The notes under the pieces were generated by a model, which searched no databases, had not been told where the DNA came from, and saw only the letters and a program-made list of their open reading frames with translations. A stretch of DNA of 64,000 nucleotides from Deltaproteobacteria bacterium (GTDB taxonomy: Bacteria; Desulfobacterota; Desulfomonilia; UBA1062): positions 1-64,000 of the forward strand of contig JAHDOV010000007.1 in NCBI GenBank assembly GCA_018434685.1, read 5' to 3'. Made by a program: the position numbers and the translations under genes. Positions 1 through 64,000 of the stretch are shown piece after piece. Positions within the stretch are counted from its first letter, which is position 1. Each line of letters opens with the position of its first letter.

Positions 1-18
1 ACCTGGATTCCCGCCACC

Positions 19-1629
19 TCATAACGATGAAGGGGGATGGACGCCAAGGATTTCGTAGAGATCCTGTTGTTTCTTGGTGACTTCGCCGACGCGCAAGTCT
101 TTGCCGGGTCTGCCAAAGCATTCGATCACATCGAATTGATCCAGCAGGCCTTGAAGCGTGTATTTGCCAAACAGATTGTTTTTCTGCATGGCTTTTTTGA
201 TGCAGGATAGATATATCAAAGCCACGAATTGCACGAACAATTTTCCATCCAGTGATTGCTCCGACGAAACCAGCAACCTTCGCATGCTCAGGCGCTCCTT
301 GAGATTGCCGAACGCCTTTTCTACCAGATCCTTGTTGCGATAGACATCGAGGGCCTTGACGGGATCTTTTATTTCATTGCTGAGGAGCGCAAAGTACCCA
401 TAATTTTTTCTGGCTTCATCTATTGCCTCTTGTCTGGCAATCACCTTGATGCCTCTTGCCGGTGTTTCATGGATTTCAAAGTATTTATCATAGAGCTTTG
501 AGTTCTCGGGTTTCATGACGCCACTGTGCAGTTCCTTCTGGAGTGCCAGCAGGCACCGCGTTAGTCTTTGCTCATCTTCGGCAGCCCGCTCGCTGTTGAA
601 ATACAGATGAAGATACATCCTTCGCTCTGACCGGATGGTATCCCCTTTATAGGGACGCTCCTGGGAATAGTCCCATTTCACGGGAACGCACAGAGCAAAG
701 ACTTCATGGCTCTCGCAGTAATTCGACCATTCACGCAGAGAATGACGAACGGTACCCAGCTGCTCTTTTACAAGCTTCAAAGAAAGCTTGGCGCCAATGA
801 GAAATTTGTGGTGCTCCTTGTACAAGTCATTGATGTTTTCGGTGCTGTAGAATCCCCGATCCATGACCAGATGAACCTTTTTCAGGTTCAGAAAGTCCAT
901 GTCTGCCAGCATGTTCCTGACGGTTTTGACATCGGTGACGTTTCCCGGCAGCTTGCGGTAATAAAACGGCAGGCTTGATTCCTGGCCGAATACAAGGGCC
1001 AGATTGAGTTGCGCCAGATGGTCCTGCTCCTTGTTGTAGCCATACCTGATCTGTTTGAGGCACTCCGAATAGCTTGATACGGAGGTGATATCATAGGCCC
1101 AGTATTCCAACTCGGAGCGCCTGGCTGCCTGGAACTGGAAGAATCGATAACGATCCTCTTCTGTAATGGAGGCAAAGAGCTCACTGCTTCTCTGGGATGG
1201 AATATCCTGCCCGTACGGGTGCTGATGCAGCGAAGACCATTTCGGAAAGCGACTCAGAGGGCTGTCTGATTCAAGGATGAGATAGTAGGCAAGCGAGATA
1301 ATCTGCTTATAGCTGTGAGGAAAACACTGCTTCAAATCCGAAACCAGTCCAAGCCTTTGACCAAGGACATCGAGGAGGTAGGTGGCACCGTAGAATTTCC
1401 GGGAGGTTTCCGTGCTCGGGGCAGGGTCTCTTTTGGCAGTCTTTGGTGTGGCAATACCTTTGGGTCTGTTTGTTCCTTTGGTCGGAACAACCTCCCCGGT
1501 GACGTCATCCACTCGACCAATCAGGGTGCGTTTTGCCCGGGATTGTTTCTTTTCCTTGTCCCAATGAGCGATTGATTCGTAGGCATAGGTGATACCGGAT
1601 CGCTTGTCATGCTGACGCACAATGGCCAT
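19..1629 (-). CDS. IS4/IS1634-family DDE transposase
   Basis: This DDE transposase of about 536 residues should catalyse cut-and-paste movement of the surrounding element. Visible landmarks are an Asp in YWAYDITS, the Asp of VMDRGFYS, and near the C-terminus YRNKDLVEKAFGNLK, which matches the Y-2-R-3-E-6-K signature of IS4-like transposases with Lys in place of Arg. The frame is open further upstream to an ATG at 1707. I prefer the ATG at 1627-1629 because GGGGAGGT lies a few bases before it and an inverted repeat (1644-1674) then falls in the leader rather than in the coding sequence. No frameshift or internal stop is seen. Assignment to IS1634 rather than another IS4-like group rests on length and overall look only. 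Confidence 0.88.
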   Translation of the reverse strand: MAIVRQHDKRSGITYAYESIAHWDKEKKQSRAKRTLIGRVDDVTGEVVPTKGTNRPKGIATPKTAKRDPAPSTETSRKFYGATYLLDVLGQRLGLVSDLKQCFPHSYKQIISLAYYLILESDSPLSRFPKWSSLHQHPYGQDIPSQRSSELFASITEEDRYRFFQFQAARRSELEYWAYDITSVSSYSECLKQIRYGYNKEQDHLAQLNLALVFGQESSLPFYYRKLPGNVTDVKTVRNMLADMDFLNLKKVHLVMDRGFYSTENINDLYKEHHKFLIGAKLSLKLVKEQLGTVRHSLREWSNYCESHEVFALCVPVKWDYSQERPYKGDTIRSERRMYLHLYFNSERAAEDEQRLTRCLLALQKELHSGVMKPENSKLYDKYFEIHETPARGIKVIARQEAIDEARKNYGYFALLSNEIKDPVKALDVYRNKDLVEKAFGNLKERLSMRRLLVSSEQSLDGKLFVQFVALIYLSCIKKAMQKNNLFGKYTLQGLLDQFDVIECFGRPGKDLRVGEVTKKQQDLYEILGVHPPSSL

Positions 1630-1643
1630 AAGACCTCCCCTAT

Positions 1644-1674
1644 CATCGTTATGTGATAATACCTCATAACGATG
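1644..1674 (-). promoter_or_regulatory. Inverted repeat in the transposase leader, matching the inner TIR sequence
   Basis: CATCGTTATG (1644-1653) and CATAACGATG (1665-1674) form a perfect 10-bp inverted repeat just upstream of the transposase Shine-Dalgarno. The right arm with its flank, ACCTCATAACGATG (1661-1674), repeats exactly at 16-29 in the left terminal repeat. The same core recurs at the right end (1743-1752). This could be an extra transposase-binding site, an RNA hairpin limiting translation, or both (inference). Confidence 0.6.
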
Positions 1675-1977
1675 CTCAAGGCAAGCGAAATAACACAATT
1701 GATCCATAATTATTTACGGGTTACGACGAAATATTAGAAACCTATCGTTATGATATCCGGGAATCCAGGTTATGAGGTTGGTGCTTGTCTTGGTGATGGA
1801 TGAATCTCATACCTCATGATGACTTGATTTTTATTACTCCGGGAACTATCAGTGATTATGAGACATTTATTTCTCATGTATTCAATTTTCCGAAACGTCC
1901 TCTTTATTGACCTTATGACTGGCTGAGCTACTGTCTTCTCTGTTGGGATAGAGTTATTTTTATGAGAAGAGGAGATT

Positions 1978-2793
1978 ATGGAACATGAGGTGCTCATACG
2001 CCTGGGGGCCTTCCTGGGAATTTTTATACTCATGGCTGTCTGGGAAGCTCTTGCACCCCGCCGGATACTTACCACATCCAAGAGAGACCGCTGGATGAAT
2101 AATTTGGCGATTCTTTCCCTGAATCCTATCTCATTGCGTTTGATTTTTCCAATATTGCCGGTCAGCCTGGCCCTGATTGCAGAACAACGTCACTGGGGTC
2201 TGCTCAATCACACAGATCTCCCTTATGAAGTTGAGATAATAATTGGTGTATTTGCCCTGGATTTTACTCTTTACATACAGCACGCTCTGTTTCATGCATT
2301 TCCGACCCTCTGGAGACTGCATATGGTGCACCATACTGATCTGGATTTTGATGTGACCACCGGGGTCCGTTTCCATCCCGTTGAGATAATATTATCCATG
2401 GGCATCAAACTCATTGCTGTAATCGCCCTCGGCCCTTCTCCCTTAGCGGTATTGCTATTTGAGATGGTTCTGAATGCCACATCCATGTTCAATCATAGCA
2501 ACATCTACCTACCGTCAAAAGTAGACCGGGTGCTTCGGCTTTTTGTAGTCACACCAGAGATGCACAGGGTTCACCACTCAGTCATCATACAGGAGACCAA
2601 CAGCAACTTCGGTTTCAGCTTTCCATGGTGGGACAGGATGTTCGGCACCTATCGCCCTCAACCCTCCAAAGGTCATCTGGACATGGTTATAGGGCTTGCC
2701 CAATACCGTAAGCCCAAACATCTGAACCTGTGGCATCTGATCATTATGCCCTTTACCGGCAATCCCGGCAGGGTACCTATCAGTAGGCATTGA
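1978..2793 (+). CDS. Sterol desaturase / fatty acid hydroxylase family protein
   Basis: An integral membrane protein of 271 residues with the histidine clusters of the fatty-acid-hydroxylase superfamily: H102-ALF-H106, H115-MV-HH119 and H196-RV-HH200. In this family they bind a di-iron centre that hydroxylates or desaturates lipid substrates. Hydrophobic segments surround the clusters, and the motif order HxxxH, HxxHH, HxxHH is canonical. The ATG is preceded by AGAGGAG at good spacing. The gene stands alone between the insertion sequence and a repeat-rich spacer. The substrate cannot be told from sequence. The family chemistry uses O2, which is unusual beside the anaerobic-type genes elsewhere in the window, so it may serve oxygen-exposed membrane remodelling (inference). 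Confidence 0.88.
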   Translation: MEHEVLIRLGAFLGIFILMAVWEALAPRRILTTSKRDRWMNNLAILSLNPISLRLIFPILPVSLALIAEQRHWGLLNHTDLPYEVEIIIGVFALDFTLYIQHALFHAFPTLWRLHMVHHTDLDFDVTTGVRFHPVEIILSMGIKLIAVIALGPSPLAVLLFEMVLNATSMFNHSNIYLPSKVDRVLRLFVVTPEMHRVHHSVIIQETNSNFGFSFPWWDRMFGTYRPQPSKGHLDMVIGLAQYRKPKHLNLWHLIIMPFTGNPGRVPISRH

Positions 2794-2913
2794 ATATTCC
2801 ATCGACTATCAGTCGAGAGATTCAACTACCCCCAAAAGAGACATTAAAAGACAAAACCAACCATCTTTGTTGGTATGGATCAATAATGAGTGAAACAAAC
2901 CAGGACAGGTCAG

Positions 2914-2981
2914 TGGGGTCTTGTAATGCCACATTTATAAGCAGGGATGATGAAAATGTTATAATGCAAGACCTGACCCCA
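2914..2981. repeat. Imperfect inverted repeat containing GGTCTTG / CAAGACC
   Basis: The left arm begins TGGGGTCTTG and the right arm ends CAAGACCTGACCCCA, separated by AT-rich sequence with further partial complementarity (AATGC, ATTTATA). It shares the CAAGACCTGAC core with the hairpin at 3331-3396, so both may belong to one REP-like family. Confidence 0.5.
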
Positions 2982-3330
2982 TGATCGCAAAAATCAGGGC
3001 CAAATCTTGATTCAAGGAATTCACCTCTCCGTGCTTTATTTCTTTTTCAGAAATAACCGGCAGAAAGGGGGAGGATTTCTCTCCTGTAAACTCCATACAT
3101 GATGAAGGTATACTGAGATGGATTATTCTGCCCTCCCTAATTTTTAAACGTAAAAAATCACCTGATTCAATTCATCAGATGTACAGATATTCATAGGTGT
3201 ATGAACGCATGTTACTCTCAACATAATTTGATGTCAAATAAATGTAGGGATTGCAAGGGGATGGGATGTGTAAGGCGCTAGGCAATGGGCACTGGGCACT
3301 AGGAACAACTAAAAAAAACAGACAAGGGAG

Positions 3331-3400
3331 AAAGGTGTCAGGTCTTGAAACTTGAATTAAATGCCCGAATGTCACAATTCAAGACCTGACACCTTTTTTC
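3331..3400. repeat. Perfect 19-bp inverted repeat, REP-like or bidirectional terminator
   Basis: Arm 3331-3349 (AAAGGTGTCAGGTCTTGAA) is exactly complementary to 3378-3396, with a 28-bp loop. The right arm is followed by a short T run, so on the plus strand it could end transcription. The GGTGTCAGGTCTTG core is typical of REP-like intergenic repeats associated with REP-associated tyrosine transposases; no such transposase lies in the window. Confidence 0.6.
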
Positions 3401-3755
3401 CTTGGGCACTCTGCTTAGGGATGATAAATCTGAGTTAGATATGTTTAAGAGGATTCAATTATAAATTATGGCACGATATTTATACTTTAAGATGTGTTAA
3501 GAATCTCGACAATAGCTAAATCATAGCCAAAACACCTCTATCGCAAGATATAACAGACATTCCATATGAAATATAGATGTCGGATATCTTTACATTTCTT
3601 GAGTGGTGACAGCTCATTGTTGCTTCTCCGATTTATGATAACCAATTGTTTTTGATTGATTTAATACTTTATCTTTGAGGGTGGTCTATTATTTGCATTT
3701 ATTTTCATATACTTGTAACTTTGCCTATGAATAATTTGAATGAGGGGGTTTCATC

Positions 3756-4802
3756 ATGTGTAAACGAGTAGGTCTGTCTCTTGCTTTCCTGTGCTTGGTT
3801 GTCTGTACAAATCCCGTTTTTGCTGCTCTGATAAATCGTGGGACAGGGATGATCTATGACACTGAACTTGATATTACATGGCTCCAGGATGCTAATTATG
3901 CACGAACATCAGGATATGATTCAGATGGGTTGATGATCTGGGACCAAGCTCTAACATGGGCGGGAGACTTAGTCTATGGTGGGTATGATGATTGGCGTCT
4001 ACCACAGATACTCCCAGTAAATGGAACGAATTATAATGACAGTTACTTATCAGTCGATGGTTCCACAGATTATGGTTACAACATTAGCGCACCTGGAACT
4101 GTCTATGCTGGTAGCAAAGGCAGTGAGATGGCATATATGTACTATAGCAACCTAGGGAACAATAGCGTAGTCGGTACACATATACACGGTGCAGGTCTTG
4201 TAAATACAGGTGATTTCATCAATTTAGGCGAAACTTCATATTGGTCAGGTACAGACTACTACAGTACCCAATATGCAAGGTACTTTGACATGGGCAACGG
4301 AGTCCAGAGTTATGTAACCAAGGATGGATCTAATTGTAATGGAGGTGGTCTGTACGCATGGGCCGTCCGTGATGGTGACTTCGGCCCTTACGTTTCATCG
4401 AGTGTAGATTATGTTGCTGACCTAACCCTTAGTGATACATTTTCATTCGATTATTATTGGCAGATGGGTCAAGAGCCTGACGGATTCAACATGGATATTT
4501 TCTACTTTATAGACAATTCCTGGCGTCTTCTCGGAGGCGATATAACTTTTGATGGTTCCTTATCTGAATGGGAAACAGCGTCATTTGTTGTTCCTGAAGC
4601 GCTACGTGGATTACAAACTCAGATCCGGTTCGGTGTGTTTGACTTCGGTGAATATACTGACCCCACAGTCTATCTTCGGAACATTGCAAGCAATGGCACA
4701 GCACCAGTTCCTGAGCCGGCCACCATTATTCTTTTAGGAACAGGCATGCTAGGAATAGCCGGATTTAGAAAGAAGTTGAAAAAGCAACACAAACCATTTT
4801 AG
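3756..4802 (+). CDS. PEP-CTERM protein with DUF1566-like domain
   Basis: An exported protein of 348 residues. A signal peptide (about residues 1-23, ending VFA) precedes a DUF1566-type domain with the pattern GTGMIYDTELDITWLQDANY, then WDQALTWA and DDWRLPQ, and later YWSGTDY and YAWAVRDGD. The tail is PVPEPATIILLGTGMLG followed by a basic FRKKLKK end, the PEP-CTERM sorting signal recognised by exosortase. This predicts cleavage and attachment at the outer surface or export into biofilm matrix. Residues of about 210-310 look like a separate beta-rich module. The exosortase itself is not in this window. GAGGGGG precedes the ATG, and a strong terminator follows the stop codon at once, so the gene is probably monocistronic. 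Confidence 0.85.
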   Translation: MCKRVGLSLAFLCLVVCTNPVFAALINRGTGMIYDTELDITWLQDANYARTSGYDSDGLMIWDQALTWAGDLVYGGYDDWRLPQILPVNGTNYNDSYLSVDGSTDYGYNISAPGTVYAGSKGSEMAYMYYSNLGNNSVVGTHIHGAGLVNTGDFINLGETSYWSGTDYYSTQYARYFDMGNGVQSYVTKDGSNCNGGGLYAWAVRDGDFGPYVSSSVDYVADLTLSDTFSFDYYWQMGQEPDGFNMDIFYFIDNSWRLLGGDITFDGSLSEWETASFVVPEALRGLQTQIRFGVFDFGEYTDPTVYLRNIASNGTAPVPEPATIILLGTGMLGIAGFRKKLKKQHKPF

Positions 4803-4850
4803 AGATGTGGAGGCAGAGTCTCTCGACTCTGCCTCCACATCTTTCTCAAT
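4803..4850 (+). terminator. Strong stem-loop terminator after the PEP-CTERM gene
   Basis: An 18-bp perfect stem (4803-4820 with 4825-4842) closes a TCTC tetraloop and is followed by TTCTC. It starts directly after the stop codon at 4800-4802. The T tract is short, so efficiency is uncertain, but the stem length and position fit a terminator. Confidence 0.8.
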
Positions 4851-5031
4851 GGCTATGTCCTGTGCATCTTGTCCCCTGAAAATTAAAGATCATCAGATAT
4901 AATCTTCATTTAAGATCACTCATCGTCAAAATCCACGGTATGGCATGTTATCTATATCTTACGAAATGACAATCCTTAATAGATATCGTCTAATTCTTCC
5001 GCCCGTTCTTGTTATGCGATCCAAGATCAAT

Positions 5032-6438
5032 TCAAAATTGAAAATAGATGAATGGATTAAATCCTTTGGGATAGAAAATCAGAACAAGCCAAAGCATACA
5101 AAATAACATCGCGGGAGTGTACCATGCTTTTATGGGAAGATTATGAAAATCACCGAACTCTAGTGCCTTAAGAATATGAATCAATCCTGTTCCGAAAAGA
5201 AGAAATATAACAAAAGGTGGATACCATGACACCCCTGGTTCCGGGAAAAACATCTTTCCTATAATGTGTATTGCTTGATAGAAGTTTTTGGAACGAAAAA
5301 AAACCCAACCTATCATTACAATTAATATCGTAACAATCCAGTGTACACAAGAAGACATTGCTGCATTACCAGTACTTGCTTCTTGGGCTTTTCGAGTATT
5401 GGCCAAAAATCGATTAATGGATAAGGCAATACCATGGAAAAGCCCCCAGAAAACAAATGTCCATGCAGCGCCATGCCATAATCCACATAACATCATGGAG
5501 GAAAGTAGATTCACATATGTTCTTATTTTTCCTTTTCTATTCCCTCCGAGTGGAATATAAATATAATCTCGTATCCATGTGGACAGAGAAATGTGCCATC
5601 GTCTCCAAAATTCAATTATGCTTTTAGAAAGATAGGGATGATCAAAATTAATATTCACGTCATAACCAATCATTTTTGAAACACCTATGGCCATATCTGA
5701 ATATCCTGCAAAATCAAAATAGATTTGAAGAGTATACGCACACACCGCCAGCCATGTTGTTGCACTGCTATATACTTCTGCATTAAGAAAGAACGGATCT
5801 ACAAACAATGCCAACCGATCTGCTATGAAAACTTTTTTAAATAGACCAACAATGAACAATTGAAGACCAAGAACAATATGTTTTTTTGAAACTATACTTG
5901 TTTTTTTCAACTGAGGTAAAAAGTGAGATGCTCTGATTATTGGACCTGCAAGGACAGTTGGGAAGAAGGCAACGAACAGTGCGTAATCAAAAAGACTTTT
6001 GCATGCAGGAATAGTTCGTCGATAAACTTCAATTGTATAACTTAATGTCTTAAATGTATAAAATGATATGCCTATGGGTAAAATAATATCGAGCGAGACA
6101 AGATGGAAACCTGTAGGTTCTAATAGGTGCTGAAGAGAAGAAACGAAGAAATTATAATATTTAAATACCCCCAGTATTCCAAGATTTATTATGAGACTTA
6201 CAGCGAGCAACAATTTCCTTCTGAAATCATTAGTGTTTATTGCTAATAGCTGTCCTACCAAATAATCAACAACGGTTGATATTATTACTAAACCTAGGAA
6301 CCTGAAATCCCAGTAGGCATAAAAATAGTAACTTGAAGCGAGAAGAGCTATCTTTCGCAATTTATTGTTTCTAACAACGAGGAAAAAACCAAACACAATC
6401 ATGAAAAAAAAGATGAATTCCAGTTGTGTAAACAACAT
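5032..6438 (-). CDS. MBOAT family O-acyltransferase (AlgI/DltB-like)
   Basis: A polytopic membrane protein of 468 residues. The MBOAT signature is clear: FDHPYLSKSIIEFWRRWH, STWIRDYIYIPLGGNRKG, and the catalytic-His region CGLWHGAAWTFVFWGLFHG. AlgI-type proteins move acetyl groups from a cytoplasmic donor across the membrane to decorate extracellular polysaccharide. The gene immediately follows an SGNH-hydrolase-like gene (2-bp gap) on the same strand; in alginate-acetylation-like systems the two proteins work as a relay. Both genes are markedly AT-richer than their surroundings, suggesting transfer. The acceptor polymer is unknown because no glycosyltransferases are adjacent. Confidence 0.9.
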   Translation of the reverse strand: MLFTQLEFIFFFMIVFGFFLVVRNNKLRKIALLASSYYFYAYWDFRFLGLVIISTVVDYLVGQLLAINTNDFRRKLLLAVSLIINLGILGVFKYYNFFVSSLQHLLEPTGFHLVSLDIILPIGISFYTFKTLSYTIEVYRRTIPACKSLFDYALFVAFFPTVLAGPIIRASHFLPQLKKTSIVSKKHIVLGLQLFIVGLFKKVFIADRLALFVDPFFLNAEVYSSATTWLAVCAYTLQIYFDFAGYSDMAIGVSKMIGYDVNINFDHPYLSKSIIEFWRRWHISLSTWIRDYIYIPLGGNRKGKIRTYVNLLSSMMLCGLWHGAAWTFVFWGLFHGIALSINRFLANTRKAQEASTGNAAMSSCVHWIVTILIVMIGWVFFRSKNFYQAIHIIGKMFFPEPGVSWYPPFVIFLLFGTGLIHILKALEFGDFHNLPIKAWYTPAMLFCMLWLVLIFYPKGFNPFIYFQF

Positions 6439-6440
6439 CG

Positions 6441-7520
6441 CTACATTGCCCTTTTGTTTTCTTTCATGTATTGAAAAATGCGTTTGGCTACTAAAAGATG
6501 TCCATTCTCATTAAAGTGACCAGCGGCAATCCTGGAATTATGAAACCCACGTGGGAACTTTTTAGATTCTCTATAATAAGAACAAAAATCATCTTTCATA
6601 TTAATAAAACCATAACCATATTTATTGCATAGTGCATTGAAATCATTTATTATATCTGATTGAGAGTCATCATAGATGATACCTCCATTATCAATTCTAG
6701 GGACATGGGGACAATAAACAAATATTATAGGAAGGTTGGTTTGCTCCTTAAATCTCTTAAGCAGGTAATCCCATGATATTGCTAATAATGAGGCAGTCTT
6801 TACCTCATGTGTTTCGGTTTTCTTATTTAGATTAATTATGCCAAGTGTAAAACGAAGATCATTTTCAAATAAAGCTGCTTTTAATATATTCCATAGAAAA
6901 TCTGCATTATACTTTTGAAATACTCTTTTAACATTTTGGAAAGGGATATCTACTTTTTTTTCAACTAATGAAAGAGTAGGATGTGAACGAAACTCACAAT
7001 GTGTTCCTTCTTGGTCCGGGTAAAGATCGGTAATATCAGCAATAATAATAACATGAGCAATGATAGATGGGATTATATTTTCATATTTCGGTATATTGAA
7101 AAAATAATCAGCAATGCTATCACCACTACGTCCTCTAGCAAACGCATAGATATCTGACATGCCCTCGGAAATACATAACTCGTTAAAAAGATGATTTAAT
7201 TTATTCTTATCATCAACATTGAATGCCTCGACATAGGAATCACCCCATACTGCAATTTTCTGTAAAGGGATTTTTGTTATATCCGCCACCCCATTAACAC
7301 CATATTTTCCAATGAAAGTGCGTCCATTCCCTTCACTATGGAATTTACACACTGTTCCAGGTGAAATAATATATCCGTTAATATCTTCATCCCATTTATA
7401 AGTAACTAAAGTATTGACAAAAAAATAAGATACGAACAGAGCAAAAATTAATGAGAGAAAAAACCCCAGATACCATTTCTTTGATCCTAATATGATTTGC
7501 CCTAGTTTAACCCACTGCAT
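6441..7520 (-). CDS. SGNH/GDSL hydrolase-like protein, membrane-anchored partner of the MBOAT protein
   Basis: The protein has 359 residues with one N-terminal membrane segment (about residues 17-40) and a periplasmic domain. The SGNH block I motif is VWGDSYVEAF with the nucleophile at about Ser95. The C-terminal block reads AGHFNENGHLLVAKR and supplies the catalytic His. This resembles AlgJ/AlgX-type O-acetyltransferases, which accept acyl groups from an MBOAT partner. The stop codon lies 2 bp before the MBOAT start, so the pair is surely cotranscribed. The leader upstream is AT-rich; I did not identify a promoter with confidence. It could instead be an esterase acting on the same polymer. 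Confidence 0.78.
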   Translation of the reverse strand: MQWVKLGQIILGSKKWYLGFFLSLIFALFVSYFFVNTLVTYKWDEDINGYIISPGTVCKFHSEGNGRTFIGKYGVNGVADITKIPLQKIAVWGDSYVEAFNVDDKNKLNHLFNELCISEGMSDIYAFARGRSGDSIADYFFNIPKYENIIPSIIAHVIIIADITDLYPDQEGTHCEFRSHPTLSLVEKKVDIPFQNVKRVFQKYNADFLWNILKAALFENDLRFTLGIINLNKKTETHEVKTASLLAISWDYLLKRFKEQTNLPIIFVYCPHVPRIDNGGIIYDDSQSDIINDFNALCNKYGYGFINMKDDFCSYYRESKKFPRGFHNSRIAAGHFNENGHLLVAKRIFQYMKENKRAM

Positions 7521-7889
7521 GACATCCTCAAAGAGATAGAATAAAAAACCAACTATCTATGGTAGTCGGTTATATAATAAAAAAATAGCATAAATATTCA
7601 TAACATGATTCATGTTTATTGTCTTTAATAGCACATTTGCAAGAATAAATAGAACACGTCAAGTCTTTGTTTGACGCTATCTTTTATATTTCTTTCAGAT
7701 TTTTTGAATTTTTCAACCCCTTTTTGCTTATGCTTTGTTAGTCCTAGATTGGTATTAACTGAACTCCCTGAATATTTTAAAAAAACATCTTTGATGTTCA
7801 TGCCTCATTTAATCACTTGGACTTGGGGCATAGTAAATTAACATAAAACTGGGATACATAAAATTGGGACGTTTCTATTTTTCCTCGGG
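7521..7889. other. AT-rich spacer
   Basis: No gene is supported. Near its right end the sequence GGGACGTTTCTATTT (7866-7880) recurs in part (ACGTTTCTATTT) at 9034-9045 on the other side of the HEPN/MNT pair. Otherwise I see only AT-rich DNA serving as leader for the SGNH gene and as the downstream region of the HEPN gene. Confidence 0.5.
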
Positions 7890-8330
7890 CTACTTAAGGA
7901 GTTCCGGATAATTTTTCCTGAGCCAGTCTTCTATTTCCTGCATAATGTTTTGCGCAAGGTTCAACATCTCTGATGCCTCCTGATCGGACACGGCTCCTGC
8001 CCTGTCATAGGCGCCTATGTTGCGCTTCTTCCTGAACCGGTCAAGCTGGTTAACCAGGTCTGGAGAAGATCCGATGGTGTATGTCAGCGACTGAATGATG
8101 CGATAATGATGGGCTTCCCGGGCAGCGCGATAACCGCAGGCAGCCAGTGCGGCAGTGGCCGCCTGAAGGGCTGCATTGTAAGCGATATTCAATCGCCAAT
8201 CCGGACTTAAGCCGGGCGTCCGGCAGTCCTTCATGTCGCGATCTGCCACTGCAAGGAGATCTGAAATCTCCTGAGGGCTTGTCTGATGAGTCACCAGCCA
8301 GCCATTACTGAGCCATGTTTTTAAGCTCAT
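7890..8330 (-). CDS. HEPN domain protein, toxin-like partner of an MNT gene
   Basis: A small all-helical protein of about 146 residues with a HEPN-type C-terminal half (RFRKKRNIGAYDRAG, then a long helix EASEMLNLAQNIMQEIEDW). The usual RNase motif of HepT-like HEPN toxins is RX4HXY. Here the His position is Gly (KRNIGAY) while the Tyr is kept, so nuclease activity is doubtful. The gene overlaps the preceding MNT gene by 26 bp. GGAG six bases before the ATG at 8328-8330 favours that start over a TTG at 8345. In HEPN/MNT pairs the HEPN protein is the toxin and the nucleotidyltransferase neutralises it, in some cases by AMPylating the motif Tyr. Whether this variant acts that way is inference. 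Confidence 0.75.
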   Translation of the reverse strand: MSLKTWLSNGWLVTHQTSPQEISDLLAVADRDMKDCRTPGLSPDWRLNIAYNAALQAATAALAACGYRAAREAHHYRIIQSLTYTIGSSPDLVNQLDRFRKKRNIGAYDRAGAVSDQEASEMLNLAQNIMQEIEDWLRKNYPELLK

Positions 8331-8916
8331 GCTCATCTCCGACAAGGAATATCTTCGGTCCTTTCATAATGGTCATAATAAAGTGATTATGTGACGCCAG
8401 CTTGGTTTGAAATTCCTCAGAGGGGAAAACGGTAGGATTGATCTCCCTGCCGAGACTTTGCTGTGCAAGGCTTAAGGCTGATACGACCTCTGTAAACGTT
8501 GCTGAGCCTACGACACAGACATCCACATCGCTGCTTTTGTTCTCTTTGCCGCCAGCGAAAGAGCCGTAAACGAATGCGGTCTGGATACGGTCGGACAGGG
8601 TTGCAAGGGCGGCTTTGAGGATATCGCCTAAACCTACAGTCTTTACGATCAGTCCTTTCAGCTCTGCATAAACCGGACATTGTGAATTTGCCTGATAGTA
8701 AATCAACTTGCCTTTCACACTTGACTGGATGATTCCGGCTTTGGCAAGGGCTTTGAGTTCCCGTTGGATAGAACCCATGCCGACACCCGCAACGCGGGCA
8801 ATCTGACGCAGGTAAAAACTCTCATCAGGATGGGTGTACAAGAGTGATAAAACCGCCCTGCGGGTCTTGCCGAACAAAGTGGTTGAAAGCGTGTCAATGG
8901 TCTTTGATGTACCCAT
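8305..8916 (-). CDS. wHTH-MNT nucleotidyltransferase fusion, antitoxin-like
   Basis: About 203 residues. The N-terminal winged helix (LYTHPDESFYLRQIARVAGV then SIQRELKALAKAGII) is MarR/ArsR-like. The C-terminal minimal nucleotidyltransferase domain has a perfect GSX10DXD motif, with Gly-Ser in YGSFAGG and Asp-Val-Asp ten residues later. The fusion suggests that one protein both modifies the HEPN partner and represses the promoter. The reading frame is open to a TTG at 8955, but the ATG at 8914-8916 is the first ATG and lies inside two operator-like dyads, so either initiation occurs there or the 5' region is unusual. No strong Shine-Dalgarno precedes either start. It overlaps the HEPN gene, as in other two-gene toxin-antitoxin operons. 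Confidence 0.8.
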   Translation of the reverse strand: MGTSKTIDTLSTTLFGKTRRAVLSLLYTHPDESFYLRQIARVAGVGMGSIQRELKALAKAGIIQSSVKGKLIYYQANSQCPVYAELKGLIVKTVGLGDILKAALATLSDRIQTAFVYGSFAGGKENKSSDVDVCVVGSATFTEVVSALSLAQQSLGREINPTVFPSEEFQTKLASHNHFIMTIMKGPKIFLVGDEHELKNMAQ

Positions 8917-8947
8917 TATGGGTGCATATGTACCCTTTTTGGGTGCA
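8908..8947. promoter_or_regulatory. Two phased operator dyads over the HEPN/MNT start
   Basis: TGTACCC-N5-GGGTGCA occurs twice, at 8908-8926 and 8929-8947. Within each unit the half-sites are near-palindromic, and the units are offset by 21 bp, two helical turns. They overlap the start of the wHTH-MNT gene. This fits cooperative autorepression by the wHTH domain (inference). Confidence 0.7.
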
Positions 8948-9056
8948 GATGGCAAGTGTCTTTTATAGATAAGGATTGGATGATAGGGCAGGGGATGATT
9001 GGATCAGGCCTTTTTTATGGAAGGGCAAGGGGAACGTTTCTATTTCTCAATCATTT

Positions 9057-9106
9057 CGCAATCCGAAATTCCAATTTCGAAATTAAACCATCTCTATTCC
9101 TTGACC
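9057..9106. repeat. Direct repeat copy A flanking the lipoprotein/TPR operon
   Basis: CGCAATCCGAAATT ... CGAAATTAAA ... ATCTCTATTCCTTGACC recurs in the same orientation at 15136-15178, with a 7-bp length difference in the middle. The two copies bracket the minus-strand operon 9167-14545. A GCGCCCAGTGCC-type low-complexity repeat follows at 9108-9135. Confidence 0.65.
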
Positions 9107-9166
9107 TAGCGCCCAGTGCCTAGCGCCTAGCGCCTTTTTCCCCGCCTCCAGAACGTCCTGAAGAGG

Positions 9167-10276
9167 CTACATCAGGCCGTTGGTCAGGCTGTCTTTGAGC
9201 TTGCCGCTGAGAAAGCCCTTCCACCGGCTCAGGGCGATTTCCTTTGCATCGCCTGCGGTTATTCGCTGGCCGCTTAACAGCTTGAAACCGGTTTCCATCT
9301 CGGTATTTGAAAACGGGTTGTCGGCCATTCCCAGCGTTGCCCCCTGTCTCGTCACCCTGTCGAGGTCGCCCATGATGGCCTGGTAGTCGCCCGGGCCTCC
9401 ATTGGCCAGCGTACCGACAAGGCGCTGCGGATCCAGGGCAGTGAAGAGATCGTTCGTGAACTCGTTCATCTTGTCCACGTGCTCCACCATCAGTTCGGCG
9501 TTGCGAGCACTGGTGGGGAGGATGCTCTTGAGCACGTCTTTCATGATATCCTTTGCCGTGTCTTTGGCTGCTTCCTGCGCAAACTCCCCGCCCGATTTCA
9601 GGATGCCGTCCTGCAGGGGAGAGGTCTCTGTGGTGAGGGGTTCTGAAAGCTGTTCCATGGAGGGGGCCCGCACGTCCGGGGCTCCTGTGCCCAGGATTTG
9701 AGGTGTAGGGGGTTCTCCGCTCATGGCAAGGGGCGTATCATCAACCTGGTCCATGGACAGATCCGATGGTGCTACAGCCGGGTTCGACGGCACGCCGAAA
9801 AAGTTCGTACCCTGGCCCTGACCGGGCAGGCTGAACACGTCGTCGAGGCTCTCGGATATCTCGCGATCTCTCCCGTCCCAGAAGGCCCTGAGGTTTGAGG
9901 CTGAGATCAGGCGCTGCTGGCGCTGCTCCTCGGCAAGCCTCTGCTGCTCCGCTTCTGCCATAGCCCGCTCTGCCTCGGCCTGGGCAGCGTCGGCAGCGTC
10001 TATCGCATTGAGGATGTCCATCACCATCATGGTGGTTGTGAGTGCGTTCATGGCGGCCATGTTCGACGAGGAGGGCCGGCTGACAGTGCTCTTTGTCTTG
10101 GGGGGGGTGATTTTCTTGACATAAGTCGGCGGCCGGCTGGGGGTATAGGAGCGGTCAATCGTCTGACCAGTGATAGATTCAAGCTGTCCGATGGCGCTTT
10201 CAGCCAGCACCGGGGATGACAATGCCGCGATTACAAACACGGTGACGATGACTCCTGCTGAACGAATGTATGTCAT
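9167..10276 (-). CDS. Exported protein of unknown function
   Basis: I do not recognise this 369-residue family. A signal peptide (about residues 1-25, ending PVLA) is followed by a Pro/Ser/Thr-rich linker (to about 70) and a Met-rich hydrophobic stretch (NALTTTMMVMDILNAIDAAD). Next come an Ala/Glu/Gln-rich helix likely to be coiled coil (AEAEQQRLAEEQRQQRL, about 98-122) and a mixed C-terminal part. It is the last gene of a four-gene operon with two lipoproteins and a TPR protein, spaced 36 bp from the TPR gene. AAGGAAG precedes the ATG. The setting suggests an envelope-associated assembly, but nothing here shows an enzymatic role. Confidence 0.7.
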   Translation of the reverse strand: MTYIRSAGVIVTVFVIAALSSPVLAESAIGQLESITGQTIDRSYTPSRPPTYVKKITPPKTKSTVSRPSSSNMAAMNALTTTMMVMDILNAIDAADAAQAEAERAMAEAEQQRLAEEQRQQRLISASNLRAFWDGRDREISESLDDVFSLPGQGQGTNFFGVPSNPAVAPSDLSMDQVDDTPLAMSGEPPTPQILGTGAPDVRAPSMEQLSEPLTTETSPLQDGILKSGGEFAQEAAKDTAKDIMKDVLKSILPTSARNAELMVEHVDKMNEFTNDLFTALDPQRLVGTLANGGPGDYQAIMGDLDRVTRQGATLGMADNPFSNTEMETGFKLLSGQRITAGDAKEIALSRWKGFLSGKLKDSLTNGLM

Positions 10277-10312
10277 AGCACTTCTTCCTTTCGCGTAATG
10301 CTTATAAGTTGA

Positions 10313-11896
10313 CTATTTCGTCCGGAGCTTTTTCAGCTCCTCCATGACCGCTTCTTTGAGCCACGAATCGACTGCGGCTGCCTTTTCAAAGTCCTTCCTG
10401 GCATCACTTTGGCGACCGAGCGCTGCACGGCATCTGCCCCGGGCAAGGTATGCCTCGCCGTCCTCAGGCGTCATTGCCACTGCCTGATCGAGCATCTTGA
10501 GGCCTTCTGCCGCCTGTCCCTCCATGGTCAGCGCCGATCCGCAGGTGACATAGGCCCAGGGCTGCGCCGGGTCGATCCTCAGTGCCTTGCGGCCATCGGC
10601 AAGGGCATCGCTGCCCCTGTTCCTCGCCAGGTTGACGTTCGCCCTCGTCAGCAGCGCCATGACCTCTTTGGGCTCCAGGGTCAGGGCATTGGTGCTGTCT
10701 TCGTAAGCGCGCTCGAGCGATCCCATCTTCAGGCGGGCGAATCCGCGCAGTGCGTATGCCGGGCCGGATGTACGTGTGTTGAGCACGGCGCTGCAGTCAG
10801 CCTCGGCCAGTTCATAACGGCGGAGCATGATGGCGGTCAGGGCCCTCCCGAGCAGCGTGCCTGCATCTTCGGGGGCGATCTTCACTGCCTGGTCATATGC
10901 TGCCAGTGCCTTCGCAGGGTCTCCAATCTCGCGGTATGCCCGGCCGGAGAAGCGATGGAAATCCGGGAGTTCCGGCGCGATCATGATGCCGTCTTCGGCA
11001 TACTCGGCCAGTGCATCCCAGTCGCCAAGCGCAACCGATGCCTGGCAGGCAGTGAGATATGGCCGGGGCTGCCGTGCGCCCAGTACAATGGCCGTATAGG
11101 CATCTTTGGCCGCATCGTCCCATCTGCCGCTTCGTGCCATCACCTCTGCCCGGGCAATATACGGAGCGGTTGCCTCGGGCTTGAGACTGATCGCCCGGGT
11201 AAAGTCGCTCGCAGCATAGGCAAGCCTGCCTGCACCGGCATGTGCCCTGCCGCGGTGGTAGAAGGCCTCTGCCTGGTCCTGGCTCAGGGCAATGCTTCTG
11301 TCCAGGTCTGATCTCGCCTCGGCCCACATGCCTTTTTCCACAAAGGCCCGTCCGCGGTTCAACAGCGCAGCAGCATCGTCCGGCCTAAGGTCCAGGACTT
11401 TTGTGTATGTGGTAATGGCACTGTCCCAGTCGAGCAGTTCCCGGTATGCGATTCCCTGAACGATCAGGGCCTCGGCGAGCTTCGGGTCGATCTCACCGGC
11501 ACGCCATGCATCGGAGAGTGCCAGGGTCCACCGGCCGTTGAATGCCTGTATCCAGGCACGCTCCAGGATGAGGGGCGCATTGTCCGGGAAGCGTGTGACG
11601 GCCTCGTCAGCCTGAGCCAGGGCCGCATCGGATTGGCCCAGCATGCGCAGGGCCCTGAGCTTGAATACAACAGGCCCGGGATCGGATTCATTGTGGGCAG
11701 CCGCAGCGGATGCCGCTGCCAGGAGCTCCATCCAGCGGCATTCATCTGCGAGCGCAGCGAGGTCGGTTGTTACCGGGCGGTCCGGGGTTTGTACGGCAGG
11801 TTCTTCGGCCCATGCCGGGGTCAGGGCCGGGGATATCCCCAGGATCCATAGCCCGCCGACAAGGGCTATTATGAGGATAGCGATGGTATTGCGCAT
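10313..11896 (-). CDS. Exported TPR-repeat protein
   Basis: The 527-residue protein has a signal peptide (about residues 1-30, ending AWAEEP) and then consecutive tetratricopeptide repeats over nearly its whole length. The periodic A..L.RG.A.....W..A..D pattern is easily seen, for example in AALLNRGRAFVEKGMWAEA and EAFYHRGRAHAGAGRLAYA. TPR arrays are protein-binding scaffolds, so this is probably a periplasmic adaptor. It lies third in the operon, 23 bp after the second lipoprotein gene. GAGGGAG precedes the ATG at 11894-11896. No catalytic domain is attached. Confidence 0.85.
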   Translation of the reverse strand: MRNTIAILIIALVGGLWILGISPALTPAWAEEPAVQTPDRPVTTDLAALADECRWMELLAAASAAAAHNESDPGPVVFKLRALRMLGQSDAALAQADEAVTRFPDNAPLILERAWIQAFNGRWTLALSDAWRAGEIDPKLAEALIVQGIAYRELLDWDSAITTYTKVLDLRPDDAAALLNRGRAFVEKGMWAEARSDLDRSIALSQDQAEAFYHRGRAHAGAGRLAYAASDFTRAISLKPEATAPYIARAEVMARSGRWDDAAKDAYTAIVLGARQPRPYLTACQASVALGDWDALAEYAEDGIMIAPELPDFHRFSGRAYREIGDPAKALAAYDQAVKIAPEDAGTLLGRALTAIMLRRYELAEADCSAVLNTRTSGPAYALRGFARLKMGSLERAYEDSTNALTLEPKEVMALLTRANVNLARNRGSDALADGRKALRIDPAQPWAYVTCGSALTMEGQAAEGLKMLDQAVAMTPEDGEAYLARGRCRAALGRQSDARKDFEKAAAVDSWLKEAVMEELKKLRTK

Positions 11897-11919
11897 GGCT
11901 TACTCCCTCTTCAATCCTG

Positions 11920-13200
11920 TCATTTCGCAGCGACTCCCTGTTTGAGGGCGGCAAGGATTGGCTTGAGCACCTCGATGCGCTGGCGGCATAAAATCGAGAG
12001 TTCCCTGTCCGGGGCAGGATCGCCTTCTCCCTTTTGCACCATGCTCTGGGCACGGTCTTTTGCCCGCTCGGCCTCCTCGCTCAAATCCAGGATCGTCTTT
12101 TCGACTTGGGTCGTCAGGTTCAGCAGCTCATCACCGGTTTTTTCCGCCAGGACTTTCGCCAGAGATCGGTTCTTTGCCTGGAGCAGCACACCATTGTTCC
12201 AGCGCAAGGTCTGGTTCCGGTTGGCACCGGAGAGGTCAGGCGTCTCTATGAAGTCCTCCAAAGGGGGATCGTCCACTGTCCTCAGCACAACCTTTGCAGG
12301 GAACCCGTTATCCATGAGGACGCCCACGGCGGTGAGGGTCCTGGACGAATGCAGGTACCCGCTCACCGGGCGCCATGCCCCTGTCTCATCACGCCGGGCC
12401 ACAATAACTTCATCCAGAGGCTCTGTCCCGCGCTTGGGATAATCCTGGTATGTGAGGGCGGTAAAGCCATCCGCGCTGCTCTGTCCCTGGGATATCGAGG
12501 GGGCGAGGTAGCTCCAGCAGTGCCGGCCTTCGATCATGATCTCCTGCAGGCGCATTTTGCGCACCAGGTAGTCATTCGCCAGTTTGGCCTGATCAGCCGT
12601 GCGAAGTGATTTTACGACCGCCTCGACGAGGCAGTTCCTTCTATAATCAGTCTCCTTGTAGTAGGCTTTGGTGACAACCTCCTCGAGATTGAAAAGAGTG
12701 TAAGAGTCCGGCGGCAGGTCCGATGGTCCGCCAGCCCCCAGCAGCCCCAGCGGGCTCAGTATGGTCATCAGTTGGACCTTTTTGAACTCATAGTCAACCT
12801 TTCCGGCCGGTATGCGTTCTCCCTGGGCATTTATCAGGCTGGTCTCCACGTTGTATGCGCACTTTTCCGTGCCGGGGAAGGGGATGATCCCCAGGCCGAA
12901 GAATCCCGTCAGAAAAGCCGAGCGATCCATTGAAGATTCTGTGTTGGTATCGGTCTTGACTATCACCGGCAGGCCGGTCCACTCGTCCGTGAACAGGTTG
13001 GGATAGAGCTCTCTGGAGCGTACAGCGAGTGAGTCATCCTTCCCATCGAGGGTGACAATGCTGAAGCGCACGTCGCCCATGCCAAGGGCCTTGTCGCCCG
13101 AAGGCTTGAGCGTGCTTTCGTAGCGTATCGAAGCGCAGGCGTTTAACGTGAAAACAATCAATGCCGCTGCCAGCCATGTCATAACTGTTTGTAATTTCAT
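11920..13200 (-). CDS. Lipoprotein of unknown function, paralogue of the next gene upstream
   Basis: A 426-residue lipoprotein with lipobox LNAC at about residues 19-22, followed by ASIRYESTLKPSGD. It is a paralogue of the adjacent gene at 13223-14545: both begin STLKPSGD...LG..RFSI, carry matching internal blocks (HCWSYLAP / TYWSYLAP, PLEDFI.TPDLS, RWNNGVLLQAKNRSLA) and end GDPAPDRELSILCRQRIEV plus a short tail. The final ~120 bp are almost identical in DNA to the paralogue, much more than the N-terminal halves. GAGGAG precedes the ATG. Function unknown; the duplication plus a TPR partner suggests a heteromeric envelope complex (inference). Confidence 0.8.
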   Translation of the reverse strand: MKLQTVMTWLAAALIVFTLNACASIRYESTLKPSGDKALGMGDVRFSIVTLDGKDDSLAVRSRELYPNLFTDEWTGLPVIVKTDTNTESSMDRSAFLTGFFGLGIIPFPGTEKCAYNVETSLINAQGERIPAGKVDYEFKKVQLMTILSPLGLLGAGGPSDLPPDSYTLFNLEEVVTKAYYKETDYRRNCLVEAVVKSLRTADQAKLANDYLVRKMRLQEIMIEGRHCWSYLAPSISQGQSSADGFTALTYQDYPKRGTEPLDEVIVARRDETGAWRPVSGYLHSSRTLTAVGVLMDNGFPAKVVLRTVDDPPLEDFIETPDLSGANRNQTLRWNNGVLLQAKNRSLAKVLAEKTGDELLNLTTQVEKTILDLSEEAERAKDRAQSMVQKGEGDPAPDRELSILCRQRIEVLKPILAALKQGVAAK

Positions 13201-13222
13201 TCCGGGCTCCTCTTATGGTTTT

Positions 13223-14545
13223 CTAAAGTGCCGCTTCCTGCTTGAGGGCGGCAAGGATGGGCTTGAGCACCTCGATGCGCTGGCGGCACAGGATCGAGAG
13301 TTCCCTGTCCGGGGCAGGGTCGCCTTCTCCCTTTTCCACCATGGTCTGTGCACGGTCCTTGGCACGTTCGGACTGTTCATTCAGGTCCAGGATCGATTTC
13401 TCGATACGGGTCACCAGATCCAGCAGATCGACACCGCTCTTTTCCTTCAGGACATTCGCCAACGATCGGTTCTTTGCCTGGAGCAGCACGCCGTTGCTCC
13501 AGCGCATGGTCTCGGCCCGGTCAGGGCTCGAGAGATCCGGGGTATCGATGAAATCCTCCAGCGGCGGTTCTTCCACAACTTTCACAACCACCTTTGCAGG
13601 GGCTCCGTTATTCATCAGGACGCTCAGCGCGGTCAGGTTGCTTGCACTGTGCAGGTACCCATTCACCGGTTTCCAGGTGCCGTTCTCATCATGCCGGGCC
13701 ACGATAACCTGTGCATGGGGCTTTGTGCCGCGATCCGGCTTCTCCGGGTAGAGCAGGGCGAGGAAGGAAACGGGCTTTCCGCTCTCCTGCGAGATATTCG
13801 GCGCGAGGTAGCTCCAGTAGGTGTTTCCGTCTATGGAAACTTGCTGCAGGCGTGACAGCCGTGCCCGATGGGCTGCCTCCAGTGAAGCGGTGTCGATCGA
13901 GCGCAGGGTTGTCACAACCGCCTCGATCATGATGTCGGTGTTATAGGTGCCATACTTCTTTTTTACATCATACGGTTCCCCGGACACCGGGATGCCTAAA
14001 AATACCGTATCGCGGGGCAGATCCGCCTGCCCTGGTACCGGAAAGGATCCAAACGGGCCCAGGAGGCTCACCCAGGTCGCAAACTCGACATCGAAGTTCG
14101 CGGTATTGTCTGCCATGCTTTCACCAAGGGCATTGCGAACGTCTGTCGTTATCTTATGGCTCGTGATAGCTGCCCCGGAGAACGGGATGATGCCCAGCGT
14201 GAGGCCTGTCAGCATTCCCGCACGCTGCATTCCGCTTGAATCGTTCTTTATCTCGGCCTTGACCATGACCGGCAGGGCTGTCCAGTCGTCTGAAAAAAGC
14301 CCGGGGTACAGGACCTTGGCACGTTCCTGCAGTTGCTGGGTGGTGAGGCGATAGTCCTCCATTCCCGGATAGACTTTGTCATAGACATCGGTATAGCTGA
14401 TGATGCTGAAGCGTGTCTGGCCCAGATTGAGCTGCGTATCGCCCGATGGCTTCAGGGTGCTTGCCACCCGCTGTGAAGCACACCCGCCCATGGACATGAC
14501 AATGAACAACACCACTGCTGTGATAGATAACTGTCGAATTCTCAT
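13223..14545 (-). CDS. Lipoprotein of unknown function, first gene of the operon
   Basis: The protein has 440 residues when started at the ATG 14543-14545. That start is favoured over an in-frame upstream start at 14638 because GAGAGGAG lies just before it and it gives a clean signal with lipobox MGGC. It is a paralogue of the following gene, 22 bp away. Conserved blocks include STLKPSGD, YWSYLAPNISQ, PPLEDFIDTPDLSS and the nearly identical C-terminus. No known domain is recognised. A hairpin with eight Ts in the leader (14733-14802) could attenuate the operon. Confidence 0.8.
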   Translation of the reverse strand: MRIRQLSITAVVLFIVMSMGGCASQRVASTLKPSGDTQLNLGQTRFSIISYTDVYDKVYPGMEDYRLTTQQLQERAKVLYPGLFSDDWTALPVMVKAEIKNDSSGMQRAGMLTGLTLGIIPFSGAAITSHKITTDVRNALGESMADNTANFDVEFATWVSLLGPFGSFPVPGQADLPRDTVFLGIPVSGEPYDVKKKYGTYNTDIMIEAVVTTLRSIDTASLEAAHRARLSRLQQVSIDGNTYWSYLAPNISQESGKPVSFLALLYPEKPDRGTKPHAQVIVARHDENGTWKPVNGYLHSASNLTALSVLMNNGAPAKVVVKVVEEPPLEDFIDTPDLSSPDRAETMRWSNGVLLQAKNRSLANVLKEKSGVDLLDLVTRIEKSILDLNEQSERAKDRAQTMVEKGEGDPAPDRELSILCRQRIEVLKPILAALKQEAAL

Positions 14546-14732
14546 GGCTATTTCTTGCTCCTCTCGATGTAAATTTACTTTGACCAGCAACCAAGACCCG
14601 AGAACCCGTCGGAAGAATGGAAACGGAAACCCCGGCATCCATCTTTATCGGCAAAGATGAGCTTGATATTTATTAGCTCTTTTTTGTTGAGAGGGGAAAA
14701 CATAGATAGCACTTTCATCCCGGAAAATGGGC

Positions 14733-14830
14733 AAAAAAAATCGCCAGAAGAAAGATTTGAGGTTAGGCATAGTATTTGGAGGGCTATGCCCTTTCTTCTG
14801 GCAAAAGGAGGGCTCTCTGTTGAAGAGAAC
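14733..14830 (-). ncRNA. Candidate small RNA or leader attenuator, CCTCC/T8 element 1
   Basis: Read on the minus strand: GAGAGCCCTCC, then an outer stem GCCAGAAGAAAG/CTTTCTTCTGGC (14791-14802 with 14743-14754). The outer stem encloses an inner stem GGCATAG/CTATGCC whose loop holds CCCTCCAAATA. The outer stem is followed by GA and eight Ts (14733-14740). The T run makes it an intrinsic terminator. CCTCC is complementary to Shine-Dalgarno sequences. It lies about 190 bp upstream of the lipoprotein operon on the same strand, so it is either a free small RNA or a leader attenuator. Confidence 0.5.
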
Positions 14831-15135
14831 TTGAGATGTATAAACCATATTGCTGTTTTTGTGGGAATCAGCCGGATGCTGAAAGAAATGTAATCTCTGC
14901 GGCATGCAGTGTGGTCGATTATCTTACCCTGTTTGTTCCAAAACACTACGAATATCAACAATCTTCACAGGGTCTTTCGCTACTCGCTCCGGACTTCATC
15001 AGGATATATAGAGACCGCACTCATCACGTAAAGCCGGGATAAAAAGGCGCTGGGCGATGTTTGTCTGCAAAACAGTTCTCCGCCGTGGCGGATCACAGCC
15101 TTGCCTACAGCTTTGGTTCTATAAAATTCGAAATC

Positions 15136-15178
15136 CGCAATCCGAAATTCGAAATTAAATAATCTCTATTCCTTGACC
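15136..15178. repeat. Direct repeat copy B flanking the lipoprotein/TPR operon
   Basis: Same orientation as copy A at 9057-9106, sharing CGCAATCCGAAATT, CGAAATTAAA and ATCTCTATTCCTTGACC but lacking a 7-bp CCAATTT stretch. The copies are about 6 kb apart and enclose exactly the four-gene operon and its leader. Confidence 0.65.
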
Positions 15179-15321
15179 CGGTGCCCTCACTCTTTACTTT
15201 GGCCCTTTATGGTTAATATCTTTTCAGCATTTTTCTGCACTTCTGCCTGGGATCTCGATCTATCTTGACTAACTGCCTTCTGCCTGGGGTCTTGAGCCTC
15301 AAGTCCTGCTCTGCCTTCTGG

Positions 15322-16095
15322 CTAATCATCCATCAAGTTTCTCGCTCCGCACAGGATGGCCTCCATCATGGGCATGTACTGGAAGAACAGCGGCTTGTCG
15401 CTCAGATCAAGAGAGCGAAGCTGGTTTGAGATGTCGTGGTCGCCCAGGGTGAGCTGAGCTGCCTTGGGGCTCATGGACTTGCCGAACTCCCTCGGGTTCA
15501 TGTACACGTTCGCAACCAGGGGCACGCCGTCCTTGATGGAATAGGTCTTGAACCGGTTGACCTTTTCTGTCGAGGTCTTCAGCTTCTTGCCTTTGAGGGT
15601 GAGGATATTCTTTCCGCCTTCGGAGAGCGTGCAGGCGAGCAGGGAGCCCTCGTCGCTGAAAACGATATCCGCGAGGAACTTGGGGTAGCCGTACATCTCC
15701 ACGCCGCCGATGCGGGCGCGCTCGGTGGTAACCGGGAGCTGCCATACGTATGCCGTGAAGTATCTTCTGGCCATCATGGAAAGGACAGTCAGTCCCGGTA
15801 TGTTTTTCTTCCGGAAGGTGATGGGAAACGAGATGGAGAATTCATTGTAGGGGTCGATGTCGCTGTCGCGGTATTCGAAGGCAGTAAACGCGGCCAGGGC
15901 TCTGCCTCTCCTCACTTCCACCGGGAACATGTCCGACCGGGGGAGCAGGCGGCGGACCATGGCGGTGGAAGCGGTGTAGATGGCTGTCATGGCCGTGTTG
16001 TCATAGTAAAAGACAGGCAGCTTGCCCTTCAGGTTAAATTCCTCACTGGTCATTTCCCACTGGATGACGCCATTGAAAAATTCGCTGTTATTCAT
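15322..16095 (-). CDS. Acetoacetate decarboxylase-family protein
   Basis: A cytoplasmic protein of 257 residues with the fold signatures of the ADC family: YNEFSISFPI at about 83-92 and the active-site region GGVEMYGYPKF with Glu133 and Lys139. Classical acetoacetate decarboxylase uses two adjacent lysines, the first as Schiff base and the second to lower its pKa. Here the second is Phe140, so the chemistry may differ, as in other ADC-superfamily members that are not decarboxylases. It is the last gene of a run with an SDR and two acyl-CoA dehydrogenases, suggesting beta-keto acid or acyl-chain metabolism. The gap to the SDR stop is about 70 bp. Confidence 0.8.
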   Translation of the reverse strand: MNNSEFFNGVIQWEMTSEEFNLKGKLPVFYYDNTAMTAIYTASTAMVRRLLPRSDMFPVEVRRGRALAAFTAFEYRDSDIDPYNEFSISFPITFRKKNIPGLTVLSMMARRYFTAYVWQLPVTTERARIGGVEMYGYPKFLADIVFSDEGSLLACTLSEGGKNILTLKGKKLKTSTEKVNRFKTYSIKDGVPLVANVYMNPREFGKSMSPKAAQLTLGDHDISNQLRSLDLSDKPLFFQYMPMMEAILCGARNLMDD

Positions 16096-16168
16096 AAAGC
16101 CTCCTCATTTTTTATGAAAGGGGGCCTGTGCTCCATACGCACAGGTGATTCCCCTTGGTTTCCATCTC

Positions 16169-17005
16169 CTACCTGCGGGCATACGACCTGACGATGAACC
16201 TGCTGAACAAACAGCTCAGGGTCACGGCGCCCACCGGGAACATCCGTGTGATCAGGTCCAGGATCTTCGCATCCATGCCTATGAGGATGCGCCTCTTGTT
16301 GCGCCTGATCCCCTGAATGATCACCTGTGCCGCCTCGTCGGCGGTTGTACGGAAGAGCTCATCCTCATAGAGGGATATGGCCTTTTCCCGGGACAAGGAA
16401 TACATGGCGCAGTTGAAACGCGTGTTGCGGGCGATATTGGTCTTGATGCCGCCGGGGTGCACGCAGCTCACACGGATATTCGTCCCGTGCAGCTCCTGGC
16501 ACAGGGTCTCGGAGTAGCCCTTGACCGCGAACTTTGCCGCGCAGTAGGGTCCGTTGTTGGGGTTCGTCAATATCCCGTTGATGCTGGAGATGTTGACGAC
16601 ATGCCCCTCCGGCCGTTTCCGCAGGTAGGGAAGGAAGGCCATGGTGCCGTATACGACCCCCCAGAAGTTGATCCCCATGAGCCACTCGAAGTCCTCCAGG
16701 GGGACGGTCTCCAGGAAATCGCCCAATGCCACGCCGGCGTTATTGATGATGATGTCCACGCCGCCGTGATGAGCGGCTGCCTCCTGGGCGTAGCTGTAGA
16801 CCTGTTCCCGGTCCGATACATCAACGATGTGGGTCGAGACCTTCACCCCGTTTTCGACGAGTGCGGCGGTCTCCTTCAGGCCGCCAGCGTCGATGTCCGC
16901 AATGGCCAGGTTGCAACCCTGTCTTGCCAGGTTCACGGCAAGCATCCTGCCGATGCCTGAAGCCGCGCCCGTGATGGCTGCTGTCTTGTGTGCAAGTTCT
17001 TTCAT
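16169..17005 (-). CDS. Short-chain dehydrogenase/reductase (classical SDR)
   Basis: 278 residues with the full classical SDR set: cofactor motif TGAASGIG (about 14-21), ADID after beta-2 and a VDVSD element, NNAG (about 89-92), and the catalytic region NISSINGI ... YCAAK with Ser and Tyr-x-x-x-Lys, then HPGGIKTNI. An Asp at the end of beta-2 (IADID) favours NAD(H). The C-terminal extension (FPVGAVTLSCLFSRFIVRSYARR) is hydrophobic and basic, perhaps membrane-associating. It likely interconverts hydroxy and keto groups of the substrate handled by the neighbouring acyl-CoA dehydrogenases (inference). Confidence 0.9.
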   Translation of the reverse strand: MKELAHKTAAITGAASGIGRMLAVNLARQGCNLAIADIDAGGLKETAALVENGVKVSTHIVDVSDREQVYSYAQEAAAHHGGVDIIINNAGVALGDFLETVPLEDFEWLMGINFWGVVYGTMAFLPYLRKRPEGHVVNISSINGILTNPNNGPYCAAKFAVKGYSETLCQELHGTNIRVSCVHPGGIKTNIARNTRFNCAMYSLSREKAISLYEDELFRTTADEAAQVIIQGIRRNKRRILIGMDAKILDLITRMFPVGAVTLSCLFSRFIVRSYARR

Positions 17006-17117
17006 TCTCTTCCTCTGACCTCCTTAAGTTGTGACTACAATGCGTCATGGTATTGAAATACCAACCTCTCAAGCGGTGAACGCTCTATCAAACAGCCCCG
17101 CGCTCTTTTCCCGTTTG

Positions 17118-18263
17118 TCAGCCAGGGCTGCCTGCAGCAGCGAGGCCGGCAAGGCCCCGCACCAGGTCGATCTTCTTCAGGGGTGCGGCCCCGAGCAGGG
17201 CCTGGACCTGGCGTGCATCCCGGTAGCGCTTCTCCTGGCCGTAGTCCTTCATGTAGCCATTGCCGCCAAGCACCTGCACGCCGTCGGTGACAGCCTCGCA
17301 GGCCAGCTCATGGATATGGAGCGCAGCGGCGATGCAGTGAGAGCCCCAGTGGTTTTCTCCCTGCTCCATGGCCAGGCAGGCCTGTGCAACGCACATATCG
17401 GCCACATCGGCCTTGATGGCCATGCCGGCCAGCAGCATGCTGACCTCGCTCCAGTTGATGATCTCTCTTCCACCCTGGAAGCGCTCTTTCGAATAGGCCA
17501 GCGCCTCGCCCAGCGATCCTTTCATGATCCCGGCGTTCATGGCTGCTGCAGCCACGTGCATTTTTGAAGATACTTCTTTGAAGTAGAGGCCTCCCTTGTC
17601 TGGTTCTCCTATGAGCCGCGCCTTTACCCCCTTCATGGTTACATCCACTGCCGGGCAGGCATGAAGGCCCAGCGTGAAGACGGGGTCGCTCTTTACGATG
17701 CCTTCCTCAGCGAGGTCCACCAGGAAAAAGGAGTAGGTAGACCCATCCCTGATGCGCGCAGGGATGACAGCCCTGGAAGCCAGTCCGCCAAGGACCAGGA
17801 GCTCGAGGCTGCCGGTGAGGGTATAACCCCTGCCTGTTTTCATTGCATCGGGAAGCGCGCCTGCATGTGCCGGGTCGATGTAGGAAGGGAATGCCACCAG
17901 AAACTCCGAGGCGGAGGATGCCTTCGGGAAGACCTTCCTGGCGAGGGCCTCGGCTTTGGCCGCACGCATGATCTCCTGGGACAGGGCATTGGTGAAGATG
18001 ATGCCGCCTGCCGAGCTGTCGGCCCGGCAGATGTTCTCGAGGATCACGCAGAGCGCAGAGATGCTGCCTCCGATACCGCCGAGCTCCTCGGGAAGCACGA
18101 CGCCAAGAAACCCCACATCAAACATCTTATCAACCACAGTGGTGAAGAATTCACCGAACGGATACCGGTCATGCTCTTCTACCTTTTTGGTGAGCTCTTT
18201 TGCGGCAAAAGAGCGTGCAAGCTCATCAAAGGGTTTCAGGTCGCTCTTGAATGATGTCAGCAT
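17118..18263 (-). CDS. Acyl-CoA dehydrogenase family protein, probable partner subunit
   Basis: 381 residues from the ATG at 18261-18263, chosen because AAAGGAGG lies directly before it; the frame stays open upstream by chance. Acyl-CoA dehydrogenase features are visible: VDKMFDVGFLGVVLPEELGGIGG, LVLGGLASRAVIPA, GVKARLIGEPDKG, and the C-terminal helix IHELACEAVTDGVQVLGGNGYMKDYGQEKRYRDAR (shown here in pieces: VQVLGGNGYM and KRYRDARQVQAL). The usual Y-E-G catalytic-Glu site after RDA is replaced by QALLGAA, so this paralogue may be non-catalytic or use another base. It begins 10 bp after the first dehydrogenase stops, and the two may form a heteromer. Confidence 0.85.
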   Translation of the reverse strand: MLTSFKSDLKPFDELARSFAAKELTKKVEEHDRYPFGEFFTTVVDKMFDVGFLGVVLPEELGGIGGSISALCVILENICRADSSAGGIIFTNALSQEIMRAAKAEALARKVFPKASSASEFLVAFPSYIDPAHAGALPDAMKTGRGYTLTGSLELLVLGGLASRAVIPARIRDGSTYSFFLVDLAEEGIVKSDPVFTLGLHACPAVDVTMKGVKARLIGEPDKGGLYFKEVSSKMHVAAAAMNAGIMKGSLGEALAYSKERFQGGREIINWSEVSMLLAGMAIKADVADMCVAQACLAMEQGENHWGSHCIAAALHIHELACEAVTDGVQVLGGNGYMKDYGQEKRYRDARQVQALLGAAPLKKIDLVRGLAGLAAAGSPG

Positions 18264-18273
18264 ACTGCCTCCT

Positions 18274-19779
18274 TTATTCTTCAAATACTCTGGCCTGCGG
18301 GACAGCAGGTGCGATGAGGCACTTGAACAGGTTGAGCCGGTTGAGCTGGTTGGTGCCCTCGTAGATCTGCACCAGCTTTGCATCGCGCAGCAGTTTCTCG
18401 ACCCCTGCATCCTGGCGCAGGCCGGTCTGGCCCATGAGTTCCAGCGCCATCTGGCAGTTCTTGATGCCGATATCCGTGCCCGCAACCTTTGCGAGTGAGC
18501 CCCAGCCCGAGCAGCAGTGCTGGTCCGGCTCCCTGGCCCATTCGTAGTAGAGCCTGCCCATGAGCTTCTGCGAGGATTCCTTTTCAAGGAAAGGGGCCAC
18601 CACGTTGTCGAAGTAGGCCTGCGGCATGAAGAGCAGGTAGTAATAAAAAGGCTTGAGCTGGAGAAGCCGGTACAAGCCCCGATGGCTGTTGGCATAGTTC
18701 GCCTCTACATAGGCGAGCCTTCCCAGTGCCACATTCTTGTACATCTCGGCGAGCTGGCACTGCACCCACTCATTGTTGATGAGGAGCCTGCCGCCAACCT
18801 CTGTGGTGGAGGCATAGTTCAGGGCAGCCTCAAAGGCCCCGCGTGCGGCACCCACTCCGAAGGCGCCGACACCCGCCCTGGTTGCCGAGACTACATAGTC
18901 AATGTAGCGCTGGGAGATTTCTCGAAACGGTTTCTTCGTGAATTTGCGAACCCGTGCTTCGTCGAAGAGGACCTGGTCGTCGGGGACAAAGCAGTCTTCG
19001 AACACAAGCACGCTCGCCGGGCAGACGCGCTGGCCCATCTTGTTTTCGTGGGTGCCGAAGGAGAAGCCCTTTGTGCCTGTCTTCACCATCAGGCCCACGG
19101 ACGTCTCCGAAGGCCTCTTGAGGTCGGAGTATGCATAGAGAACGGTCCAGGTGGACACGTGCCCCATGGAGATGAACACCTTGGTGCCGTTGACGATATA
19201 GCCGCCCTTGACCTTGCGGGCATGGCAGGTGACCTTGCCCTTGTCCACCAGGTCGGTCTCCTCGACATCGGTGCCGGCCCCGGGCTCGGTGGTGGCCAGA
19301 GCTATGAGGCACGGCTTGCCGGTCTTCTCCCCCTGTACGACATCGTTCATGATCCGTCTCGAGAGCGTGAGGTTGGCCGAGGCGATCACCCCTGACACGC
19401 CGAGGTAGTGCACACCGATGACATTCATGATCCCCAGGCAGACAGACCCCACTTCCTCGGAGAAGTACGACATGGAGGGCATGTTGTAGCCCTTGCCGCC
19501 GAACATCTTCGGTATCCACATGGTGTAGAAGCCCCATTTGTTGGCGAGCTCCGCGAGCTCCCAGGGCATGTAGCCTGGATCCTCGTGGGTCTTCCTGTCG
19601 AGCTCGAGGGCGCGGGGCCTTGCCACTTCTTCGTTGAACTTCCGGGCGATGGCGATGACCTCTTTTGTCTGCCTGACCATGTGGCCAGGCATGTGCGGGG
19701 CATAGGGAAGGCTCAGGTACGTGTCGTCGAACTTTGGAAACCTCGACAGCCTGGCCGATACTTCTGCACGAGAAAGCAT
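18274..19779 (-). CDS. Acyl-CoA dehydrogenase
   Basis: 501 residues, longer than the ~380 usual for short-chain family members because of insertions in the middle and C-terminal region. FAD-binding and catalytic signatures are clear: ALATTEPGAGTDVEE, GYIVNGTKVFISMG, NKMGQRVCPASVLVFEDCFVP (in pieces) and RDAKLVQIYEGTNQL, where the Glu of YEGT is the expected catalytic base. It is the first gene of a TetR-adjacent operon with a second dehydrogenase, an SDR and an ADC-like protein. AAGGAGGGTTCT precedes the ATG. The substrate is unknown; the operon fits dehydrogenation of an acyl- or aryl-acyl-CoA. Confidence 0.92.
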   Translation of the reverse strand: MLSRAEVSARLSRFPKFDDTYLSLPYAPHMPGHMVRQTKEVIAIARKFNEEVARPRALELDRKTHEDPGYMPWELAELANKWGFYTMWIPKMFGGKGYNMPSMSYFSEEVGSVCLGIMNVIGVHYLGVSGVIASANLTLSRRIMNDVVQGEKTGKPCLIALATTEPGAGTDVEETDLVDKGKVTCHARKVKGGYIVNGTKVFISMGHVSTWTVLYAYSDLKRPSETSVGLMVKTGTKGFSFGTHENKMGQRVCPASVLVFEDCFVPDDQVLFDEARVRKFTKKPFREISQRYIDYVVSATRAGVGAFGVGAARGAFEAALNYASTTEVGGRLLINNEWVQCQLAEMYKNVALGRLAYVEANYANSHRGLYRLLQLKPFYYYLLFMPQAYFDNVVAPFLEKESSQKLMGRLYYEWAREPDQHCCSGWGSLAKVAGTDIGIKNCQMALELMGQTGLRQDAGVEKLLRDAKLVQIYEGTNQLNRLNLFKCLIAPAVPQARVFEE

Positions 19780-19814
19780 AGAACCCTCCTTCTTTATAAG
19801 TCACTTCCTGTAAA

Positions 19815-19829
19815 CGGGCATGATGCCCG
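19815..19829. promoter_or_regulatory. Palindromic operator candidate upstream of the dehydrogenase operon
   Basis: CGGGCAT-G-ATGCCCG is a perfect 7+1+7 palindrome about 36 bp before the first dehydrogenase start. On the minus strand GGAAGTG flanks it on both sides. Its place between a TetR-type gene and the operon makes it a candidate binding site for that regulator (inference). Confidence 0.5.
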
Positions 19830-19878
19830 AAAACCAAAAAACACTTCCTTTTAAGAACAATTACATAACCCTATGCTT

Positions 19879-19947
19879 GTCATTCCCGCGGAGGCGGGAA
19901 TCCAGTATTATCAATACGTTCTGGACCCCCGCCTTCGCGGGGGTGAC
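19879..19947. repeat. Dispersed inverted repeat of the ATTCCCGC...GCGGGAATCCAG type
   Basis: Two 27-bp arms (19879-19905 and 19921-19947) are complementary with a few mismatches and read GTCATTCCCGCGGAGGCGGG outward. This is a common bacterial intergenic palindrome with no gene in it. Confidence 0.75.
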
Positions 19948-20006
19948 ATATTTTATAATGTTGCACGTACCATGTAATGCTATTCAGGTTCCGCCTGCGG
20001 TTCCTG

Positions 20007-20681
20007 TTAATCCTCGTCGTCAGTCAGCATGGGCACTTCCATATCGCCAATCTCAGCTCTTCCCTTGTCAGTCACATAGATGGAGACCATGGCGTGGGTG
20101 AGGGCTATGAGGTTGTTGATGGCCTCGTTGCGGGTAAAGAGGCGGTCCATCAGGTATGAGAGAGCAACATGGAGGCACATGCCGATGACGGTATGCCCCA
20201 TGAGCTCGGGGTTCACATCCTGAATGTAGCCGAGCTCCTGCCATTTGCGGAAGTCTTCGGCAATGTCCGAGGCAAAGGCATTGAAGAATTCCCAGATGAT
20301 GGTGTCATGCTCTTCGTCCACCCCGAACCCGCCGCGAACGATCAGGAGGATCTGCTCGGGGTTGGCCTCCACGTAATCGAAGAAGGCGACATAGGCCGGC
20401 TGCCACTGCAGGATGCGCTGCCGGACATCACCGGGTGTTTGTGTCTGGCTCAGCTCCTGGAGCCTCACCCTCAGGCTGTCGAGATTCTCCCGTATGATCT
20501 GCTCGTACAGGTCGCGCTTGTCCTTGAAATGCGCATAGATGCTGCCCGTGGATATGCCTGCCGCCTTGACGATATCCGCGATCTGGGCCTTGTGGTAGCC
20601 CTTTTCGCTGAACACCCTGCGGGCGGCCTGGAAGATCATCTCCCGGGTCTCAGCCTTTCGCTCCTGGACCGGATTAGCCAT
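20007..20681 (-). CDS. TetR/AcrR-family transcriptional regulator
   Basis: 224 residues from the ATG at 20679-20681, preferred because GGGGAAA lies before it; an ATG 18 bp upstream lacks a ribosome binding site. The N-terminal TetR helix-turn-helix is plain: TREMIFQAARRVFSEKGYHK, then IADIVKAAGISTGSIYAHFK. The helical C-terminal domain is the ligand and dimer part. It lies just upstream of, and in the same direction as, the acyl-CoA dehydrogenase operon and probably controls it in response to an acyl-CoA or fatty acid, as FadR-like TetR members do (inference). Confidence 0.9.
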   Translation of the reverse strand: MANPVQERKAETREMIFQAARRVFSEKGYHKAQIADIVKAAGISTGSIYAHFKDKRDLYEQIIRENLDSLRVRLQELSQTQTPGDVRQRILQWQPAYVAFFDYVEANPEQILLIVRGGFGVDEEHDTIIWEFFNAFASDIAEDFRKWQELGYIQDVNPELMGHTVIGMCLHVALSYLMDRLFTRNEAINNLIALTHAMVSIYVTDKGRAEIGDMEVPMLTDDED

Positions 20682-20741
20682 CGCTTTTCCCCAACACATT
20701 AAATTACAGTCAAAGAATCTAGAATCGCTATTACTATGCTT

Positions 20742-20770
20742 TAATTAAATGTATTCTTACACTTGGTCAA
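20742..20770 (-). promoter_or_regulatory. Candidate sigma-70 promoter of the TetR gene
   Basis: On the minus strand TTGACC (20765-20770) is followed after 17 bp by TAATTA (20742-20747), inside an AT-rich stretch about 60 bp before the start codon. A TTAATTAA palindrome overlaps the -10 box. Confidence 0.45.
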
Positions 20771-21019
20771 GATAAAAAGAGGTGTGAGGTACAGGGTATG
20801 AGGGATAAGGTTTAAGGTTGAATGGGTGAGTTTTAAGTTTTAGGTTTTAGGTTTTAAGTGGTTGGTGACAATACCGGGAGTGAATAGGTCAGGACATTAT
20901 GTAGGAGCGGGTTCAGCCGCGACTCTTCGAATTGTGGTTCTGGCCTCCTCTGCCGGAATGTCAGGCAGCTCGCAGCACTCCAAGCCTTGATCCAGAGCCC
21001 AGTGCCCAGCGCCTCAACA
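20771..21019. other. Spacer with low-complexity repeats
   Basis: Holds degenerate TTTAGGTTTTAGG-type reiterations (about 20810-20865), a TGTAGGAGCGGGTTCAGCCG dispersed motif (20900-20920) and a CCCAGTGCCCAGCGCC motif just before the transporter gene end. No gene is seen. Confidence 0.5.
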
Positions 21020-22192
21020 TCATTCCTTTTCCAGCGTCTCGAACCGCAGGGTCAGCGGAATGAAGAGCAGGGTCATGGCTGCCATGAACACGGACATGCC
21101 GATAAAGGTCTGCCGCATGCCGAGCAGGTCCATGAGGATGCCGGCCAGGATGGGCCCGGTCATCATGCCCAGGCTGTGCCCCATGGTCAGCAGGGAAATG
21201 ACCGACCCCATGAACTTCCTGGAGCGGCCCACGAACACGGCCATGGCCATCATTGCCGGTACGGAGAGGCCTCCGCCGATACCGGAGAGAAACCCTGCCG
21301 CATACAGGCCCCAGGCCTTCTGGGCATAGGCAAAGAAGAGCATGGAAACTACCATCATGATCCCGCCGAGCACCACGAGAAGCCGTTTACTGACCCTGTC
21401 CGCCAGGTACCCCATCGGGGTGGTGAGCACTGCACTGACAAGGACGCTGAGCATGATGATGACGCCGGTGGCCGAACTGGACAGCCCGAACTGCGTGTCG
21501 GCCAGCAGCGGGGCGAATGCCCAGAAGGCACCGATGCACATGGTGGTGGCAAAGCGGAACAGGAACAGCCCCAGCAGGTACCGGTTGCGCAGGAACACCA
21601 TGATGCGCTGCGGCGGTCCGCCCCGGGAGGCGAGGGGTTCGTCCTGTCTCGGTGGCAGCATCACCAGGCACAGGATGAACGCGATGATGCAGAGCACGCC
21701 CATGCTGATGAACGAGGAGCGCATGCCGAGCGTGTCCCTGGCTATTCCGCCCAGTACAGGCCCGGCACTCAGTCCGCCATAGAGCGAGACGTTGAGCAGC
21801 CCCATCATGAAGCCTTCCTGGCCCCTGGGGGTGATCTCTCCCACATAGGCCTGGGCAACGGGCATGATCATGGCAGCAGCGATGCCCTGGAAGAAGCGCA
21901 CGAGGATGAGCGCATTCACATCCCGGGAGAATATGTAGGCAACCGATGCGAAAAAGTAGAGGAGCAGCCCGAAGGTGATGTAGGGTTTCCTGCCGTTGCG
22001 GTCGGATACCATGCCGAAATAGGGCAGGAGCATGGTGCGGGAGATGGAGAAGGCCCCGAACATGATCCCGATGCTGAAGCCCGTGGCGCCGAGCTCATGG
22101 GCATACACCGGCAGCAGGGGGACCACGATCCCCTGCCCGAGCATGGAGGCGAATATTGCCAGGAATAAGGTGCTGAAAACCTTCCAGTTCAT
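21020..22192 (-). CDS. MFS transporter
   Basis: 390 residues with twelve hydrophobic segments. The MFS signature after the second segment is FGMVSDRNGRKPYITFG (loop 2-3), and a weaker repeat, GYLADRVSKRLLVVLGG, lies between segments 8 and 9, supporting two six-helix halves. Such proteins are proton-driven exporters or solute transporters. There is no neighbouring biosynthetic gene to name a substrate; the SUI1-like gene lies 72 bp upstream on the same strand. The start codon has no strong Shine-Dalgarno, so translational linkage to the upstream gene is possible. Confidence 0.9.
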   Translation of the reverse strand: MNWKVFSTLFLAIFASMLGQGIVVPLLPVYAHELGATGFSIGIMFGAFSISRTMLLPYFGMVSDRNGRKPYITFGLLLYFFASVAYIFSRDVNALILVRFFQGIAAAMIMPVAQAYVGEITPRGQEGFMMGLLNVSLYGGLSAGPVLGGIARDTLGMRSSFISMGVLCIIAFILCLVMLPPRQDEPLASRGGPPQRIMVFLRNRYLLGLFLFRFATTMCIGAFWAFAPLLADTQFGLSSSATGVIIMLSVLVSAVLTTPMGYLADRVSKRLLVVLGGIMMVVSMLFFAYAQKAWGLYAAGFLSGIGGGLSVPAMMAMAVFVGRSRKFMGSVISLLTMGHSLGMMTGPILAGILMDLLGMRQTFIGMSVFMAAMTLLFIPLTLRFETLEKE

Positions 22193-22264
22193 ATCTGTGT
22201 CGTGCGTTTATTCTCTCGCCTGAGTGCGGGCGGTTGTCTGTATTCGTGGTGCAGCACCAGGGAC

Positions 22265-22630
22265 TCAACCCCCCGAGCGTTTGACCGGATACCCCTGTTT
22301 TTTCAGTTCGTCCACCAGCAGGTCGCGGTGGTCGCCCTGGATCTCGATTGTCCCGTTCTTTACGGTGCCGCCGCAGCCGCACCGCTGTTTCAGCTGCCGT
22401 GCCAGGTTCGCGAGGCCGTCCTGCCCGAGCGGGACTCCGGTGATGATGGTCACCCCTTTGCCCTTGCGTCCCTTGGTCTCGCGGGAGACCCGTACAGTTC
22501 CATCCCCCTTGGGCGCATCATCCTTCGCGCGGCACACGCAGCCGGTGACAGGCCTGCCGCAGGCTGGGCATATCCTGCCCTGTTCGCTGGAGTAGACCGT
22601 GGTGCTATCCCTGTCAGTTTTCGTTGTCAT
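22265..22630 (-). CDS. yciH: SUI1/eIF1-like translation factor (YciH type)
   Basis: 121 residues. An N-terminal zinc-ribbon-like segment (RICPACGRPVTGCVC) precedes the SUI1 domain with the family pattern KGRKGKGVTIITGVPL, LKQRCGCGGTVKNGTIEIQG (split here) and RDLLVDELKKQGYPVKRSGG. Bacterial YciH proteins resemble eIF1 and influence start-codon selection and initiation fidelity. Full length for the family. It sits upstream of the MFS gene with no functional link that I can see. Confidence 0.93.
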   Translation of the reverse strand: MTTKTDRDSTTVYSSEQGRICPACGRPVTGCVCRAKDDAPKGDGTVRVSRETKGRKGKGVTIITGVPLGQDGLANLARQLKQRCGCGGTVKNGTIEIQGDHRDLLVDELKKQGYPVKRSGG

Positions 22631-22891
22631 CGGTGTTCTCTTACCCTCCCGGGCAGATTGTCTGCGGACCTCTGATCACAGAGCCTGCGGATGAGACGAC
22701 CCGGTGGGTGGAGTGTATACCATGTTATGCTCCCGGAAAGAAGAGAAACAGGCGCGCCAGGTAATGATAAAATCATATCCGTAGGCAGGTTTCCGGCATA
22801 GCCCTTTGTGGCTCTGCGGGCAGCTGATAACAGAGAGCATGAGCAGCAGAGAGCAACTTTATTGACTCATTTCGCGACCTTGAGTGCAGGC

Positions 22892-22990
22892 AAAAAAAAT
22901 CCCCTCAGGGAAAGGGGACTTATATAGGAGGTTCTTTGGTAAGCGTAATAATAATAACGGCGGGATGCCGGATGGCAAGGGGCCTGATGA
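22892..22990 (-). ncRNA. Candidate small RNA, CCTCC/T8 element 2
   Basis: On the minus strand a short hairpin TGCC-ATCC-GGCA is followed by an AT-rich stretch, then AAGAACCTCCTATATAAG, the terminator stem CCCCT/AGGGG, and eight Ts (22892-22899). The AGAACCTCC block followed by GTCCCCT...AGGGGAT8 is shared with element 3 at 30183. The unpaired CCTCC could pair with ribosome binding sites. It is about 260 bp upstream of the SUI1-like gene on the same strand, so a leader role is also possible. Confidence 0.5.
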
Positions 22991-23267
22991 AAATTGTGGA
23001 TCTTCACACGGAAGCATACTTGGATGATTGAAGAGCAGTAACTACTCACGCAGTCAGGGTGAAGCTATTTTCAGACTGTTAGGCTGTAGTCATTTAGGCT
23101 GTTAGCACAACATATGAAGATTAAAGATTAAAGATAGAATGAAGGAATTGGCAAAGCTCGTAGACCTAACAGCCTATAGCCTACAGTCTAGATAAAGCAC
23201 CCATGGGCATTTCTTTTGGGGCATCTATCCATCTGAGTAGTTATGAAGTGCATACAGGGGGATATCA

Positions 23268-23408
23268 CACCACGAAGAGCACGAAGGGAGTTCATCGGTG
23301 AGGAGTTCATAAAACGCTGACGCGTACATTCCGTGGCGATGTGCTTCGGGCGGGCATTAAGCGTTTTGTCCTATGATTTTCTACGTGCTTTTCGTGTCCT
23401 TCGTGGTG
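23268..23408. repeat. Inverted repeat with CACCACGAAG arms
   Basis: CACCACGAAGAGCACGAAG (23268-23286) is matched with a few mismatches by its reverse complement ending TTCGTGGTG at 23408. The spacer has no gene. CCACGAAG-type palindromes are widespread bacterial intergenic repeats, possibly miniature-transposon derived. Confidence 0.55.
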
Positions 23409-23608
23409 AGAACAAAGGGCTGTGAAGAAAATGCAAATTATAGAAGTATGCTTCACTGAGAAGAACCAAAAAAACCATCCCTGCAACACCACAATCCTGA
23501 TAATATGTTTTGCATAACATACATGTATTTGCTATATGACCCCGCAGTGGTGCCTGTTTGTTCATGCATCAGGAGATATTCCCTTTGATTCTGAGAAAGG
23601 AATTTGCC

Positions 23609-24643
23609 GTGAAGAAAAGGTTCGAACATCCAGTGCGCAGCGCACTTGTCATGATCTCTGTCATAGCCTTGCTCGGCGGGTGCAGCAATCCTGCAGACCA
23701 CCATGAGGCCTCCCGGACCGTGACGGATCAGCTGGGCCGGTCCGTGAGCGTCCCGAAACACATCAACCGCATTGCAGCCCTCCATCACTTCGGAGGAAAG
23801 ATCGTCTATGCCCTCAAGGAAGAGGACAAACTCGTGGAGCAGGCCCTCTACGGGGTGGATGCCGTTGCCATGGCAGCTGTGGATGCAGCGTTTGCAGCCA
23901 AGCCGAAAACCCTGGACGGCCATGCCATCAATATCGAGGAACTGGTGGCCCTGGCCCCGCAGGTCGCCTTCGTCTATGCCTCGTTCGAGAGGTCGGACAT
24001 GGAACAGCTGGAGAATGCCGGCATCAGCGTCATTGCCGTGAGGGGGGAGACGCTGGAAGAGAGCTTTGAGGCGGTCAGGCTCATGGCACATGTCCTTGAT
24101 TGCGAGGAGAAGGCGGACGCATACTTGGCGGATTGCCTGCGGCTCCTGACAATCGTCAGGGACCGGCTTAAGGATATTCCGAAGGACCAACGGCTCAAGG
24201 TCATGTTCGCCGGGCCCAAGAGCGTCTATTCGGTGGCCACCGGCGAGATGATACAGAACCAGATCCTCGAACTGGCCGGCGCCAGGAATGTCGCTGCAGC
24301 GTTGATGGGTTTCTGGGGCGATGTCTCTCCCGAGCAAGTGGCCGTATGGAACCCGGATGTGATCTTCCTCGGTTCGAGCCTTTCCACCTATGGAATCGAA
24401 AAGGTGCTCAAGAGCCCGCAGTTCGAGACGGTCAGGGCGGTGAGAGAAAAGAAGATCTACGTCTTTCCATCCAATATCGGCTGGTGGGACTACCCGGCCC
24501 CGGGCTGTGTTCTGGGGGTTGTCTGGTCGGCAAAGACACTCTATCCGGAACGATTCAACGACCTGGACATGCTCGCTATCGCCGACGATTTCTACACCAG
24601 ATATCTCGGGCATTCCTTCACCTCCATGGGAGGCAGGCTGTAA
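23609..24643 (+). CDS. ABC transporter substrate-binding lipoprotein (FepB/BtuF type), copy 1
   Basis: 344 residues from the GTG at 23609, chosen by alignment with the second copy (also GTG, same length) and an AAAGGAA upstream. Signal peptide with lipobox LGGC, then TVTDQLGRSVSVPKHINRIA, the usual N-terminal strand of siderophore/haem/cobalamin-binding proteins, INIEELVALAPQVAF, and a C-terminal half with GFWGDVSPEQVAVWNPDVIF. It delivers a metal complex or tetrapyrrole to the permease encoded next, which it overlaps by one base (TAATG). The exact ligand cannot be read from sequence. Confidence 0.88.
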   Translation: MKKRFEHPVRSALVMISVIALLGGCSNPADHHEASRTVTDQLGRSVSVPKHINRIAALHHFGGKIVYALKEEDKLVEQALYGVDAVAMAAVDAAFAAKPKTLDGHAINIEELVALAPQVAFVYASFERSDMEQLENAGISVIAVRGETLEESFEAVRLMAHVLDCEEKADAYLADCLRLLTIVRDRLKDIPKDQRLKVMFAGPKSVYSVATGEMIQNQILELAGARNVAAALMGFWGDVSPEQVAVWNPDVIFLGSSLSTYGIEKVLKSPQFETVRAVREKKIYVFPSNIGWWDYPAPGCVLGVVWSAKTLYPERFNDLDMLAIADDFYTRYLGHSFTSMGGRL

Positions 24644-25737
24644 TGGGGCCTGATTCGATCGTGTCTGAGAACCCGGTTGGCAGGTCACGGTCTGCCCGGG
24701 GATTCGTGATGAGAAACAGGGGGTGGCTGTTCCTGGTATTGTTCTTCGTGGCAAGCCTGGCCGTTTCCCTGTGTGTCGGCCGTTACCGGATCGGTCCTGC
24801 TGGCGTGGCACAGCTCATCTTCTCCGGCCTGGGGCTCGATGGGGTGATGAGGGCCCCTGCCCAGGAGACGCAGCTCATTTTCTGGAATATCCGCCTGCCC
24901 AGGATCATCATGAGTTTTGCCGTCGGATGCGGCATATCTTCTGCCGGGGCGGTTTTCCAGGCCCTGTTCAGAAACCCCCTGGCAGCACCGGACATCCTGG
25001 GCGTGACAGCCGGCGCGTGTTTCGGGGCAGCCATGGCCATCATGTTCTTCACGCACCTGACCCTGGCCATCCAGGGAAGCGCCTTCGTGTTCGGGGTAAT
25101 TGCCGTGTCGCTTGCCTACCTGCTGGCCTCCCGAAGCTGGGACCGCTCGGCAGCGGTCCTGGTGATCTCGGGGATCGTGGTCTCGGCCTTCTTCCAGGCC
25201 GGCCTGTCCATCCTCATGTATGTCGCTAACCCGTATGACCAGCTGGCACAGATCATCTTCTGGATCATGGGAAGCTTCCACGTGGCATCCTGGGCCAAGG
25301 TGCAGACTACCCTGCCGGTCGTTGTGGCCGGAACCATCCTGCTCAGTGTCTTCAGCTGGCGCTTGAACTTGATGACCCAGAACGAAGAAGAAGCACTCTC
25401 GCTGGGGATAGATGTGTTCCGGTGGCGGATGTTCTATGTGGTGACAAGCACGCTCATGGTGGCCATCTCCGTGGCGGCAGTGGGAACGATCGCCTGGATC
25501 GGGCTGATCATACCCCATATCGCCCGCTACCTGGTGGGGCCGGATCACAGAAGGCTGATCCCCGTGACAGCACTGCTGGGGGGATCGTTTCTCATGCTCA
25601 TGGACACGTTTGCCCGTTCGGTCCTGGCCTCTGAGATCCCCATCAGTATCATAACATCCATCTTCGGGGCGCCGTTCCTGGGCTATCTGGTAATAAACAG
25701 CGGGAGTATGGGAGAGAAGAGTGAGCTTGGTAATTGA
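24643..25737 (+). CDS. FecCD/BtuC-type ABC transporter permease
   Basis: Up to 364 residues starting from the ATG that overlaps the preceding stop; a second ATG at 24709 would give the more usual ~342. Around nine or ten hydrophobic segments. Family motifs: RLPRIIMSFAVGCGISSAGAVFQ (in pieces), NPLAAPDILGVTAGACFGA, and the coupling region GTIAWIGLIIPHIARYLVGPDHR (in pieces). It forms the channel for the substrate bound by the lipoprotein upstream and is powered by the ATPase that begins 17 bp before its stop. Confidence 0.93.
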   Translation: MGPDSIVSENPVGRSRSARGFVMRNRGWLFLVLFFVASLAVSLCVGRYRIGPAGVAQLIFSGLGLDGVMRAPAQETQLIFWNIRLPRIIMSFAVGCGISSAGAVFQALFRNPLAAPDILGVTAGACFGAAMAIMFFTHLTLAIQGSAFVFGVIAVSLAYLLASRSWDRSAAVLVISGIVVSAFFQAGLSILMYVANPYDQLAQIIFWIMGSFHVASWAKVQTTLPVVVAGTILLSVFSWRLNLMTQNEEEALSLGIDVFRWRMFYVVTSTLMVAISVAAVGTIAWIGLIIPHIARYLVGPDHRRLIPVTALLGGSFLMLMDTFARSVLASEIPISIITSIFGAPFLGYLVINSGSMGEKSELGN

Positions 25738-26578
25738 GAACCTCTCTGCGGGATATGGCAAGGTACCGGTGCTCAAAGACATTAACCTGCACGTCGAGCA
25801 GGGCAGGATCTGCGCGTTAATGGGGCGCAACGGTTCGGGAAAGACAACGCTGATGCGCTGCATCAATGCCATCTTGAAGCCGGTGCAGGGCAGGGTGAGT
25901 GCGAGCGGCAGAGAGATTGCCGGTCTCAGGAGGATCGAGATCGCCCGGATGATCAGTGTGGTGCCCCAGAGCAGCCACACCGCGTTTCCCTTTTCCTGCC
26001 TGGAGATGATCCTGATGGGGTCTGCGGCGCGTGTCAAGGCCTGGTCGGCACCAGGCAGGGAAGAGCTGCACAAGGCGTTGCAGATCATGGGCGAGGTGGG
26101 TATACAGCACCTGGGCACGAGGCCCTTCAACCAGCTCTCGGGCGGTGAGAAGCAGCTCGTGATGCTGGCGCGGGCATTGTTCCAGGATGCGCCTATCATG
26201 CTGCTGGACGAGCCTAACGCACATCTCGACTTTTCCAACCAGCACAAGATGATGGGCCTGATGCGGGAGGTGGTGAAGAAACGCGGTGTCACTGCCCTGA
26301 TCACTCTGCACGACCCGAATCTCACCCTGTATTACTGTGATCAGGTTCTCATGATCAAGAACGGCCGGGCCATAGCCGAAGGCCCTACCTCAGCGGTCAT
26401 GAAAGAACAGACCCTGCGGCAGGTGCTGGGAGAGAATATTCAGACCGATTTCACCCGGGGGGGTCTCCAGGTGGTTACCCCCCGGCATCGAAGAGGGGCA
26501 ACAGGCCCGACACCCAAGACAAAAGACAAGGAGGCGGATTCATGCGGTGCAACTATTGTGAATGGCGTTGTGAGCTAG
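25721..26578 (+). CDS. ABC transporter ATP-binding protein (FepC/BtuD type)
   Basis: 285 residues from a GTG at 25721 with GGGAGAG before it. Walker A GRNGSGKTT (about 35-43), Q-loop VPQSS, signature LSGGEKQ, Walker B IMLLDEP and switch His in ITLHDP are all intact. It energises the adjacent FecCD-type permease. The C-terminus carries an extra 40-odd residues rich in Arg/Thr/Lys after the normal domain end. This tail overlaps the radical SAM start by 37 bp, so the extension may partly be a by-product of the overlap. Confidence 0.93.
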   Translation: MSLVIENLSAGYGKVPVLKDINLHVEQGRICALMGRNGSGKTTLMRCINAILKPVQGRVSASGREIAGLRRIEIARMISVVPQSSHTAFPFSCLEMILMGSAARVKAWSAPGREELHKALQIMGEVGIQHLGTRPFNQLSGGEKQLVMLARALFQDAPIMLLDEPNAHLDFSNQHKMMGLMREVVKKRGVTALITLHDPNLTLYYCDQVLMIKNGRAIAEGPTSAVMKEQTLRQVLGENIQTDFTRGGLQVVTPRHRRGATGPTPKTKDKEADSCGATIVNGVVS

Positions 26579-27549
26579 GCCCACAACAATATGGCGTTTG
26601 TCAGATGTATTACGTAGACCAGGGCGAGATCAGGGAACGGTTTCCCCACCGGTGGAGTTCCTACTCGGTCTCCAGGATGGAATCGCTTCCCCTCTATCAC
26701 GCCTATCCGGGGGCCCGGTGCATGACCATCGGCACTACGAGCTGCAACTTCATGTGCCGCTACTGTTCGAACGGCTTTGTCGCCCGCAGGGACCCGGCAG
26801 AACAGATAGCCCGGATGTATGTGCTCTCACCCGAAGAAATGGTCAGGATGGCCAGGAAGCTCGGGTGCCACAATATCGTCTTCAACGTGAACGAACCCAC
26901 GGTATCGCTGCAGACCCTGGCGGAGCTGAAGGTCCATGCCGACGAGGCTGGCCTGCCCATGGGATGCCTGACCAACGGCTACACGACCGAGGAATCCACC
27001 GAACTGCTCTGCTCGATCTTCTCGTTCATGAATATCAGCCTCAAGGGGTTCACCCCTGAGTTCTACCAGGAGTATCTCGGGGCCAGAGACCTCGAGCCGG
27101 TCCTGCGCAATATCCGCAGGATTGCCCAGACCTGCCACGTGGAGGTTACCACGCCGGTGATCCAGGGTGTAAACGATGGCGAACTGATGGAAATGGCCGA
27201 CTTCGTAGCCGATATCGATCCGCAGATCCCCTGGCATGTGTTCCGTCTCCTGCCGGAACACGAGATGACCGAGGCCAGATACCCGAGCATCGATGCAATC
27301 AACGAGGCATTGCACGACGTGAGGAAGAAACTCGACTACGTATATTTTCACAATTTCGTAGGTTCGGACTGGGTCAATACGATCTGCCCCGGGTGCGGAC
27401 ACGAGGTTATTGAACGCTTCAGCCTGGGATGCGGCGGCGACCGGTTGTGCGCCTTTGACTGCCAGGACAATCGATGCCCTGTCTGTGGGCAGGAGATCAA
27501 GATCCACGGAACGAGGGTTCTCTGGAATGCGATGGAGGTGGCGAGATGA
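26542..27549 (+). CDS. Radical SAM protein, COG1180/PflA-like
   Basis: 335 residues; AAGGAGG precedes the ATG. The N-terminal Cys set (MRCNYCEWRCELGPQQYGVC: C3, C6, C10, C18) is typical of COG1180 proteins. The radical SAM cluster motif follows in CNFMCRYC (C68-x3-C72-x2-C75), then NVNEPTVS, matching the SAM-binding region. A C-terminal zinc-ribbon-like pair of CPGCG and CPVCG adds further metal sites. It should cleave SAM to a 5'-deoxyadenosyl radical. The target is unknown. Its overlap with both the transporter ATPase and the next gene suggests it modifies the imported compound or activates a partner enzyme. Confidence 0.88.
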   Translation: MRCNYCEWRCELGPQQYGVCQMYYVDQGEIRERFPHRWSSYSVSRMESLPLYHAYPGARCMTIGTTSCNFMCRYCSNGFVARRDPAEQIARMYVLSPEEMVRMARKLGCHNIVFNVNEPTVSLQTLAELKVHADEAGLPMGCLTNGYTTEESTELLCSIFSFMNISLKGFTPEFYQEYLGARDLEPVLRNIRRIAQTCHVEVTTPVIQGVNDGELMEMADFVADIDPQIPWHVFRLLPEHEMTEARYPSIDAINEALHDVRKKLDYVYFHNFVGSDWVNTICPGCGHEVIERFSLGCGGDRLCAFDCQDNRCPVCGQEIKIHGTRVLWNAMEVAR

Positions 27550-28679
27550 GTGTGGTGATTGTAGATGCGCGGGAATGGCAGAATATGCTCGACCTCAGAA
27601 CAGGGAAGAAGATCCAGGTGGACAGCCCTGCTGTTACCATGACGCGCGGTGTCCTGAAGCGGCATCCCTATCCCGGTGACCTGGACCTGCAGAGCAACCG
27701 CTGGGTAACCGACACGGCCCTGGACCTGATCCATACGTACACGCCCCGGCTTGTCTGCCTGAGCTATGCCCAGCAGTACTTCTCCAGCCGTTTCAAGCCC
27801 CTGACCGAGAAGGAGCTGGCACAGATGATCAATGACGTGTTCGAAGAGGCCGAGCGGTTTCTGAACGAATCGGGGTATACCCCGGTCATTGTGGGCACCG
27901 GTGATATGACCGAGTTGGCAGGGGAGATGGAGTTGAGCAAGCTCGACGGACTGGCATTCACGAGCGGGTGGTCTGCCCGGTACGCAGGCCTGCACCAGCC
28001 GAGCATCCGTGACCTCGAACATATAAGTGGGCTGCCCGGATTCGAGCGGCTCGTGAGCCGTGAGGAATGGATCAACCTGTTCGACGCTGCGCCGTATGAT
28101 GCCGAAATCATACCGGATTACCTGCTGGTCGCCCGGGAGGGATGGTCGTTCAGGGCTGCGGGAACCCCGCTGCGCAGGGCGGTGAGGGTGCCGGCGGCAT
28201 GCTTCTCGATCCCGGTTGCCACACCGCTGGGAGAGGCGCAGAACATCACTGGGATCCGCGCCCTGGTCGAGAAAAATCTGGAAAATACGAAGATCGCACT
28301 CATCGTCATCGAGGGCGTGGGGCTGAGGCATTTTCCACTGCCGCATGCCGCATGCTCCAACAGCGTGGACTGGTACTACTACGAACCGGGCGAGGGACAG
28401 TACCTCACCCTGACCACCGGGATCCATCAGGTCTTTACCTATCCATCCGGATACCGGTACCACCAGGAGGACCACGAACAGAAGGAATACCCCCTGTCGG
28501 GTTATTTCACGAAGATGACTGAACACACCCTGGGCGAGGATTTCAACGGCAGGAGTATCGCAGTGGGAAACAGGAGCATGTTCACCCACATGGTCTATGG
28601 GGCGGATATCTCCGTAGAGTGTTTTGCGAGGAATCTCTATAACCAGGGGTGCATGGCCGTTATACACCGCACAAAGTGA
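27546..28679 (+). CDS. Conserved-looking protein of unknown function in the transporter operon
   Basis: 377 residues from the ATG that overlaps the radical SAM stop (ATGA). I do not recognise the family. It begins with a beta-strand, MSVVIVDAREW, has several alternating strand/helix blocks (LVCLSYAQQY, PVIVGTGDM, ALIVIEGVG) and ends VECFARNLYNQGCMAVIH, with no signal peptide or membrane segment. Several His/Asp-rich stretches (HFPLPHAAC, YHQEDHEQ) could bind metal. Tight coupling to the radical SAM gene implies a shared pathway. A weak CGGCC/GGCCG stem follows its stop codon. Confidence 0.75.
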   Translation: MSVVIVDAREWQNMLDLRTGKKIQVDSPAVTMTRGVLKRHPYPGDLDLQSNRWVTDTALDLIHTYTPRLVCLSYAQQYFSSRFKPLTEKELAQMINDVFEEAERFLNESGYTPVIVGTGDMTELAGEMELSKLDGLAFTSGWSARYAGLHQPSIRDLEHISGLPGFERLVSREEWINLFDAAPYDAEIIPDYLLVAREGWSFRAAGTPLRRAVRVPAACFSIPVATPLGEAQNITGIRALVEKNLENTKIALIVIEGVGLRHFPLPHAACSNSVDWYYYEPGEGQYLTLTTGIHQVFTYPSGYRYHQEDHEQKEYPLSGYFTKMTEHTLGEDFNGRSIAVGNRSMFTHMVYGADISVECFARNLYNQGCMAVIHRTK

Positions 28680-28874
28680 GCAGGGCGGCCACAGGGGCCG
28701 TTTATGCCGCGACCAAACTCTCTGCAGCACATGAACGGAGGGGATCGGGTCTCGAGGGCGGGCAGGGCCCGAATATCGGGAATGAGGTCCTGATCCTCTC
28801 TGCTTCTTCGGCCTATCGGGTGACTGATTGAGGGGGCATCAGACTACAACCAGTTCTTGAGGAGGGATTCTGCC

Positions 28875-29909
28875 GTGGAAAAAAAGATCGGACATAGAGT
28901 GGGTACCGTAGTCATCATGATATCCTCTCTGGTGTTTTTCAGCGGATGCAGCAACCACGCTGTCCAGGACGAGGCCTCGATCACCGTAACGGATCAGCTG
29001 GGACGGTCGGTCAGCATTCCGAAACACGTCAGCCGGATTGCGGCACTCTATAATTTCGGGGGGAAGATCGTCTTTGCCCTGAAACAGGAGGACAAGCTCG
29101 TGGAACGCTCCCTGCTGGGGGTGGATGCCGATGCCATGGCTGCCGTGGATCCCAAGTTCGCTGCCAAGCCGCAGCTCGTCAAGGGCAATTCGGTCAATAT
29201 CGAGGAGCTGGTGAGCCTGAGGCCCCAGGTGGCGTTTGTCTGTTCAACGTTTGACAAGTCGGATATCCAGCAACTGGAGAATGCGGGCATGTGCGTCATT
29301 GCCGTGCGGGGAGAGACGCTGGAAGAAAGTTTCGAGGCAGTCAGACTCATGGCAAAAGTCCTCGATTGCGAGGACAGGGCGGATGCCTACGTGGCGGACT
29401 GCCGGCGCCTGTTGGCCATCGTGAAAGAGAGGCTTGCGGATATCCCGAAAGAGCAACGTCTCAAGGTCATGTTCGCCGGCCCGAAGAGCGTTTATTCGGT
29501 GGCCACCGGCGAGATGCTTCAGAACCAGATCCTCGAACTCGCCGGTGCCCGGAATGTTGCGGTGGATGTAAAGGGATTCTGGAGCGAAGTCTCACCCGAG
29601 CAGGTAGCCGTTTGGAATCCCGACGTGATCTTTCTCGGTTCCACCTTTTCCGCCTACGGGGTCGATGAGGTGCTCGGCAATCCCCAGTTCCAGACCGTCA
29701 AGGCAGTCAGGACCAGGAAGATCCATGCCTTCCCTTCCAACATCGGCTGGTGGGACTTCCCGGCCCCGAGCTGCGTACTGGGGGTGGTCTGGTCTGCGAA
29801 GACCCTGTACCCGGACCGGTTCAAAGATCTCGACATGCTCGTCACTGCCGATGAATTCTATACCAAATACCTGGGGTATTCCTTCACGGCCATGGGGGGA
29901 AGGCTCTGA
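28875..29909 (+). CDS. ABC transporter substrate-binding lipoprotein (FepB/BtuF type), copy 2
   Basis: 344 residues from the GTG at 28875, eight bases after GGAGGG; exactly the length of copy 1 at 23609 and very similar along its whole length (VTDQLGRSVS, GGKIVFALKQEDKLVE, QVAVWNPDVIFLGS). Lipobox FSGC. It follows the transporter/radical SAM set but has no permease of its own, so both binding proteins probably feed the same transporter, perhaps with different ligand forms. Lower similarity in the stretch around residues 85-110 may reflect ligand choice (inference). Confidence 0.88.
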   Translation: MEKKIGHRVGTVVIMISSLVFFSGCSNHAVQDEASITVTDQLGRSVSIPKHVSRIAALYNFGGKIVFALKQEDKLVERSLLGVDADAMAAVDPKFAAKPQLVKGNSVNIEELVSLRPQVAFVCSTFDKSDIQQLENAGMCVIAVRGETLEESFEAVRLMAKVLDCEDRADAYVADCRRLLAIVKERLADIPKEQRLKVMFAGPKSVYSVATGEMLQNQILELAGARNVAVDVKGFWSEVSPEQVAVWNPDVIFLGSTFSAYGVDEVLGNPQFQTVKAVRTRKIHAFPSNIGWWDFPAPSCVLGVVWSAKTLYPDRFKDLDMLVTADEFYTKYLGYSFTAMGGRL

Positions 29910-30063
29910 CGGGCACCAGCTGCGCTTATCTGTTTACCGTGGATCCTCCTTCATGTGAGGCCGCAGTGGGAGTCAGCCTCCGGGGGCCTTGTTGTGCTGA
30001 CAGGTGTCGTAAACAACAATGACCAGTAGTGTTTCTTTTCAGTAATCCATGGGAGAATTGAGT

Positions 30064-30207
30064 ATGAAAGGTACGTATCGGGATATAGTCGAGAACCTGC
30101 CTGCCCCAAGCTGTCGCTTTCTTCCCGGCGACGGCACGATAACCCCGGCTAACAAGGCATACCGCGAATGTTTCGGCAGGACAAAAAAAATCCCCTGTTT
30201 GGGATAG
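30064..30207 (+). pseudogene. Remnant of a PAS-domain gene
   Basis: An ATG-started frame of 47 codons reads YRDIVENLPAPSCRF then GDGTITPANKAYRECFG, which closely follows the beginning of PAS domains (ENLP, DGTI, N-AY-FG). It stops after about 40 PAS residues at the palindrome of element 3. PAS domains are about 100 residues, so this is a decayed fragment. GGGAGA lies upstream. The rest of the parent gene is not nearby. Confidence 0.55.
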
Positions 30208-30290
30208 GGGACCAAAATTTGGAGGTTCTCTGGAAAGAGAAGTGAATAGTAGTCTGCTGCCTGCGGATATCAAGGGCAGGATGATTTTTT
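30183..30290 (-). ncRNA. Candidate small RNA, CCTCC/T8 element 3
   Basis: On the minus strand: a CTGCC...GGCAG hairpin, then CCAGAGAACCTCCAAATT, the stem CCCCT/AGGGG, and eight Ts (30183-30190). The last ~45 bases match element 2 closely in order and motif. It converges on the second binding-protein gene, so it is not the leader of any gene seen here; that favours a free-standing small RNA or a terminator with conserved upstream sequence. Confidence 0.5.
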
Positions 30291-30765
30291 TTCATAACAT
30301 TGACCAGGCAGACGCCCCGTCTGCCATAAACCTCGAGGCATCAGGCCGTTGCTGAAGAACGATTCCGGGTATTTAGTGCCTGACACAATGAGGACGGGAA
30401 GACAGTCGTTGGCACCTGGAAACACTGGAAGAGAGAGGATATCCAACCCATGGTAGATTTCTGCTATTAATAACCTATCAAAATTTTAGTATGACAAATG
30501 CGGAAAAGTGTGCCATGAAGGAGACCTCTCAGGGATAGCGGCAAAAAAGGGTCTGTCAAGAGAGGGTCTGTGGGGACAGATAGTGTAGAGTTTTTTAATG
30601 TAATGATATTTGTAATGGGAATGAACTGAACAAGGAGCGATCGAACAATTGGATGAGTTGTAGTCAATTTTATATCTCATGAATTATTCGCAGTGACGAA
30701 TTCTTGTCTTTCTATTTGAATTAGAATCCAGTCCAGTCCAATTAAACCATAACGGTAGGAGCACA

Positions 30766-30864
30766 ATGTTTATAGTATCAGTAGGAATTTTTCTCGTCAT
30801 TATGGGTCTGATTATTTCGTCTAAAACAAAGGATGAATCCACTCATGTCGGAGAGCGGTTCTGA
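30766..30864 (+). CDS. Very small membrane protein (32 residues)
   Basis: TAGGAG five bases before an ATG starts a 32-codon frame: one hydrophobic helix (FIVSVGIFLVIMGLII) followed by a charged tail. This layout is common for small membrane-regulatory peptides, but such frames also arise by chance. It lies ahead of the small Cys-containing protein and nitroreductase genes on the same strand. Confidence 0.4.
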   Translation: MFIVSVGIFLVIMGLIISSKTKDESTHVGERF

Positions 30865-31015
30865 CGCATCACAGACAGAGGTTGTATTCTTGGAGACATA
30901 AAAACTGCTGATCCGTCAAAAGAGCCCTTACGCCCAGGTGAGATCCGGACTGGATGATCACCTGGTGCCGGGGCAAAGACCTGAAGCCAAATGTGCCTTC
31001 TGTACGGAGATTTGT

Positions 31016-31339
31016 ATGCTGATCAAGGTAAATGAAACATGGCCCTTTACATCGACTTGCGAGGTCAACAAGACATACGGTGAGCTTGCAGAAAAGCAGT
31101 TGCCCCGGTTTTCCAAGACCATAGGGTTGAAAATGGTCCCTTCGGGTTGCAATATCAAGTCATGTATGATCTACGAGATCACGCATGGACAGGAGAACAA
31201 GGGGATCAAGGAACTGGTGGAGATTCTCACCCGATTGTCGGTCATCTCGGGATATGAGTGGGACATAGAGGTGGAATCTCCTGATCGGGAAAAAGAATGC
31301 ACAACAGACACCGGTTTAATCATGAACAGGGCGGGCTGA
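31016..31339 (+). CDS. Small Cys-containing protein of unknown function
   Basis: About 107 residues from the ATG at 31016, which has CGGAG at good spacing. The frame is open further upstream (GTG at 30938) and would add a CAFCTEIC segment that looks like a metal-binding Cys cluster, so the longer form cannot be excluded. Within the body, Cys residues occur in STCEVNK and SGCNIKSCMIY. I do not recognise a family. It sits 22 bp before the ferredoxin-nitroreductase gene, likely cotranscribed. Confidence 0.5.
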   Translation: MLIKVNETWPFTSTCEVNKTYGELAEKQLPRFSKTIGLKMVPSGCNIKSCMIYEITHGQENKGIKELVEILTRLSVISGYEWDIEVESPDREKECTTDTGLIMNRAG

Positions 31340-31361
31340 ACATCACGACAAGGAGCGAGCC

Positions 31362-32186
31362 ATGAGCCATATCAACGTGGACCACGAAAAATGCATTTCC
31401 GACAGCATCTGTGCCGCCGAGTGCCCGGCGCGGCTCATCCGCATGGACAGGGATGAGCGCTATCCCATCCCGGTTAAGGACTTTGAGGATATCTGCTTCA
31501 GGTGCGGGCACTGTGTTGCTGTCTGCCCGACCGGTGCCATCAGTTTCGAATGGCTCAGCCCCGAAGACTGCACACCCATCAGGCAGGAACTGGCCATTAC
31601 CCCGGAACAGGCCGAGCAGTTTCTCTGCTCCAGACGCTCTGTCAGGGTTTCTCAGGACAAGCCGGTGCCCCGGGATATCCTGGAAAAACTCCTGGAAATA
31701 GCCTGCATGGCCCCGTCTGCAAAGAACGAACAGCCGTGGCACTGGATAGTCGTGGAGGACCCTGCCGAGGTGCGACGTCTCGCCGGCATGGTTGTTCACT
31801 GGATGCGCGGGATTGTCCAGGCAAATCCCCACGATGAGAGCCTGGTCGGGTTCGTCCGTGCAGTGTCTTCCTGGGACGAGGGGTATGACCGGATCTGCCG
31901 GGGTGCGCCGCATGTCGTGGTTGCCCATGCCGACAGGAACTGGGGCTTCGGGGCAGAAGACTGCGCACTGGCCTTGAGCAACCTCGATCTGTACGGAACC
32001 AGCAGGGGGCTGGGTGCCTGTTGGGCCGGTTATCTCTACCATGCGATCAATGCCTGTCCGCCGCTGTTCGAGGCCCTTGGCCTGCCCGAGGGTCACCGCG
32101 CCTTCGGCGCGATGATGGTGGGGTATCCCGGAGTCAGGTACGAGCGTATCCCGCTGCGCAGAAAGCCCCGGGTGACCTGGAAATAA
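31362..32186 (+). CDS. Ferredoxin-nitroreductase fusion protein
   Basis: 274 residues. The N-terminal part holds ferredoxin-type Cys motifs (CISDSICAAEC and CFRCGHCVAVCP) for [4Fe-4S] clusters. From about residue 90 the nitroreductase FMN domain follows (RRSVRVSQDKPVP, ACMAPSAKNEQPWHWIVV, and GLGACWAGYL near the end). Such fusions are widespread in anaerobes and reduce quinone-, nitro- or flavin-type substrates using ferredoxin electrons. AAGGAGCG precedes the ATG. BluB, which makes the cobalamin lower ligand, belongs to the same fold, but this protein's ferredoxin part argues for ordinary nitroreductase use. Confidence 0.9.
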   Translation: MSHINVDHEKCISDSICAAECPARLIRMDRDERYPIPVKDFEDICFRCGHCVAVCPTGAISFEWLSPEDCTPIRQELAITPEQAEQFLCSRRSVRVSQDKPVPRDILEKLLEIACMAPSAKNEQPWHWIVVEDPAEVRRLAGMVVHWMRGIVQANPHDESLVGFVRAVSSWDEGYDRICRGAPHVVVAHADRNWGFGAEDCALALSNLDLYGTSRGLGACWAGYLYHAINACPPLFEALGLPEGHRAFGAMMVGYPGVRYERIPLRRKPRVTWK

Positions 32187-32251
32187 AAGAGTACCGGACT
32201 GGAGACCGGTTGATTCCGGCATCCTGAAGGCCATGGTCTGCTCAGGCCTTG

Positions 32252-32279
32252 TTGACAATACCTACTACCTGAGTATTAT
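32252..32279 (+). promoter_or_regulatory. Sigma-70 promoter of the corrinoid methyl-transfer operon
   Basis: TTGACA (32252-32257), 16 bp, TATTAT (32274-32279), about 40 bp before the UroD-type start codon. The -35 box is a perfect consensus and the -10 is close, so this operon may be transcribed constitutively. Confidence 0.65.
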
Positions 32280-32318
32280 TATACTTACATTGAAATAGTA
32301 TGGACGAGGAGGGCAGTA

Positions 32319-33515
32319 ATGGGCAGAAGAGCCCGGTCTGGGGTGCCGGGCCGGATCATCAGATCGGTATTGAACGGCCAGATTCCGCCTCCCGGCCTTA
32401 TCCCTGACTGGCTTCTGGACAGCGCGGCAGGTCTCTTCAGCGCCAGGGCAGGTGTTACTCCCCTGACCGCCATTGAACGGGTCATCACGACCATCCGCCA
32501 CCGGGAACCGGACCATGTACCCTGCTGCCCGCTGGTGATCGGCGCGAGCAGGCGTCTGGTCGGCGCCTCCTTTCCTGAGTTCGCCCTGCATCCTCAGGTG
32601 TCCGCCGAGGCCCTCATGGCCGGTTTTGAATTCGTCGGCGGGGAGATCATCGTTCCCATGCTCGACCTCTCGGTCGAGGCGGCTGACTTCGGCCAGAAGA
32701 TGATTTACCCTGAAGATTCCACCCCGCACCCCGACTATTCCGACCCCCTGATCCGGGAAGCAGCCGGGTATAGAAGGCTCAGGCGTATTGATCTGCAAGA
32801 CGCACCCCGCATGTCTTCCATCATAGAGATATGCCGTACCCTGGTGAAGAGGATGGGCCTCAAGGGGGTCGTGTGCGGGTTTTCCTTCGGCCCTCTGGGG
32901 GTGCTCAACATGATGCGGGGCGCGCAGCACCTGTTTCGTGACTGCATGAACTGTCCCGGCGAGGTGATGGCAGCATTGGAGACGATCACCGGCGTGCTCA
33001 TTGATTTTGTCGAGGCCCAGTGCGATGCCGGGGTCCTGGCGGTAACCCTCGACACCCTGTTTGCCTCGTGGAACGGTCTCAGCAGGGAGATGTGGGAAAA
33101 GATCGAAGGTCCGTTTGTCCGTGAGATCGCACGGGCCATCAGGAAAAAAGGCTGTCTTGTGGCGGTGCACAACTGTGGACACGGCATCTATTTCGATTCG
33201 CAGATCCGCTGTATGGAACCGAGCATCATCTCCTTTGCCCATCTGCCCGACGACTGCAAGGACAGGAGAGAACTCAAGATACGCTACGGAGACCAGGTCG
33301 TTCTCATGGGGTATGTCGATACGCCGCTGCTGAGTTCCGGCAACCCCTTCGATGTACTCCAGGAATGCCGCAGGATGATAGATGACCTCGCTGAGGGAGG
33401 AGGATTCATCCTGGCGCCCGGCTGTGAATATCCACCGAACCTGCACCTGGACAATGCCGTGGCGCTGGTGCGGGCAGCGCGGAAGTTCGGGAGGGCAAAG
33501 GGGGCACGCACATGA
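32319..33515 (+). CDS. UroD-family corrinoid methyltransferase (MtaA/MtbA-like)
   Basis: 398 residues of the uroporphyrinogen decarboxylase superfamily. The zinc-binding set of cobalamin-dependent methyltransferases is present: His284-x-Cys286 in VAVHNCGHG and Cys369 in ILAPGCEYPPN, 83 residues apart. The early part reads AIERVITTIRHREPDHVPCCP. True UroD lacks this His-Cys...Cys set, so methyl transfer between a corrinoid protein and a thiol or another acceptor is likely. GAGGAGGG precedes the ATG. The stop overlaps the next start (ATGA). The methyl donor is unknown because no substrate-specific methyltransferase of MtaB/MttB type is present. Confidence 0.87.
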   Translation: MGRRARSGVPGRIIRSVLNGQIPPPGLIPDWLLDSAAGLFSARAGVTPLTAIERVITTIRHREPDHVPCCPLVIGASRRLVGASFPEFALHPQVSAEALMAGFEFVGGEIIVPMLDLSVEAADFGQKMIYPEDSTPHPDYSDPLIREAAGYRRLRRIDLQDAPRMSSIIEICRTLVKRMGLKGVVCGFSFGPLGVLNMMRGAQHLFRDCMNCPGEVMAALETITGVLIDFVEAQCDAGVLAVTLDTLFASWNGLSREMWEKIEGPFVREIARAIRKKGCLVAVHNCGHGIYFDSQIRCMEPSIISFAHLPDDCKDRRELKIRYGDQVVLMGYVDTPLLSSGNPFDVLQECRRMIDDLAEGGGFILAPGCEYPPNLHLDNAVALVRAARKFGRAKGART

Positions 33516-34174
33516 ATGATGCGCGACAACGTAGAGGAATCCTGGCGAAACTGGAACGGTCAATCGGGGATCCAGGCAGCTCAGACATGCAGGAATGGCT
33601 CGGTCGGGCACTGGATATCCGGATCCCGGCAGACGACCTGCGCTTTGCTCTGGTGCGCGGCATGGAGCGCGTCCGCCACCGGCTCATGTCCAGCAATTTC
33701 GGCCTTCCGGAATTTCTTGTCTCCATAGATTCGGTGCTCGATGGCCTCAGCCTGATATCGGATCAGGATAACACCGCGATATCGCCGGACCTCTCCCTGG
33801 TCATCGGGGTGGTCAAAGGCGACCCTCACGACTTGGGCAAGAATGTGATTGCAGCGGTATACAAGGCATATGGATACCGGGTAATCGACCTGGGCCGCGA
33901 TGTCTCATCCTTGGTATTCGTGGAGAGTGTCATCGAACATAAGGCGCGGATCCTGGCGCTGTCGGCAATGATGTCAACGACCATGACCGGTATGAAGGAT
34001 ATTATCCGCGAGGTGAGATCCGTATGTCCTGCCACGAAAATCATAGTCGGGGGGGCACCCCTGAGCGAAGTGCTGGCGAGGTCCTACGGGGCCGACAGCT
34101 ATGTGGAGTCTGCGTTGACGGTCATCGAGAAGACCCGGGCCATGCTGGGTATGGACCCCGGATACAGTGCATGA
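33512..34174 (+). CDS. Corrinoid (B12-binding) methyl-carrier protein
   Basis: 220 residues. A helical cap domain (about 1-85) precedes a Rossmann-like B12-binding domain with the DxHxxG motif in GDPHDLGKN (about residues 103-108), then SAMMSTTMTGMKDII and IIVGGAPLSEV, typical of MtaC/MttC-type corrinoid proteins. It carries the methyl group on cobalt between a donor-specific enzyme and the UroD-type transferase encoded just before. Both ends overlap neighbours by four bases, so the three genes form one translational unit. Confidence 0.92.
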   Translation: MNDARQRRGILAKLERSIGDPGSSDMQEWLGRALDIRIPADDLRFALVRGMERVRHRLMSSNFGLPEFLVSIDSVLDGLSLISDQDNTAISPDLSLVIGVVKGDPHDLGKNVIAAVYKAYGYRVIDLGRDVSSLVFVESVIEHKARILALSAMMSTTMTGMKDIIREVRSVCPATKIIVGGAPLSEVLARSYGADSYVESALTVIEKTRAMLGMDPGYSA

Positions 34175-34851
34175 TCATCCCGGAGATCGGCTCTTCTTTC
34201 TGGGGCGCTTTGCGCGCCCGGACACTCGAAAAACTCGGAGGACCTTCCCTGTCTGCCGACTTGCAGGATACCCTGGATAAAGACCTGGAGGCCATGCACG
34301 CACTGGTGCGCCCCCGGGTGTTGCACACGATCCAGGAGGGTCGCCTCGCCGGCCGGAACATACAGACCCAGGCAGGGATCATCGGAAGCAGCATGCTCTT
34401 TCGCCTGGCGCATGGGTGTATGGGAGGCTGCTCGGTTGCGTTCATGCTCGCTACCCTGGGCGATGGTTTTGATCGTCTCTGCAGGGATCGGCACCTGCTG
34501 TCCAGGCAGCTTGTCCTTGATACGGCAGGTTCCGAATTCGTCGAGATGGTTGCAGACATGCTCCTGGAGCATCTCGAAAGTCTGGCCGAGGATGAGGGAA
34601 AGCAGTGCAGCATGAGATTCAGCCCGGGTTATTGCGACTGGGACCTCTCCGGTCAGCGGGTAATCTTCAACGCCCTCGATGCAGGCAGTATCGGCGTGAG
34701 CTTGAACAGCTACGACGTGATGAAGCCAGCCAAGACGGTTTCTGGAATCGCCCTCATGGCCGATGTCGTACCCTTCAAGATCCCGTGCCATTTCTGTCCC
34801 AGGCAGGACTGCCCCTGGAGACGCCTTTCTTCGGAAAGGCCGATCTTATGA
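34171..34851 (+). CDS. MetH-activation-domain-like protein, probable corrinoid reactivase
   Basis: 226 residues starting at an ATG that overlaps the corrinoid protein stop (ATGA). The C-terminal half has the fingerprint of the AdoMet-dependent activation domain of cobalamin methionine synthase: RFSPGYCDWDLSGQR then GVSLNSYDVMKPAKTVSG. In MetH this domain lets inactive cob(II)alamin be reductively remethylated. A separate protein of this kind beside a corrinoid protein is likely its repair factor. The last residues, IPCHFCPRQDCPWR, form a Cys cluster (CxxC...C) that could hold an Fe-S centre and pass the electron (inference). Confidence 0.85.
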   Translation: MIIPEIGSSFWGALRARTLEKLGGPSLSADLQDTLDKDLEAMHALVRPRVLHTIQEGRLAGRNIQTQAGIIGSSMLFRLAHGCMGGCSVAFMLATLGDGFDRLCRDRHLLSRQLVLDTAGSEFVEMVADMLLEHLESLAEDEGKQCSMRFSPGYCDWDLSGQRVIFNALDAGSIGVSLNSYDVMKPAKTVSGIALMADVVPFKIPCHFCPRQDCPWRRLSSERPIL

Positions 34852-34881
34852 GACATTATCTCAAGGGCTTGTCGTTTCGGT

Positions 34882-35154
34882 TCAGAAGGTCCTGTGCCGT
34901 GCAAGCCACGGGGTGATCTCCAGCTCATCCCATTCCCGGTGTTTCCTGCAGCTGATGACCGCGTTTTTAAAGACCCTCACCCTGGGCTGGCAGCATGCCG
35001 AGTGCAGGGTTTCTTCATACAGGGGAATCCCGATAAGCTCATTCTTGCCGACAAAATCTATGACAATCAGCCAGGTGGGTTCGTCGCCAATGTTCACCTG
35101 CACATAATCGCAGATGCGGAGATATCGTATATCTTTCTCCACGCTATCATTCAT
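34882..35154 (-). CDS. Small protein of unknown function
   Basis: 90 residues with an even, protein-like composition, including a beta-rich segment PTWLIVIDFVGKNELIGIPLYEE (in pieces) and a basic C-terminus. No family is recognised and the ribosome binding site is weak. A frame on the other strand over the same bases is less convincing (irregular composition, no site). It is convergent with the corrinoid operon, ending about 30 bp after it. Confidence 0.45.
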   Translation of the reverse strand: MNDSVEKDIRYLRICDYVQVNIGDEPTWLIVIDFVGKNELIGIPLYEETLHSACCQPRVRVFKNAVISCRKHREWDELEITPWLARHRTF

Positions 35155-35543
35155 AGTAATTAAATAATGACGAGACAGGAAAAAGCAACTCTTAGATATT
35201 TTTAGTGAAATAAGCTCAACCTCTACACATCATCGATCATCCGTGATCTGTCCGCTCAAGCAGGTGATCATTGTGGAAAAAGATCAGTCCGGAAAAATGC
35301 TTCAAGATCTTGATTTTCATGGAAACACACCTATTATTAAGTACTGTCTGAATACCATTTGCCTAACCCCCCTGACTCTATGCCCAGAAGGGGGGTATTC
35401 TTTTATATGAGGAACCTCTGTCAGCCTGCGGGGCACCCTTTATGCTGTTTCCTGTTTTCATACGGGAGGTTCACAGGAATCCGGCTGCTGGTGCAGGTGG
35501 AGGCATCCGATCAAACAGCTTGCTTTTCAGGGTAGAATGAGAA
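35155..35543. other. Spacer with a terminator-like hairpin
   Basis: AT-rich to about 35340, then the C6/G6 hairpin described separately and GC-richer sequence leading to the next gene. No further gene is supported. Confidence 0.45.
35366..35405 (+). terminator. Stem-loop ACCCCCCT/AGGGGGGT followed by T-rich sequence
   Basis: An 8-bp perfect stem (35366-35373 with 35389-35396) closes a 15-base loop and is followed by ATTCTTTTA. Not close to any stop codon, so it may end a transcript reading through from upstream. Confidence 0.5.
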
Positions 35544-35912
35544 ATGATGAAGCCTTCAGGCAGAGGGTCGGGTAGTGGTGAGATGGATAAACTCGTCGAC
35601 GTGAAGGGGTATGATCCCGAGAGATCCGAGAAGCTCGCGGACTGGAGCCCCGGGGATTACGGCGGCCTCAGGCACGAGGCCGAAACCCTGTATCGGTCCG
35701 AAGACGGAGGATATTTCCTGCTCTACGAAGGGGGTCTGTTCTCCAGGTTTCATGAGCTTGCCGGGGTCGAGCACTGGTACGGAGGCACGCATATCCGGCC
35801 GGTAATCCGTGAAGAAGCAATTGCATGGTGCGAGGAGACCGGCAACTACGAGGCGATCGAAAAGCATTTCAAGGGATCGTGGATGCCTGCCTGGATAGAG
35901 GGGCCTGTCTAG
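35544..35912 (+). CDS. Hypothetical acidic protein
   Basis: 122 residues from an ATG-ATG pair; an internal ATG at 35583 preceded by GGTGAG gives a shorter form beginning MDKLVDVKGYDPE. The sequence is acidic and aromatic, with YFLLYEGGLFSRFHEL and a C-terminal helix IREEAIAWCEETGNYEAIEKH (in pieces). The last part resembles short bacterial stress or phage-type hypothetical proteins, but I cannot assign a family. Codon use matches the GC-rich neighbours, supporting a real gene. Confidence 0.6.
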   Translation: MMKPSGRGSGSGEMDKLVDVKGYDPERSEKLADWSPGDYGGLRHEAETLYRSEDGGYFLLYEGGLFSRFHELAGVEHWYGGTHIRPVIREEAIAWCEETGNYEAIEKHFKGSWMPAWIEGPV

Positions 35913-36057
35913 AAACAGACCCTGCGGGCCGGTGATGATCCCTGCTTCATAGCGCATCTCTCAAAAAAATATCCCAGGCATATTGACTATCCCCTCACTG
36001 CTCCTACATTAACTAATATAGAGCAATAAAAGTTCAATAGAATGAGTGAGATATACT

Positions 36058-36291
36058 ATGGAAAAAAACAAAAAGATCGCCCTGTTCGATCATCATGGAT
36101 GTCAGTCGAAGTTCTTTGCCAGATTGGAAACTTCCCAGCCCTCAAAATACAAAGGCAGATGCCCGAACCCCAAGTGCAACCGGACAGTTACCCTCATGCC
36201 GGAAGAGCTGTTCACCTCGATGGACAAGGCGAGGAGAGAATATATCAGGCTATCCAGTCACCGGGATATCCGGATATACTGGCATACCTGA
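36058..36291 (+). CDS. Small putative zinc-ribbon protein
   Basis: 77 residues from the ATG at 36058 with GAGTGAG upstream. The pattern HHGCQSKFF ... GRCPNPKCNR parallels CTGCKSEIF ... AGCPHKDCSN in the small protein at 38226-38474: a metal-ligand pair, about 20 residues, then CPxxxC. The first Cys of the first pair is His here. This looks like a small treble-clef or zinc-ribbon family with two divergent copies 2 kb apart. Function unknown. Confidence 0.6.
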   Translation: MEKNKKIALFDHHGCQSKFFARLETSQPSKYKGRCPNPKCNRTVTLMPEELFTSMDKARREYIRLSSHRDIRIYWHT

Positions 36292-36483
36292 GGAGTCGCG
36301 GCAGACACCACATGTTCCTGATCCGTCGTCTTCGATCGGGAGGATACCGGGAAATTCCCTCAGTCACACCCGTGGCTCATCGCTGCAATATTCTGAAAAG
36401 ATTGTACCGGTCTTGAATTTCATGGCAGTCCGAGTGTATAAGTCAACGGTAATCCATCTCTGGAGAGTAAAGGGGACAGTGGA

Positions 36484-36780
36484 ATGCAGTTTCTCTTAAC
36501 AGCATACGACGGAACGGATGAGCATGCACTGGAACGGAGACTGTCCGCGCGGGAGAACCATTTCGCCGCCATCGAACAGCTCAAGTCCCTTGGCAGGGTG
36601 CTCTACGCGGCAGCCATTCTCGACGAACAGGAGAAGATGATCGGTTCGGTTATTGTCTACGATTTCTCCTCGCGAGAAGAACTGGAGACGTTCCTGAAAG
36701 AAGAGCCATACATTACTGGCGGGGTCTGGGAACAGATCGATATCAGGCAGTGCCGGGTACCGCCCCTGTTTCTCGGTTAG
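36484..36780 (+). CDS. YCII-domain protein
   Basis: 98 residues matching the YciI-like fold: MQFLLTAYDGTDEHALERR, a central LGRVLYAAAILDEQEKMIGSV (in pieces), and VYDFSSREELETFLKEEPY followed by GVWEQIDIRQ. The ferredoxin-like alpha/beta fold with a conserved His or Asp pair is known in small putative enzymes; the family has no settled reaction. AAGGGGAC precedes the ATG. Monocistronic, convergent with the methyltransferase gene. Confidence 0.85.
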   Translation: MQFLLTAYDGTDEHALERRLSARENHFAAIEQLKSLGRVLYAAAILDEQEKMIGSVIVYDFSSREELETFLKEEPYITGGVWEQIDIRQCRVPPLFLG

Positions 36781-36843
36781 GCATCCCGCCCTGCACAGGG
36801 CTGTTTTTCATCGAGCGACAACAAGCAGGAATCAATCCAGGGT

Positions 36844-37461
36844 TCATCCTTTGCGCGCCTCGATGAGTTTGAAGATCCCCATGGAGAGATCCGTGACGTT
36901 TTCGACCAGGAGGCCGCTTCCGGCAACGGTTTCCACGGTTTTCCGGTTGATGTTGGCCCCCACGATCCTTACGGTAAGGGGATTCAGGAGATTCATGAGG
37001 CTTGCCAGGATCCTGTTGGTGCTCAGCACATGTTCGAGCATGATTACCTTTCCGCCGGGCCTGCACACGCGATGGATTTCCTCGAGCCCCCTGACGGGGT
37101 CGGGCACCGAACAGAAGACAAACGAATCCACGACCGTATCGAAGATATCATCCTTGAAGCCGAGGTGCTGGACATCCATGAGTTGCATCCTCACGGCGAT
37201 GTGCTGTTCGCGGGCCCGTTTCCTGGCCCTGGCGAGCATGCCCTCGCTGAAGTCCATGGCATGTATGACGACATTTCCCGGGTAGTTGGGGAAGTTTTTC
37301 CCGGTTCCCACGCCCACTTCCAGTATCCGCTGTCCCTCGACCTTGTCCCACAGGAGCTTTCTCCACGGGCTGAACCTTGCCCGCTCCATGATTCCTTCCA
37401 TGGTGTCGTAGATGGGAGAGATGCGGTTATAGCGCTTTTGGATGAGGTTTTTTTCTTTCAT
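36844..37461 (-). CDS. Class I SAM-dependent methyltransferase (UbiE-like)
   Basis: 205 residues. Motif I is LEVGVGTGKN (about 47-56), the acidic end of beta-2 is MDFSEGML, and later motifs are FDTVVDSFVFCSVPDP and RVCRPGGKVIMLEH, which fit the UbiE/COQ5-type lipid or quinone methyltransferases. The N-terminus KRYNRISPIYDTMEGIMER also matches UbiE-like proteins. It transfers a methyl from SAM to a small hydrophobic substrate. No quinone genes lie nearby, so the substrate is open. Confidence 0.87.
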   Translation of the reverse strand: MKEKNLIQKRYNRISPIYDTMEGIMERARFSPWRKLLWDKVEGQRILEVGVGTGKNFPNYPGNVVIHAMDFSEGMLARARKRAREQHIAVRMQLMDVQHLGFKDDIFDTVVDSFVFCSVPDPVRGLEEIHRVCRPGGKVIMLEHVLSTNRILASLMNLLNPLTVRIVGANINRKTVETVAGSGLLVENVTDLSMGIFKLIEARKG

Positions 37462-37617
37462 CGGATGATTCTTTAATTAATGAGAAAAATGGGGATGTAA
37501 AGTCCCCGGCGGCAGATGATCATGTTTTGCCTCCCGGGATCGAATCGGGCAGGTCTGCCGGCGATAGCTCTGCCCCTGCTGCCCGAAGAGCTTGACTCGA
37601 GTATTGGTAGAGGTATT

Positions 37618-38130
37618 ATGTCAGACAAGATGAGCAGGAGGGGTGGGCCTGCGGGCCCTGGGATTGCAATGAAGACCACGAGTGGGCTGGAGATCTCACA
37701 AGCGGCATCCCGGTATGTGGGAATAGCTGCTTGTATGCTCATCCTGGCTGTTTCTGCCGCTTCATTTGCCGTGTCTGCCCCGGATGAGGATGTGCCCGCT
37801 GCGGGCGAGGACAAGGTGCAGGTACGAACGGTCCAGACAGAATTCGGCGGGTTCGATCTCGCGTTCAGCCCTGACTATCTGAGGGTGACCGGCCTGTCCC
37901 TGAGGCTGGACCGGTTCCCGTGCGGGGGAACAACCATGACGGGCAGCATCCATGCCGAGAACCGGGGTCTCTGGAGCATCGAGAACAACCGGTTCGAGGT
38001 GGAGACAAACCTCGGTGTCTTCCAGATCATCATCTCTGGGGCCTTTGATGATTCCAGTACTGACCTGAGCGGCACCTGGGAGATCCATTCAGCAGGGGCG
38101 ACCTGTTCAGGTGCATGGAACTCACTGTAA
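37618..38130 (+). CDS. Exported protein of unknown function
   Basis: 170 residues from the ATG at 37618 (TAGAGGT before it). The frame is open further upstream without a good site. After a short basic N-terminus, one hydrophobic segment (YVGIAACMLILAVSAASFAV, about residues 36-55) acts as signal or anchor. The rest is a beta-rich domain with two Cys (FPCGGTTM and GATCSGAW) that could form a disulphide in the periplasm. No family recognised. Confidence 0.65.
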   Translation: MSDKMSRRGGPAGPGIAMKTTSGLEISQAASRYVGIAACMLILAVSAASFAVSAPDEDVPAAGEDKVQVRTVQTEFGGFDLAFSPDYLRVTGLSLRLDRFPCGGTTMTGSIHAENRGLWSIENNRFEVETNLGVFQIIISGAFDDSSTDLSGTWEIHSAGATCSGAWNSL

Positions 38131-38225
38131 TTAGAACGGATATTCCATAGCTATTGACCTGCGGGACAAGTTCCTTTATCCTGTGAGAATAAAATTTGGT
38201 ATACGGGTAACAGGAGGGTCTTTGC

Positions 38226-38474
38226 GTGGAGCGAGAAGTTGTTTATTATTTCAATTGCACCGGCTGCAAGAGCGAGATCTTCTGGTCTGAGATAAAGCCC
38301 TCTGTCGAACGGGCTGCCAGGGTCTTTAAGTGGGTCAGGGCGGGTTGCCCCCACAAGGACTGCTCGAACTACCTGATCCTGAGCGACCCTGACAGGATAT
38401 ACGAAAGAGCTGAAGCACTGGAGTTATACAAGGAGAAGAAGCAGAAGAACAAAGAGAAGGTGTACTGGATCTAG
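38226..38474 (+). CDS. Small putative zinc-ribbon protein
   Basis: 82 residues from a GTG eight bases after GGAGGG. Two Cys pairs, NCTGC (residues 11 and 14) and GCPHKDC, are spaced as in a zinc ribbon, followed by a long charged helix ending KEKKQKNKEKVYW. It appears homologous in layout to the 77-residue protein at 36058-36291. Possibly a small nucleic-acid-binding or regulatory protein (inference). Confidence 0.65.
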   Translation: MEREVVYYFNCTGCKSEIFWSEIKPSVERAARVFKWVRAGCPHKDCSNYLILSDPDRIYERAEALELYKEKKQKNKEKVYWI

Positions 38475-38662
38475 CACGATACAGGCATATCTCTCTTCGG
38501 TCGTATTTCACACAGGCTCGATGCCTCGCAGCACAGCACGGATGCCGGGATGCCCTGCTGACTGATCGTTGCGAAAGTCACGGGCGGCACTGGTCAAGGA
38601 ACAAGAAGGTACACTTCCCTCGGTCGGAACAGGCTTCAACAGGTGACAATGGGAGGTAGGTC

Positions 38663-38848
38663 ATGGACAGGGTCATGTTCTGGGTGTGGTTCCTGTTTAC
38701 ACCGGAAGAGTCTATCCTTTCCAGCTCTCACGATATACAATTCAACTTCGTGGCAGGGTCATCAGGGTGTGCGGGCAGACTCAAGGCCATTTTCTGGATA
38801 GTCGTAGCCATTGCTGTTTCATGTGCCATTGCCTGTCTGCATTCATGA
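38663..38848 (+). CDS. Small membrane protein candidate
   Basis: 61 residues; GGGAGG lies eight bases before the ATG. A hydrophobic start (FWVWFLF) and a C-terminal membrane segment (IFWIVVAIAVSCAIACL) frame a polar loop. The good ribosome binding site is the main support. A GGGCAGGG/CCCTGCCC stem at 38861-38887 separates it from the convergent PEP-CTERM gene. Confidence 0.4.
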   Translation: MDRVMFWVWFLFTPEESILSSSHDIQFNFVAGSSGCAGRLKAIFWIVVAIAVSCAIACLHS

Positions 38849-38909
38849 AGGTGATGGATAGGGCAGGGCCGGTGAAAGCCCCTGCCCCCTGTGGTTACAG
38901 CTGACAATA

Positions 38910-40379
38910 TCAGCGTGCGTTCCTGCGTTTCCTTCCGAAATGTGCAAGGCCGATCAGGCCGGTACCCAGGAGAAGAATGGTTGCCGGTTCCGGCACCGGT
39001 GCCTGCGATGGCTCGCTGGCCCAGACCTCTGCCCCGATCCAGTTGTCGCCAGAGATGTTCGGCAGGCAGGCAAGCAGGGCCGAGGTGTCTATGCCGTCCA
39101 TGTTCTTGAAGAGATCTAAGAGATACGGATCGAATGAGGAAAAGTCCGGGATCATGACATTCGATGCGGTCCCCACATACAGGCGGTTGTCCGAGACGGT
39201 CATGGTCCGGATGCCGTAGTTGAACGGGGTACCGAAGCCGTCATCGACCACAGTTGACCACGACATGCCATCGGTAGAGCACAAGAGCTGGCCCCGCCCG
39301 TCCAGCGGTATGGGCAACGGGTCGTAGATGCCGCTGTAGAGGCCGTCGTTGAAGGTGCCCATGTAGAGCTTGTCATTCCAGACCTGCATGGTCCAGGTAT
39401 AGGCGTTGCTCTTGTCGCCAAGGCCGTCTGTCGAGATGACCTCCCATCCATCGGGATCGCCCGGGTCTACGGCCCGCAACAGGGTGAAGCCGTCCAGGTA
39501 GTTCACGGTCCCCAGGTAGAGTTCCCCCTGGTATTCTATGAGCTGCATGACGCCCAGGTTGTTGAGGCTGTCACTGCCGGCAAACACCGGGGTGACATCC
39601 TTGAAGGTATTGCCGCAGTCGCTGCTCTCGAAGAGCTTGAACCGGTCGGTGAAGTCCCACGTTCCAACGTAGAGTTTGCCGTTATACACCACCAACTCTG
39701 CCACGGAGGCGTCGTTGTCGAACTGTCCGGCTCCGATCTGTTTCCAGCACTCTCCATTGTAGGTCCACAATTCACCGCCGGTCGTATTGTTTTCCGTTCC
39801 CACGTAGAGCTTGCCGGCATGTTCGATCATGGTCCTGATGGAGATGTTGTCCTTGTCGCCCAGGGGACCTCCTGAAAGGGTTGTCCAGTCCTGCCCGTCT
39901 GCGGAACAGAAGAGATTGGCGCCGTCGGTGCTGTTGAGCGTGCCGGCGTAGAGCTTGCCGCCATACTCGATCATCTTTCTGAACCCTGCGTCCGCCTCGG
40001 TCGCATCCACGACCCGCTGCCAGGTTTTCTGCGCTACGTCATACTTCCAGACCTCGCCACCCTGAGACTTGACGAATCCGATACCTTCCAGGGGGTTGCT
40101 CCCCCCGGAGATGTCTATCTCGCCGTTTACGATTCCAGTGATTATCCCCTTGTAATCAACATTGGCATTCCAGGTACCCACATAGAGATTTCCCCCAAAC
40201 TCCTGCATTGACCACGCATACCTGTTCCAGGTATCCCCGAATCCGCGGCCGATATCACCGGTGAGATTCTCGAATGTCAGTCCATCCACCGGTGCACACC
40301 AGGCAGCCGGAAGGACGAAGCACGTGGAAAGGATAAAGAGAACCCCTGCCAACAGACCATTAACTGTACACTTCTTCAT
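38910..40379 (-). CDS. PEP-CTERM protein with kelch/propeller-like repeats
   Basis: 489 residues. After a signal peptide (about 1-28, ending AWC) come five to seven repeats with the core GKLYVGTWN or GGKLYAGTLNS, each about 50-60 residues, in the manner of a beta-propeller. The C-terminus is PVPEPATILLLGTGLIGLAHFGRKRRNAR (in pieces: PVPEPATILL, GTGLIGLA, RKRR), a full PEP-CTERM signal for exosortase. Predicted to be released or anchored at the cell surface. GGAGG precedes the ATG. Same sorting class as the protein at 3756-4802, with an unrelated domain. Confidence 0.88.
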   Translation of the reverse strand: MKKCTVNGLLAGVLFILSTCFVLPAAWCAPVDGLTFENLTGDIGRGFGDTWNRYAWSMQEFGGNLYVGTWNANVDYKGIITGIVNGEIDISGGSNPLEGIGFVKSQGGEVWKYDVAQKTWQRVVDATEADAGFRKMIEYGGKLYAGTLNSTDGANLFCSADGQDWTTLSGGPLGDKDNISIRTMIEHAGKLYVGTENNTTGGELWTYNGECWKQIGAGQFDNDASVAELVVYNGKLYVGTWDFTDRFKLFESSDCGNTFKDVTPVFAGSDSLNNLGVMQLIEYQGELYLGTVNYLDGFTLLRAVDPGDPDGWEVISTDGLGDKSNAYTWTMQVWNDKLYMGTFNDGLYSGIYDPLPIPLDGRGQLLCSTDGMSWSTVVDDGFGTPFNYGIRTMTVSDNRLYVGTASNVMIPDFSSFDPYLLDLFKNMDGIDTSALLACLPNISGDNWIGAEVWASEPSQAPVPEPATILLLGTGLIGLAHFGRKRRNAR

Positions 40380-41466
40380 TTTATTCCTCCTTGTTAGTGC
40401 TTAATTTATTTACAAAAGCCCCATTTTTGACACACGTCTGGCGTGCACCAAAATACTTGCTGCCCGAAACAGTAAAGCAAACATGTATTCAAAACGTTGA
40501 ACGAGAAAGTGGAACACTCAGAATATAAAAAAGATAAAGTCGATAAGCATTCTACACAGACTGCATACAATACAGAGGTACAATGTAATAACTCATAGTA
40601 ATTCCGGGTGCTGAGAAATCAAGGCGTCTATGCTGGAGTTTTTACGGAATTGTTCCGGAGGATAACAGTGACCTCCGATTCTGCTTCAGAATAGGGATAT
40701 GCCATATAAGAGCTGCTTTGGTTCCGATCAGGCTCAGACATGCCCTCGTCGATCAACGAGAATCAATTCCATCTTGCAAAACAAGATCCGGAGGTGCAAT
40801 TTTTGAAGGTTTCGCAAAAAGCCCCTAGCGCAGTCATTACGACCCCCGGACCCGCCTTGGCGGCTTATATTCGTAATGAAAACCCCTTTGTCATCGCGAG
40901 GAGCGCAAGCGACGAAGCGATCTCTGCAGCCGTATATCTCGCGAGATAGCTTCACAGCGTTCACAATGACAGCAGATGGTTCATTAGGAGCGAAATGGAG
41001 CAATCTTTCGTTTCATTTTTCATTGCTGTTATTAGATTGCTTCGTCACTCCGTTCCTCGCAATGACAGTCTGACTGATTTTTGTGGTGGTATCAACCTTT
41101 CACATGAAAACAAATTGACATTCCTGCCAGAGCAGGATCACGAAACTACAGATAGTTCAGGGGCAACACTGACCGCTTTCTAGCGAGAAAGACCCCGCAG
41201 GAAAGATACTTCGGGTAAGAAATAAAGACACTGCAACCAAGAAGAAAAACTTTATAAGCCCGGTCGTCTCTTTGATAAGGCATAATAAAACCGGAGTAAC
41301 CGGGCCTGAATGCGATATTCCGAGGAGAGACAAGGGCGAGGCAGGAGGGCACATATACGGTGACCTTTGACTATATGATATTATTTTGATAATATATTGA
41401 AACTCTTTGTTTTGATATTCAATTTGCAGGGCAATTTTCATTTGAATCAGAAATGTAGGAGGGGGT
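40380..41466. repeat. Spacer with TGTCATTGCGAG-type palindrome
   Basis: A head-to-head palindrome spans about 40889-40973: TGTCATCGCGAGGAGCG ... GCGATCTC and, inverted, GCGAGATAGCTTC ... CAATGACAG. A further half copy (GCTTCGTCACTCCG...CAATGACAG) lies at 41038-41070. From 41150 to 41466 there is AT-rich leader for the caspase gene. Open frames across the repeats are not genes. Confidence 0.65.
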
Positions 41467-43323
41467 ATGATCGGGAGAACACTCTTTATATCTTTAATGG
41501 TTTCAATATGTCTGCCAGTCTTTCTCTTCGGGCCGGTACATGCCCGGGATGACGAATGCGCTCTGGCCCAAAAGATTGCCGAGCAGGCAGCAAGCGAATT
41601 CAAGACCAATCAGAAAGATGGGCTGAAGCGCTTTCTGCAGGCGCACAAGATGTGTCCTTCCGACGCCGAGATTTCTGCAAACCTTGGCCTTGCCTGCTAC
41701 CGCTACGGCAATGTCAAGGAAGCAGAGACCTATCTGAAGGAGTCCGTCGCTGCAGGATGCAATAAGTGGACGACATTCAACCTCCTTTCCTGGGTCATGC
41801 TCGAGACTGGCTCGGATGCGGCAAAGGCGCTTGAATATGCAAAGAAGGCCTGCTCCCTCAATTCGAATTCTGCTGCTGCCTTTGATACCCTCACCCGTGC
41901 CTTCCTGGCAAACATGCAGCTTGCGGATGCGCTTAACAATGCGAAGAAGGTTCGTGATACCTGGCCGAAAGACCAGCAGGCATCCCTGAGGTATGCAGAG
42001 GCAACAGATGCTTACATGGCCTGTTATCTCACGAAAACCAAGGCAGGCAAACATGACGAGGCAATAGCCGGGCTTGCAAAGATCGACTTTGACCCGGATA
42101 TAGCCAGGGCATACTGCTGGGCGCTTTTTGCCGCAGGTAAAACGGAAGGTGCGCTCTCTGCCGCGAGCAGTGCGAAAAAGAAATTCAGTTCCGATGACGG
42201 GCTCAAGACCACCTTTGACGAAATAATGGACCGGTGCATCCAGGCCCGCTACCAGGACTTCAAGGCCGGCAGCCGCGAAACCGCTATTATGGCTGTAGAT
42301 GACATGCGCAAGATATACCCGAATCATCAGGGTCTCAAGGATGCCTATGATAACATGTTCAAGGCCGTGCTTGCAGAGGCAGACACCATAAGCGTGCCCG
42401 AGCCCATGAAGATAGCATCTGTCGGGAAGAGCGCCGGCCAGAGCAGTTCCCTGCTCGAAGATCTTCAGGGCTCACGGTCCGGCCCATCGTCTTCAGAAGA
42501 TCTCCTCGTGGATGTGGATACGAACATTCCAAAGGGCAAGGGCAAGAACCCCGATGCCATTGCCGTGATTATCGGCAACAGGGCATACGCGCAGTACGGC
42601 CATGGCATACCCGATGTAAACTATGCCGCACGCGATGCAGCCTACATGAAAGAATATGTCATCAACGTGCTCGGATATCACGAGGACAACATCATCTTTG
42701 AACACAACGTAACTCAGGGATCTCTTTCGAGTATATTCGGCAGACGCGGGGATTGTAAGGGCAAGCTCTACAACTATGTGAAGGCCGGCAAATCCGATGT
42801 CTTTATATATTATGTGGGTCACGGGGCACCGGACCCTCAAGGAAAAGGTGCCTTCCTCATACCGGTCGACGGTGATGCCGAATACATCACAGCAAACGGA
42901 TATGCCCTGGATACCCTGTATGACAACCTTTCGCAGGTACCTGCCAGGAAGATGACCATCGTGATCGACGCCTGCTTTTCCGGTAATTCCGATGGGGGCA
43001 CGCTGGTTAAGAACATAAGCCCTGCAATGCTGAAAACCGCAAGCCCCGTAAGGAAACTCGATAACGCCATCATCTTTGCCAGCGCGGACAAAGACCAGGT
43101 GAGCCACTGGTACACGGAAAAACGCCACAGCCTGTTTACCTATTTCTTCCTGAAGGGGCTCAGGGGGGATGCAGACAGCGACCATGACAACTGCATCACG
43201 GTATCGGAGATGAAATCATATCTCACAGAAATGGTCTCGTACCGGGCACAGCGGATCTCAGGAAGGACGCAGACCCCGCTCGTGGCAGGAGACGGAACCT
43301 GGGAGCTTGCGAGGCTGAAGTAG
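41467..43323 (+). CDS. Exported TPR-caspase (peptidase C14) protein
   Basis: 618 residues. Signal peptide (about 1-26, ending VHA), then TPR-like helical repeats (about 30-290), a low-complexity linker, and a C-terminal caspase fold from about 360. The catalytic dyad is present: His452 in YYVGHGAPD and Cys503 in VIDACFSGN. The substrate-pocket region ASADKDQVSHWY and an EF-hand-like DADSDHDNCITVSEM near the end suggest calcium control. Metacaspase-type enzymes cleave after basic residues. Exported and TPR-linked, it may process partners in the periplasm. AGGAGGGGG lies before the ATG. It opens an island with a second caspase at 62095. Confidence 0.9.
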   Translation: MIGRTLFISLMVSICLPVFLFGPVHARDDECALAQKIAEQAASEFKTNQKDGLKRFLQAHKMCPSDAEISANLGLACYRYGNVKEAETYLKESVAAGCNKWTTFNLLSWVMLETGSDAAKALEYAKKACSLNSNSAAAFDTLTRAFLANMQLADALNNAKKVRDTWPKDQQASLRYAEATDAYMACYLTKTKAGKHDEAIAGLAKIDFDPDIARAYCWALFAAGKTEGALSAASSAKKKFSSDDGLKTTFDEIMDRCIQARYQDFKAGSRETAIMAVDDMRKIYPNHQGLKDAYDNMFKAVLAEADTISVPEPMKIASVGKSAGQSSSLLEDLQGSRSGPSSSEDLLVDVDTNIPKGKGKNPDAIAVIIGNRAYAQYGHGIPDVNYAARDAAYMKEYVINVLGYHEDNIIFEHNVTQGSLSSIFGRRGDCKGKLYNYVKAGKSDVFIYYVGHGAPDPQGKGAFLIPVDGDAEYITANGYALDTLYDNLSQVPARKMTIVIDACFSGNSDGGTLVKNISPAMLKTASPVRKLDNAIIFASADKDQVSHWYTEKRHSLFTYFFLKGLRGDADSDHDNCITVSEMKSYLTEMVSYRAQRISGRTQTPLVAGDGTWELARLK

Positions 43324-43808
43324 GGTGCCAGACTGTCAGGCAATTGGGCTACAGGCTTTTTATTTGAAAATAGAATCCAGTAGCCAGAATTCAGAAGACA
43401 GAATAAAAACCTTAAAACATTCAGGCAGGTATATTAAGTAAACTGGACACTTTTTTATACTTCGTTGTGGCCAACTGGCCATGCCTTTTAGGCTGAGGGA
43501 AAAAGGAGAGGAGCCAGGAACCAGAAGACAGGATGAAGAAATTCAGCTGTCATTGCGAGGAGCGGAAGCGACGAAGCAATCTCATCAAAAATACAGGCAA
43601 TAGGTTTTTAGGTTGTTAGTCTAATGTGAGACAAAAAAGGAGTCAGGGTGCAACCCCTGCTGTCATTGCGAGCGAAGCGAAGCAATCTCATGTTATAAAA
43701 AATTTAACAGATTGCTTTGTCGCTTCGTTCCTCGCAATGACAGGATGTAAGGCTTTTGGGAAGGCATTGATTTGAAGTGATTTTGATATCTTGGCGGGGA
43801 ATGAGTAT
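43324..43808. repeat. Composite intergenic repeats before the first lectin-fold gene
   Basis: Contains GTCATTGCGAGGAGCGG...GAAGCAATCTC (43548-43583) and a head-to-head pair (43660-43691 with 43708-43743). The stretch 43708-43815 is identical to 44780-44887 ahead of the next paralogue and is therefore part of a duplicated unit. A probable promoter within the repeated segment could not be pinned down. Confidence 0.65.
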
Positions 43809-44630
43809 ATGAAGACATCATCGATTGTAATTGTATTGCTTGTAGCAGTATCCAGCATTGTGTTCGCCTACGTCCATGATGACCTGGATTTTGGTTACAT
43901 CTCGGGTGATTCAGCCACAACTGTCTCGACCGGCAACAAGATCGTGGTTCAGCCAATGAACTATGAGATGGTCTATATCCCGCCCGGTACCTTCCAGTTG
44001 GGTTCTCCGTCATCCGAATGGGGTCGTGACGATGATGAGCGTCAGCATGGGGTGAAGCTCATCAGGGGGTTTTACCTAGGGGTGACCGAGGTGACGCAGG
44101 TCCAGTGGCGCAAAGTGATGGGGAGTAGCCCGTCATATTTCAAGAACTGCGACGAATGTCCTGTGGAGCAGGTATCGTGGGAGGACTGCCAGGAGTTTAT
44201 CAGGAGATTGAACAGAATGGAGGGAACCGCCAAATACCGTCTGCCCACGGAGGCTCAGTGGGAGTATGCGTGCCGGGCAGGGTGCCAGGGTGCCTATTGT
44301 TTTGGAAACAATTCCGACAAACTTGATCAATACGCTTGGTATAGTAATAAATACAGAGGCAAGACGCATCCTGTTGCGGGTAAGAAGCCCAATGCCTGGG
44401 GACTGTATGACATGCACGGGAATGTGTGGGAGTGGTGTTCCGACTGGTACGGGGACTATCCCTCGGGTTCGGTAACCGACCCGGATGGTCCTTCTACGGG
44501 CTCGCGCCGGGTGTCTCGCGGCGGCAGTTGGGTAAGCAGCGCGGGGGGCTGCCGGTCTGCGTATCGCAGCAACGTCGATCTATCCTATCGCAGCAGCAGC
44601 CTCGGCTTCCGCCTTTCCAGGACACAGTAA
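43809..44630 (+). CDS. Exported FGE/SUMF1-fold (C-type-lectin-like) protein 1
   Basis: 273 residues from the ATG at 43809 (GGCGGGG before it). Signal peptide (ending VFA), a short linker with YVHDDLDFG, then the formylglycine-generating-enzyme fold: EMVYIPPGTFQLGSPS, GVTEVTQVQWRKVMG, YRLPTEAQWEYACRAG, WGLYDMHGNVWEWCSDWYGD, SRGGSW ... CRSAYR ... LGFRL. The paired Cys used by true FGE near the C-terminus is absent, so sulfatase activation is unlikely and ligand binding is more probable. The stretch after GGSW (codons 241-263) is rich in AGC/AAC/GTC/GAT codons and differs sharply between the five paralogues, as in variable regions of diversity-generating retroelement targets. Confidence 0.88.
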   Translation: MKTSSIVIVLLVAVSSIVFAYVHDDLDFGYISGDSATTVSTGNKIVVQPMNYEMVYIPPGTFQLGSPSSEWGRDDDERQHGVKLIRGFYLGVTEVTQVQWRKVMGSSPSYFKNCDECPVEQVSWEDCQEFIRRLNRMEGTAKYRLPTEAQWEYACRAGCQGAYCFGNNSDKLDQYAWYSNKYRGKTHPVAGKKPNAWGLYDMHGNVWEWCSDWYGDYPSGSVTDPDGPSTGSRRVSRGGSWVSSAGGCRSAYRSNVDLSYRSSSLGFRLSRTQ

Positions 44631-44880
44631 AATAATAAATAAAGACTGTTAGGCTGAAGATGAAAGAGTGTAGTCAGAAGGGAAGATCAAAGAGAGTAGC
44701 AGACAGGAGTCAGAATGAAGAAATTCTGCTGTCATTGCGAGCGAAGCGAAGCAATCTCGTGTTACATAAATAATATTAGCAGATTGCTTTGTCGCTTCGT
44801 TCCTCGCAATGACAGGATGTAAGGCTTTTGGGAAGGCATTGATTTGAAGTGATTTTGATATCTTGGCGGGGAATGAGTAT
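44631..44880. repeat. Composite intergenic repeat between lectin-fold genes 1 and 2
   Basis: Order: GTTAGGCTG-type, then CAGGAGTCAGAATGAAG, then a TGTCATTGCGAGCG...AGCAATCTC half (44730-44759) and an inverted half (44780-44815), then the 108 bp shared exactly with the region before lectin-fold gene 1. This is the boundary of a tandem duplication. Confidence 0.7.
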
Positions 44881-45702
44881 ATGAAGAAATCATCGATTGT
44901 AATTGCATTGCTTGCAGCAGTATCCGGCATTGTGTTCGCCTACGTTCCGGATGACCTGGATTTCGGTGACCTCTCGGGTGATTCGGCCACAACTGTCTCG
45001 ACCGGCAACAAGATTGTGGTTCAGTCAATAAACTATGAAATGGTCTATATCCCTCCCGGCACCTTCATGATGGGTTCTCCGTCAAATGATCCGAAGCGTG
45101 ATTCTGATGAGCGGCAGCATCGGGTGACGCTGAGTAAAGGTTTTTATATGGGGCTGACCGAGGTGACGCAGGCGCAGTGGCTCAAGGTGATGGGAAATAA
45201 TCCGTCGGGGTTCGGCAACTGTGACGACTGTCCGGTGGAGAAAGTGTCGTGGAATGACTGCCATGAGTTTATTAGGAAGCTGAACCGTATGGAGGGGACA
45301 GACAAGTACCGATTACCGACCGAGGCCGAGTGGGAGTATGCGTGCCGTGCAGGGAGTGAGGGTGCATATTGCTTTGGGAACGATACCGAAAGTCTGAGTC
45401 AATATGCGTGGTATATCGATAATTCAGGGGCAAAGACGCATCCTGTTGCAGGGAAGAAGCCCAATGCCTGGGGTCTGTATGACATGCACGGCAATGTTTG
45501 GGAGTGGTGCTCGGACTGGTATGGGGATTATCCCTCCGAAACGGTAACCGACCCTGATGGTCCTTCTGCGGGCTCGAGCCGGTTGTCCCGCGGCGGCTGT
45601 TGGTACTTCGGCACGAGGCTCTGTCGTTCTGCACTTCGAGGCGGGTTCGATCCATCCCTCCGCGACAGCTACCTGGGTTTCCGCCTTTCCAGGACCGAGT
45701 GA
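44881..45702 (+). CDS. Exported FGE/SUMF1-fold (C-type-lectin-like) protein 2
   Basis: 273 residues, the same length as protein 1 and its tandem duplicate including 108 bp of identical upstream DNA. Signal peptide ending VFA, conserved YVPDDLDFGDL, then the FGE-type fold (EMVYIPPGTFMMGSPS, GLTEVTQAQW, WGLYDMHGNVWEW). The C-terminus reads GGCWYFGTRLCRSALRGG...YLGFRL. Compared with protein 1 the fixed frame (CRSA, R, LGFRL) is kept while the residues between are changed, with codons TAC, TTC, GGC, CTC, GAC, AGC, TAC. Probably periplasmic or surface exposed. Confidence 0.88.
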   Translation: MKKSSIVIALLAAVSGIVFAYVPDDLDFGDLSGDSATTVSTGNKIVVQSINYEMVYIPPGTFMMGSPSNDPKRDSDERQHRVTLSKGFYMGLTEVTQAQWLKVMGNNPSGFGNCDDCPVEKVSWNDCHEFIRKLNRMEGTDKYRLPTEAEWEYACRAGSEGAYCFGNDTESLSQYAWYIDNSGAKTHPVAGKKPNAWGLYDMHGNVWEWCSDWYGDYPSETVTDPDGPSAGSSRLSRGGCWYFGTRLCRSALRGGFDPSLRDSYLGFRLSRTE

Positions 45703-45928
45703 AAGATAGGCTGTTAGACTGTAGACACATAGGCTATTAGGGAAAGACAAAAGATAGGAGCCAGGAGAGATAGGCTATTAGATTGAAGACTATTAGGCTG
45801 TAGGAAAAGGAAGAAGACGAATGAAGAATTTGGCAGTGATTGAAGAGTTGACAGTCTAAGCCCGTCTAACTTCAAAGTCTACAGCCTAACACCTGCAGTC
45901 TATTAACCTGCAAACATATGGAGATAAC
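45703..45928. repeat. TAGGCTGT/TAGACTAT-type reiterations
   Basis: Almost the whole interval is built of imperfect TAGGCTATTAG, GTTAGACTGTAG and, in the opposite sense, CTACAGCCTAACA units. No gene. Confidence 0.6.
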
Positions 45929-46852
45929 ATGTTAATGAAAAAGAGAGGATCTTTTCCGAGAAATAGTATGTCTCAATCAAGTCTTCTCGACAGAGCCTTG
46001 AAATTAATAAAGATAGTATTGATGGTGGTCATCTCCCTGCTCATCGTCTCCATTCTGCCCCTGCCTTTAAACGCACGCGTGGAAACAGGGGTCACCGGCA
46101 AAGGCGAGGCAGCCGTCGTCGGAATCACCCCGGAGGAAGGCCAGCTCATCGCCCTGCAGCGGGCGAGAGCGGATGCCATTGAAAAATCCGTGGGCATGCA
46201 GATTCACGGGACCACCCTGGTGACAAACGGCAGGCTCGTGGGCCAGTTCTTAAAGACATTTTCGCGGGGATTCATCACGCAGGAAGAAAAGACCTGGAGC
46301 GACGATTTCATAGTAGTCACCCAGAGCGGGCCGAGAACCCCGAAATACATGGTCTCGATCGTTGCCACAGTTCACATACCCGAGAAAAAGGTTGACCGGA
46401 CGTTCCATCTAAAAGCATCTCTAAACAGGGCATCGTTTGTAGCAGGTGATTGCGCCACGGTTACTGCCGAGGTTTCCAAAAGGGCATGCCTTGCCATCTT
46501 CAACCTGCGTGCAGACGATAAGGTGGCCATGATCTATCCTTCTGAGAAAACAGGTGCAACAGAGATCGTCGAACTGGGGAAACCCCTTATCTTCCCTGGA
46601 AAAGCCGCTGGTAATATCCTCGAAATGGCAACACTACCCAATCACAAGCACGATACAGAGGCCTTTCTTATTGTTGCCGTGCAAGCTGCAGAAAAAAATT
46701 CAATCGATTTCAATGAGCTGTTCTCAGAGGGCCGTCTCTATAATGTCCCGGAGTTTTTTGAGATCTACAGCCGCATTGCAGACATATCCGTAGAGCAAAT
46801 CCTGCCGTATGAGGTGAGGGAGAGGGAGCAGGATGATAGAGATAGGCTGTAG
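45929..46852 (+). CDS. Exported protein with FlgT-N-like and DUF4384-like domains
   Basis: 307 residues with GGAGA before the ATG. A long basic N-terminus leads into one membrane/signal segment (about 27-50). Next is a domain resembling the N-terminal domain of FlgT-type proteins (TGKGEAAVVGITPEEGQLIA, then ALQRARADAIEKSVGMQI). The C-terminal part fits DUF4384 (LNRASFVAGDCATVTAEVSK, ACLAIFNLRADDKVAMIYPS). DUF4384 often accompanies caspases, kinases and TPR proteins in bacterial signalling operons. It lies between lectin-fold genes 2 and 3, suggesting that it belongs to the same surface system. Confidence 0.75.
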   Translation: MLMKKRGSFPRNSMSQSSLLDRALKLIKIVLMVVISLLIVSILPLPLNARVETGVTGKGEAAVVGITPEEGQLIALQRARADAIEKSVGMQIHGTTLVTNGRLVGQFLKTFSRGFITQEEKTWSDDFIVVTQSGPRTPKYMVSIVATVHIPEKKVDRTFHLKASLNRASFVAGDCATVTAEVSKRACLAIFNLRADDKVAMIYPSEKTGATEIVELGKPLIFPGKAAGNILEMATLPNHKHDTEAFLIVAVQAAEKNSIDFNELFSEGRLYNVPEFFEIYSRIADISVEQILPYEVREREQDDRDRL

Positions 46853-47273
46853 GTGCCCTGAAAAAAATGCCCTTGGGGTGTTGTCAGACTGAAGGGAGAG
46901 GAGCCAGGGGACAGAATGATAAATCCTGCTGTCATTGCGAGCGGAGCGAAGCAATCTCTTGAGATAATGAAGACTGTAGGATTTTAGGTTGTTAGGGAAA
47001 AAGAGAATGAGGAATAACCCAGAATGAATCGAGTTTGCAGCGATCGCATTTCTAAAAGTCTAAAAGACTACAGCCTAAAAGCCTATAAAAAGAATACAGG
47101 AGTCAGAATGAAGAAACTCTGCTGCCATTGCGAGTGAAGCGTAGCAATCTCGTATTACATAAGAAATATTAAGAGATTGCTTTGTCACTTCGTTCCTTGC
47201 AATGAAAGGATGTAAGACTTTCACAAAGGCATTCATTTGAAATGTTTTTAAAAACTTGGTGGGGTATGAATAG
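46853..47273. repeat. Composite intergenic repeats before lectin-fold gene 3
   Basis: Carries GTCATTGCGAGCGGAGCGAAG (about 46932), another pair around 47117-47212, and the diverged counterpart of the duplicated leader of genes 1 and 2 (ATGTAAGACTTTCACAAAGG...). No gene. Confidence 0.6.
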
Positions 47274-48200
47274 ATGAAGAAATTAACAATCGCAATTGCA
47301 ATCCTTGCAGTTGCAAGCACCCATTTGTTCGCCTACGTCCCGGACGACCTGGATTTCGATGATCTTAAGGAGGAGCCGAAGGCATCGGATGCCCGTCAGG
47401 AAGCACCGTCAGGGAACAAGATAGAGGAGTCAACAGCATCGGATACCCGTCAGGCAGCACCATCCGAGAACAAGATAGTGGTTGATTCCATAGGCTACGA
47501 GATGGTCTATATCCCGCCTGGCACATTCACTATGGGCTCTCCCTCAAACGAATCAGGTCGTTTTGATGATGAGGGGCAGCATAACGTGACAATAACTAAA
47601 GGGTATTACATGGGATCAACCGAGGTTACCCAGAGTCAGTGGGAAAAAATCATGGGGAGCAATCCATCAAAATTTAAATCGTGGCTGGGAACGAAGAGAG
47701 ATTGCCCGGTTGAGCATGTATCGTGGAAAGATTGCCAGAAGTTTGTCAGGAAACTGAACCAGATAGAAGGGGTGAATACCTATCGCCTGCCTACAGAGGC
47801 GGAGTGGGAGTATGGATGCCGGGCCGGAACGGACACCCCGTTTAACACGGGCAGGTGCTTGTCTACCGATCAGGCCAACTATGACGGTAATTATCCCTTA
47901 TCCTGGTGCCTGAAAGGAACCTACCGGGAAAAGACTTTGCCGGTAAAGAGTTGTGCCCCGAATGCTTGGGGCCTGTACGACATGCACGGTAATGTGTGGG
48001 AGTGGTGTTCTGACGGGTATGGCAACTATCCTTCTGGTTCTGTTACTGATCCGGACGGCGCTCCAACAGGCTCGCCCCGGGTGGCTCGCGGAGGCGGTTG
48101 GAGCTTTAGTGCGAGACTCTGCCGGTCTGCAAATCGCGACAAGTATGATCCTTCAGGCCGCCTTAGTTTTCTCGGTTTCCGCCTTTCCAGGACACCGTGA
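47274..48200 (+). CDS. Exported FGE/SUMF1-fold (C-type-lectin-like) protein 3
   Basis: 308 residues. Signal peptide ending LFA, YVPDDLDFDDLKEEP, then a duplicated linker (EASDARQ / TASDTRQ with PSGNKI / PSENKI) absent from proteins 1 and 2. The FGE fold follows (EMVYIPPGTFTMGSPS, GSTEVTQSQWEKIMG, NAWGLYDMHGNVWEW), with an inserted segment GTDTPFNTGRCLSTDQANYD shared only with protein 4. The C-terminal variable stretch is GGGWSFSARLCRSANRDKYD, PSGRLSFLGFRL. The start ATG aligns with that of protein 2. Confidence 0.88.
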   Translation: MKKLTIAIAILAVASTHLFAYVPDDLDFDDLKEEPKASDARQEAPSGNKIEESTASDTRQAAPSENKIVVDSIGYEMVYIPPGTFTMGSPSNESGRFDDEGQHNVTITKGYYMGSTEVTQSQWEKIMGSNPSKFKSWLGTKRDCPVEHVSWKDCQKFVRKLNQIEGVNTYRLPTEAEWEYGCRAGTDTPFNTGRCLSTDQANYDGNYPLSWCLKGTYREKTLPVKSCAPNAWGLYDMHGNVWEWCSDGYGNYPSGSVTDPDGAPTGSPRVARGGGWSFSARLCRSANRDKYDPSGRLSFLGFRLSRTP

Positions 48201-48638
48201 GGATAGGAAGATAGGCTGTAGGCTTTTAGGCTATTAGTGGAAATACAAAGGATAACAGCGGAGAAAGAAGTCAGGAGTCAGAATTCAGTATGAAGAAACT
48301 CAGCTGTCATTGAAGGAAAGAGCCAGGAAAAGTTGCTGTCATTGCGAGGAGGCCAACGGCCGACGCTGCACAATTCTGCAGGACAGCCGAATTGGACAGC
48401 CCGAAGGTGCTGCCCATTAGGGCGAGGGGCAAGGATGCACCGAGTCAATCTCAAGGTTACTGACACTGGACAAAGCAGCGTTGCACGGCTCTGCTGGAGA
48501 TTATGAGATTGCTTCGCTTCGCTCGCAATGACGGGCCATGTGGCTATGATTGCAGTCCTGAAAGTCTAACGGTCTACAGTCTAACAGCCTGAAAAAGCAT
48601 GATATCCTGAGATGTAATGAAAGAGGGGAGCTGATGGT
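48201..48638. repeat. Duplicated ~340-bp composite repeat, copy 1
   Basis: About 48201-48540 is nearly identical to 49646-49985 after lectin-fold gene 4. Inside, a TGTCATTGCGAG...CAATCTC element is interrupted by about 80 bp beginning CACAATTC and containing GACAGCCGAATTGGACAGCC. A third partial copy of that insert lies at 57061-57135. Confidence 0.7.
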
Positions 48639-49592
48639 ATGAATGTGAGAACAATGATCATGATTGCGGTCATGATGGCTATGGCAGGTTCGGTTTTCTG
48701 CTACATCCCGGACGACCTGGATTTCAACGATTTCACGGAGGAGCCGAAGGCATCAGACACACATCAGACAGCACCATCAGGAAACAAGATCATCATAAAG
48801 TCCATCAACTACGAAATGGTCTACATCCCGCCCGGCACGTTCCAGATGGGGTCTCCTTCAAACGAGCCTGACCGGGATGATGATGAGCGTCAGCACCGCG
48901 TTAAGCTGACGAAGGGATATTACATGGGGGTGACCGAGGTGACTCTCGGGCAGTGGAGAACTTTTGTCAATAAGACAGGGTATAAGAGCGAGGCTGAGAA
49001 AGATGGCTGGGCATATGCATGGGATGGTGATTCATGGGAGAAAAAGCGTGGGGCGAGTTGGAAGGAACCGGGTTTCTCACAGACAGACGATAATCCTGTG
49101 ACATGCGTGTCATATAATGATGCCCAGGAATTCATCAAGTGGCTGAACAGGAGGGAGGGTTCATCAAAGTACCGTCTGCCGAGTGAGGCCGAGTGGGAGT
49201 ATGCGTGCCGTGCGGGGACAGACACGCCATTCAATACGGGCAGGTGCCTCTCAACCGATCAGGCCAACTTTGACGGCAGCAACTATCCACTGACCGGCTG
49301 TTCAAAAGGGGTATACCGGGTGAAAACCCTGCCGGTTCAAAGTTTTGTTCCCAATGCCTGGGGTTTGTATGACATGCACGGCAATGTATGGGAGTGGTGT
49401 GCTGACTGGTATGGGGATTATCCAACAGGAACGGTAACTGACTCGACCGGTCCTTCATCAGGCTCGAACCGGGTGACACGCGGCGGCAGCTGGTACGACT
49501 TCGCGAGGGGCTGCCGTTCGGCGAATCGCGACAGAGACAATCCGGTCAACCGCGGCAACAGCCTTGGCTTCCGCCTTGCCAGGATCCCGTGA
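48639..49592 (+). CDS. Exported FGE/SUMF1-fold (C-type-lectin-like) protein 4
   Basis: 317 residues; GAGGGGAG precedes the ATG. Signal peptide (about 1-23), YIPDDLDFNDFTEEPKASD linker, then the FGE-type fold with an extra loop (KTGYKSEAEKDGWAYAWDGD) and the RCLSTDQANFDG insert shared with protein 3. C-terminus GGSWYDFARGCRSANRDRDN, PVNRGNSLGFRL, whose variable codons are TAC GAC TTC, GGC, GAC AGA GAC AAT, GTC AAC, GGC AAC AGC. The last codons differ from the others by ARIP in place of SRT. A 46-bp palindromic insertion follows its stop codon directly. Confidence 0.88.
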   Translation: MNVRTMIMIAVMMAMAGSVFCYIPDDLDFNDFTEEPKASDTHQTAPSGNKIIIKSINYEMVYIPPGTFQMGSPSNEPDRDDDERQHRVKLTKGYYMGVTEVTLGQWRTFVNKTGYKSEAEKDGWAYAWDGDSWEKKRGASWKEPGFSQTDDNPVTCVSYNDAQEFIKWLNRREGSSKYRLPSEAEWEYACRAGTDTPFNTGRCLSTDQANFDGSNYPLTGCSKGVYRVKTLPVQSFVPNAWGLYDMHGNVWEWCADWYGDYPTGTVTDSTGPSSGSNRVTRGGSWYDFARGCRSANRDRDNPVNRGNSLGFRLARIP

Positions 49593-49645
49593 AATGGTTG
49601 CAGAGCAACCCCCCCAGAGGGGATTTCACAGGGGGGACCCCGTGA
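49593..49645. mobile_element. Tiny hairpin insertion with 7-bp flanking duplication
   Basis: CCCGTGA occurs at 49586-49592 (including the stop codon of lectin-fold gene 4) and again at 49639-49645. The 46 bp between them contain GGTTGC-AGA-GCAACC and a C7...G6 stem. After lectin-fold gene 3 the corresponding site reads straight through (CCGTGAGGATAGG, about 48194-48206), which looks like the empty site. Confidence 0.55.
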
Positions 49646-50308
49646 GGATAGGCAGATAGGCTGTAGGCTTTTAGGCTATTAGGGAAAAGACAAAGGATAA
49701 AGACAGGGGAAAGAAGTCAGGAGTCAGAATTCAGTATGAAGAAACTCAGCTGTCATTGAAGGAAAGATCTGGGAAAAGTTGCTGGCATTGCGAGGAGGCC
49801 AAAGGCCGACGCGGCACAATTCGTCAGGACAGCCGAATTGGACAGCCCGAAGGTGCTGCCCATTAGGGCGAGGGGCAAGGATGCACCGAGTCAATTTCAA
49901 GGTGACTGACACTGGACTTAGCAGCATTGCACGGCTTTGCTGGAGATTATGAGATTGCTTCGCTTCGCTCGCAATGACGGGCCATTTCCTGTCATTGCGA
50001 GGAGCGCAAGCGACGAAGCAATCTTGAGGTGTTTTGCATCAGCCGCTTATTCTGTTCATGTCTCTAAAGAAGAAATACGAGATTGCCGCGTCCCTTTAAG
50101 ATGCTCGTAATGACGGAGGCCTACACCGAGCCACTTGCCTGTCATTGTAGTCCTGAAAGCCTAAAAGGCTACAGCCTGAAAGCCTCCTTCGGCAATGCTT
50201 TGATTTTCAGCTTTCTTTATGATAAATATACCGTGTTTCCATGGTGTTCTGAAATAGTTGTAAATTTTGGCATATTGTTGGTGCTATTCATGAAAGGGGG
50301 AGGGCATC
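49646..50308. repeat. Duplicated composite repeat, copy 2, and further repeats
   Basis: The ~340-bp copy 2 ends near 49985. It is followed by another TGTCATTGCGAGGAGCGC...GAAGCAATCT element (49990-50025) and mixed sequence to the FHA gene. No gene seen; a frame at 50083-50349 crosses repeat DNA. Confidence 0.65.
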
Positions 50309-51772
50309 GTGTCTGGCATGACGAACCGGCATCTCGTGCTGACAAGTAACGGAATAGAGAACGATATTCCTGTAGAGAGGCTCCCGATAACCATCGGCAG
50401 GAACCAGGAAAACGACATCGTCTTGCCGTACGGCTTTGTTTCCGGACGGCATGGCCGCATAGTCGTCGATAACGGGGGTTTCGTCTACCAGGATCTGAAG
50501 AGCACCAATGGCACGTATGTGGATGGCGAGCTCGTCAGCGGTCAGATGAGAGTCCTGGCCGGATCAGGCTGCATGGTGTTCGGCAGTGCAGATGGTGCAG
50601 AGGTGGCCTACAGGATAACCGGCGACGAGTACCGTCACGAAGATGGCGAAAGCAGGCTCTTCCAGGAAGGGTATGCGCACCTCAGGCAGGGCAACTACAG
50701 GCATGCCTTCGAGTGTTTTGAGAAGATCCTTGCCGATACACCCAAGAGCCCGGCAATATACTGCTATGCCGGTCTCGCTGCATCCAGGATCGATGATCTC
50801 GACACCGCCATCCTCCGCTTCGAACAGTACCTCGCCCTGATGCCCCGTGATGTGCAAGCCATGGTCGACCTGGGCAAGCTCTATGAGCGCAAGGGCCAGC
50901 TCGGCAGGGCCTCGGCACGCTATCACCGGGCCCTCGAACTGAAGCCAGGGGACCGGGAGATTAGTGACCGGCTCAGGAACCTCAACCGGTATGAACCGGT
51001 AAGCGATGCATTCCACGGCATTAAATCCACGGAAGAGATCCTGGGATCTGACTTGACGGACACTGTGTCCACTATGCATTTCGAGGTCACCTACAACATT
51101 GCACGACATGGCCGCAGGCTCAATGACGTGCTCAAGACCCTGGAAGAGGCCTACCTGTCAGTCGGCGAACACCTGGATCTCTACCCGAAGGGAAAGGTTC
51201 CGGTCGTGCTCTGTACCCGGGAAGGCGCACTCGAAAAGAGTGCTGTTCAGGCCGTGGGAACAGGCACGAAGAGGGGGATCAAGGCGCTGATCACCCCCAG
51301 GACAACAGCAGAGGCCCCGTTTATAAAGGTGCTGCTCATACATGAGTATGTCCACTATCTTATCGAGAGCATAACCCCTGAAGGGGTCAATCTCCCCTGG
51401 TGGTTTCATGAAGGCCTCGCACAGTATGAATCTCAGAACATGCGGGTCAACGACGATTCTCTGATGGCCCGGATGGCGCTCAACGAGGCCTTTATTCCCC
51501 TGGAGATGCTCGAGAAATGGGCAGGTGACGATGGTGTTGATGGACTTACCCAGCTCGCCTATTCGCAGGCCTACAGCCTCATCGATCACTGCGTGACCAC
51601 TCATGGCTGGGAAACCATCAGGGTTCTCATAAAGTCGTTTGTCCGGGGAAGGGGAAGAGCCGCCTTTGAAGATGCAGGCATCGATTATATCAGGCTCGAA
51701 GATCACTGGCGAAAATGGCTCGATCTGCGGCTCAACCAGGGGCCGGCTGGCAGGACCGTGCAACTGTCGTGA
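50309..51772 (+). CDS. FHA-TPR-metallopeptidase protein
   Basis: 487 residues from a GTG at 50309, six bases after GGGGGAGGG. An FHA phosphothreonine-binding domain (about 8-105: PITIGRNQENDIVL, GFVSGRHGRIV, LKSTNGTYVDG) is followed by TPR-like helices (about 112-215). The C-terminal gluzincin-type peptidase has HEYVH (His345, Glu346, His349) and a third ligand Glu368 in WWFHEGLAQYES. No signal peptide is visible, so it is probably cytoplasmic or a peripheral membrane protein. FHA domains read phosphorylation by Ser/Thr kinases such as the one at 54048, linking a kinase signal to proteolysis (inference). Confidence 0.88.
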   Translation: MSGMTNRHLVLTSNGIENDIPVERLPITIGRNQENDIVLPYGFVSGRHGRIVVDNGGFVYQDLKSTNGTYVDGELVSGQMRVLAGSGCMVFGSADGAEVAYRITGDEYRHEDGESRLFQEGYAHLRQGNYRHAFECFEKILADTPKSPAIYCYAGLAASRIDDLDTAILRFEQYLALMPRDVQAMVDLGKLYERKGQLGRASARYHRALELKPGDREISDRLRNLNRYEPVSDAFHGIKSTEEILGSDLTDTVSTMHFEVTYNIARHGRRLNDVLKTLEEAYLSVGEHLDLYPKGKVPVVLCTREGALEKSAVQAVGTGTKRGIKALITPRTTAEAPFIKVLLIHEYVHYLIESITPEGVNLPWWFHEGLAQYESQNMRVNDDSLMARMALNEAFIPLEMLEKWAGDDGVDGLTQLAYSQAYSLIDHCVTTHGWETIRVLIKSFVRGRGRAAFEDAGIDYIRLEDHWRKWLDLRLNQGPAGRTVQLS

Positions 51773-52231
51773 TGCTGGGGGCAAACAGAAATGTGCAAAA
51801 GATGCACACCATACGTCGTCATGTAGGATAGGAAATCAGCAGCGTAGGGTCATCAGGCTGTAGGCTGTTGGGCTATAGGGAAAGATGAAAAATAAGAGAC
51901 AGATGTCAGGAGAAAAGACTGTTAGACCACTAGGCTGAAGGAAAAAGAGAGAAGAAATGAGCAGTGAGACAAAACAAAGACTCTGCTGTCATTGCGAGCG
52001 AAGCGAAGCAATCTCAACGTGTGTTGATTCGGCCGGTTCTTCTGTACACGGCTCTTCTGAAGTATTGCGAGACTGCTTCGCCCGCCTTTGGCGGACTCGT
52101 AATGACTGGTCCGTCAGGAAGAGGCAGAAGTGATAACGTGAGAGTCTTCAAGCTGGTGATATCAAGCACGAGAGGTGAATGTTGCATCCCGATACAATGA
52201 GGTTGACGATACCAGATAAAAGGATAGTGCC
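51773..52231. repeat. Composite intergenic repeats before the anti-sigma-like gene
   Basis: TAGGCTGT-type units (51845-51935), then TGTCATTGCGAGCGAAGCG... at about 51987-52015 and an inverted half near 52064-52105. No gene. Confidence 0.6.
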
Positions 52232-53074
52232 ATGAAGTGTGACGAAGAGATACTGTTTCTCTATTACGAAGGAGAATGTTCAGACCCGCAGAGATCAGAG
52301 ATGAAAGAGCACCTGGACGGGTGCAGCAGGTGCCGGGAAAAGCTGGAGCGCATGAAATTCACTGTCGAGAGCTTTTCCTCGTTATATGCCCGAGAACAAC
52401 GTTCATCCTGCCCGGAGGCCCGGGACCTCGTGCTCTATCACGATGGGCAGTTGGAGGAGGTGCGCACTGCAGAGATCTTCATGCATGTGCAGGGTTGTCC
52501 CATGTGCATAGAAGAGCTTGCCCTGATCGATGCTTGTGATGTTCAGGAGCATGCTGCAGCCCCGGATACCATCGAACCACCTCCGCTGTCCAACGATGTT
52601 CTGGATGGTATCTTGCACCTCAGGCAAAGATACCTCAAACAGAGAATGGAGAATGTTCTGAAGAACCTTGTTTCAAAGGGCAGGGATGCCATCACGCCCG
52701 AGAAGATTACCGAAATCGTTGCTCAGTATTTTGCCCCGGCAATGACGCCCGTTCCGGTACATGCCTTGCCTGCAGAGGCCGCGTATTTTGACACGGAGTT
52801 GACCCTCAATGACACCGCAATCTGCGATATTTCCGTTGATATCGGCCAGTATTCGGTCAGCCTGCGGGCTGTTGATGACATGCTGACTGTTCAGGTCATG
52901 CGCGATGGCAAAGGGGTGAGCGATGTGGAGGTGATCGTGATGACCAGATATCTTGGTCCGCGCAAGGCACTTACCGGCAAGGACGGGATAGGGGTAATTG
53001 TCGGAATACGGCAGGGGCCGTATCAGATTAAGATCCGGATTCCAGATGATATGCCGCGAGGGGATGAAGACTGA
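52232..53074 (+). CDS. Anti-sigma-like zinc-finger protein
   Basis: 280 residues. Two zf-HC2-type motifs occur: MKEHLDGCSRCREKL (His, then Cys-x2-Cys) near residue 25 and, in the second half of a repeat, IFMHVQGCPMCIEEL near 85. This is the zinc-bearing fold of many anti-sigma factors. A helical middle part (LRQRYLKQRMENVLKNL) and a beta-rich C-terminus (SVSLRAVDDMLTVQVMRDGK and following) replace the usual membrane anchor. It lies upstream of the sigma-factor gene at 53447, though separated by about 370 bp of repeats, so it may bind that sigma or a related one (inference). Confidence 0.75.
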   Translation: MKCDEEILFLYYEGECSDPQRSEMKEHLDGCSRCREKLERMKFTVESFSSLYAREQRSSCPEARDLVLYHDGQLEEVRTAEIFMHVQGCPMCIEELALIDACDVQEHAAAPDTIEPPPLSNDVLDGILHLRQRYLKQRMENVLKNLVSKGRDAITPEKITEIVAQYFAPAMTPVPVHALPAEAAYFDTELTLNDTAICDISVDIGQYSVSLRAVDDMLTVQVMRDGKGVSDVEVIVMTRYLGPRKALTGKDGIGVIVGIRQGPYQIKIRIPDDMPRGDED

Positions 53075-53446
53075 GGGCTGTTGTTTCAGGCTATAGGGCT
53101 GAAGACTTTTAGCTGTATGAAAAGAGGGAAGATAGAAGCGAATTGAAGAAGCTTGTAAGTTATTGCAGACCTAACAGCCTGCAGCCTGAAACCTTACACG
53201 AATGAGTCAGGATGAAAGAGATACTGTCCAGAGTGCAATGTGAAAGATTTAAGGTACAAGGTTCTCTCTAGAAATAGAATGGAAGAATTGCTGTCATTGC
53301 GAGTCCGTCGCGGCGGACAAAGCAATCTTGATGTGTTGGGCACCGGCCGTAGCTGCTGTGCATGACTCGGCTGGAATATGGTGAGATTGCTGTGCCTGTT
53401 TGGGGGCTCGCAATGAAACTGATTGTGCATGAGGAGGAAAGCATCA
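53075..53446. repeat. Intergenic repeats before the sigma-factor gene
   Basis: Contains TGTCATTGCGAGTCCG...AAAGCAATCTTG (53291-53330) and its inverted half (53380-53415) plus CTAACAGCCTGCAGCC reiterations. No gene. Confidence 0.55.
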
Positions 53447-54046
53447 ATGAGCAGTGAAGAACTCTATGAATTGTGTTGCAGGGGAAGTGAGGAGGGCTGG
53501 AAAGAGGCTGCACGGTATGTATACGGCATTGTCTCCTGCAAAAGCTGGAGACTGCCGGATGATGAAAAACAAGCGCTTATGAACGAAACGTTACTCTACT
53601 TTCTCGAATATGGTCTGGAAAATATTGAGAACCCTGCTGCATTCAAGGGGCTCCTGAGAATGAAAGCTATTTCGAATGTTATTGATAACCACCGGAAGAC
53701 CGCACGGTATATCCCGGTTGCAGATCCCCCGGATCATGATGACGATGACTGTGGGGGTGGAGAATACATACTCCCGATAAAACCCAACTGCGAGCGGACT
53801 CTCATCAACCGTCAGGCACTCGAAATATGTACCTCGATCATAGCCTCTCTCAAACAGGAGTGCAGGGAGATACTCCCGCAATACTTCCGGTACAAGGCAT
53901 TGGGAAACGGCGTGGGACAGCTGGCAAAAGATCTGAAGAAACCCCTGGGATCAATAGCATCGGCTGTGCACAGGTGCCTCAAGAAACTCTATGCAAACCC
54001 GCAGATTATTCAGCTCAGGGTTGAAATTTATGGGCAGGGGCAATGA
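53447..54046 (+). CDS. Sigma-70 family RNA polymerase sigma factor (ECF-like)
   Basis: 199 residues from the ATG at 53447 with GAGGAGGAAAG before it. Region 2 (DDEKQALMNETLLYFLEYGL, then AAFKGLLRMKAISNVIDNHR, about 38-85) and a C-terminal helix-turn-helix like region 4 (QYFRYKALGNGVGQLAKDLK, PLGSIASAVHRCLKKLY) are separated by an acidic linker (PPDHDDDDCGGGEY). Likely directs transcription of a small regulon. Its stop is one base before the kinase ATG, so the two are cotranscribed and probably one signalling unit. Confidence 0.8.
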   Translation: MSSEELYELCCRGSEEGWKEAARYVYGIVSCKSWRLPDDEKQALMNETLLYFLEYGLENIENPAAFKGLLRMKAISNVIDNHRKTARYIPVADPPDHDDDDCGGGEYILPIKPNCERTLINRQALEICTSIIASLKQECREILPQYFRYKALGNGVGQLAKDLKKPLGSIASAVHRCLKKLYANPQIIQLRVEIYGQGQ

Positions 54047-54047
54047 G

Positions 54048-55805
54048 ATGGCTGGGACGGAAAAGGTTGATATGCATGGCCAGGGTTTTGGTTCGTTAGG
54101 TAAATACCGGCTGGAGAAAAAACTTGGAGAAGGTGGGTTCGGCGCTGTCTACAAGGCGTTTGATCCTGATCTTCAGGTATACCGGGCAATCAAGGTCCCG
54201 ACTGTTCAGGGGGAAAAGGCACAGGAGCAGCTCAAGGAAGCGCGTATCCAGGTGCAGATCAACCACCCGAATATTGTGCAGGTGCACTCGGTTGACCAGC
54301 TCGACGGCAAATGGGCCATTGTCATGGAATATGTCGAAGGTGGCAGCCTGCGTGACAGGGTTGGTCCGCAAAAGCCCCTGCCAATTGACGATGCCCTGCG
54401 CTACACCATCGGAATTGCCTCAGGCCTGAAAGAGGCGCATGACAAGAATATCCTTCACCACGACATCAAACCCGAGAACATCCTCTTTGATTCAAAAGGT
54501 GTTCCCAAGGTTGCCGACTTCGGTATTGCCCGCATTGTTCAGGAGAGCGGGCAGGACATGTCCAGGGTCATGGGCACTGTGTCATATATGGCCCCGGAAC
54601 AGCTGGAAGGCATGGCTGACCTGCGCTCGGATATCTGGTCCTTGGGTGTCATGTTATATGAAATGCTCTCCGGGAAGGACTGCTTTGCAGGAAAAAGTCA
54701 GCCCGAGGTGGTAAAAAAGATAGCCATGGGTAGTCCTGTGTCTCTTCATAAAGTCAACCCGGCAGTACCGAGGGAGGTCGACGCCGTAGTCATGCGCATG
54801 ATCGAAAAGGACCCTTCGGAACGGTACCAGAACATGGATGAAGTGATCCGGGATATCGAGGCATACCGGGAAGGGGTGTGGGTGAGAAAGAGGAAGCCTT
54901 TGCGGGTGATTGTCCCGATGATGGTCGCCCTTGTTTTTATTGTTGCCGGGGGGGTTTACGGTGTCCATGCAGGGATCTTCGATGGGTTCGATCTTCTTTT
55001 TCACACGCAGGAACAACCTGACATGCCCGTAACAGACATACCGCCCGATGTCCTGGCACTTGGCTATGCAGAACAGATAAAAGCTGCGGATAACGTTACC
55101 GACGAAGGAAAGTATTACCTTGCCCACGAAATATTGAGCAATGTGATCGACAAGGCACAGGATCCGGCAATCCGCTCACAGGCACTTTTTTCACGCGGAT
55201 TTCTGCTCTCGCAGAATATAAACTTTCCGGATTTTGCCCTGCGTGACTATGAGACCCTGATCAGGGAGAATCCCGGCAGTGCTCTGGCTGCCAATGCCCA
55301 CTACTATGCGGGCTGGGTGTATTATGAAAAGAAGAACAACCTGAAAAAGGCGGTTCTTCATCTCACCACGGTCATCAATGAATATCCCGACAGCCCGATG
55401 AATGCCACCGCCCAGTTCCTGGCCCAGGACGCTGCAGTTCGCCTGGCGAAGGAAGGAGAAGATGTGGGGCTCGTTGCGAAGTCGGTCCTGGGCGGGTTCC
55501 TGCCGAATAACATAACATCCCTTATCGTGAGTCTGATAAGCTTCATCACGTTTATCTCCATGCCCCTTGCATGGATACTCACCCAGTATCACCGACCCCA
55601 GATCGATGCAGAAGGCGGTGTGGCAACAACGCATTTATTCAAGGCCATCATGAAGACCCCGGGGCTCAAATTTCTCATGATCGTCATCATCCTCTCACAG
55701 ATCGTCTCGTTTCTCATCACCAATTTTGAAAGCAAGGAAGACTACACCGACATGATCCAGGCGCTCAAGAACAGCGGGGTGGTGGTGCAGGTGGAAATTA
55801 AATAA
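54048..55805 (+). CDS. Membrane Ser/Thr protein kinase with TPR-like C-terminus
   Basis: 585 residues from the ATG at 54048 (AGGGG before it). Bacterial Hanks-type kinase domain (about 15-270): GEGGFGAVYKAFD, RAIKVP with the ATP Lys, HHDIKPEN with catalytic Asp139, ADFGIAR and MAPEQLEG. The residue before the catalytic Asp is His, not Arg (HHD), so it is a non-RD kinase and may not need activation-loop phosphorylation. After a basic patch comes a membrane segment (about 283-305), an extracytoplasmic region with TPR-like repeats, and two further hydrophobic segments (about residues 480-560). Probably senses envelope state and passes it to the FHA protein or the sigma factor (inference). Confidence 0.92.
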   Translation: MAGTEKVDMHGQGFGSLGKYRLEKKLGEGGFGAVYKAFDPDLQVYRAIKVPTVQGEKAQEQLKEARIQVQINHPNIVQVHSVDQLDGKWAIVMEYVEGGSLRDRVGPQKPLPIDDALRYTIGIASGLKEAHDKNILHHDIKPENILFDSKGVPKVADFGIARIVQESGQDMSRVMGTVSYMAPEQLEGMADLRSDIWSLGVMLYEMLSGKDCFAGKSQPEVVKKIAMGSPVSLHKVNPAVPREVDAVVMRMIEKDPSERYQNMDEVIRDIEAYREGVWVRKRKPLRVIVPMMVALVFIVAGGVYGVHAGIFDGFDLLFHTQEQPDMPVTDIPPDVLALGYAEQIKAADNVTDEGKYYLAHEILSNVIDKAQDPAIRSQALFSRGFLLSQNINFPDFALRDYETLIRENPGSALAANAHYYAGWVYYEKKNNLKKAVLHLTTVINEYPDSPMNATAQFLAQDAAVRLAKEGEDVGLVAKSVLGGFLPNNITSLIVSLISFITFISMPLAWILTQYHRPQIDAEGGVATTHLFKAIMKTPGLKFLMIVIILSQIVSFLITNFESKEDYTDMIQALKNSGVVVQVEIK

Positions 55806-56501
55806 CAAGAGGTAGAAGACAGCAGTCAGAAGTCAGAATGGGGGGGAAGGCTATTAGGCTGTTAGTAAGAAGGTAGATAGGCTGAAGACTATTAGGCTGT
55901 TAGGAAAAAGATAGAAGACAGGAGTCAGAAGTCAGTATAAAGGAACGTGGCTGTCATTGCGAGGAGTGTAAACGACGAAGCAATCTTACAAGATAGGCTG
56001 TTAGGGTGTTGTCTTAGACTATTAGTCTGTAGGCTGTAAGGGAAAAAGATAAAAAGACAGGAGGCAGGAGACAGAATGATAATTTTGCTGTCATTGCGAG
56101 CCCGCTGCAGGCGGGCGAAGCAATCTCAAGGTGCTTGGCACGGTCTGGTTTAACTGCACACGGCACTGCTGAAAACTACGAGATTGCTTCGCTTCGCTCG
56201 CAATGACGAGATGACAGAGGATTGCATCAGCAAAGCTTGCAATGACCGGTAAATTCACCCGGCGTAATTGCGAGGAGAGGAAGCGACGAAGCAATCTCGG
56301 CAGCCGTAGCTCTTGCGAGATTGCTTCACTGCGTTCGCGATGACAGCAACTTGTTCATTAGGAGGAGCGAAAGCGGAGAAGATTTCTTATGCAATTCAGC
56401 TGTCATTGCGAGGAGTCCGCCGCGGCGGACGACGAAGCAATCTCAGGGTTATAGCGGGCGCATTACCCCCGGCGAGAGGATCTCGAACCATACAGGAACA
56501 T
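55806..56501. repeat. Dense cluster of dispersed repeats
   Basis: At least five TGTCATTGCGAG-type elements in either orientation (about 55950, 56090, 56180, 56265, 56400) with TTAGGCTGTTAG and GACAGGAGTCAGAA units between them. No gene before the GIY-YIG frame. Confidence 0.65.
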
Positions 56502-56789
56502 ATGGATAAACAATACTATGTTTACATAATGACCAATACAGCAAACACCTGCTTGTATACCGGCATCACCAACGACCTCAGGAGAAGGATATATGAGCAC
56601 AAGGAAAAGATAACCGGAGGTTTTACGAAAAGGTATAACATCAGCAAGCTGGTATATTACGAGGTGTGCGATGATGCATACAGCGCCATATCGAGAGAAA
56701 AGCAGATAAAGGCCGGGTCAAGGCAGAAGAAGATCGACCTGATCAACGCCATGAATGAAACCTGGCAGGATTTGTATGAAGATTTATAA
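56502..56789 (+). CDS. GIY-YIG nuclease domain protein
   Basis: 95 residues from the ATG at 56502. The small stand-alone GIY-YIG family is recognisable: YYVYIMTNTANTCLYTGITN (GIY-YIG written here as YVY and YTG), DLRRRIYEHKEK, and FTKRYNISKLVYYE ... REKQIKAGSRQKK. The arginine and glutamate expected for catalysis are in these blocks. Family members are single-domain endonuclease-like proteins of unclear role, often set among repeats. The gene is embedded in the densest repeat cluster of the window, so it might have a role in repeat movement (speculative). Confidence 0.88.
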   Translation: MDKQYYVYIMTNTANTCLYTGITNDLRRRIYEHKEKITGGFTKRYNISKLVYYEVCDDAYSAISREKQIKAGSRQKKIDLINAMNETWQDLYEDL

Positions 56790-57190
56790 GCGAGATTGCT
56801 TCGCTGCGCTCGCAATGACATGCCTTTTCTCCGTCATTGCGAAGAGGCGGTCCGCCGCGGCGGACCGACGACGCGGCAAGCTCGTGAATTTTTGCTGTCA
56901 TTGCGAGGAGTGGAAACGACGTGGCAATCTCAAGGGGATAAAGCAGAACCGTGAATGACAAGGTGGCAATAAAAAGATATTTCAGCTGTCATTGCGAGGA
57001 GGCCAAAGGCCGACGCGGCAATCTCGTTATGGTTTAGCAGAGCCATGAATGACGACGCGGACACAATTCGGCAAGGACAGCCGAATTGGACAGCCCGGAT
57101 GTGCTGCCCGTTAGGGCGAGGGGCATGGATGCCCCGAAGCAATCTCAAACAATACATATAAAATTCACCAATTAGTAGGAGGAGGGCATT
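56790..57190. repeat. Dense dispersed repeats with a third copy of the 80-bp insert
   Basis: Repeat elements at about 56790-56820 (inverted), 56838-56880, 56898-56935 and 56986-57022, then the CACAATTC...GACAGCCGAATTGGACAGCC insert (57061-57135) within another GCAATCTC element. The last 40 bp carry the ribosome binding site of the next gene. Confidence 0.6.
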
Positions 57191-59488
57191 TTGAAATCAT
57201 TAACATCAAGGGCATGTAATACTCTCTGCTATGCATTGCTACTGACGATTCTGCCGTGCAGTTATGCACTGGCCGAGGTCAAGGTGTTTGAAAAAGAGGT
57301 GGAGGAGATCGTGGGCCGCAACCAGAGCCAGGATCAAGTCGAGGCATTTGCCTTGCAAAAGGCCAAACGCCTGGCAGTGGAGGAAGCCGGGACCTATCTC
57401 TCTTCTCTGACTGTTGTAAAAAACTTCAAGCTTACAAAGAACGAGGTAACAGCCCTGGCATCGGGCATAGTGCAGGCAAAGATCATTGGCATGCCTGCGG
57501 TCAAGGTGGTCAAGGGTGTGGTGCATGTGACGGTAAGATCCCGCATCCAGGTAGATACCGCGGTCCTGTCTCAGCAGATCGAACAGATCATGCAGCAGCA
57601 CGGCCAGCTCAAGGAACTCGAGGCAGAGAGGCAGAAGGTGCTCGAGCTGGAAAACCAGCTCTCCTCCATCAAGAGCAGCGAACTGAAGCGCCTTGAAGAG
57701 CTCAATGCCCAGGCCCTTGCCCTGGAGCGGGAAAGGGAAAAGCAGCGCCTTATCCTCGAGGAGCAGGGCCTCAAGGCCAGGGGCGAACTGAAGCAGGCAG
57801 AGATCGACAGGCTGAAAAAAGAGCGCGACATGCAGGTAAGGGTAGACAAGCTCATCTCCGAGCAGGAATCTGCCCGCAAGAATGAGGCCGCAGCAATAGC
57901 AGCGGAGCAGGATAGGATAAAGAAGGCGCAGCTGGAAAACGAGCAGCGCTGGAGCGACTTGGCAAGGAAATCCAAGCTTGCGCAGTCCCAGTGGGTGAGC
58001 CTCGACGACAGCCTGTCGCTAAAGCAGGCAGTCGAAGAGGCCGGCCAGATCAGGACGGAGATCGCCAATCTCAAAAAGCGCATGGAGGTGCAGTTTAAAG
58101 CAAACAAGAAGAACCTTGAACAGGCGTTCGATAAGCAGATCGCACTGACAAAACCCGCCCTGCCTGCCGAGCCCAAAGAAAAGGACCCGTTCGAGACAAC
58201 CCAGGAATACAACAAGCGTATTGCTGAGCGCGATGTACATGTAAATACGGCCAAAGCTCAGTTCGCTGATAAGATCGAAAAGCTCAAGGACGAAATAAAA
58301 TTCCGGCTGCTGCAGTCCGAGCGAGAGTACCTCGAACAGAAGGTCGTTGTATTGGAACCATTTATTGGCCGTCTGCAGGAACTGCAGGCAAAGTCATTCT
58401 GCCTGCCCGGAGAAGACATGGTCGTTACCTTGAAGGAGCCTGATGCGGACAACAGCCGTTTCCCCATGGACTTGCAATATAAGGGAAAAACCTGGACCCA
58501 GTACTGGAAATACGCGAACAGGGACCATGCTCGCGATTTCTGGAAGACCAGGACCTATCTGAAGGCCCAGGCCCTGTTCCAGGTTGGGGATGTTGATAAG
58601 GCGGAATATTGCATAACCGGGGCCAGGGTATCTCATCCAGGAACAAAAGATACACGTGATTTCAATCTGGAGAAACCCTTAATCTATCATGAAATAAACG
58701 AGTGGAGCACGGTCGTGGGAAAAGAGCTGCCGGAATTCCGTCAAAAGGAAAAGACCGCAAAAATCATTTATGAGATGGGTGGTACAACGGAGAGGCCGTT
58801 TGTCGTTAAAACCATTAATTATAAGATGATCTACTGTTTGCCCGGTACGTTCACAATGGGCTCTTCCTCGAATGAGTCAGAGCGGGATTCGGATGAAAGA
58901 CAGCACGAGGTAACACTTACCAAGGGGTTTTATATGGGTGTTACCGAGGTGACGCAGGCGCAGTGGCGCAAGGTAATGGGGGAAAATCCATCTAAATTCA
59001 GCAACTGCGATGATTGTCCGGTGGAGAATGTCTCTTGGCATGACTGTCAGGACTTTATTAGACGGTTGAATAAGATGGAGGGAACTACTAAATATCGTCT
59101 ACCTACAGAAGCAGAGTGGGAGTATGCGTGCCGTGCCGGGAGCCAGGGTGCTTTTTGTTTCGGAAACAAAATCGGCAGCCTTGTGCAATACGCATGGTAT
59201 AGCGGTAATTCAGTGAGAAAGAAACCCACTGTGGCAGGGAAAAATGCCAATGCATGGGGTCTTTATGACATGCACGGCAATGTATTGGAGTGGTGTTTGG
59301 ACTGGAAAGGTAATTATCCAGCAGGTTCTGTAACCGACCCTTCCGGTCCATCATCAGGCTCGCACCGGGTGGTACGGGGCGGCAGCTGGGTCAGCAACGC
59401 GGGGAAGTGCCGTTCGGCGAATCGCTACGGGAACTATCCAGGCTACCCTTGCTGCGATCTGGGCTTCCGCCTTTCCAGGACACCGTGA
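57191..59488 (+). CDS. FlgT-N-like / coiled-coil / FGE-fold fusion protein
   Basis: 765 residues from a TTG start, fixed by GGAGGAGGG five bases before it. Signal peptide (ending ALA), then a domain (about 30-125) like the N-terminal FlgT-type domain (AFALQKAKRLAVEEAGTYLS). A long Glu/Lys/Gln-rich coiled coil follows (about 140-310 and on to 400), then a linker, then a full FGE/lectin fold from about 545 (KMIYCLPGTFTMGSSS, GVTEVTQAQWRKVMG, WGLYDMHGNVLEW). The C-terminus GGSWVSNAGKCRSANRYGNY, PGYPCCDLGFRL is variable in the same way as the four shorter proteins. It may be an elongated surface stalk with a changing lectin head. Confidence 0.88.
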   Translation: MKSLTSRACNTLCYALLLTILPCSYALAEVKVFEKEVEEIVGRNQSQDQVEAFALQKAKRLAVEEAGTYLSSLTVVKNFKLTKNEVTALASGIVQAKIIGMPAVKVVKGVVHVTVRSRIQVDTAVLSQQIEQIMQQHGQLKELEAERQKVLELENQLSSIKSSELKRLEELNAQALALEREREKQRLILEEQGLKARGELKQAEIDRLKKERDMQVRVDKLISEQESARKNEAAAIAAEQDRIKKAQLENEQRWSDLARKSKLAQSQWVSLDDSLSLKQAVEEAGQIRTEIANLKKRMEVQFKANKKNLEQAFDKQIALTKPALPAEPKEKDPFETTQEYNKRIAERDVHVNTAKAQFADKIEKLKDEIKFRLLQSEREYLEQKVVVLEPFIGRLQELQAKSFCLPGEDMVVTLKEPDADNSRFPMDLQYKGKTWTQYWKYANRDHARDFWKTRTYLKAQALFQVGDVDKAEYCITGARVSHPGTKDTRDFNLEKPLIYHEINEWSTVVGKELPEFRQKEKTAKIIYEMGGTTERPFVVKTINYKMIYCLPGTFTMGSSSNESERDSDERQHEVTLTKGFYMGVTEVTQAQWRKVMGENPSKFSNCDDCPVENVSWHDCQDFIRRLNKMEGTTKYRLPTEAEWEYACRAGSQGAFCFGNKIGSLVQYAWYSGNSVRKKPTVAGKNANAWGLYDMHGNVLEWCLDWKGNYPAGSVTDPSGPSSGSHRVVRGGSWVSNAGKCRSANRYGNYPGYPCCDLGFRLSRTP

Positions 59489-60224
59489 GGAATAGGCTAT
59501 TAGGCTGTAGACTGTTAGACTATTAGAAAAAGAAGAAGAGGAAGGCAGAAGGTTTAGGTTTTGGTTTTTTACATTTTTTCGTTTTGGAACGCGCCGCAGG
59601 CGCGTAAAGCGCGAAGCGCCAGGGGTTTTGGCTTTTCATATTATGAAAAATGATAATGCGCCGCAGGCGCATACAAAAGGAAAAGGCGCACCAGCCGCGT
59701 CCTGCTCTGGCTGGCGCATGCGGCTCTGCTGAAATATCGAGAGATTGCCACGCCCCCTTCGGGGGCTCGCAATGACGAGCCATTATACCTGTCATTGCGA
59801 GGAGGCGGTCCGCCGCAGCGGACCGACGACGCGGCAATCTCGAAGGTTAGGCACCTGGCAAGTATAAATTAACTGCTCTGCTGAACTATCCTGAGATTGC
59901 TTCCTCACTTCCGTTCCTCACAATGACATAGTATGGGCCATGGGATTGCTTCACGGTGGTCGTAATGACAGCAAGTGGTTCATCAACAAGAGACCGAAGG
60001 CTTGACTTGTCTATAACTCTTTGAACCGGATGACGATAACGCGGCAATTTCGCCAGAAGAATATTTCTACCAGTATGTTGATCACTTATCGACTTACTAT
60101 GTAGAAATATCAAAAAAGCATATCTGCTGTTTTTTTCTGAAAAATTATCAGAATTCATACGTCTCCTTCCATAGTGACATGCCGCGCATCCAGGCAGGCA
60201 GTTAAAATTTGGGAGGAAGATTGA
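59489..60224. repeat. Dispersed repeats and GCGCCGCAGGCGC motifs
   Basis: GCGCCGCAGGCGC occurs at about 59589 and 59658; TGTCATTGCGAG elements lie around 59740-59775 (inverted), 59789-59842 and 59890-59930. From 59990 to 60224 the sequence is less repetitive and leads to a small frame. No other gene. Confidence 0.55.
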
Positions 60225-60389
60225 ATGATAAAGATTGCTCGGTTCACGATGGGTGAAGTGATTGATGGGTTCAGAAAAGGCCTTCGAGTAGGTCTGGCGA
60301 GGCTGATACTGAATGTTCTATATGGTTTCAGTTTTATCTTTTGTGCCCTGCTGGGTGCCTTGAACAACAACAGAAAAACAATCATCTGA
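60225..60389 (+). CDS. Small membrane protein candidate (54 residues)
   Basis: GGGAGGAAG lies six bases before the ATG. The peptide has an amphipathic basic start (MIKIARFTMGEVIDGFRKGL) and a hydrophobic segment (LILNVLYGFSFIFCALLGAL), ending NNNRKTII. It precedes the 363-residue gene by 87 bp on the same strand. The strong ribosome binding site is good evidence for translation. Confidence 0.55.
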   Translation: MIKIARFTMGEVIDGFRKGLRVGLARLILNVLYGFSFIFCALLGALNNNRKTII

Positions 60390-60476
60390 AAATATTCTCT
60401 AATCTGGTCGTCTCTGTAGTCATGTTTTGCCGCAGAAATTGAAACATGCGGTAGCATTTAAGAGGAGGAGTATTCG

Positions 60477-61568
60477 ATGTCATCATTATACCTGGGAAAG
60501 ATAAGCGGAAAGGATTCCTACGAGATCCATGCCTTTACAAAGGATCTCCCTTTCCGGGATTACAGCAGCAGCATGGTAGCAGACAGTGCATTGTTTCAGA
60601 AGATGCTCGAAGGCCGGTACGAGGTGCTGGAAAAGGGCCGGCCCATTTACTGCACAGCTATCAATCCTGACAGCGAACGCAGGATCGAGGAAAACCCGCA
60701 CGACTCCCGAGAAGGAACCGTACATATCGCTGCCGTCGATTCAAACGGCGAGATCGAGGCAGCGCTCAGTGTTGCAGTCGATATCGGTGGACAACAGGAA
60801 GGCAAGTTCATCGGGCTGCCCCTGGAAAACCGGTATGAAACAAACGGATATCCTGAAGGTGCGAGCCTGGACCCGTTTCGCCGGAAGTACATAAGAAAGA
60901 TGTATAACGAGGACAGAGATATCCAGCCCTATGAGATGGCTGAATTGTACAGGCATTACAAGAGGTGCCCATGCAACGGTCTTGCCCCGAGATTCGGATT
61001 GTATACCGGGTGGTATCACCTCGGGGTACGTGATGCACTCAACAAGGGAAAAACCCCGAGCTGGCTGTGGGTCTACGATGCTGTGAAGGAATATTTCAAA
61101 CTCTATAAACTTGTCGGGGCAGGGGTGTTGAGGGATCTTACAATTGATAACCAGCCCCGGCTGGTATCTCCAGGCTCTCACGAAATAGATGAAAGAGTAC
61201 ATGATGGACACAGAGGTCTCTTCTACAGAGGCAGAAAGATCTCGAGGACTGTCGGGGTCCCTGTTCCCGTGAAAGAGGATGGAAAACTCAGGTTCAAACA
61301 TGAAGAGATCCTTTTTCTCGATGGTGTGGTGGATATCCGCAGGGAGTCAGAATCTATCAGGAAAAATTCCGTCTTTCTATCATTAAAAGAGCTTGAAGGG
61401 TTCAGTCTGAAAGACAGGGCCATGCTGAGAATGGGGCTGAGTGTTGTAGGAAGAAGAAGCTTTGAAAACGACCATCATCCGGACAACTCCTTATGCAGGT
61501 TTGTTAACAGGATGGCACTGAAAAGAACCGGCATTACACAGTGGGAGTTTACAGATGTTGGGAACTAG
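60477..61568 (+). CDS. Protein of unknown function
   Basis: 363 residues with GAGGAGG before the ATG and no signal peptide. The N-terminal third (YEVLEKGRPIYCTAINPDSE, then EGTVHIAAVDSNGEIEAALS and IGLPLENRYE) has the general look of GNAT or N-acyl-amino-acid-synthase-like acyltransferases, but the match is too weak to claim. The rest (AELYRHYKRCPCNGLAPRFG, and VPVKEDGKLRFKHEEILFLD) is not recognised. Even codon use and a good start support a real gene. It lies between the lectin-fusion gene and the second caspase, on the strand opposite the latter. Confidence 0.7.
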   Translation: MSSLYLGKISGKDSYEIHAFTKDLPFRDYSSSMVADSALFQKMLEGRYEVLEKGRPIYCTAINPDSERRIEENPHDSREGTVHIAAVDSNGEIEAALSVAVDIGGQQEGKFIGLPLENRYETNGYPEGASLDPFRRKYIRKMYNEDRDIQPYEMAELYRHYKRCPCNGLAPRFGLYTGWYHLGVRDALNKGKTPSWLWVYDAVKEYFKLYKLVGAGVLRDLTIDNQPRLVSPGSHEIDERVHDGHRGLFYRGRKISRTVGVPVPVKEDGKLRFKHEEILFLDGVVDIRRESESIRKNSVFLSLKELEGFSLKDRAMLRMGLSVVGRRSFENDHHPDNSLCRFVNRMALKRTGITQWEFTDVGN

Positions 61569-62094
61569 GTTGTTATGAAAAACAGGCTCCTGTCTTTGCA
61601 AAAGCTACATCCGACACGATGTCGGACAAGCCGAGGCGCTGGGTGTCAGGTGTCAGGGGAAAGATTAAAAAAACAGGAGGCAGGCGTCAGAAATCAGAAG
61701 CCAGAATGAAAAAGTACAGTCCAAAGTTCAAAGAGAGTCAGGAGACAGAAAAAAAGAATGAAAAAACAAGGCTGTCATTGCAGCAAGGAAAAAAATGGCG
61801 GACCATCGATGAATCAATCCCAAAAGTATTTTACATCGAACGATTCTAATTTGTAAGTCTCTGCTAAAATATCCTGAGATTGCCGCGCCCCTTCGGGGGC
61901 TCGCAATGAAGGGATAAATGACTGCATCGCGAGGAATCCACTGCAGCGGACGACGAAGCAATCTAGATGCTAGGGCAGCTGTTTCATTAAGAGGAAGATG
62001 ATCCGCCGCGCCAGACGAAGCAATCTCAAGGTGCTCGGCTGTGTCTTTTTTTTACGACAAGCGGCGGGGAATACAACCCCAAGCGATTCAGAAC
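61569..62094. repeat. Dispersed repeats downstream of the convergent genes
   Basis: CAGGAGGCAGGCGTCAGAA-type reiterations (61670-61745) and TGTCATTGC/GCAATCTC fragments at 61770, 61875-61910 and 61925-61965. An open frame crossing 61541-61849 is judged an artefact of these repeats. Confidence 0.55.
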
Positions 62095-64000
62095 TCAGAA
62101 GCTTTCAAAAATAAAGTCGCCTTCGCCTGCAAGCCACCCAAACATAGGGTTCTGTTCTCCATTTGTCTCTTCCGCCACCTTTTTTCTGACCGTCTGCGCA
62201 ATATCGCTCGCGACTATAAAACTATCCCCTGAAGGGGGCGTCTTTCTGTTAAGAGCATCAAGCAATGCCCTTGTAAACAAGCCATGTCCCTTCTCCTCTT
62301 TGGATTGTTCATTTTTACCACCGGCTGTTAGGATCTGCGTTGAGCGATTTTGGGATGCATTCATTATGAATGCACTTGCCTTTTTGGTTGTACCTGCGTT
62401 GCGCATGAGACCTAGTCCAGAATAGCATGAATCAAAAACAAACAGAATATGTTTGGCTCTGTATTTTTTAATCATATTGTGAATATATGTCATTGAAATC
62501 GCTGAACCTCTGTAGTTGTCCACATCTGTATCCATAGGGGCTATGTATCCTTCCTGACCACCTTCATCAGGCAGATCCTCTGTCAATCCATGGCCCGCAA
62601 AATATACCATGAGCGCGTCATTCTTCCCCATGGTGCTTGGCAGCTCGTCGGCCAGAATTCTCATGATGCGAGCTCTGGAGGCCTCACCATCGTACAACTC
62701 AATAATCTTGTCGAATCCCTTAGTTTTCAGGGTATCACGAATCGATTTTGCATCATTGACAGCAAATTCGAGTGATGGGAATGTTTTATATTTGTTAATC
62801 CCTATTATGACAGCTACCTTATGATCATAAATGTTGGCAAATTCTTTCGCGAAAGACTGGTTCCCTTCAATTACTACCTGTTCTTGAGTTATGTTTCCCT
62901 TCGTGTCTAGAGCTTTCACGGTAAATGTATTTTTTTTCTGAAGTAGTGGGATGATCGCAGTATATTTAATAACTTTACTAGGCAAAAAAGATTGTTCCAA
63001 TTCATTCGCTTCGGAAGTTCTGCATTTAACACCATTAATAGTGACAGATTTGATTCCATATTTTCCAGAGGCGAGGACAATAAATGTAACATTATGATCT
63101 GTTAGGATTTTTATCCCTCGCGCAGATTTCGGTTCAAGGATTTTTATAAAGGGACCATTTGTATATTCCGATTTAGCCGTTGTTGTGCCACTCATTGATT
63201 TAGATTTTGCACCTGACAGAATCAGCCTTGTTTGATCAATTTCTGGATAAGTTAGACGACATACAATAGATAACTCTCTTCCATGTCTTAGTATACTGAT
63301 GTTTATATCTTTACCATATTTATTGTAGAGGGTAGAAGAAGTATCATATGCCTCTAAAACAGTTGATATTGATATTCCATCGATTCTCAGGATCTTGTCC
63401 CCTTTTACAAGGCCGTTAAGATCTGCAATAGATCCTTCTTGTACATCAACAATGGTATTACCCGAAAAATCAACACCAAAATGAGGATGGTATTTTAATC
63501 TCAATATACCATTTGCGATCTGAGAGGCCTTAGAGTAATTGCCCAATTCATATTCTTTGGTCAGCTTCTGAAAAGATGATCTTAATTTATAAAACTCACT
63601 TGCAGCAGTAATCCCCCACTTAAGAGTATTTTTATTATAATATGAGGACTTTTCAATTTCATCAAATCGTGGAGAATTAGCTAATTCCATAGCTTTTAGA
63701 CTAAATTCTAGGGCTTCTTGTATTTTACCTTGTTTGTAAAATAATCCTGCCAAGTTTATATAACCGTAATATCCTCTTTCAGGCCATGCATTGATGCTCT
63801 TCAGATAGTATTCCTTTGCTTTATCAAAATTATCCAAATACGTATAAGCAACACCCATGTTCGTCGTAATCATCATTACGCTCGCTTTATCATGTGACTG
63901 TTTAAGGGCTGAATCATATTCATAAATTGCCTGTGCATATTGCTCATTTTGAAGATAATGATTAGCTTTCAAAATCTGTACAGAAGCACAACCATTCAGA
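62095..64000 (-). CDS. TPR-PDZ-caspase lipoprotein, N-terminus beyond the window
   Basis: At least 634 residues, open at the right edge. The first codons inside the window encode LNGCASVQ, a lipobox, so only the signal peptide is missing. Order: TPR repeats (NMGVAYTYLDNFDKAKEYYL and following), a PDZ-like domain (IVDVQEGSIADLNGLVKGDK, then ILRIDGISI), a beta-rich middle part, and a C-terminal caspase fold with catalytic His in YFAGHGLTE (codon 62590-62592) and Cys in FDSCYSGLG (codon 62425-62427). An outer-membrane or periplasmic metacaspase-type protease. The AT-rich coding sequence differs from the GC-rich genes to its left. Domain make-up differs from the TPR-caspase at 41467. Confidence 0.88.
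   Translation of the reverse strand, partial: LNGCASVQILKANHYLQNEQYAQAIYEYDSALKQSHDKASVMMITTNMGVAYTYLDNFDKAKEYYLKSINAWPERGYYGYINLAGLFYKQGKIQEALEFSLKAMELANSPRFDEIEKSSYYNKNTLKWGITAASEFYKLRSSFQKLTKEYELGNYSKASQIANGILRLKYHPHFGVDFSGNTIVDVQEGSIADLNGLVKGDKILRIDGISISTVLEAYDTSSTLYNKYGKDINISILRHGRELSIVCRLTYPEIDQTRLILSGAKSKSMSGTTTAKSEYTNGPFIKILEPKSARGIKILTDHNVTFIVLASGKYGIKSVTINGVKCRTSEANELEQSFLPSKVIKYTAIIPLLQKKNTFTVKALDTKGNITQEQVVIEGNQSFAKEFANIYDHKVAVIIGINKYKTFPSLEFAVNDAKSIRDTLKTKGFDKIIELYDGEASRARIMRILADELPSTMGKNDALMVYFAGHGLTEDLPDEGGQEGYIAPMDTDVDNYRGSAISMTYIHNMIKKYRAKHILFVFDSCYSGLGLMRNAGTTKKASAFIMNASQNRSTQILTAGGKNEQSKEEKGHGLFTRALLDALNRKTPPSGDSFIVASDIAQTVRKKVAEETNGEQNPMFGWLAGEGDFIFESF

Follow-up and report, generated by a model that had tools for sequence, protein, structure and literature searches.

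The locus examined here lies in a window of 64,000 nucleotides (the whole stretch of DNA analysed; contig JAHDOV010000007.1, forward strand) from a deltaproteobacterium. It raises the question of what two similar elements on the minus strand of this window encode. An original prediction, made from the letters of the DNA, held that they belong to a small-RNA family that silences translation.

Putative promoter, exposed motif and terminator in E1 and E2

The two elements, E1 (22892-22990) and E2 (30183-30290), were found on the minus strand at the predicted positions. Both contain AGAACCTCC (22935-22927 in E1; 30229-30221 in E2), followed by GTCCCCT-loop-AGGGGA, and both end in eight Ts (22899-22892; 30190-30183). 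Conservation had been said to extend beyond the terminator stem, and in the alignment it reaches AGAACCTCC and the promoter boxes. Each element comprises a sigma70-like promoter, 16-17 nt, AGAACCTCC, a terminator and T8, with no gene between promoter and terminator.

The promoter-like site of E1 (22978-22951, minus strand) consists of a -35 box TTGCCA (22978-22973) and, after 16 nt, a -10 box TATTAT (22956-22951), with 10 of 12 consensus matches in a consensus scan. The E2 site (30273-30246, minus strand) occupies the equivalent place, with TTGATA (30273-30268), 16 nt and TACTAT (30251-30246) giving nine of 12 matches in the same type of scan. In both elements the hexamer pair ends 16-17 nt before AGAACC. 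About 1.7 promoter-like sites are expected by chance per kb of region, so a single site means little; two that share both strand and equivalent position appear more telling than one. A hairpin with ATCCG in its loop had been proposed upstream of each element. The shared CCCTTGnnATCCG block makes better sense as the -35 region, with the -10 box 16 nt further on, because both scans place the promoter at the equivalent spot and because the weak GC hairpins would fall outside the transcript.

With the 5' end placed from the -10 box, the putative E1 RNA would be approximately 53 nt long (22944-22892) and would read GCUUACCAAAGAACCUCCUAUAUAA-terminator-U8. Its AGAACCUCC segment (22935-22927) has an ACCUCC that is predicted to be unpaired (0.91-1.0), and its intrinsic terminator (22921-22892) is formed by AAGTCCCCTT/GAGGGGATTT and T8. 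The putative E2 RNA, its 5' end placed likewise, would be approximately 57 nt (30239-30183) and would comprise a hairpin CUCU-UUCC-AGAG, AACCUCC, the terminator and U8. The ACCUCC in its AGAACCUCC segment (30229-30221) is predicted to be mostly unpaired (0.75-0.98), and its intrinsic terminator (30209-30183) is GTCCCCT/AGGGGAT with T8. No compensatory changes were found within the pair, whose stems differ only by A-U to G-U. In silico, the identification as small-RNA genes is well supported. In the explanation preferred here, to which as a whole we assign a probability of about 0.62, E1 and E2 would be two short, independently transcribed small-RNA genes.

That the elements are instead ordinary terminators or leader attenuators is unlikely. 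The intrinsic terminators are clear, and a gene on the same strand, SUI1/YciH, starts 262 nt downstream of E1, which could, for example, act on it. No recognised same-strand gene was found within approximately 1 kb upstream of E1 or E2, however, conservation extends to AGAACCTCC and the promoter boxes, and E2 faces a gene end. The SUI1/YciH-type gene itself (22265-22630, minus strand) encodes a translation initiation factor. As predicted, E2 converges on the end of a gene (btuF2, which ends at 29909), and E1 and E2 bracket a btuF-btuC-btuD/radical SAM/btuF locus. This bracketing looks incidental, since the extra copies found in relatives (below) occupy unrelated places.

Other features of the surroundings were recorded. 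Two BtuF-like binding-protein genes (23558-24643 and 28857-29909, plus strand), 73% alike over their first 300 bases, form the two ends of a single B12-type ABC transporter/radical SAM locus. An apparent remnant of a PAS-domain-like gene (30064-30183, plus strand) has 64% identity over 36 residues with part of an intact gene on contig C40 of the same genome. The similarity stops exactly at the start of the E2 terminator, which would fit a disruption of the gene at that point by E2 or by a deletion. Many short repeats, of CTGTCATTGCGAGGAG.. and AGGCTGTAG..TTAGGCTGTTAG.. types, are dispersed over positions 40879-61781, where several longer segments (up to approximately 300 nt) are repeated as well.

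A functional plus strand, on which GGAGGTTCT would serve a short gene as ribosome-binding site and the hairpin would lie within the leader of that gene, is very improbable. Exact-pattern matches in distant genomes (L042, L048 and L047) do read GGAGGTTC then ATG at apparent gene starts, and E1 could read TTG plus 31 codons. Between E1 and E2, however, there is no matching start codon or protein, and the downstream similarity has a 1-nt gap. T8 follows the hairpin on the minus strand only, the promoter boxes are on that strand, and the ATG opposite the rarA-linked RNA described below meets a stop after seven codons. A tRNA 3' end, a reading prompted by one match (L041), was rejected, as the window has no tRNA.

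Copies of the pair and a conserved RNA beside rarA

In BLASTN searches of the 4.29-Mb genome, E1 matched E2 and nothing else, and E2 likewise matched E1 alone (E 2e-5, 79% over approximately 60 nt). The covariance model search suggested with the original prediction was carried out using a model of E1 and E2 (R1), from which one E2 spacer base was omitted to hold the stems in register. R1 retrieved only E1 and E2 in their own genome, even at E<=10. In stretches totalling 1.6 Mb (37% of the genome), which also served as the sample for the census and terminator work, cmsearch with this model scored the two at 74.8 and 73.7 bits and the next best match at 20. The pair had no match elsewhere in the genomes of the class or in the 395 genomes of the phylum that were searched, and the idea that it is widespread in relatives was rejected.

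Membership of the Rfam families suhB/mmgR (RF00519) or anti-hemB (RF02837), which are likewise short RNAs ending in a terminator, is extremely improbable and was also rejected. E2 scored 25.5 bits to RF00519 and 23.7 to RF02837, far below the cut-offs of 41 and 49.5, and E1 had no match. These scores are at background level: suhB scores near that of E2 were obtained in 23 of 60 relatives and in seven of the 14 genomes used as controls, for the most part at plain terminators.

When R1 was applied at a loose threshold to 24 genomes of the window's family, mostly one type of element was returned, which accounted for seven of the ten matches outside the own genome. This core small RNA is approximately 74 nt long. 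Its 5' hairpin, AGGTTCT..AGAACCT, carries TTCATTCCCC as a loop motif and is followed by CCTCAT and a terminator with T7-T9. A second model (R2) was built from seven core sequences without E1 or E2. It detected the core RNA in 22 of the 24 family genomes (E 1e-10 to 1e-19), including the genome studied here (contig C46, 517678-517753). In a phylum-wide draw, no genome outside the family had a match of comparable strength, and weak R2 matches there (E above 1e-3) were treated as noise. Most family genomes have a single copy; G008 has four and G010 five, some of them degenerate. In nearly all the genomes inspected, the main copy lies beside rarA and is transcribed away from it. A tRNA gene follows the core RNA, and this arrangement also argues against ordinary terminators or attenuators. 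At two base pairs of the terminator helix both partners have changed and still pair; the 5' stem has little variation and no compensatory change. An Rfam scan of five core loci gave no match at the element. The core RNA is thus a strongly conserved small RNA, new to description and without an Rfam 15 match.

Upstream of the core RNA lies TTAAGT-N13-G(A/T)CGATA or a close variant. It resembles TAAAG..GCCGATAG before a FlgL-like gene of the same genome (named from the protein sequence, not by family search), where the spacer differs by one base, that of the core RNA being the shorter. Of the 24 family genomes, 23 have a FliA that scores above the cut-off of its protein family, and we infer that the core promoter is sigma28-like.

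Several observations bear on the relation of E1 and E2 to this RNA. Like the core type, both have AGAACCTCC a short distance ahead of a terminator that ends in T7-T9. The core 5' stem (AGGTTCT/AGAACCT) with its UUCAUUCCCC loop is absent from E1, and E2 has a different short hairpin. Neither element has the sigma28-like promoter or the rarA neighbourhood; they have sigma70-like boxes and other neighbours. Sigma70-like promoters were also seen, by eye, at the extra core copies of G008. Of 70 terminators in the 1.6 Mb of their own genome, E1 and E2 rank second and fourth in pre-terminator similarity to the core RNA, the fourth rank being tied with the fifth terminator. The E1 score exceeded those of all 4000 shuffles; that of E2 did not (p 0.013). 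A degenerate G008 copy, G008d (R2 E 0.0014), aligns with E1 as ACCAAAAGAACCTCCCATTTAA against ACC-AAAGAACCTCCTATATAA, with 19 of 22 columns identical.

R2 gave E2 7.9 bits, which is noise, and did not list E1. The case for descent therefore rests on the short common segment and the bridging copy G008d. On this evidence E1 and E2 are probably diverged paralogues of the core RNA. The chief alternative is less probable but carries real weight: that they are small RNAs unrelated to the rarA-linked one, and that CCUCC before a terminator arose repeatedly, an anti-Shine-Dalgarno seed being useful. The failure of the core model to find them fits such an independent origin. Against it stand the common string, which is AGAACCTCC, with ATAT downstream in E1, rather than CCTCC alone, as well as G008d and the ranks of two and four among 70.

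A wider set of CCUCC elements in the genome

The original prediction had also named 14733-14830 as a further member. This element (E3, minus strand) is not a sequence relative of E1 and E2 but has the same architecture of 5' hairpin, CCUCC, terminator and U8. It comprises a hairpin GUUCUCU-UCAAC-AGAGAGC (14830-14812), CCUCC (14811-14807), a long terminator and T8. The long terminator is formed by GCCAGAAGAAAG..CUUUCUUCUGGC, with an inner hairpin displaying a second CCCUCC. E3 has three relatives in its own genome (L196, L133 and L150). All four copies have GCCAGAAGA..TCTTCTGGC in common, enclosing inner hairpins that differ in sequence, and E3 and L196 are also alike for approximately 100 nt upstream.

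A folding-based census of terminators was made in the 1.6-Mb sample, and P values were calculated from a binomial on the genomic CCTCC frequency. Among all 1024 pentamers, CCTCC ranked first in the 16 nt before terminators with a hairpin and T7 (12 of 146, P 1.6e-5; P 3e-4 with E1, E2 and the core RNA counted once). With relatives counted once, it preceded three of 22 terminators in a stricter set (P 0.007) and three of 75 in a looser one (P 0.15); the hairpin, T-run and distance limits were the analyst's own choice and several were tried, so all these P values serve as guides only. No such enrichment appeared in 400-kb samples of the genomes G017 or G028. Of the 12 matches, L147, L160 and L166 resemble coding sequence; the other nine comprise E1, E2, the core RNA, the four E3-type copies and two singletons, L187 and L192. 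L187 (10856-10940 in its own numbering, minus strand) has a hairpin CTATAGC/GCTATAG, ACCTCC, a terminator and T8, with TTGACA upstream. L192 (16480-16549, likewise in its own numbering, plus strand) is an ACCTCC-terminator candidate after a same-strand gene.

The best explanation is that E1 and E2 are part of a wider set in their own genome that includes E3 with its three relatives and the two singletons, built as hairpin, CCUCC, terminator and U8. E3, its relatives and L187 have different stems with the same CCUCC placement, which again favours an independent origin of E1 and E2. Elsewhere in the class, loci in two genomes of another family (L093 in G036 and L091 in G038) have CCTCCTCAT either immediately ahead of a terminator or within its loop.

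For the original prediction, the reading as a small-RNA family holds in silico and is broader than was claimed. The further copies it called for exist: a relative of fixed synteny is present in 22 of the 24 family genomes, and there are more copies in the own genome. Compensatory changes were found in the relatives' terminator stem. Silencing is the part that is only inferred.

Possible action on translation initiation

The anti-Shine-Dalgarno tail of 16S rRNA has ACCUCC as its core, and the RNAs would therefore most likely pair with Shine-Dalgarno sequences. The motif is predicted to be unpaired in E1, E2, L187 and L192, and a single-stranded C-rich motif between hairpin and terminator is predicted in E2, E3 and L187; in E1 the motif is exposed but there is no clear 5' hairpin. 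In the core RNA, folding predicts that the ACC of ACCUCC is base-paired, so this RNA would have to unfold there or act through CCUCAU and the UUCAUUCCCC loop. The exposed ACCUCC may pair with the Shine-Dalgarno sequences of chosen mRNAs, the bases neighbouring CCUCC supplying target specificity, and such pairing would block ribosome binding and silence translation. Judged from the exposed CCUCC and from known small RNAs, translation silencing is plausible as the likeliest function.

Extended complementarity of E1 and E2 at ribosome-binding sites was not in excess (7 sites observed against 7.6 and 7.9 expected). An excess of targets for the complement of the core RNA loop (8 against 1.1) was not relied on, as it overlaps the start codon. 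No Hfq was detected in the 37% of the genome that was covered.

Known small RNAs offer comparisons. In LhrC and CJnc230, such a stretch binds ribosome-binding sites (PMC4132741, PMC11187230). LhrC1-5 of Listeria monocytogenes is likewise a multicopy small RNA that blocks a Shine-Dalgarno sequence (PMC4132741), but it uses UCCC at three sites per RNA, where the present RNAs have ACCUCC, and the organism is unrelated. LhrC has a demonstrated target; a sequence relation to it was checked via Rfam only. CJnc230 (FlmE) of Campylobacter jejuni has a short single-stranded anti-Shine-Dalgarno stretch with a stem-loop on each side, an arrangement like the one predicted here (PMC11187230); its motif is CCUU and it is encoded downstream of flgE, whereas E1 and E2 have CCUCC and sigma70-like promoters. 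CJnc170 (FlmR) of the same species is FliA-dependent (PMC11187230), as the rarA-linked RNA may be. Escherichia coli also has small RNAs transcribed by the flagellar sigma factor, like the putative core RNA (PMC10578931). Those are UTR-derived, whereas sigma28 dependence is here suggested from the motif only, and for the core RNA rather than E1 and E2.

A more speculative extension, held tentatively, is that several small-RNA types (core, E1/E2, E3-type and singletons) expose a copy of the anti-Shine-Dalgarno sequence and form a network broadly tuning translation initiation. A flagellar-type promoter would then serve the core RNA and housekeeping-type promoters the others.

The small-RNA family is new, and its functional kind is already known. 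The analysis predicts short transcripts, regulation of the core copy by the flagellar sigma factor, and translation-initiation control via CCUCC. It adds a strongly conserved small RNA and a lineage-specific expansion of candidate anti-Shine-Dalgarno RNAs in one bacterial family.
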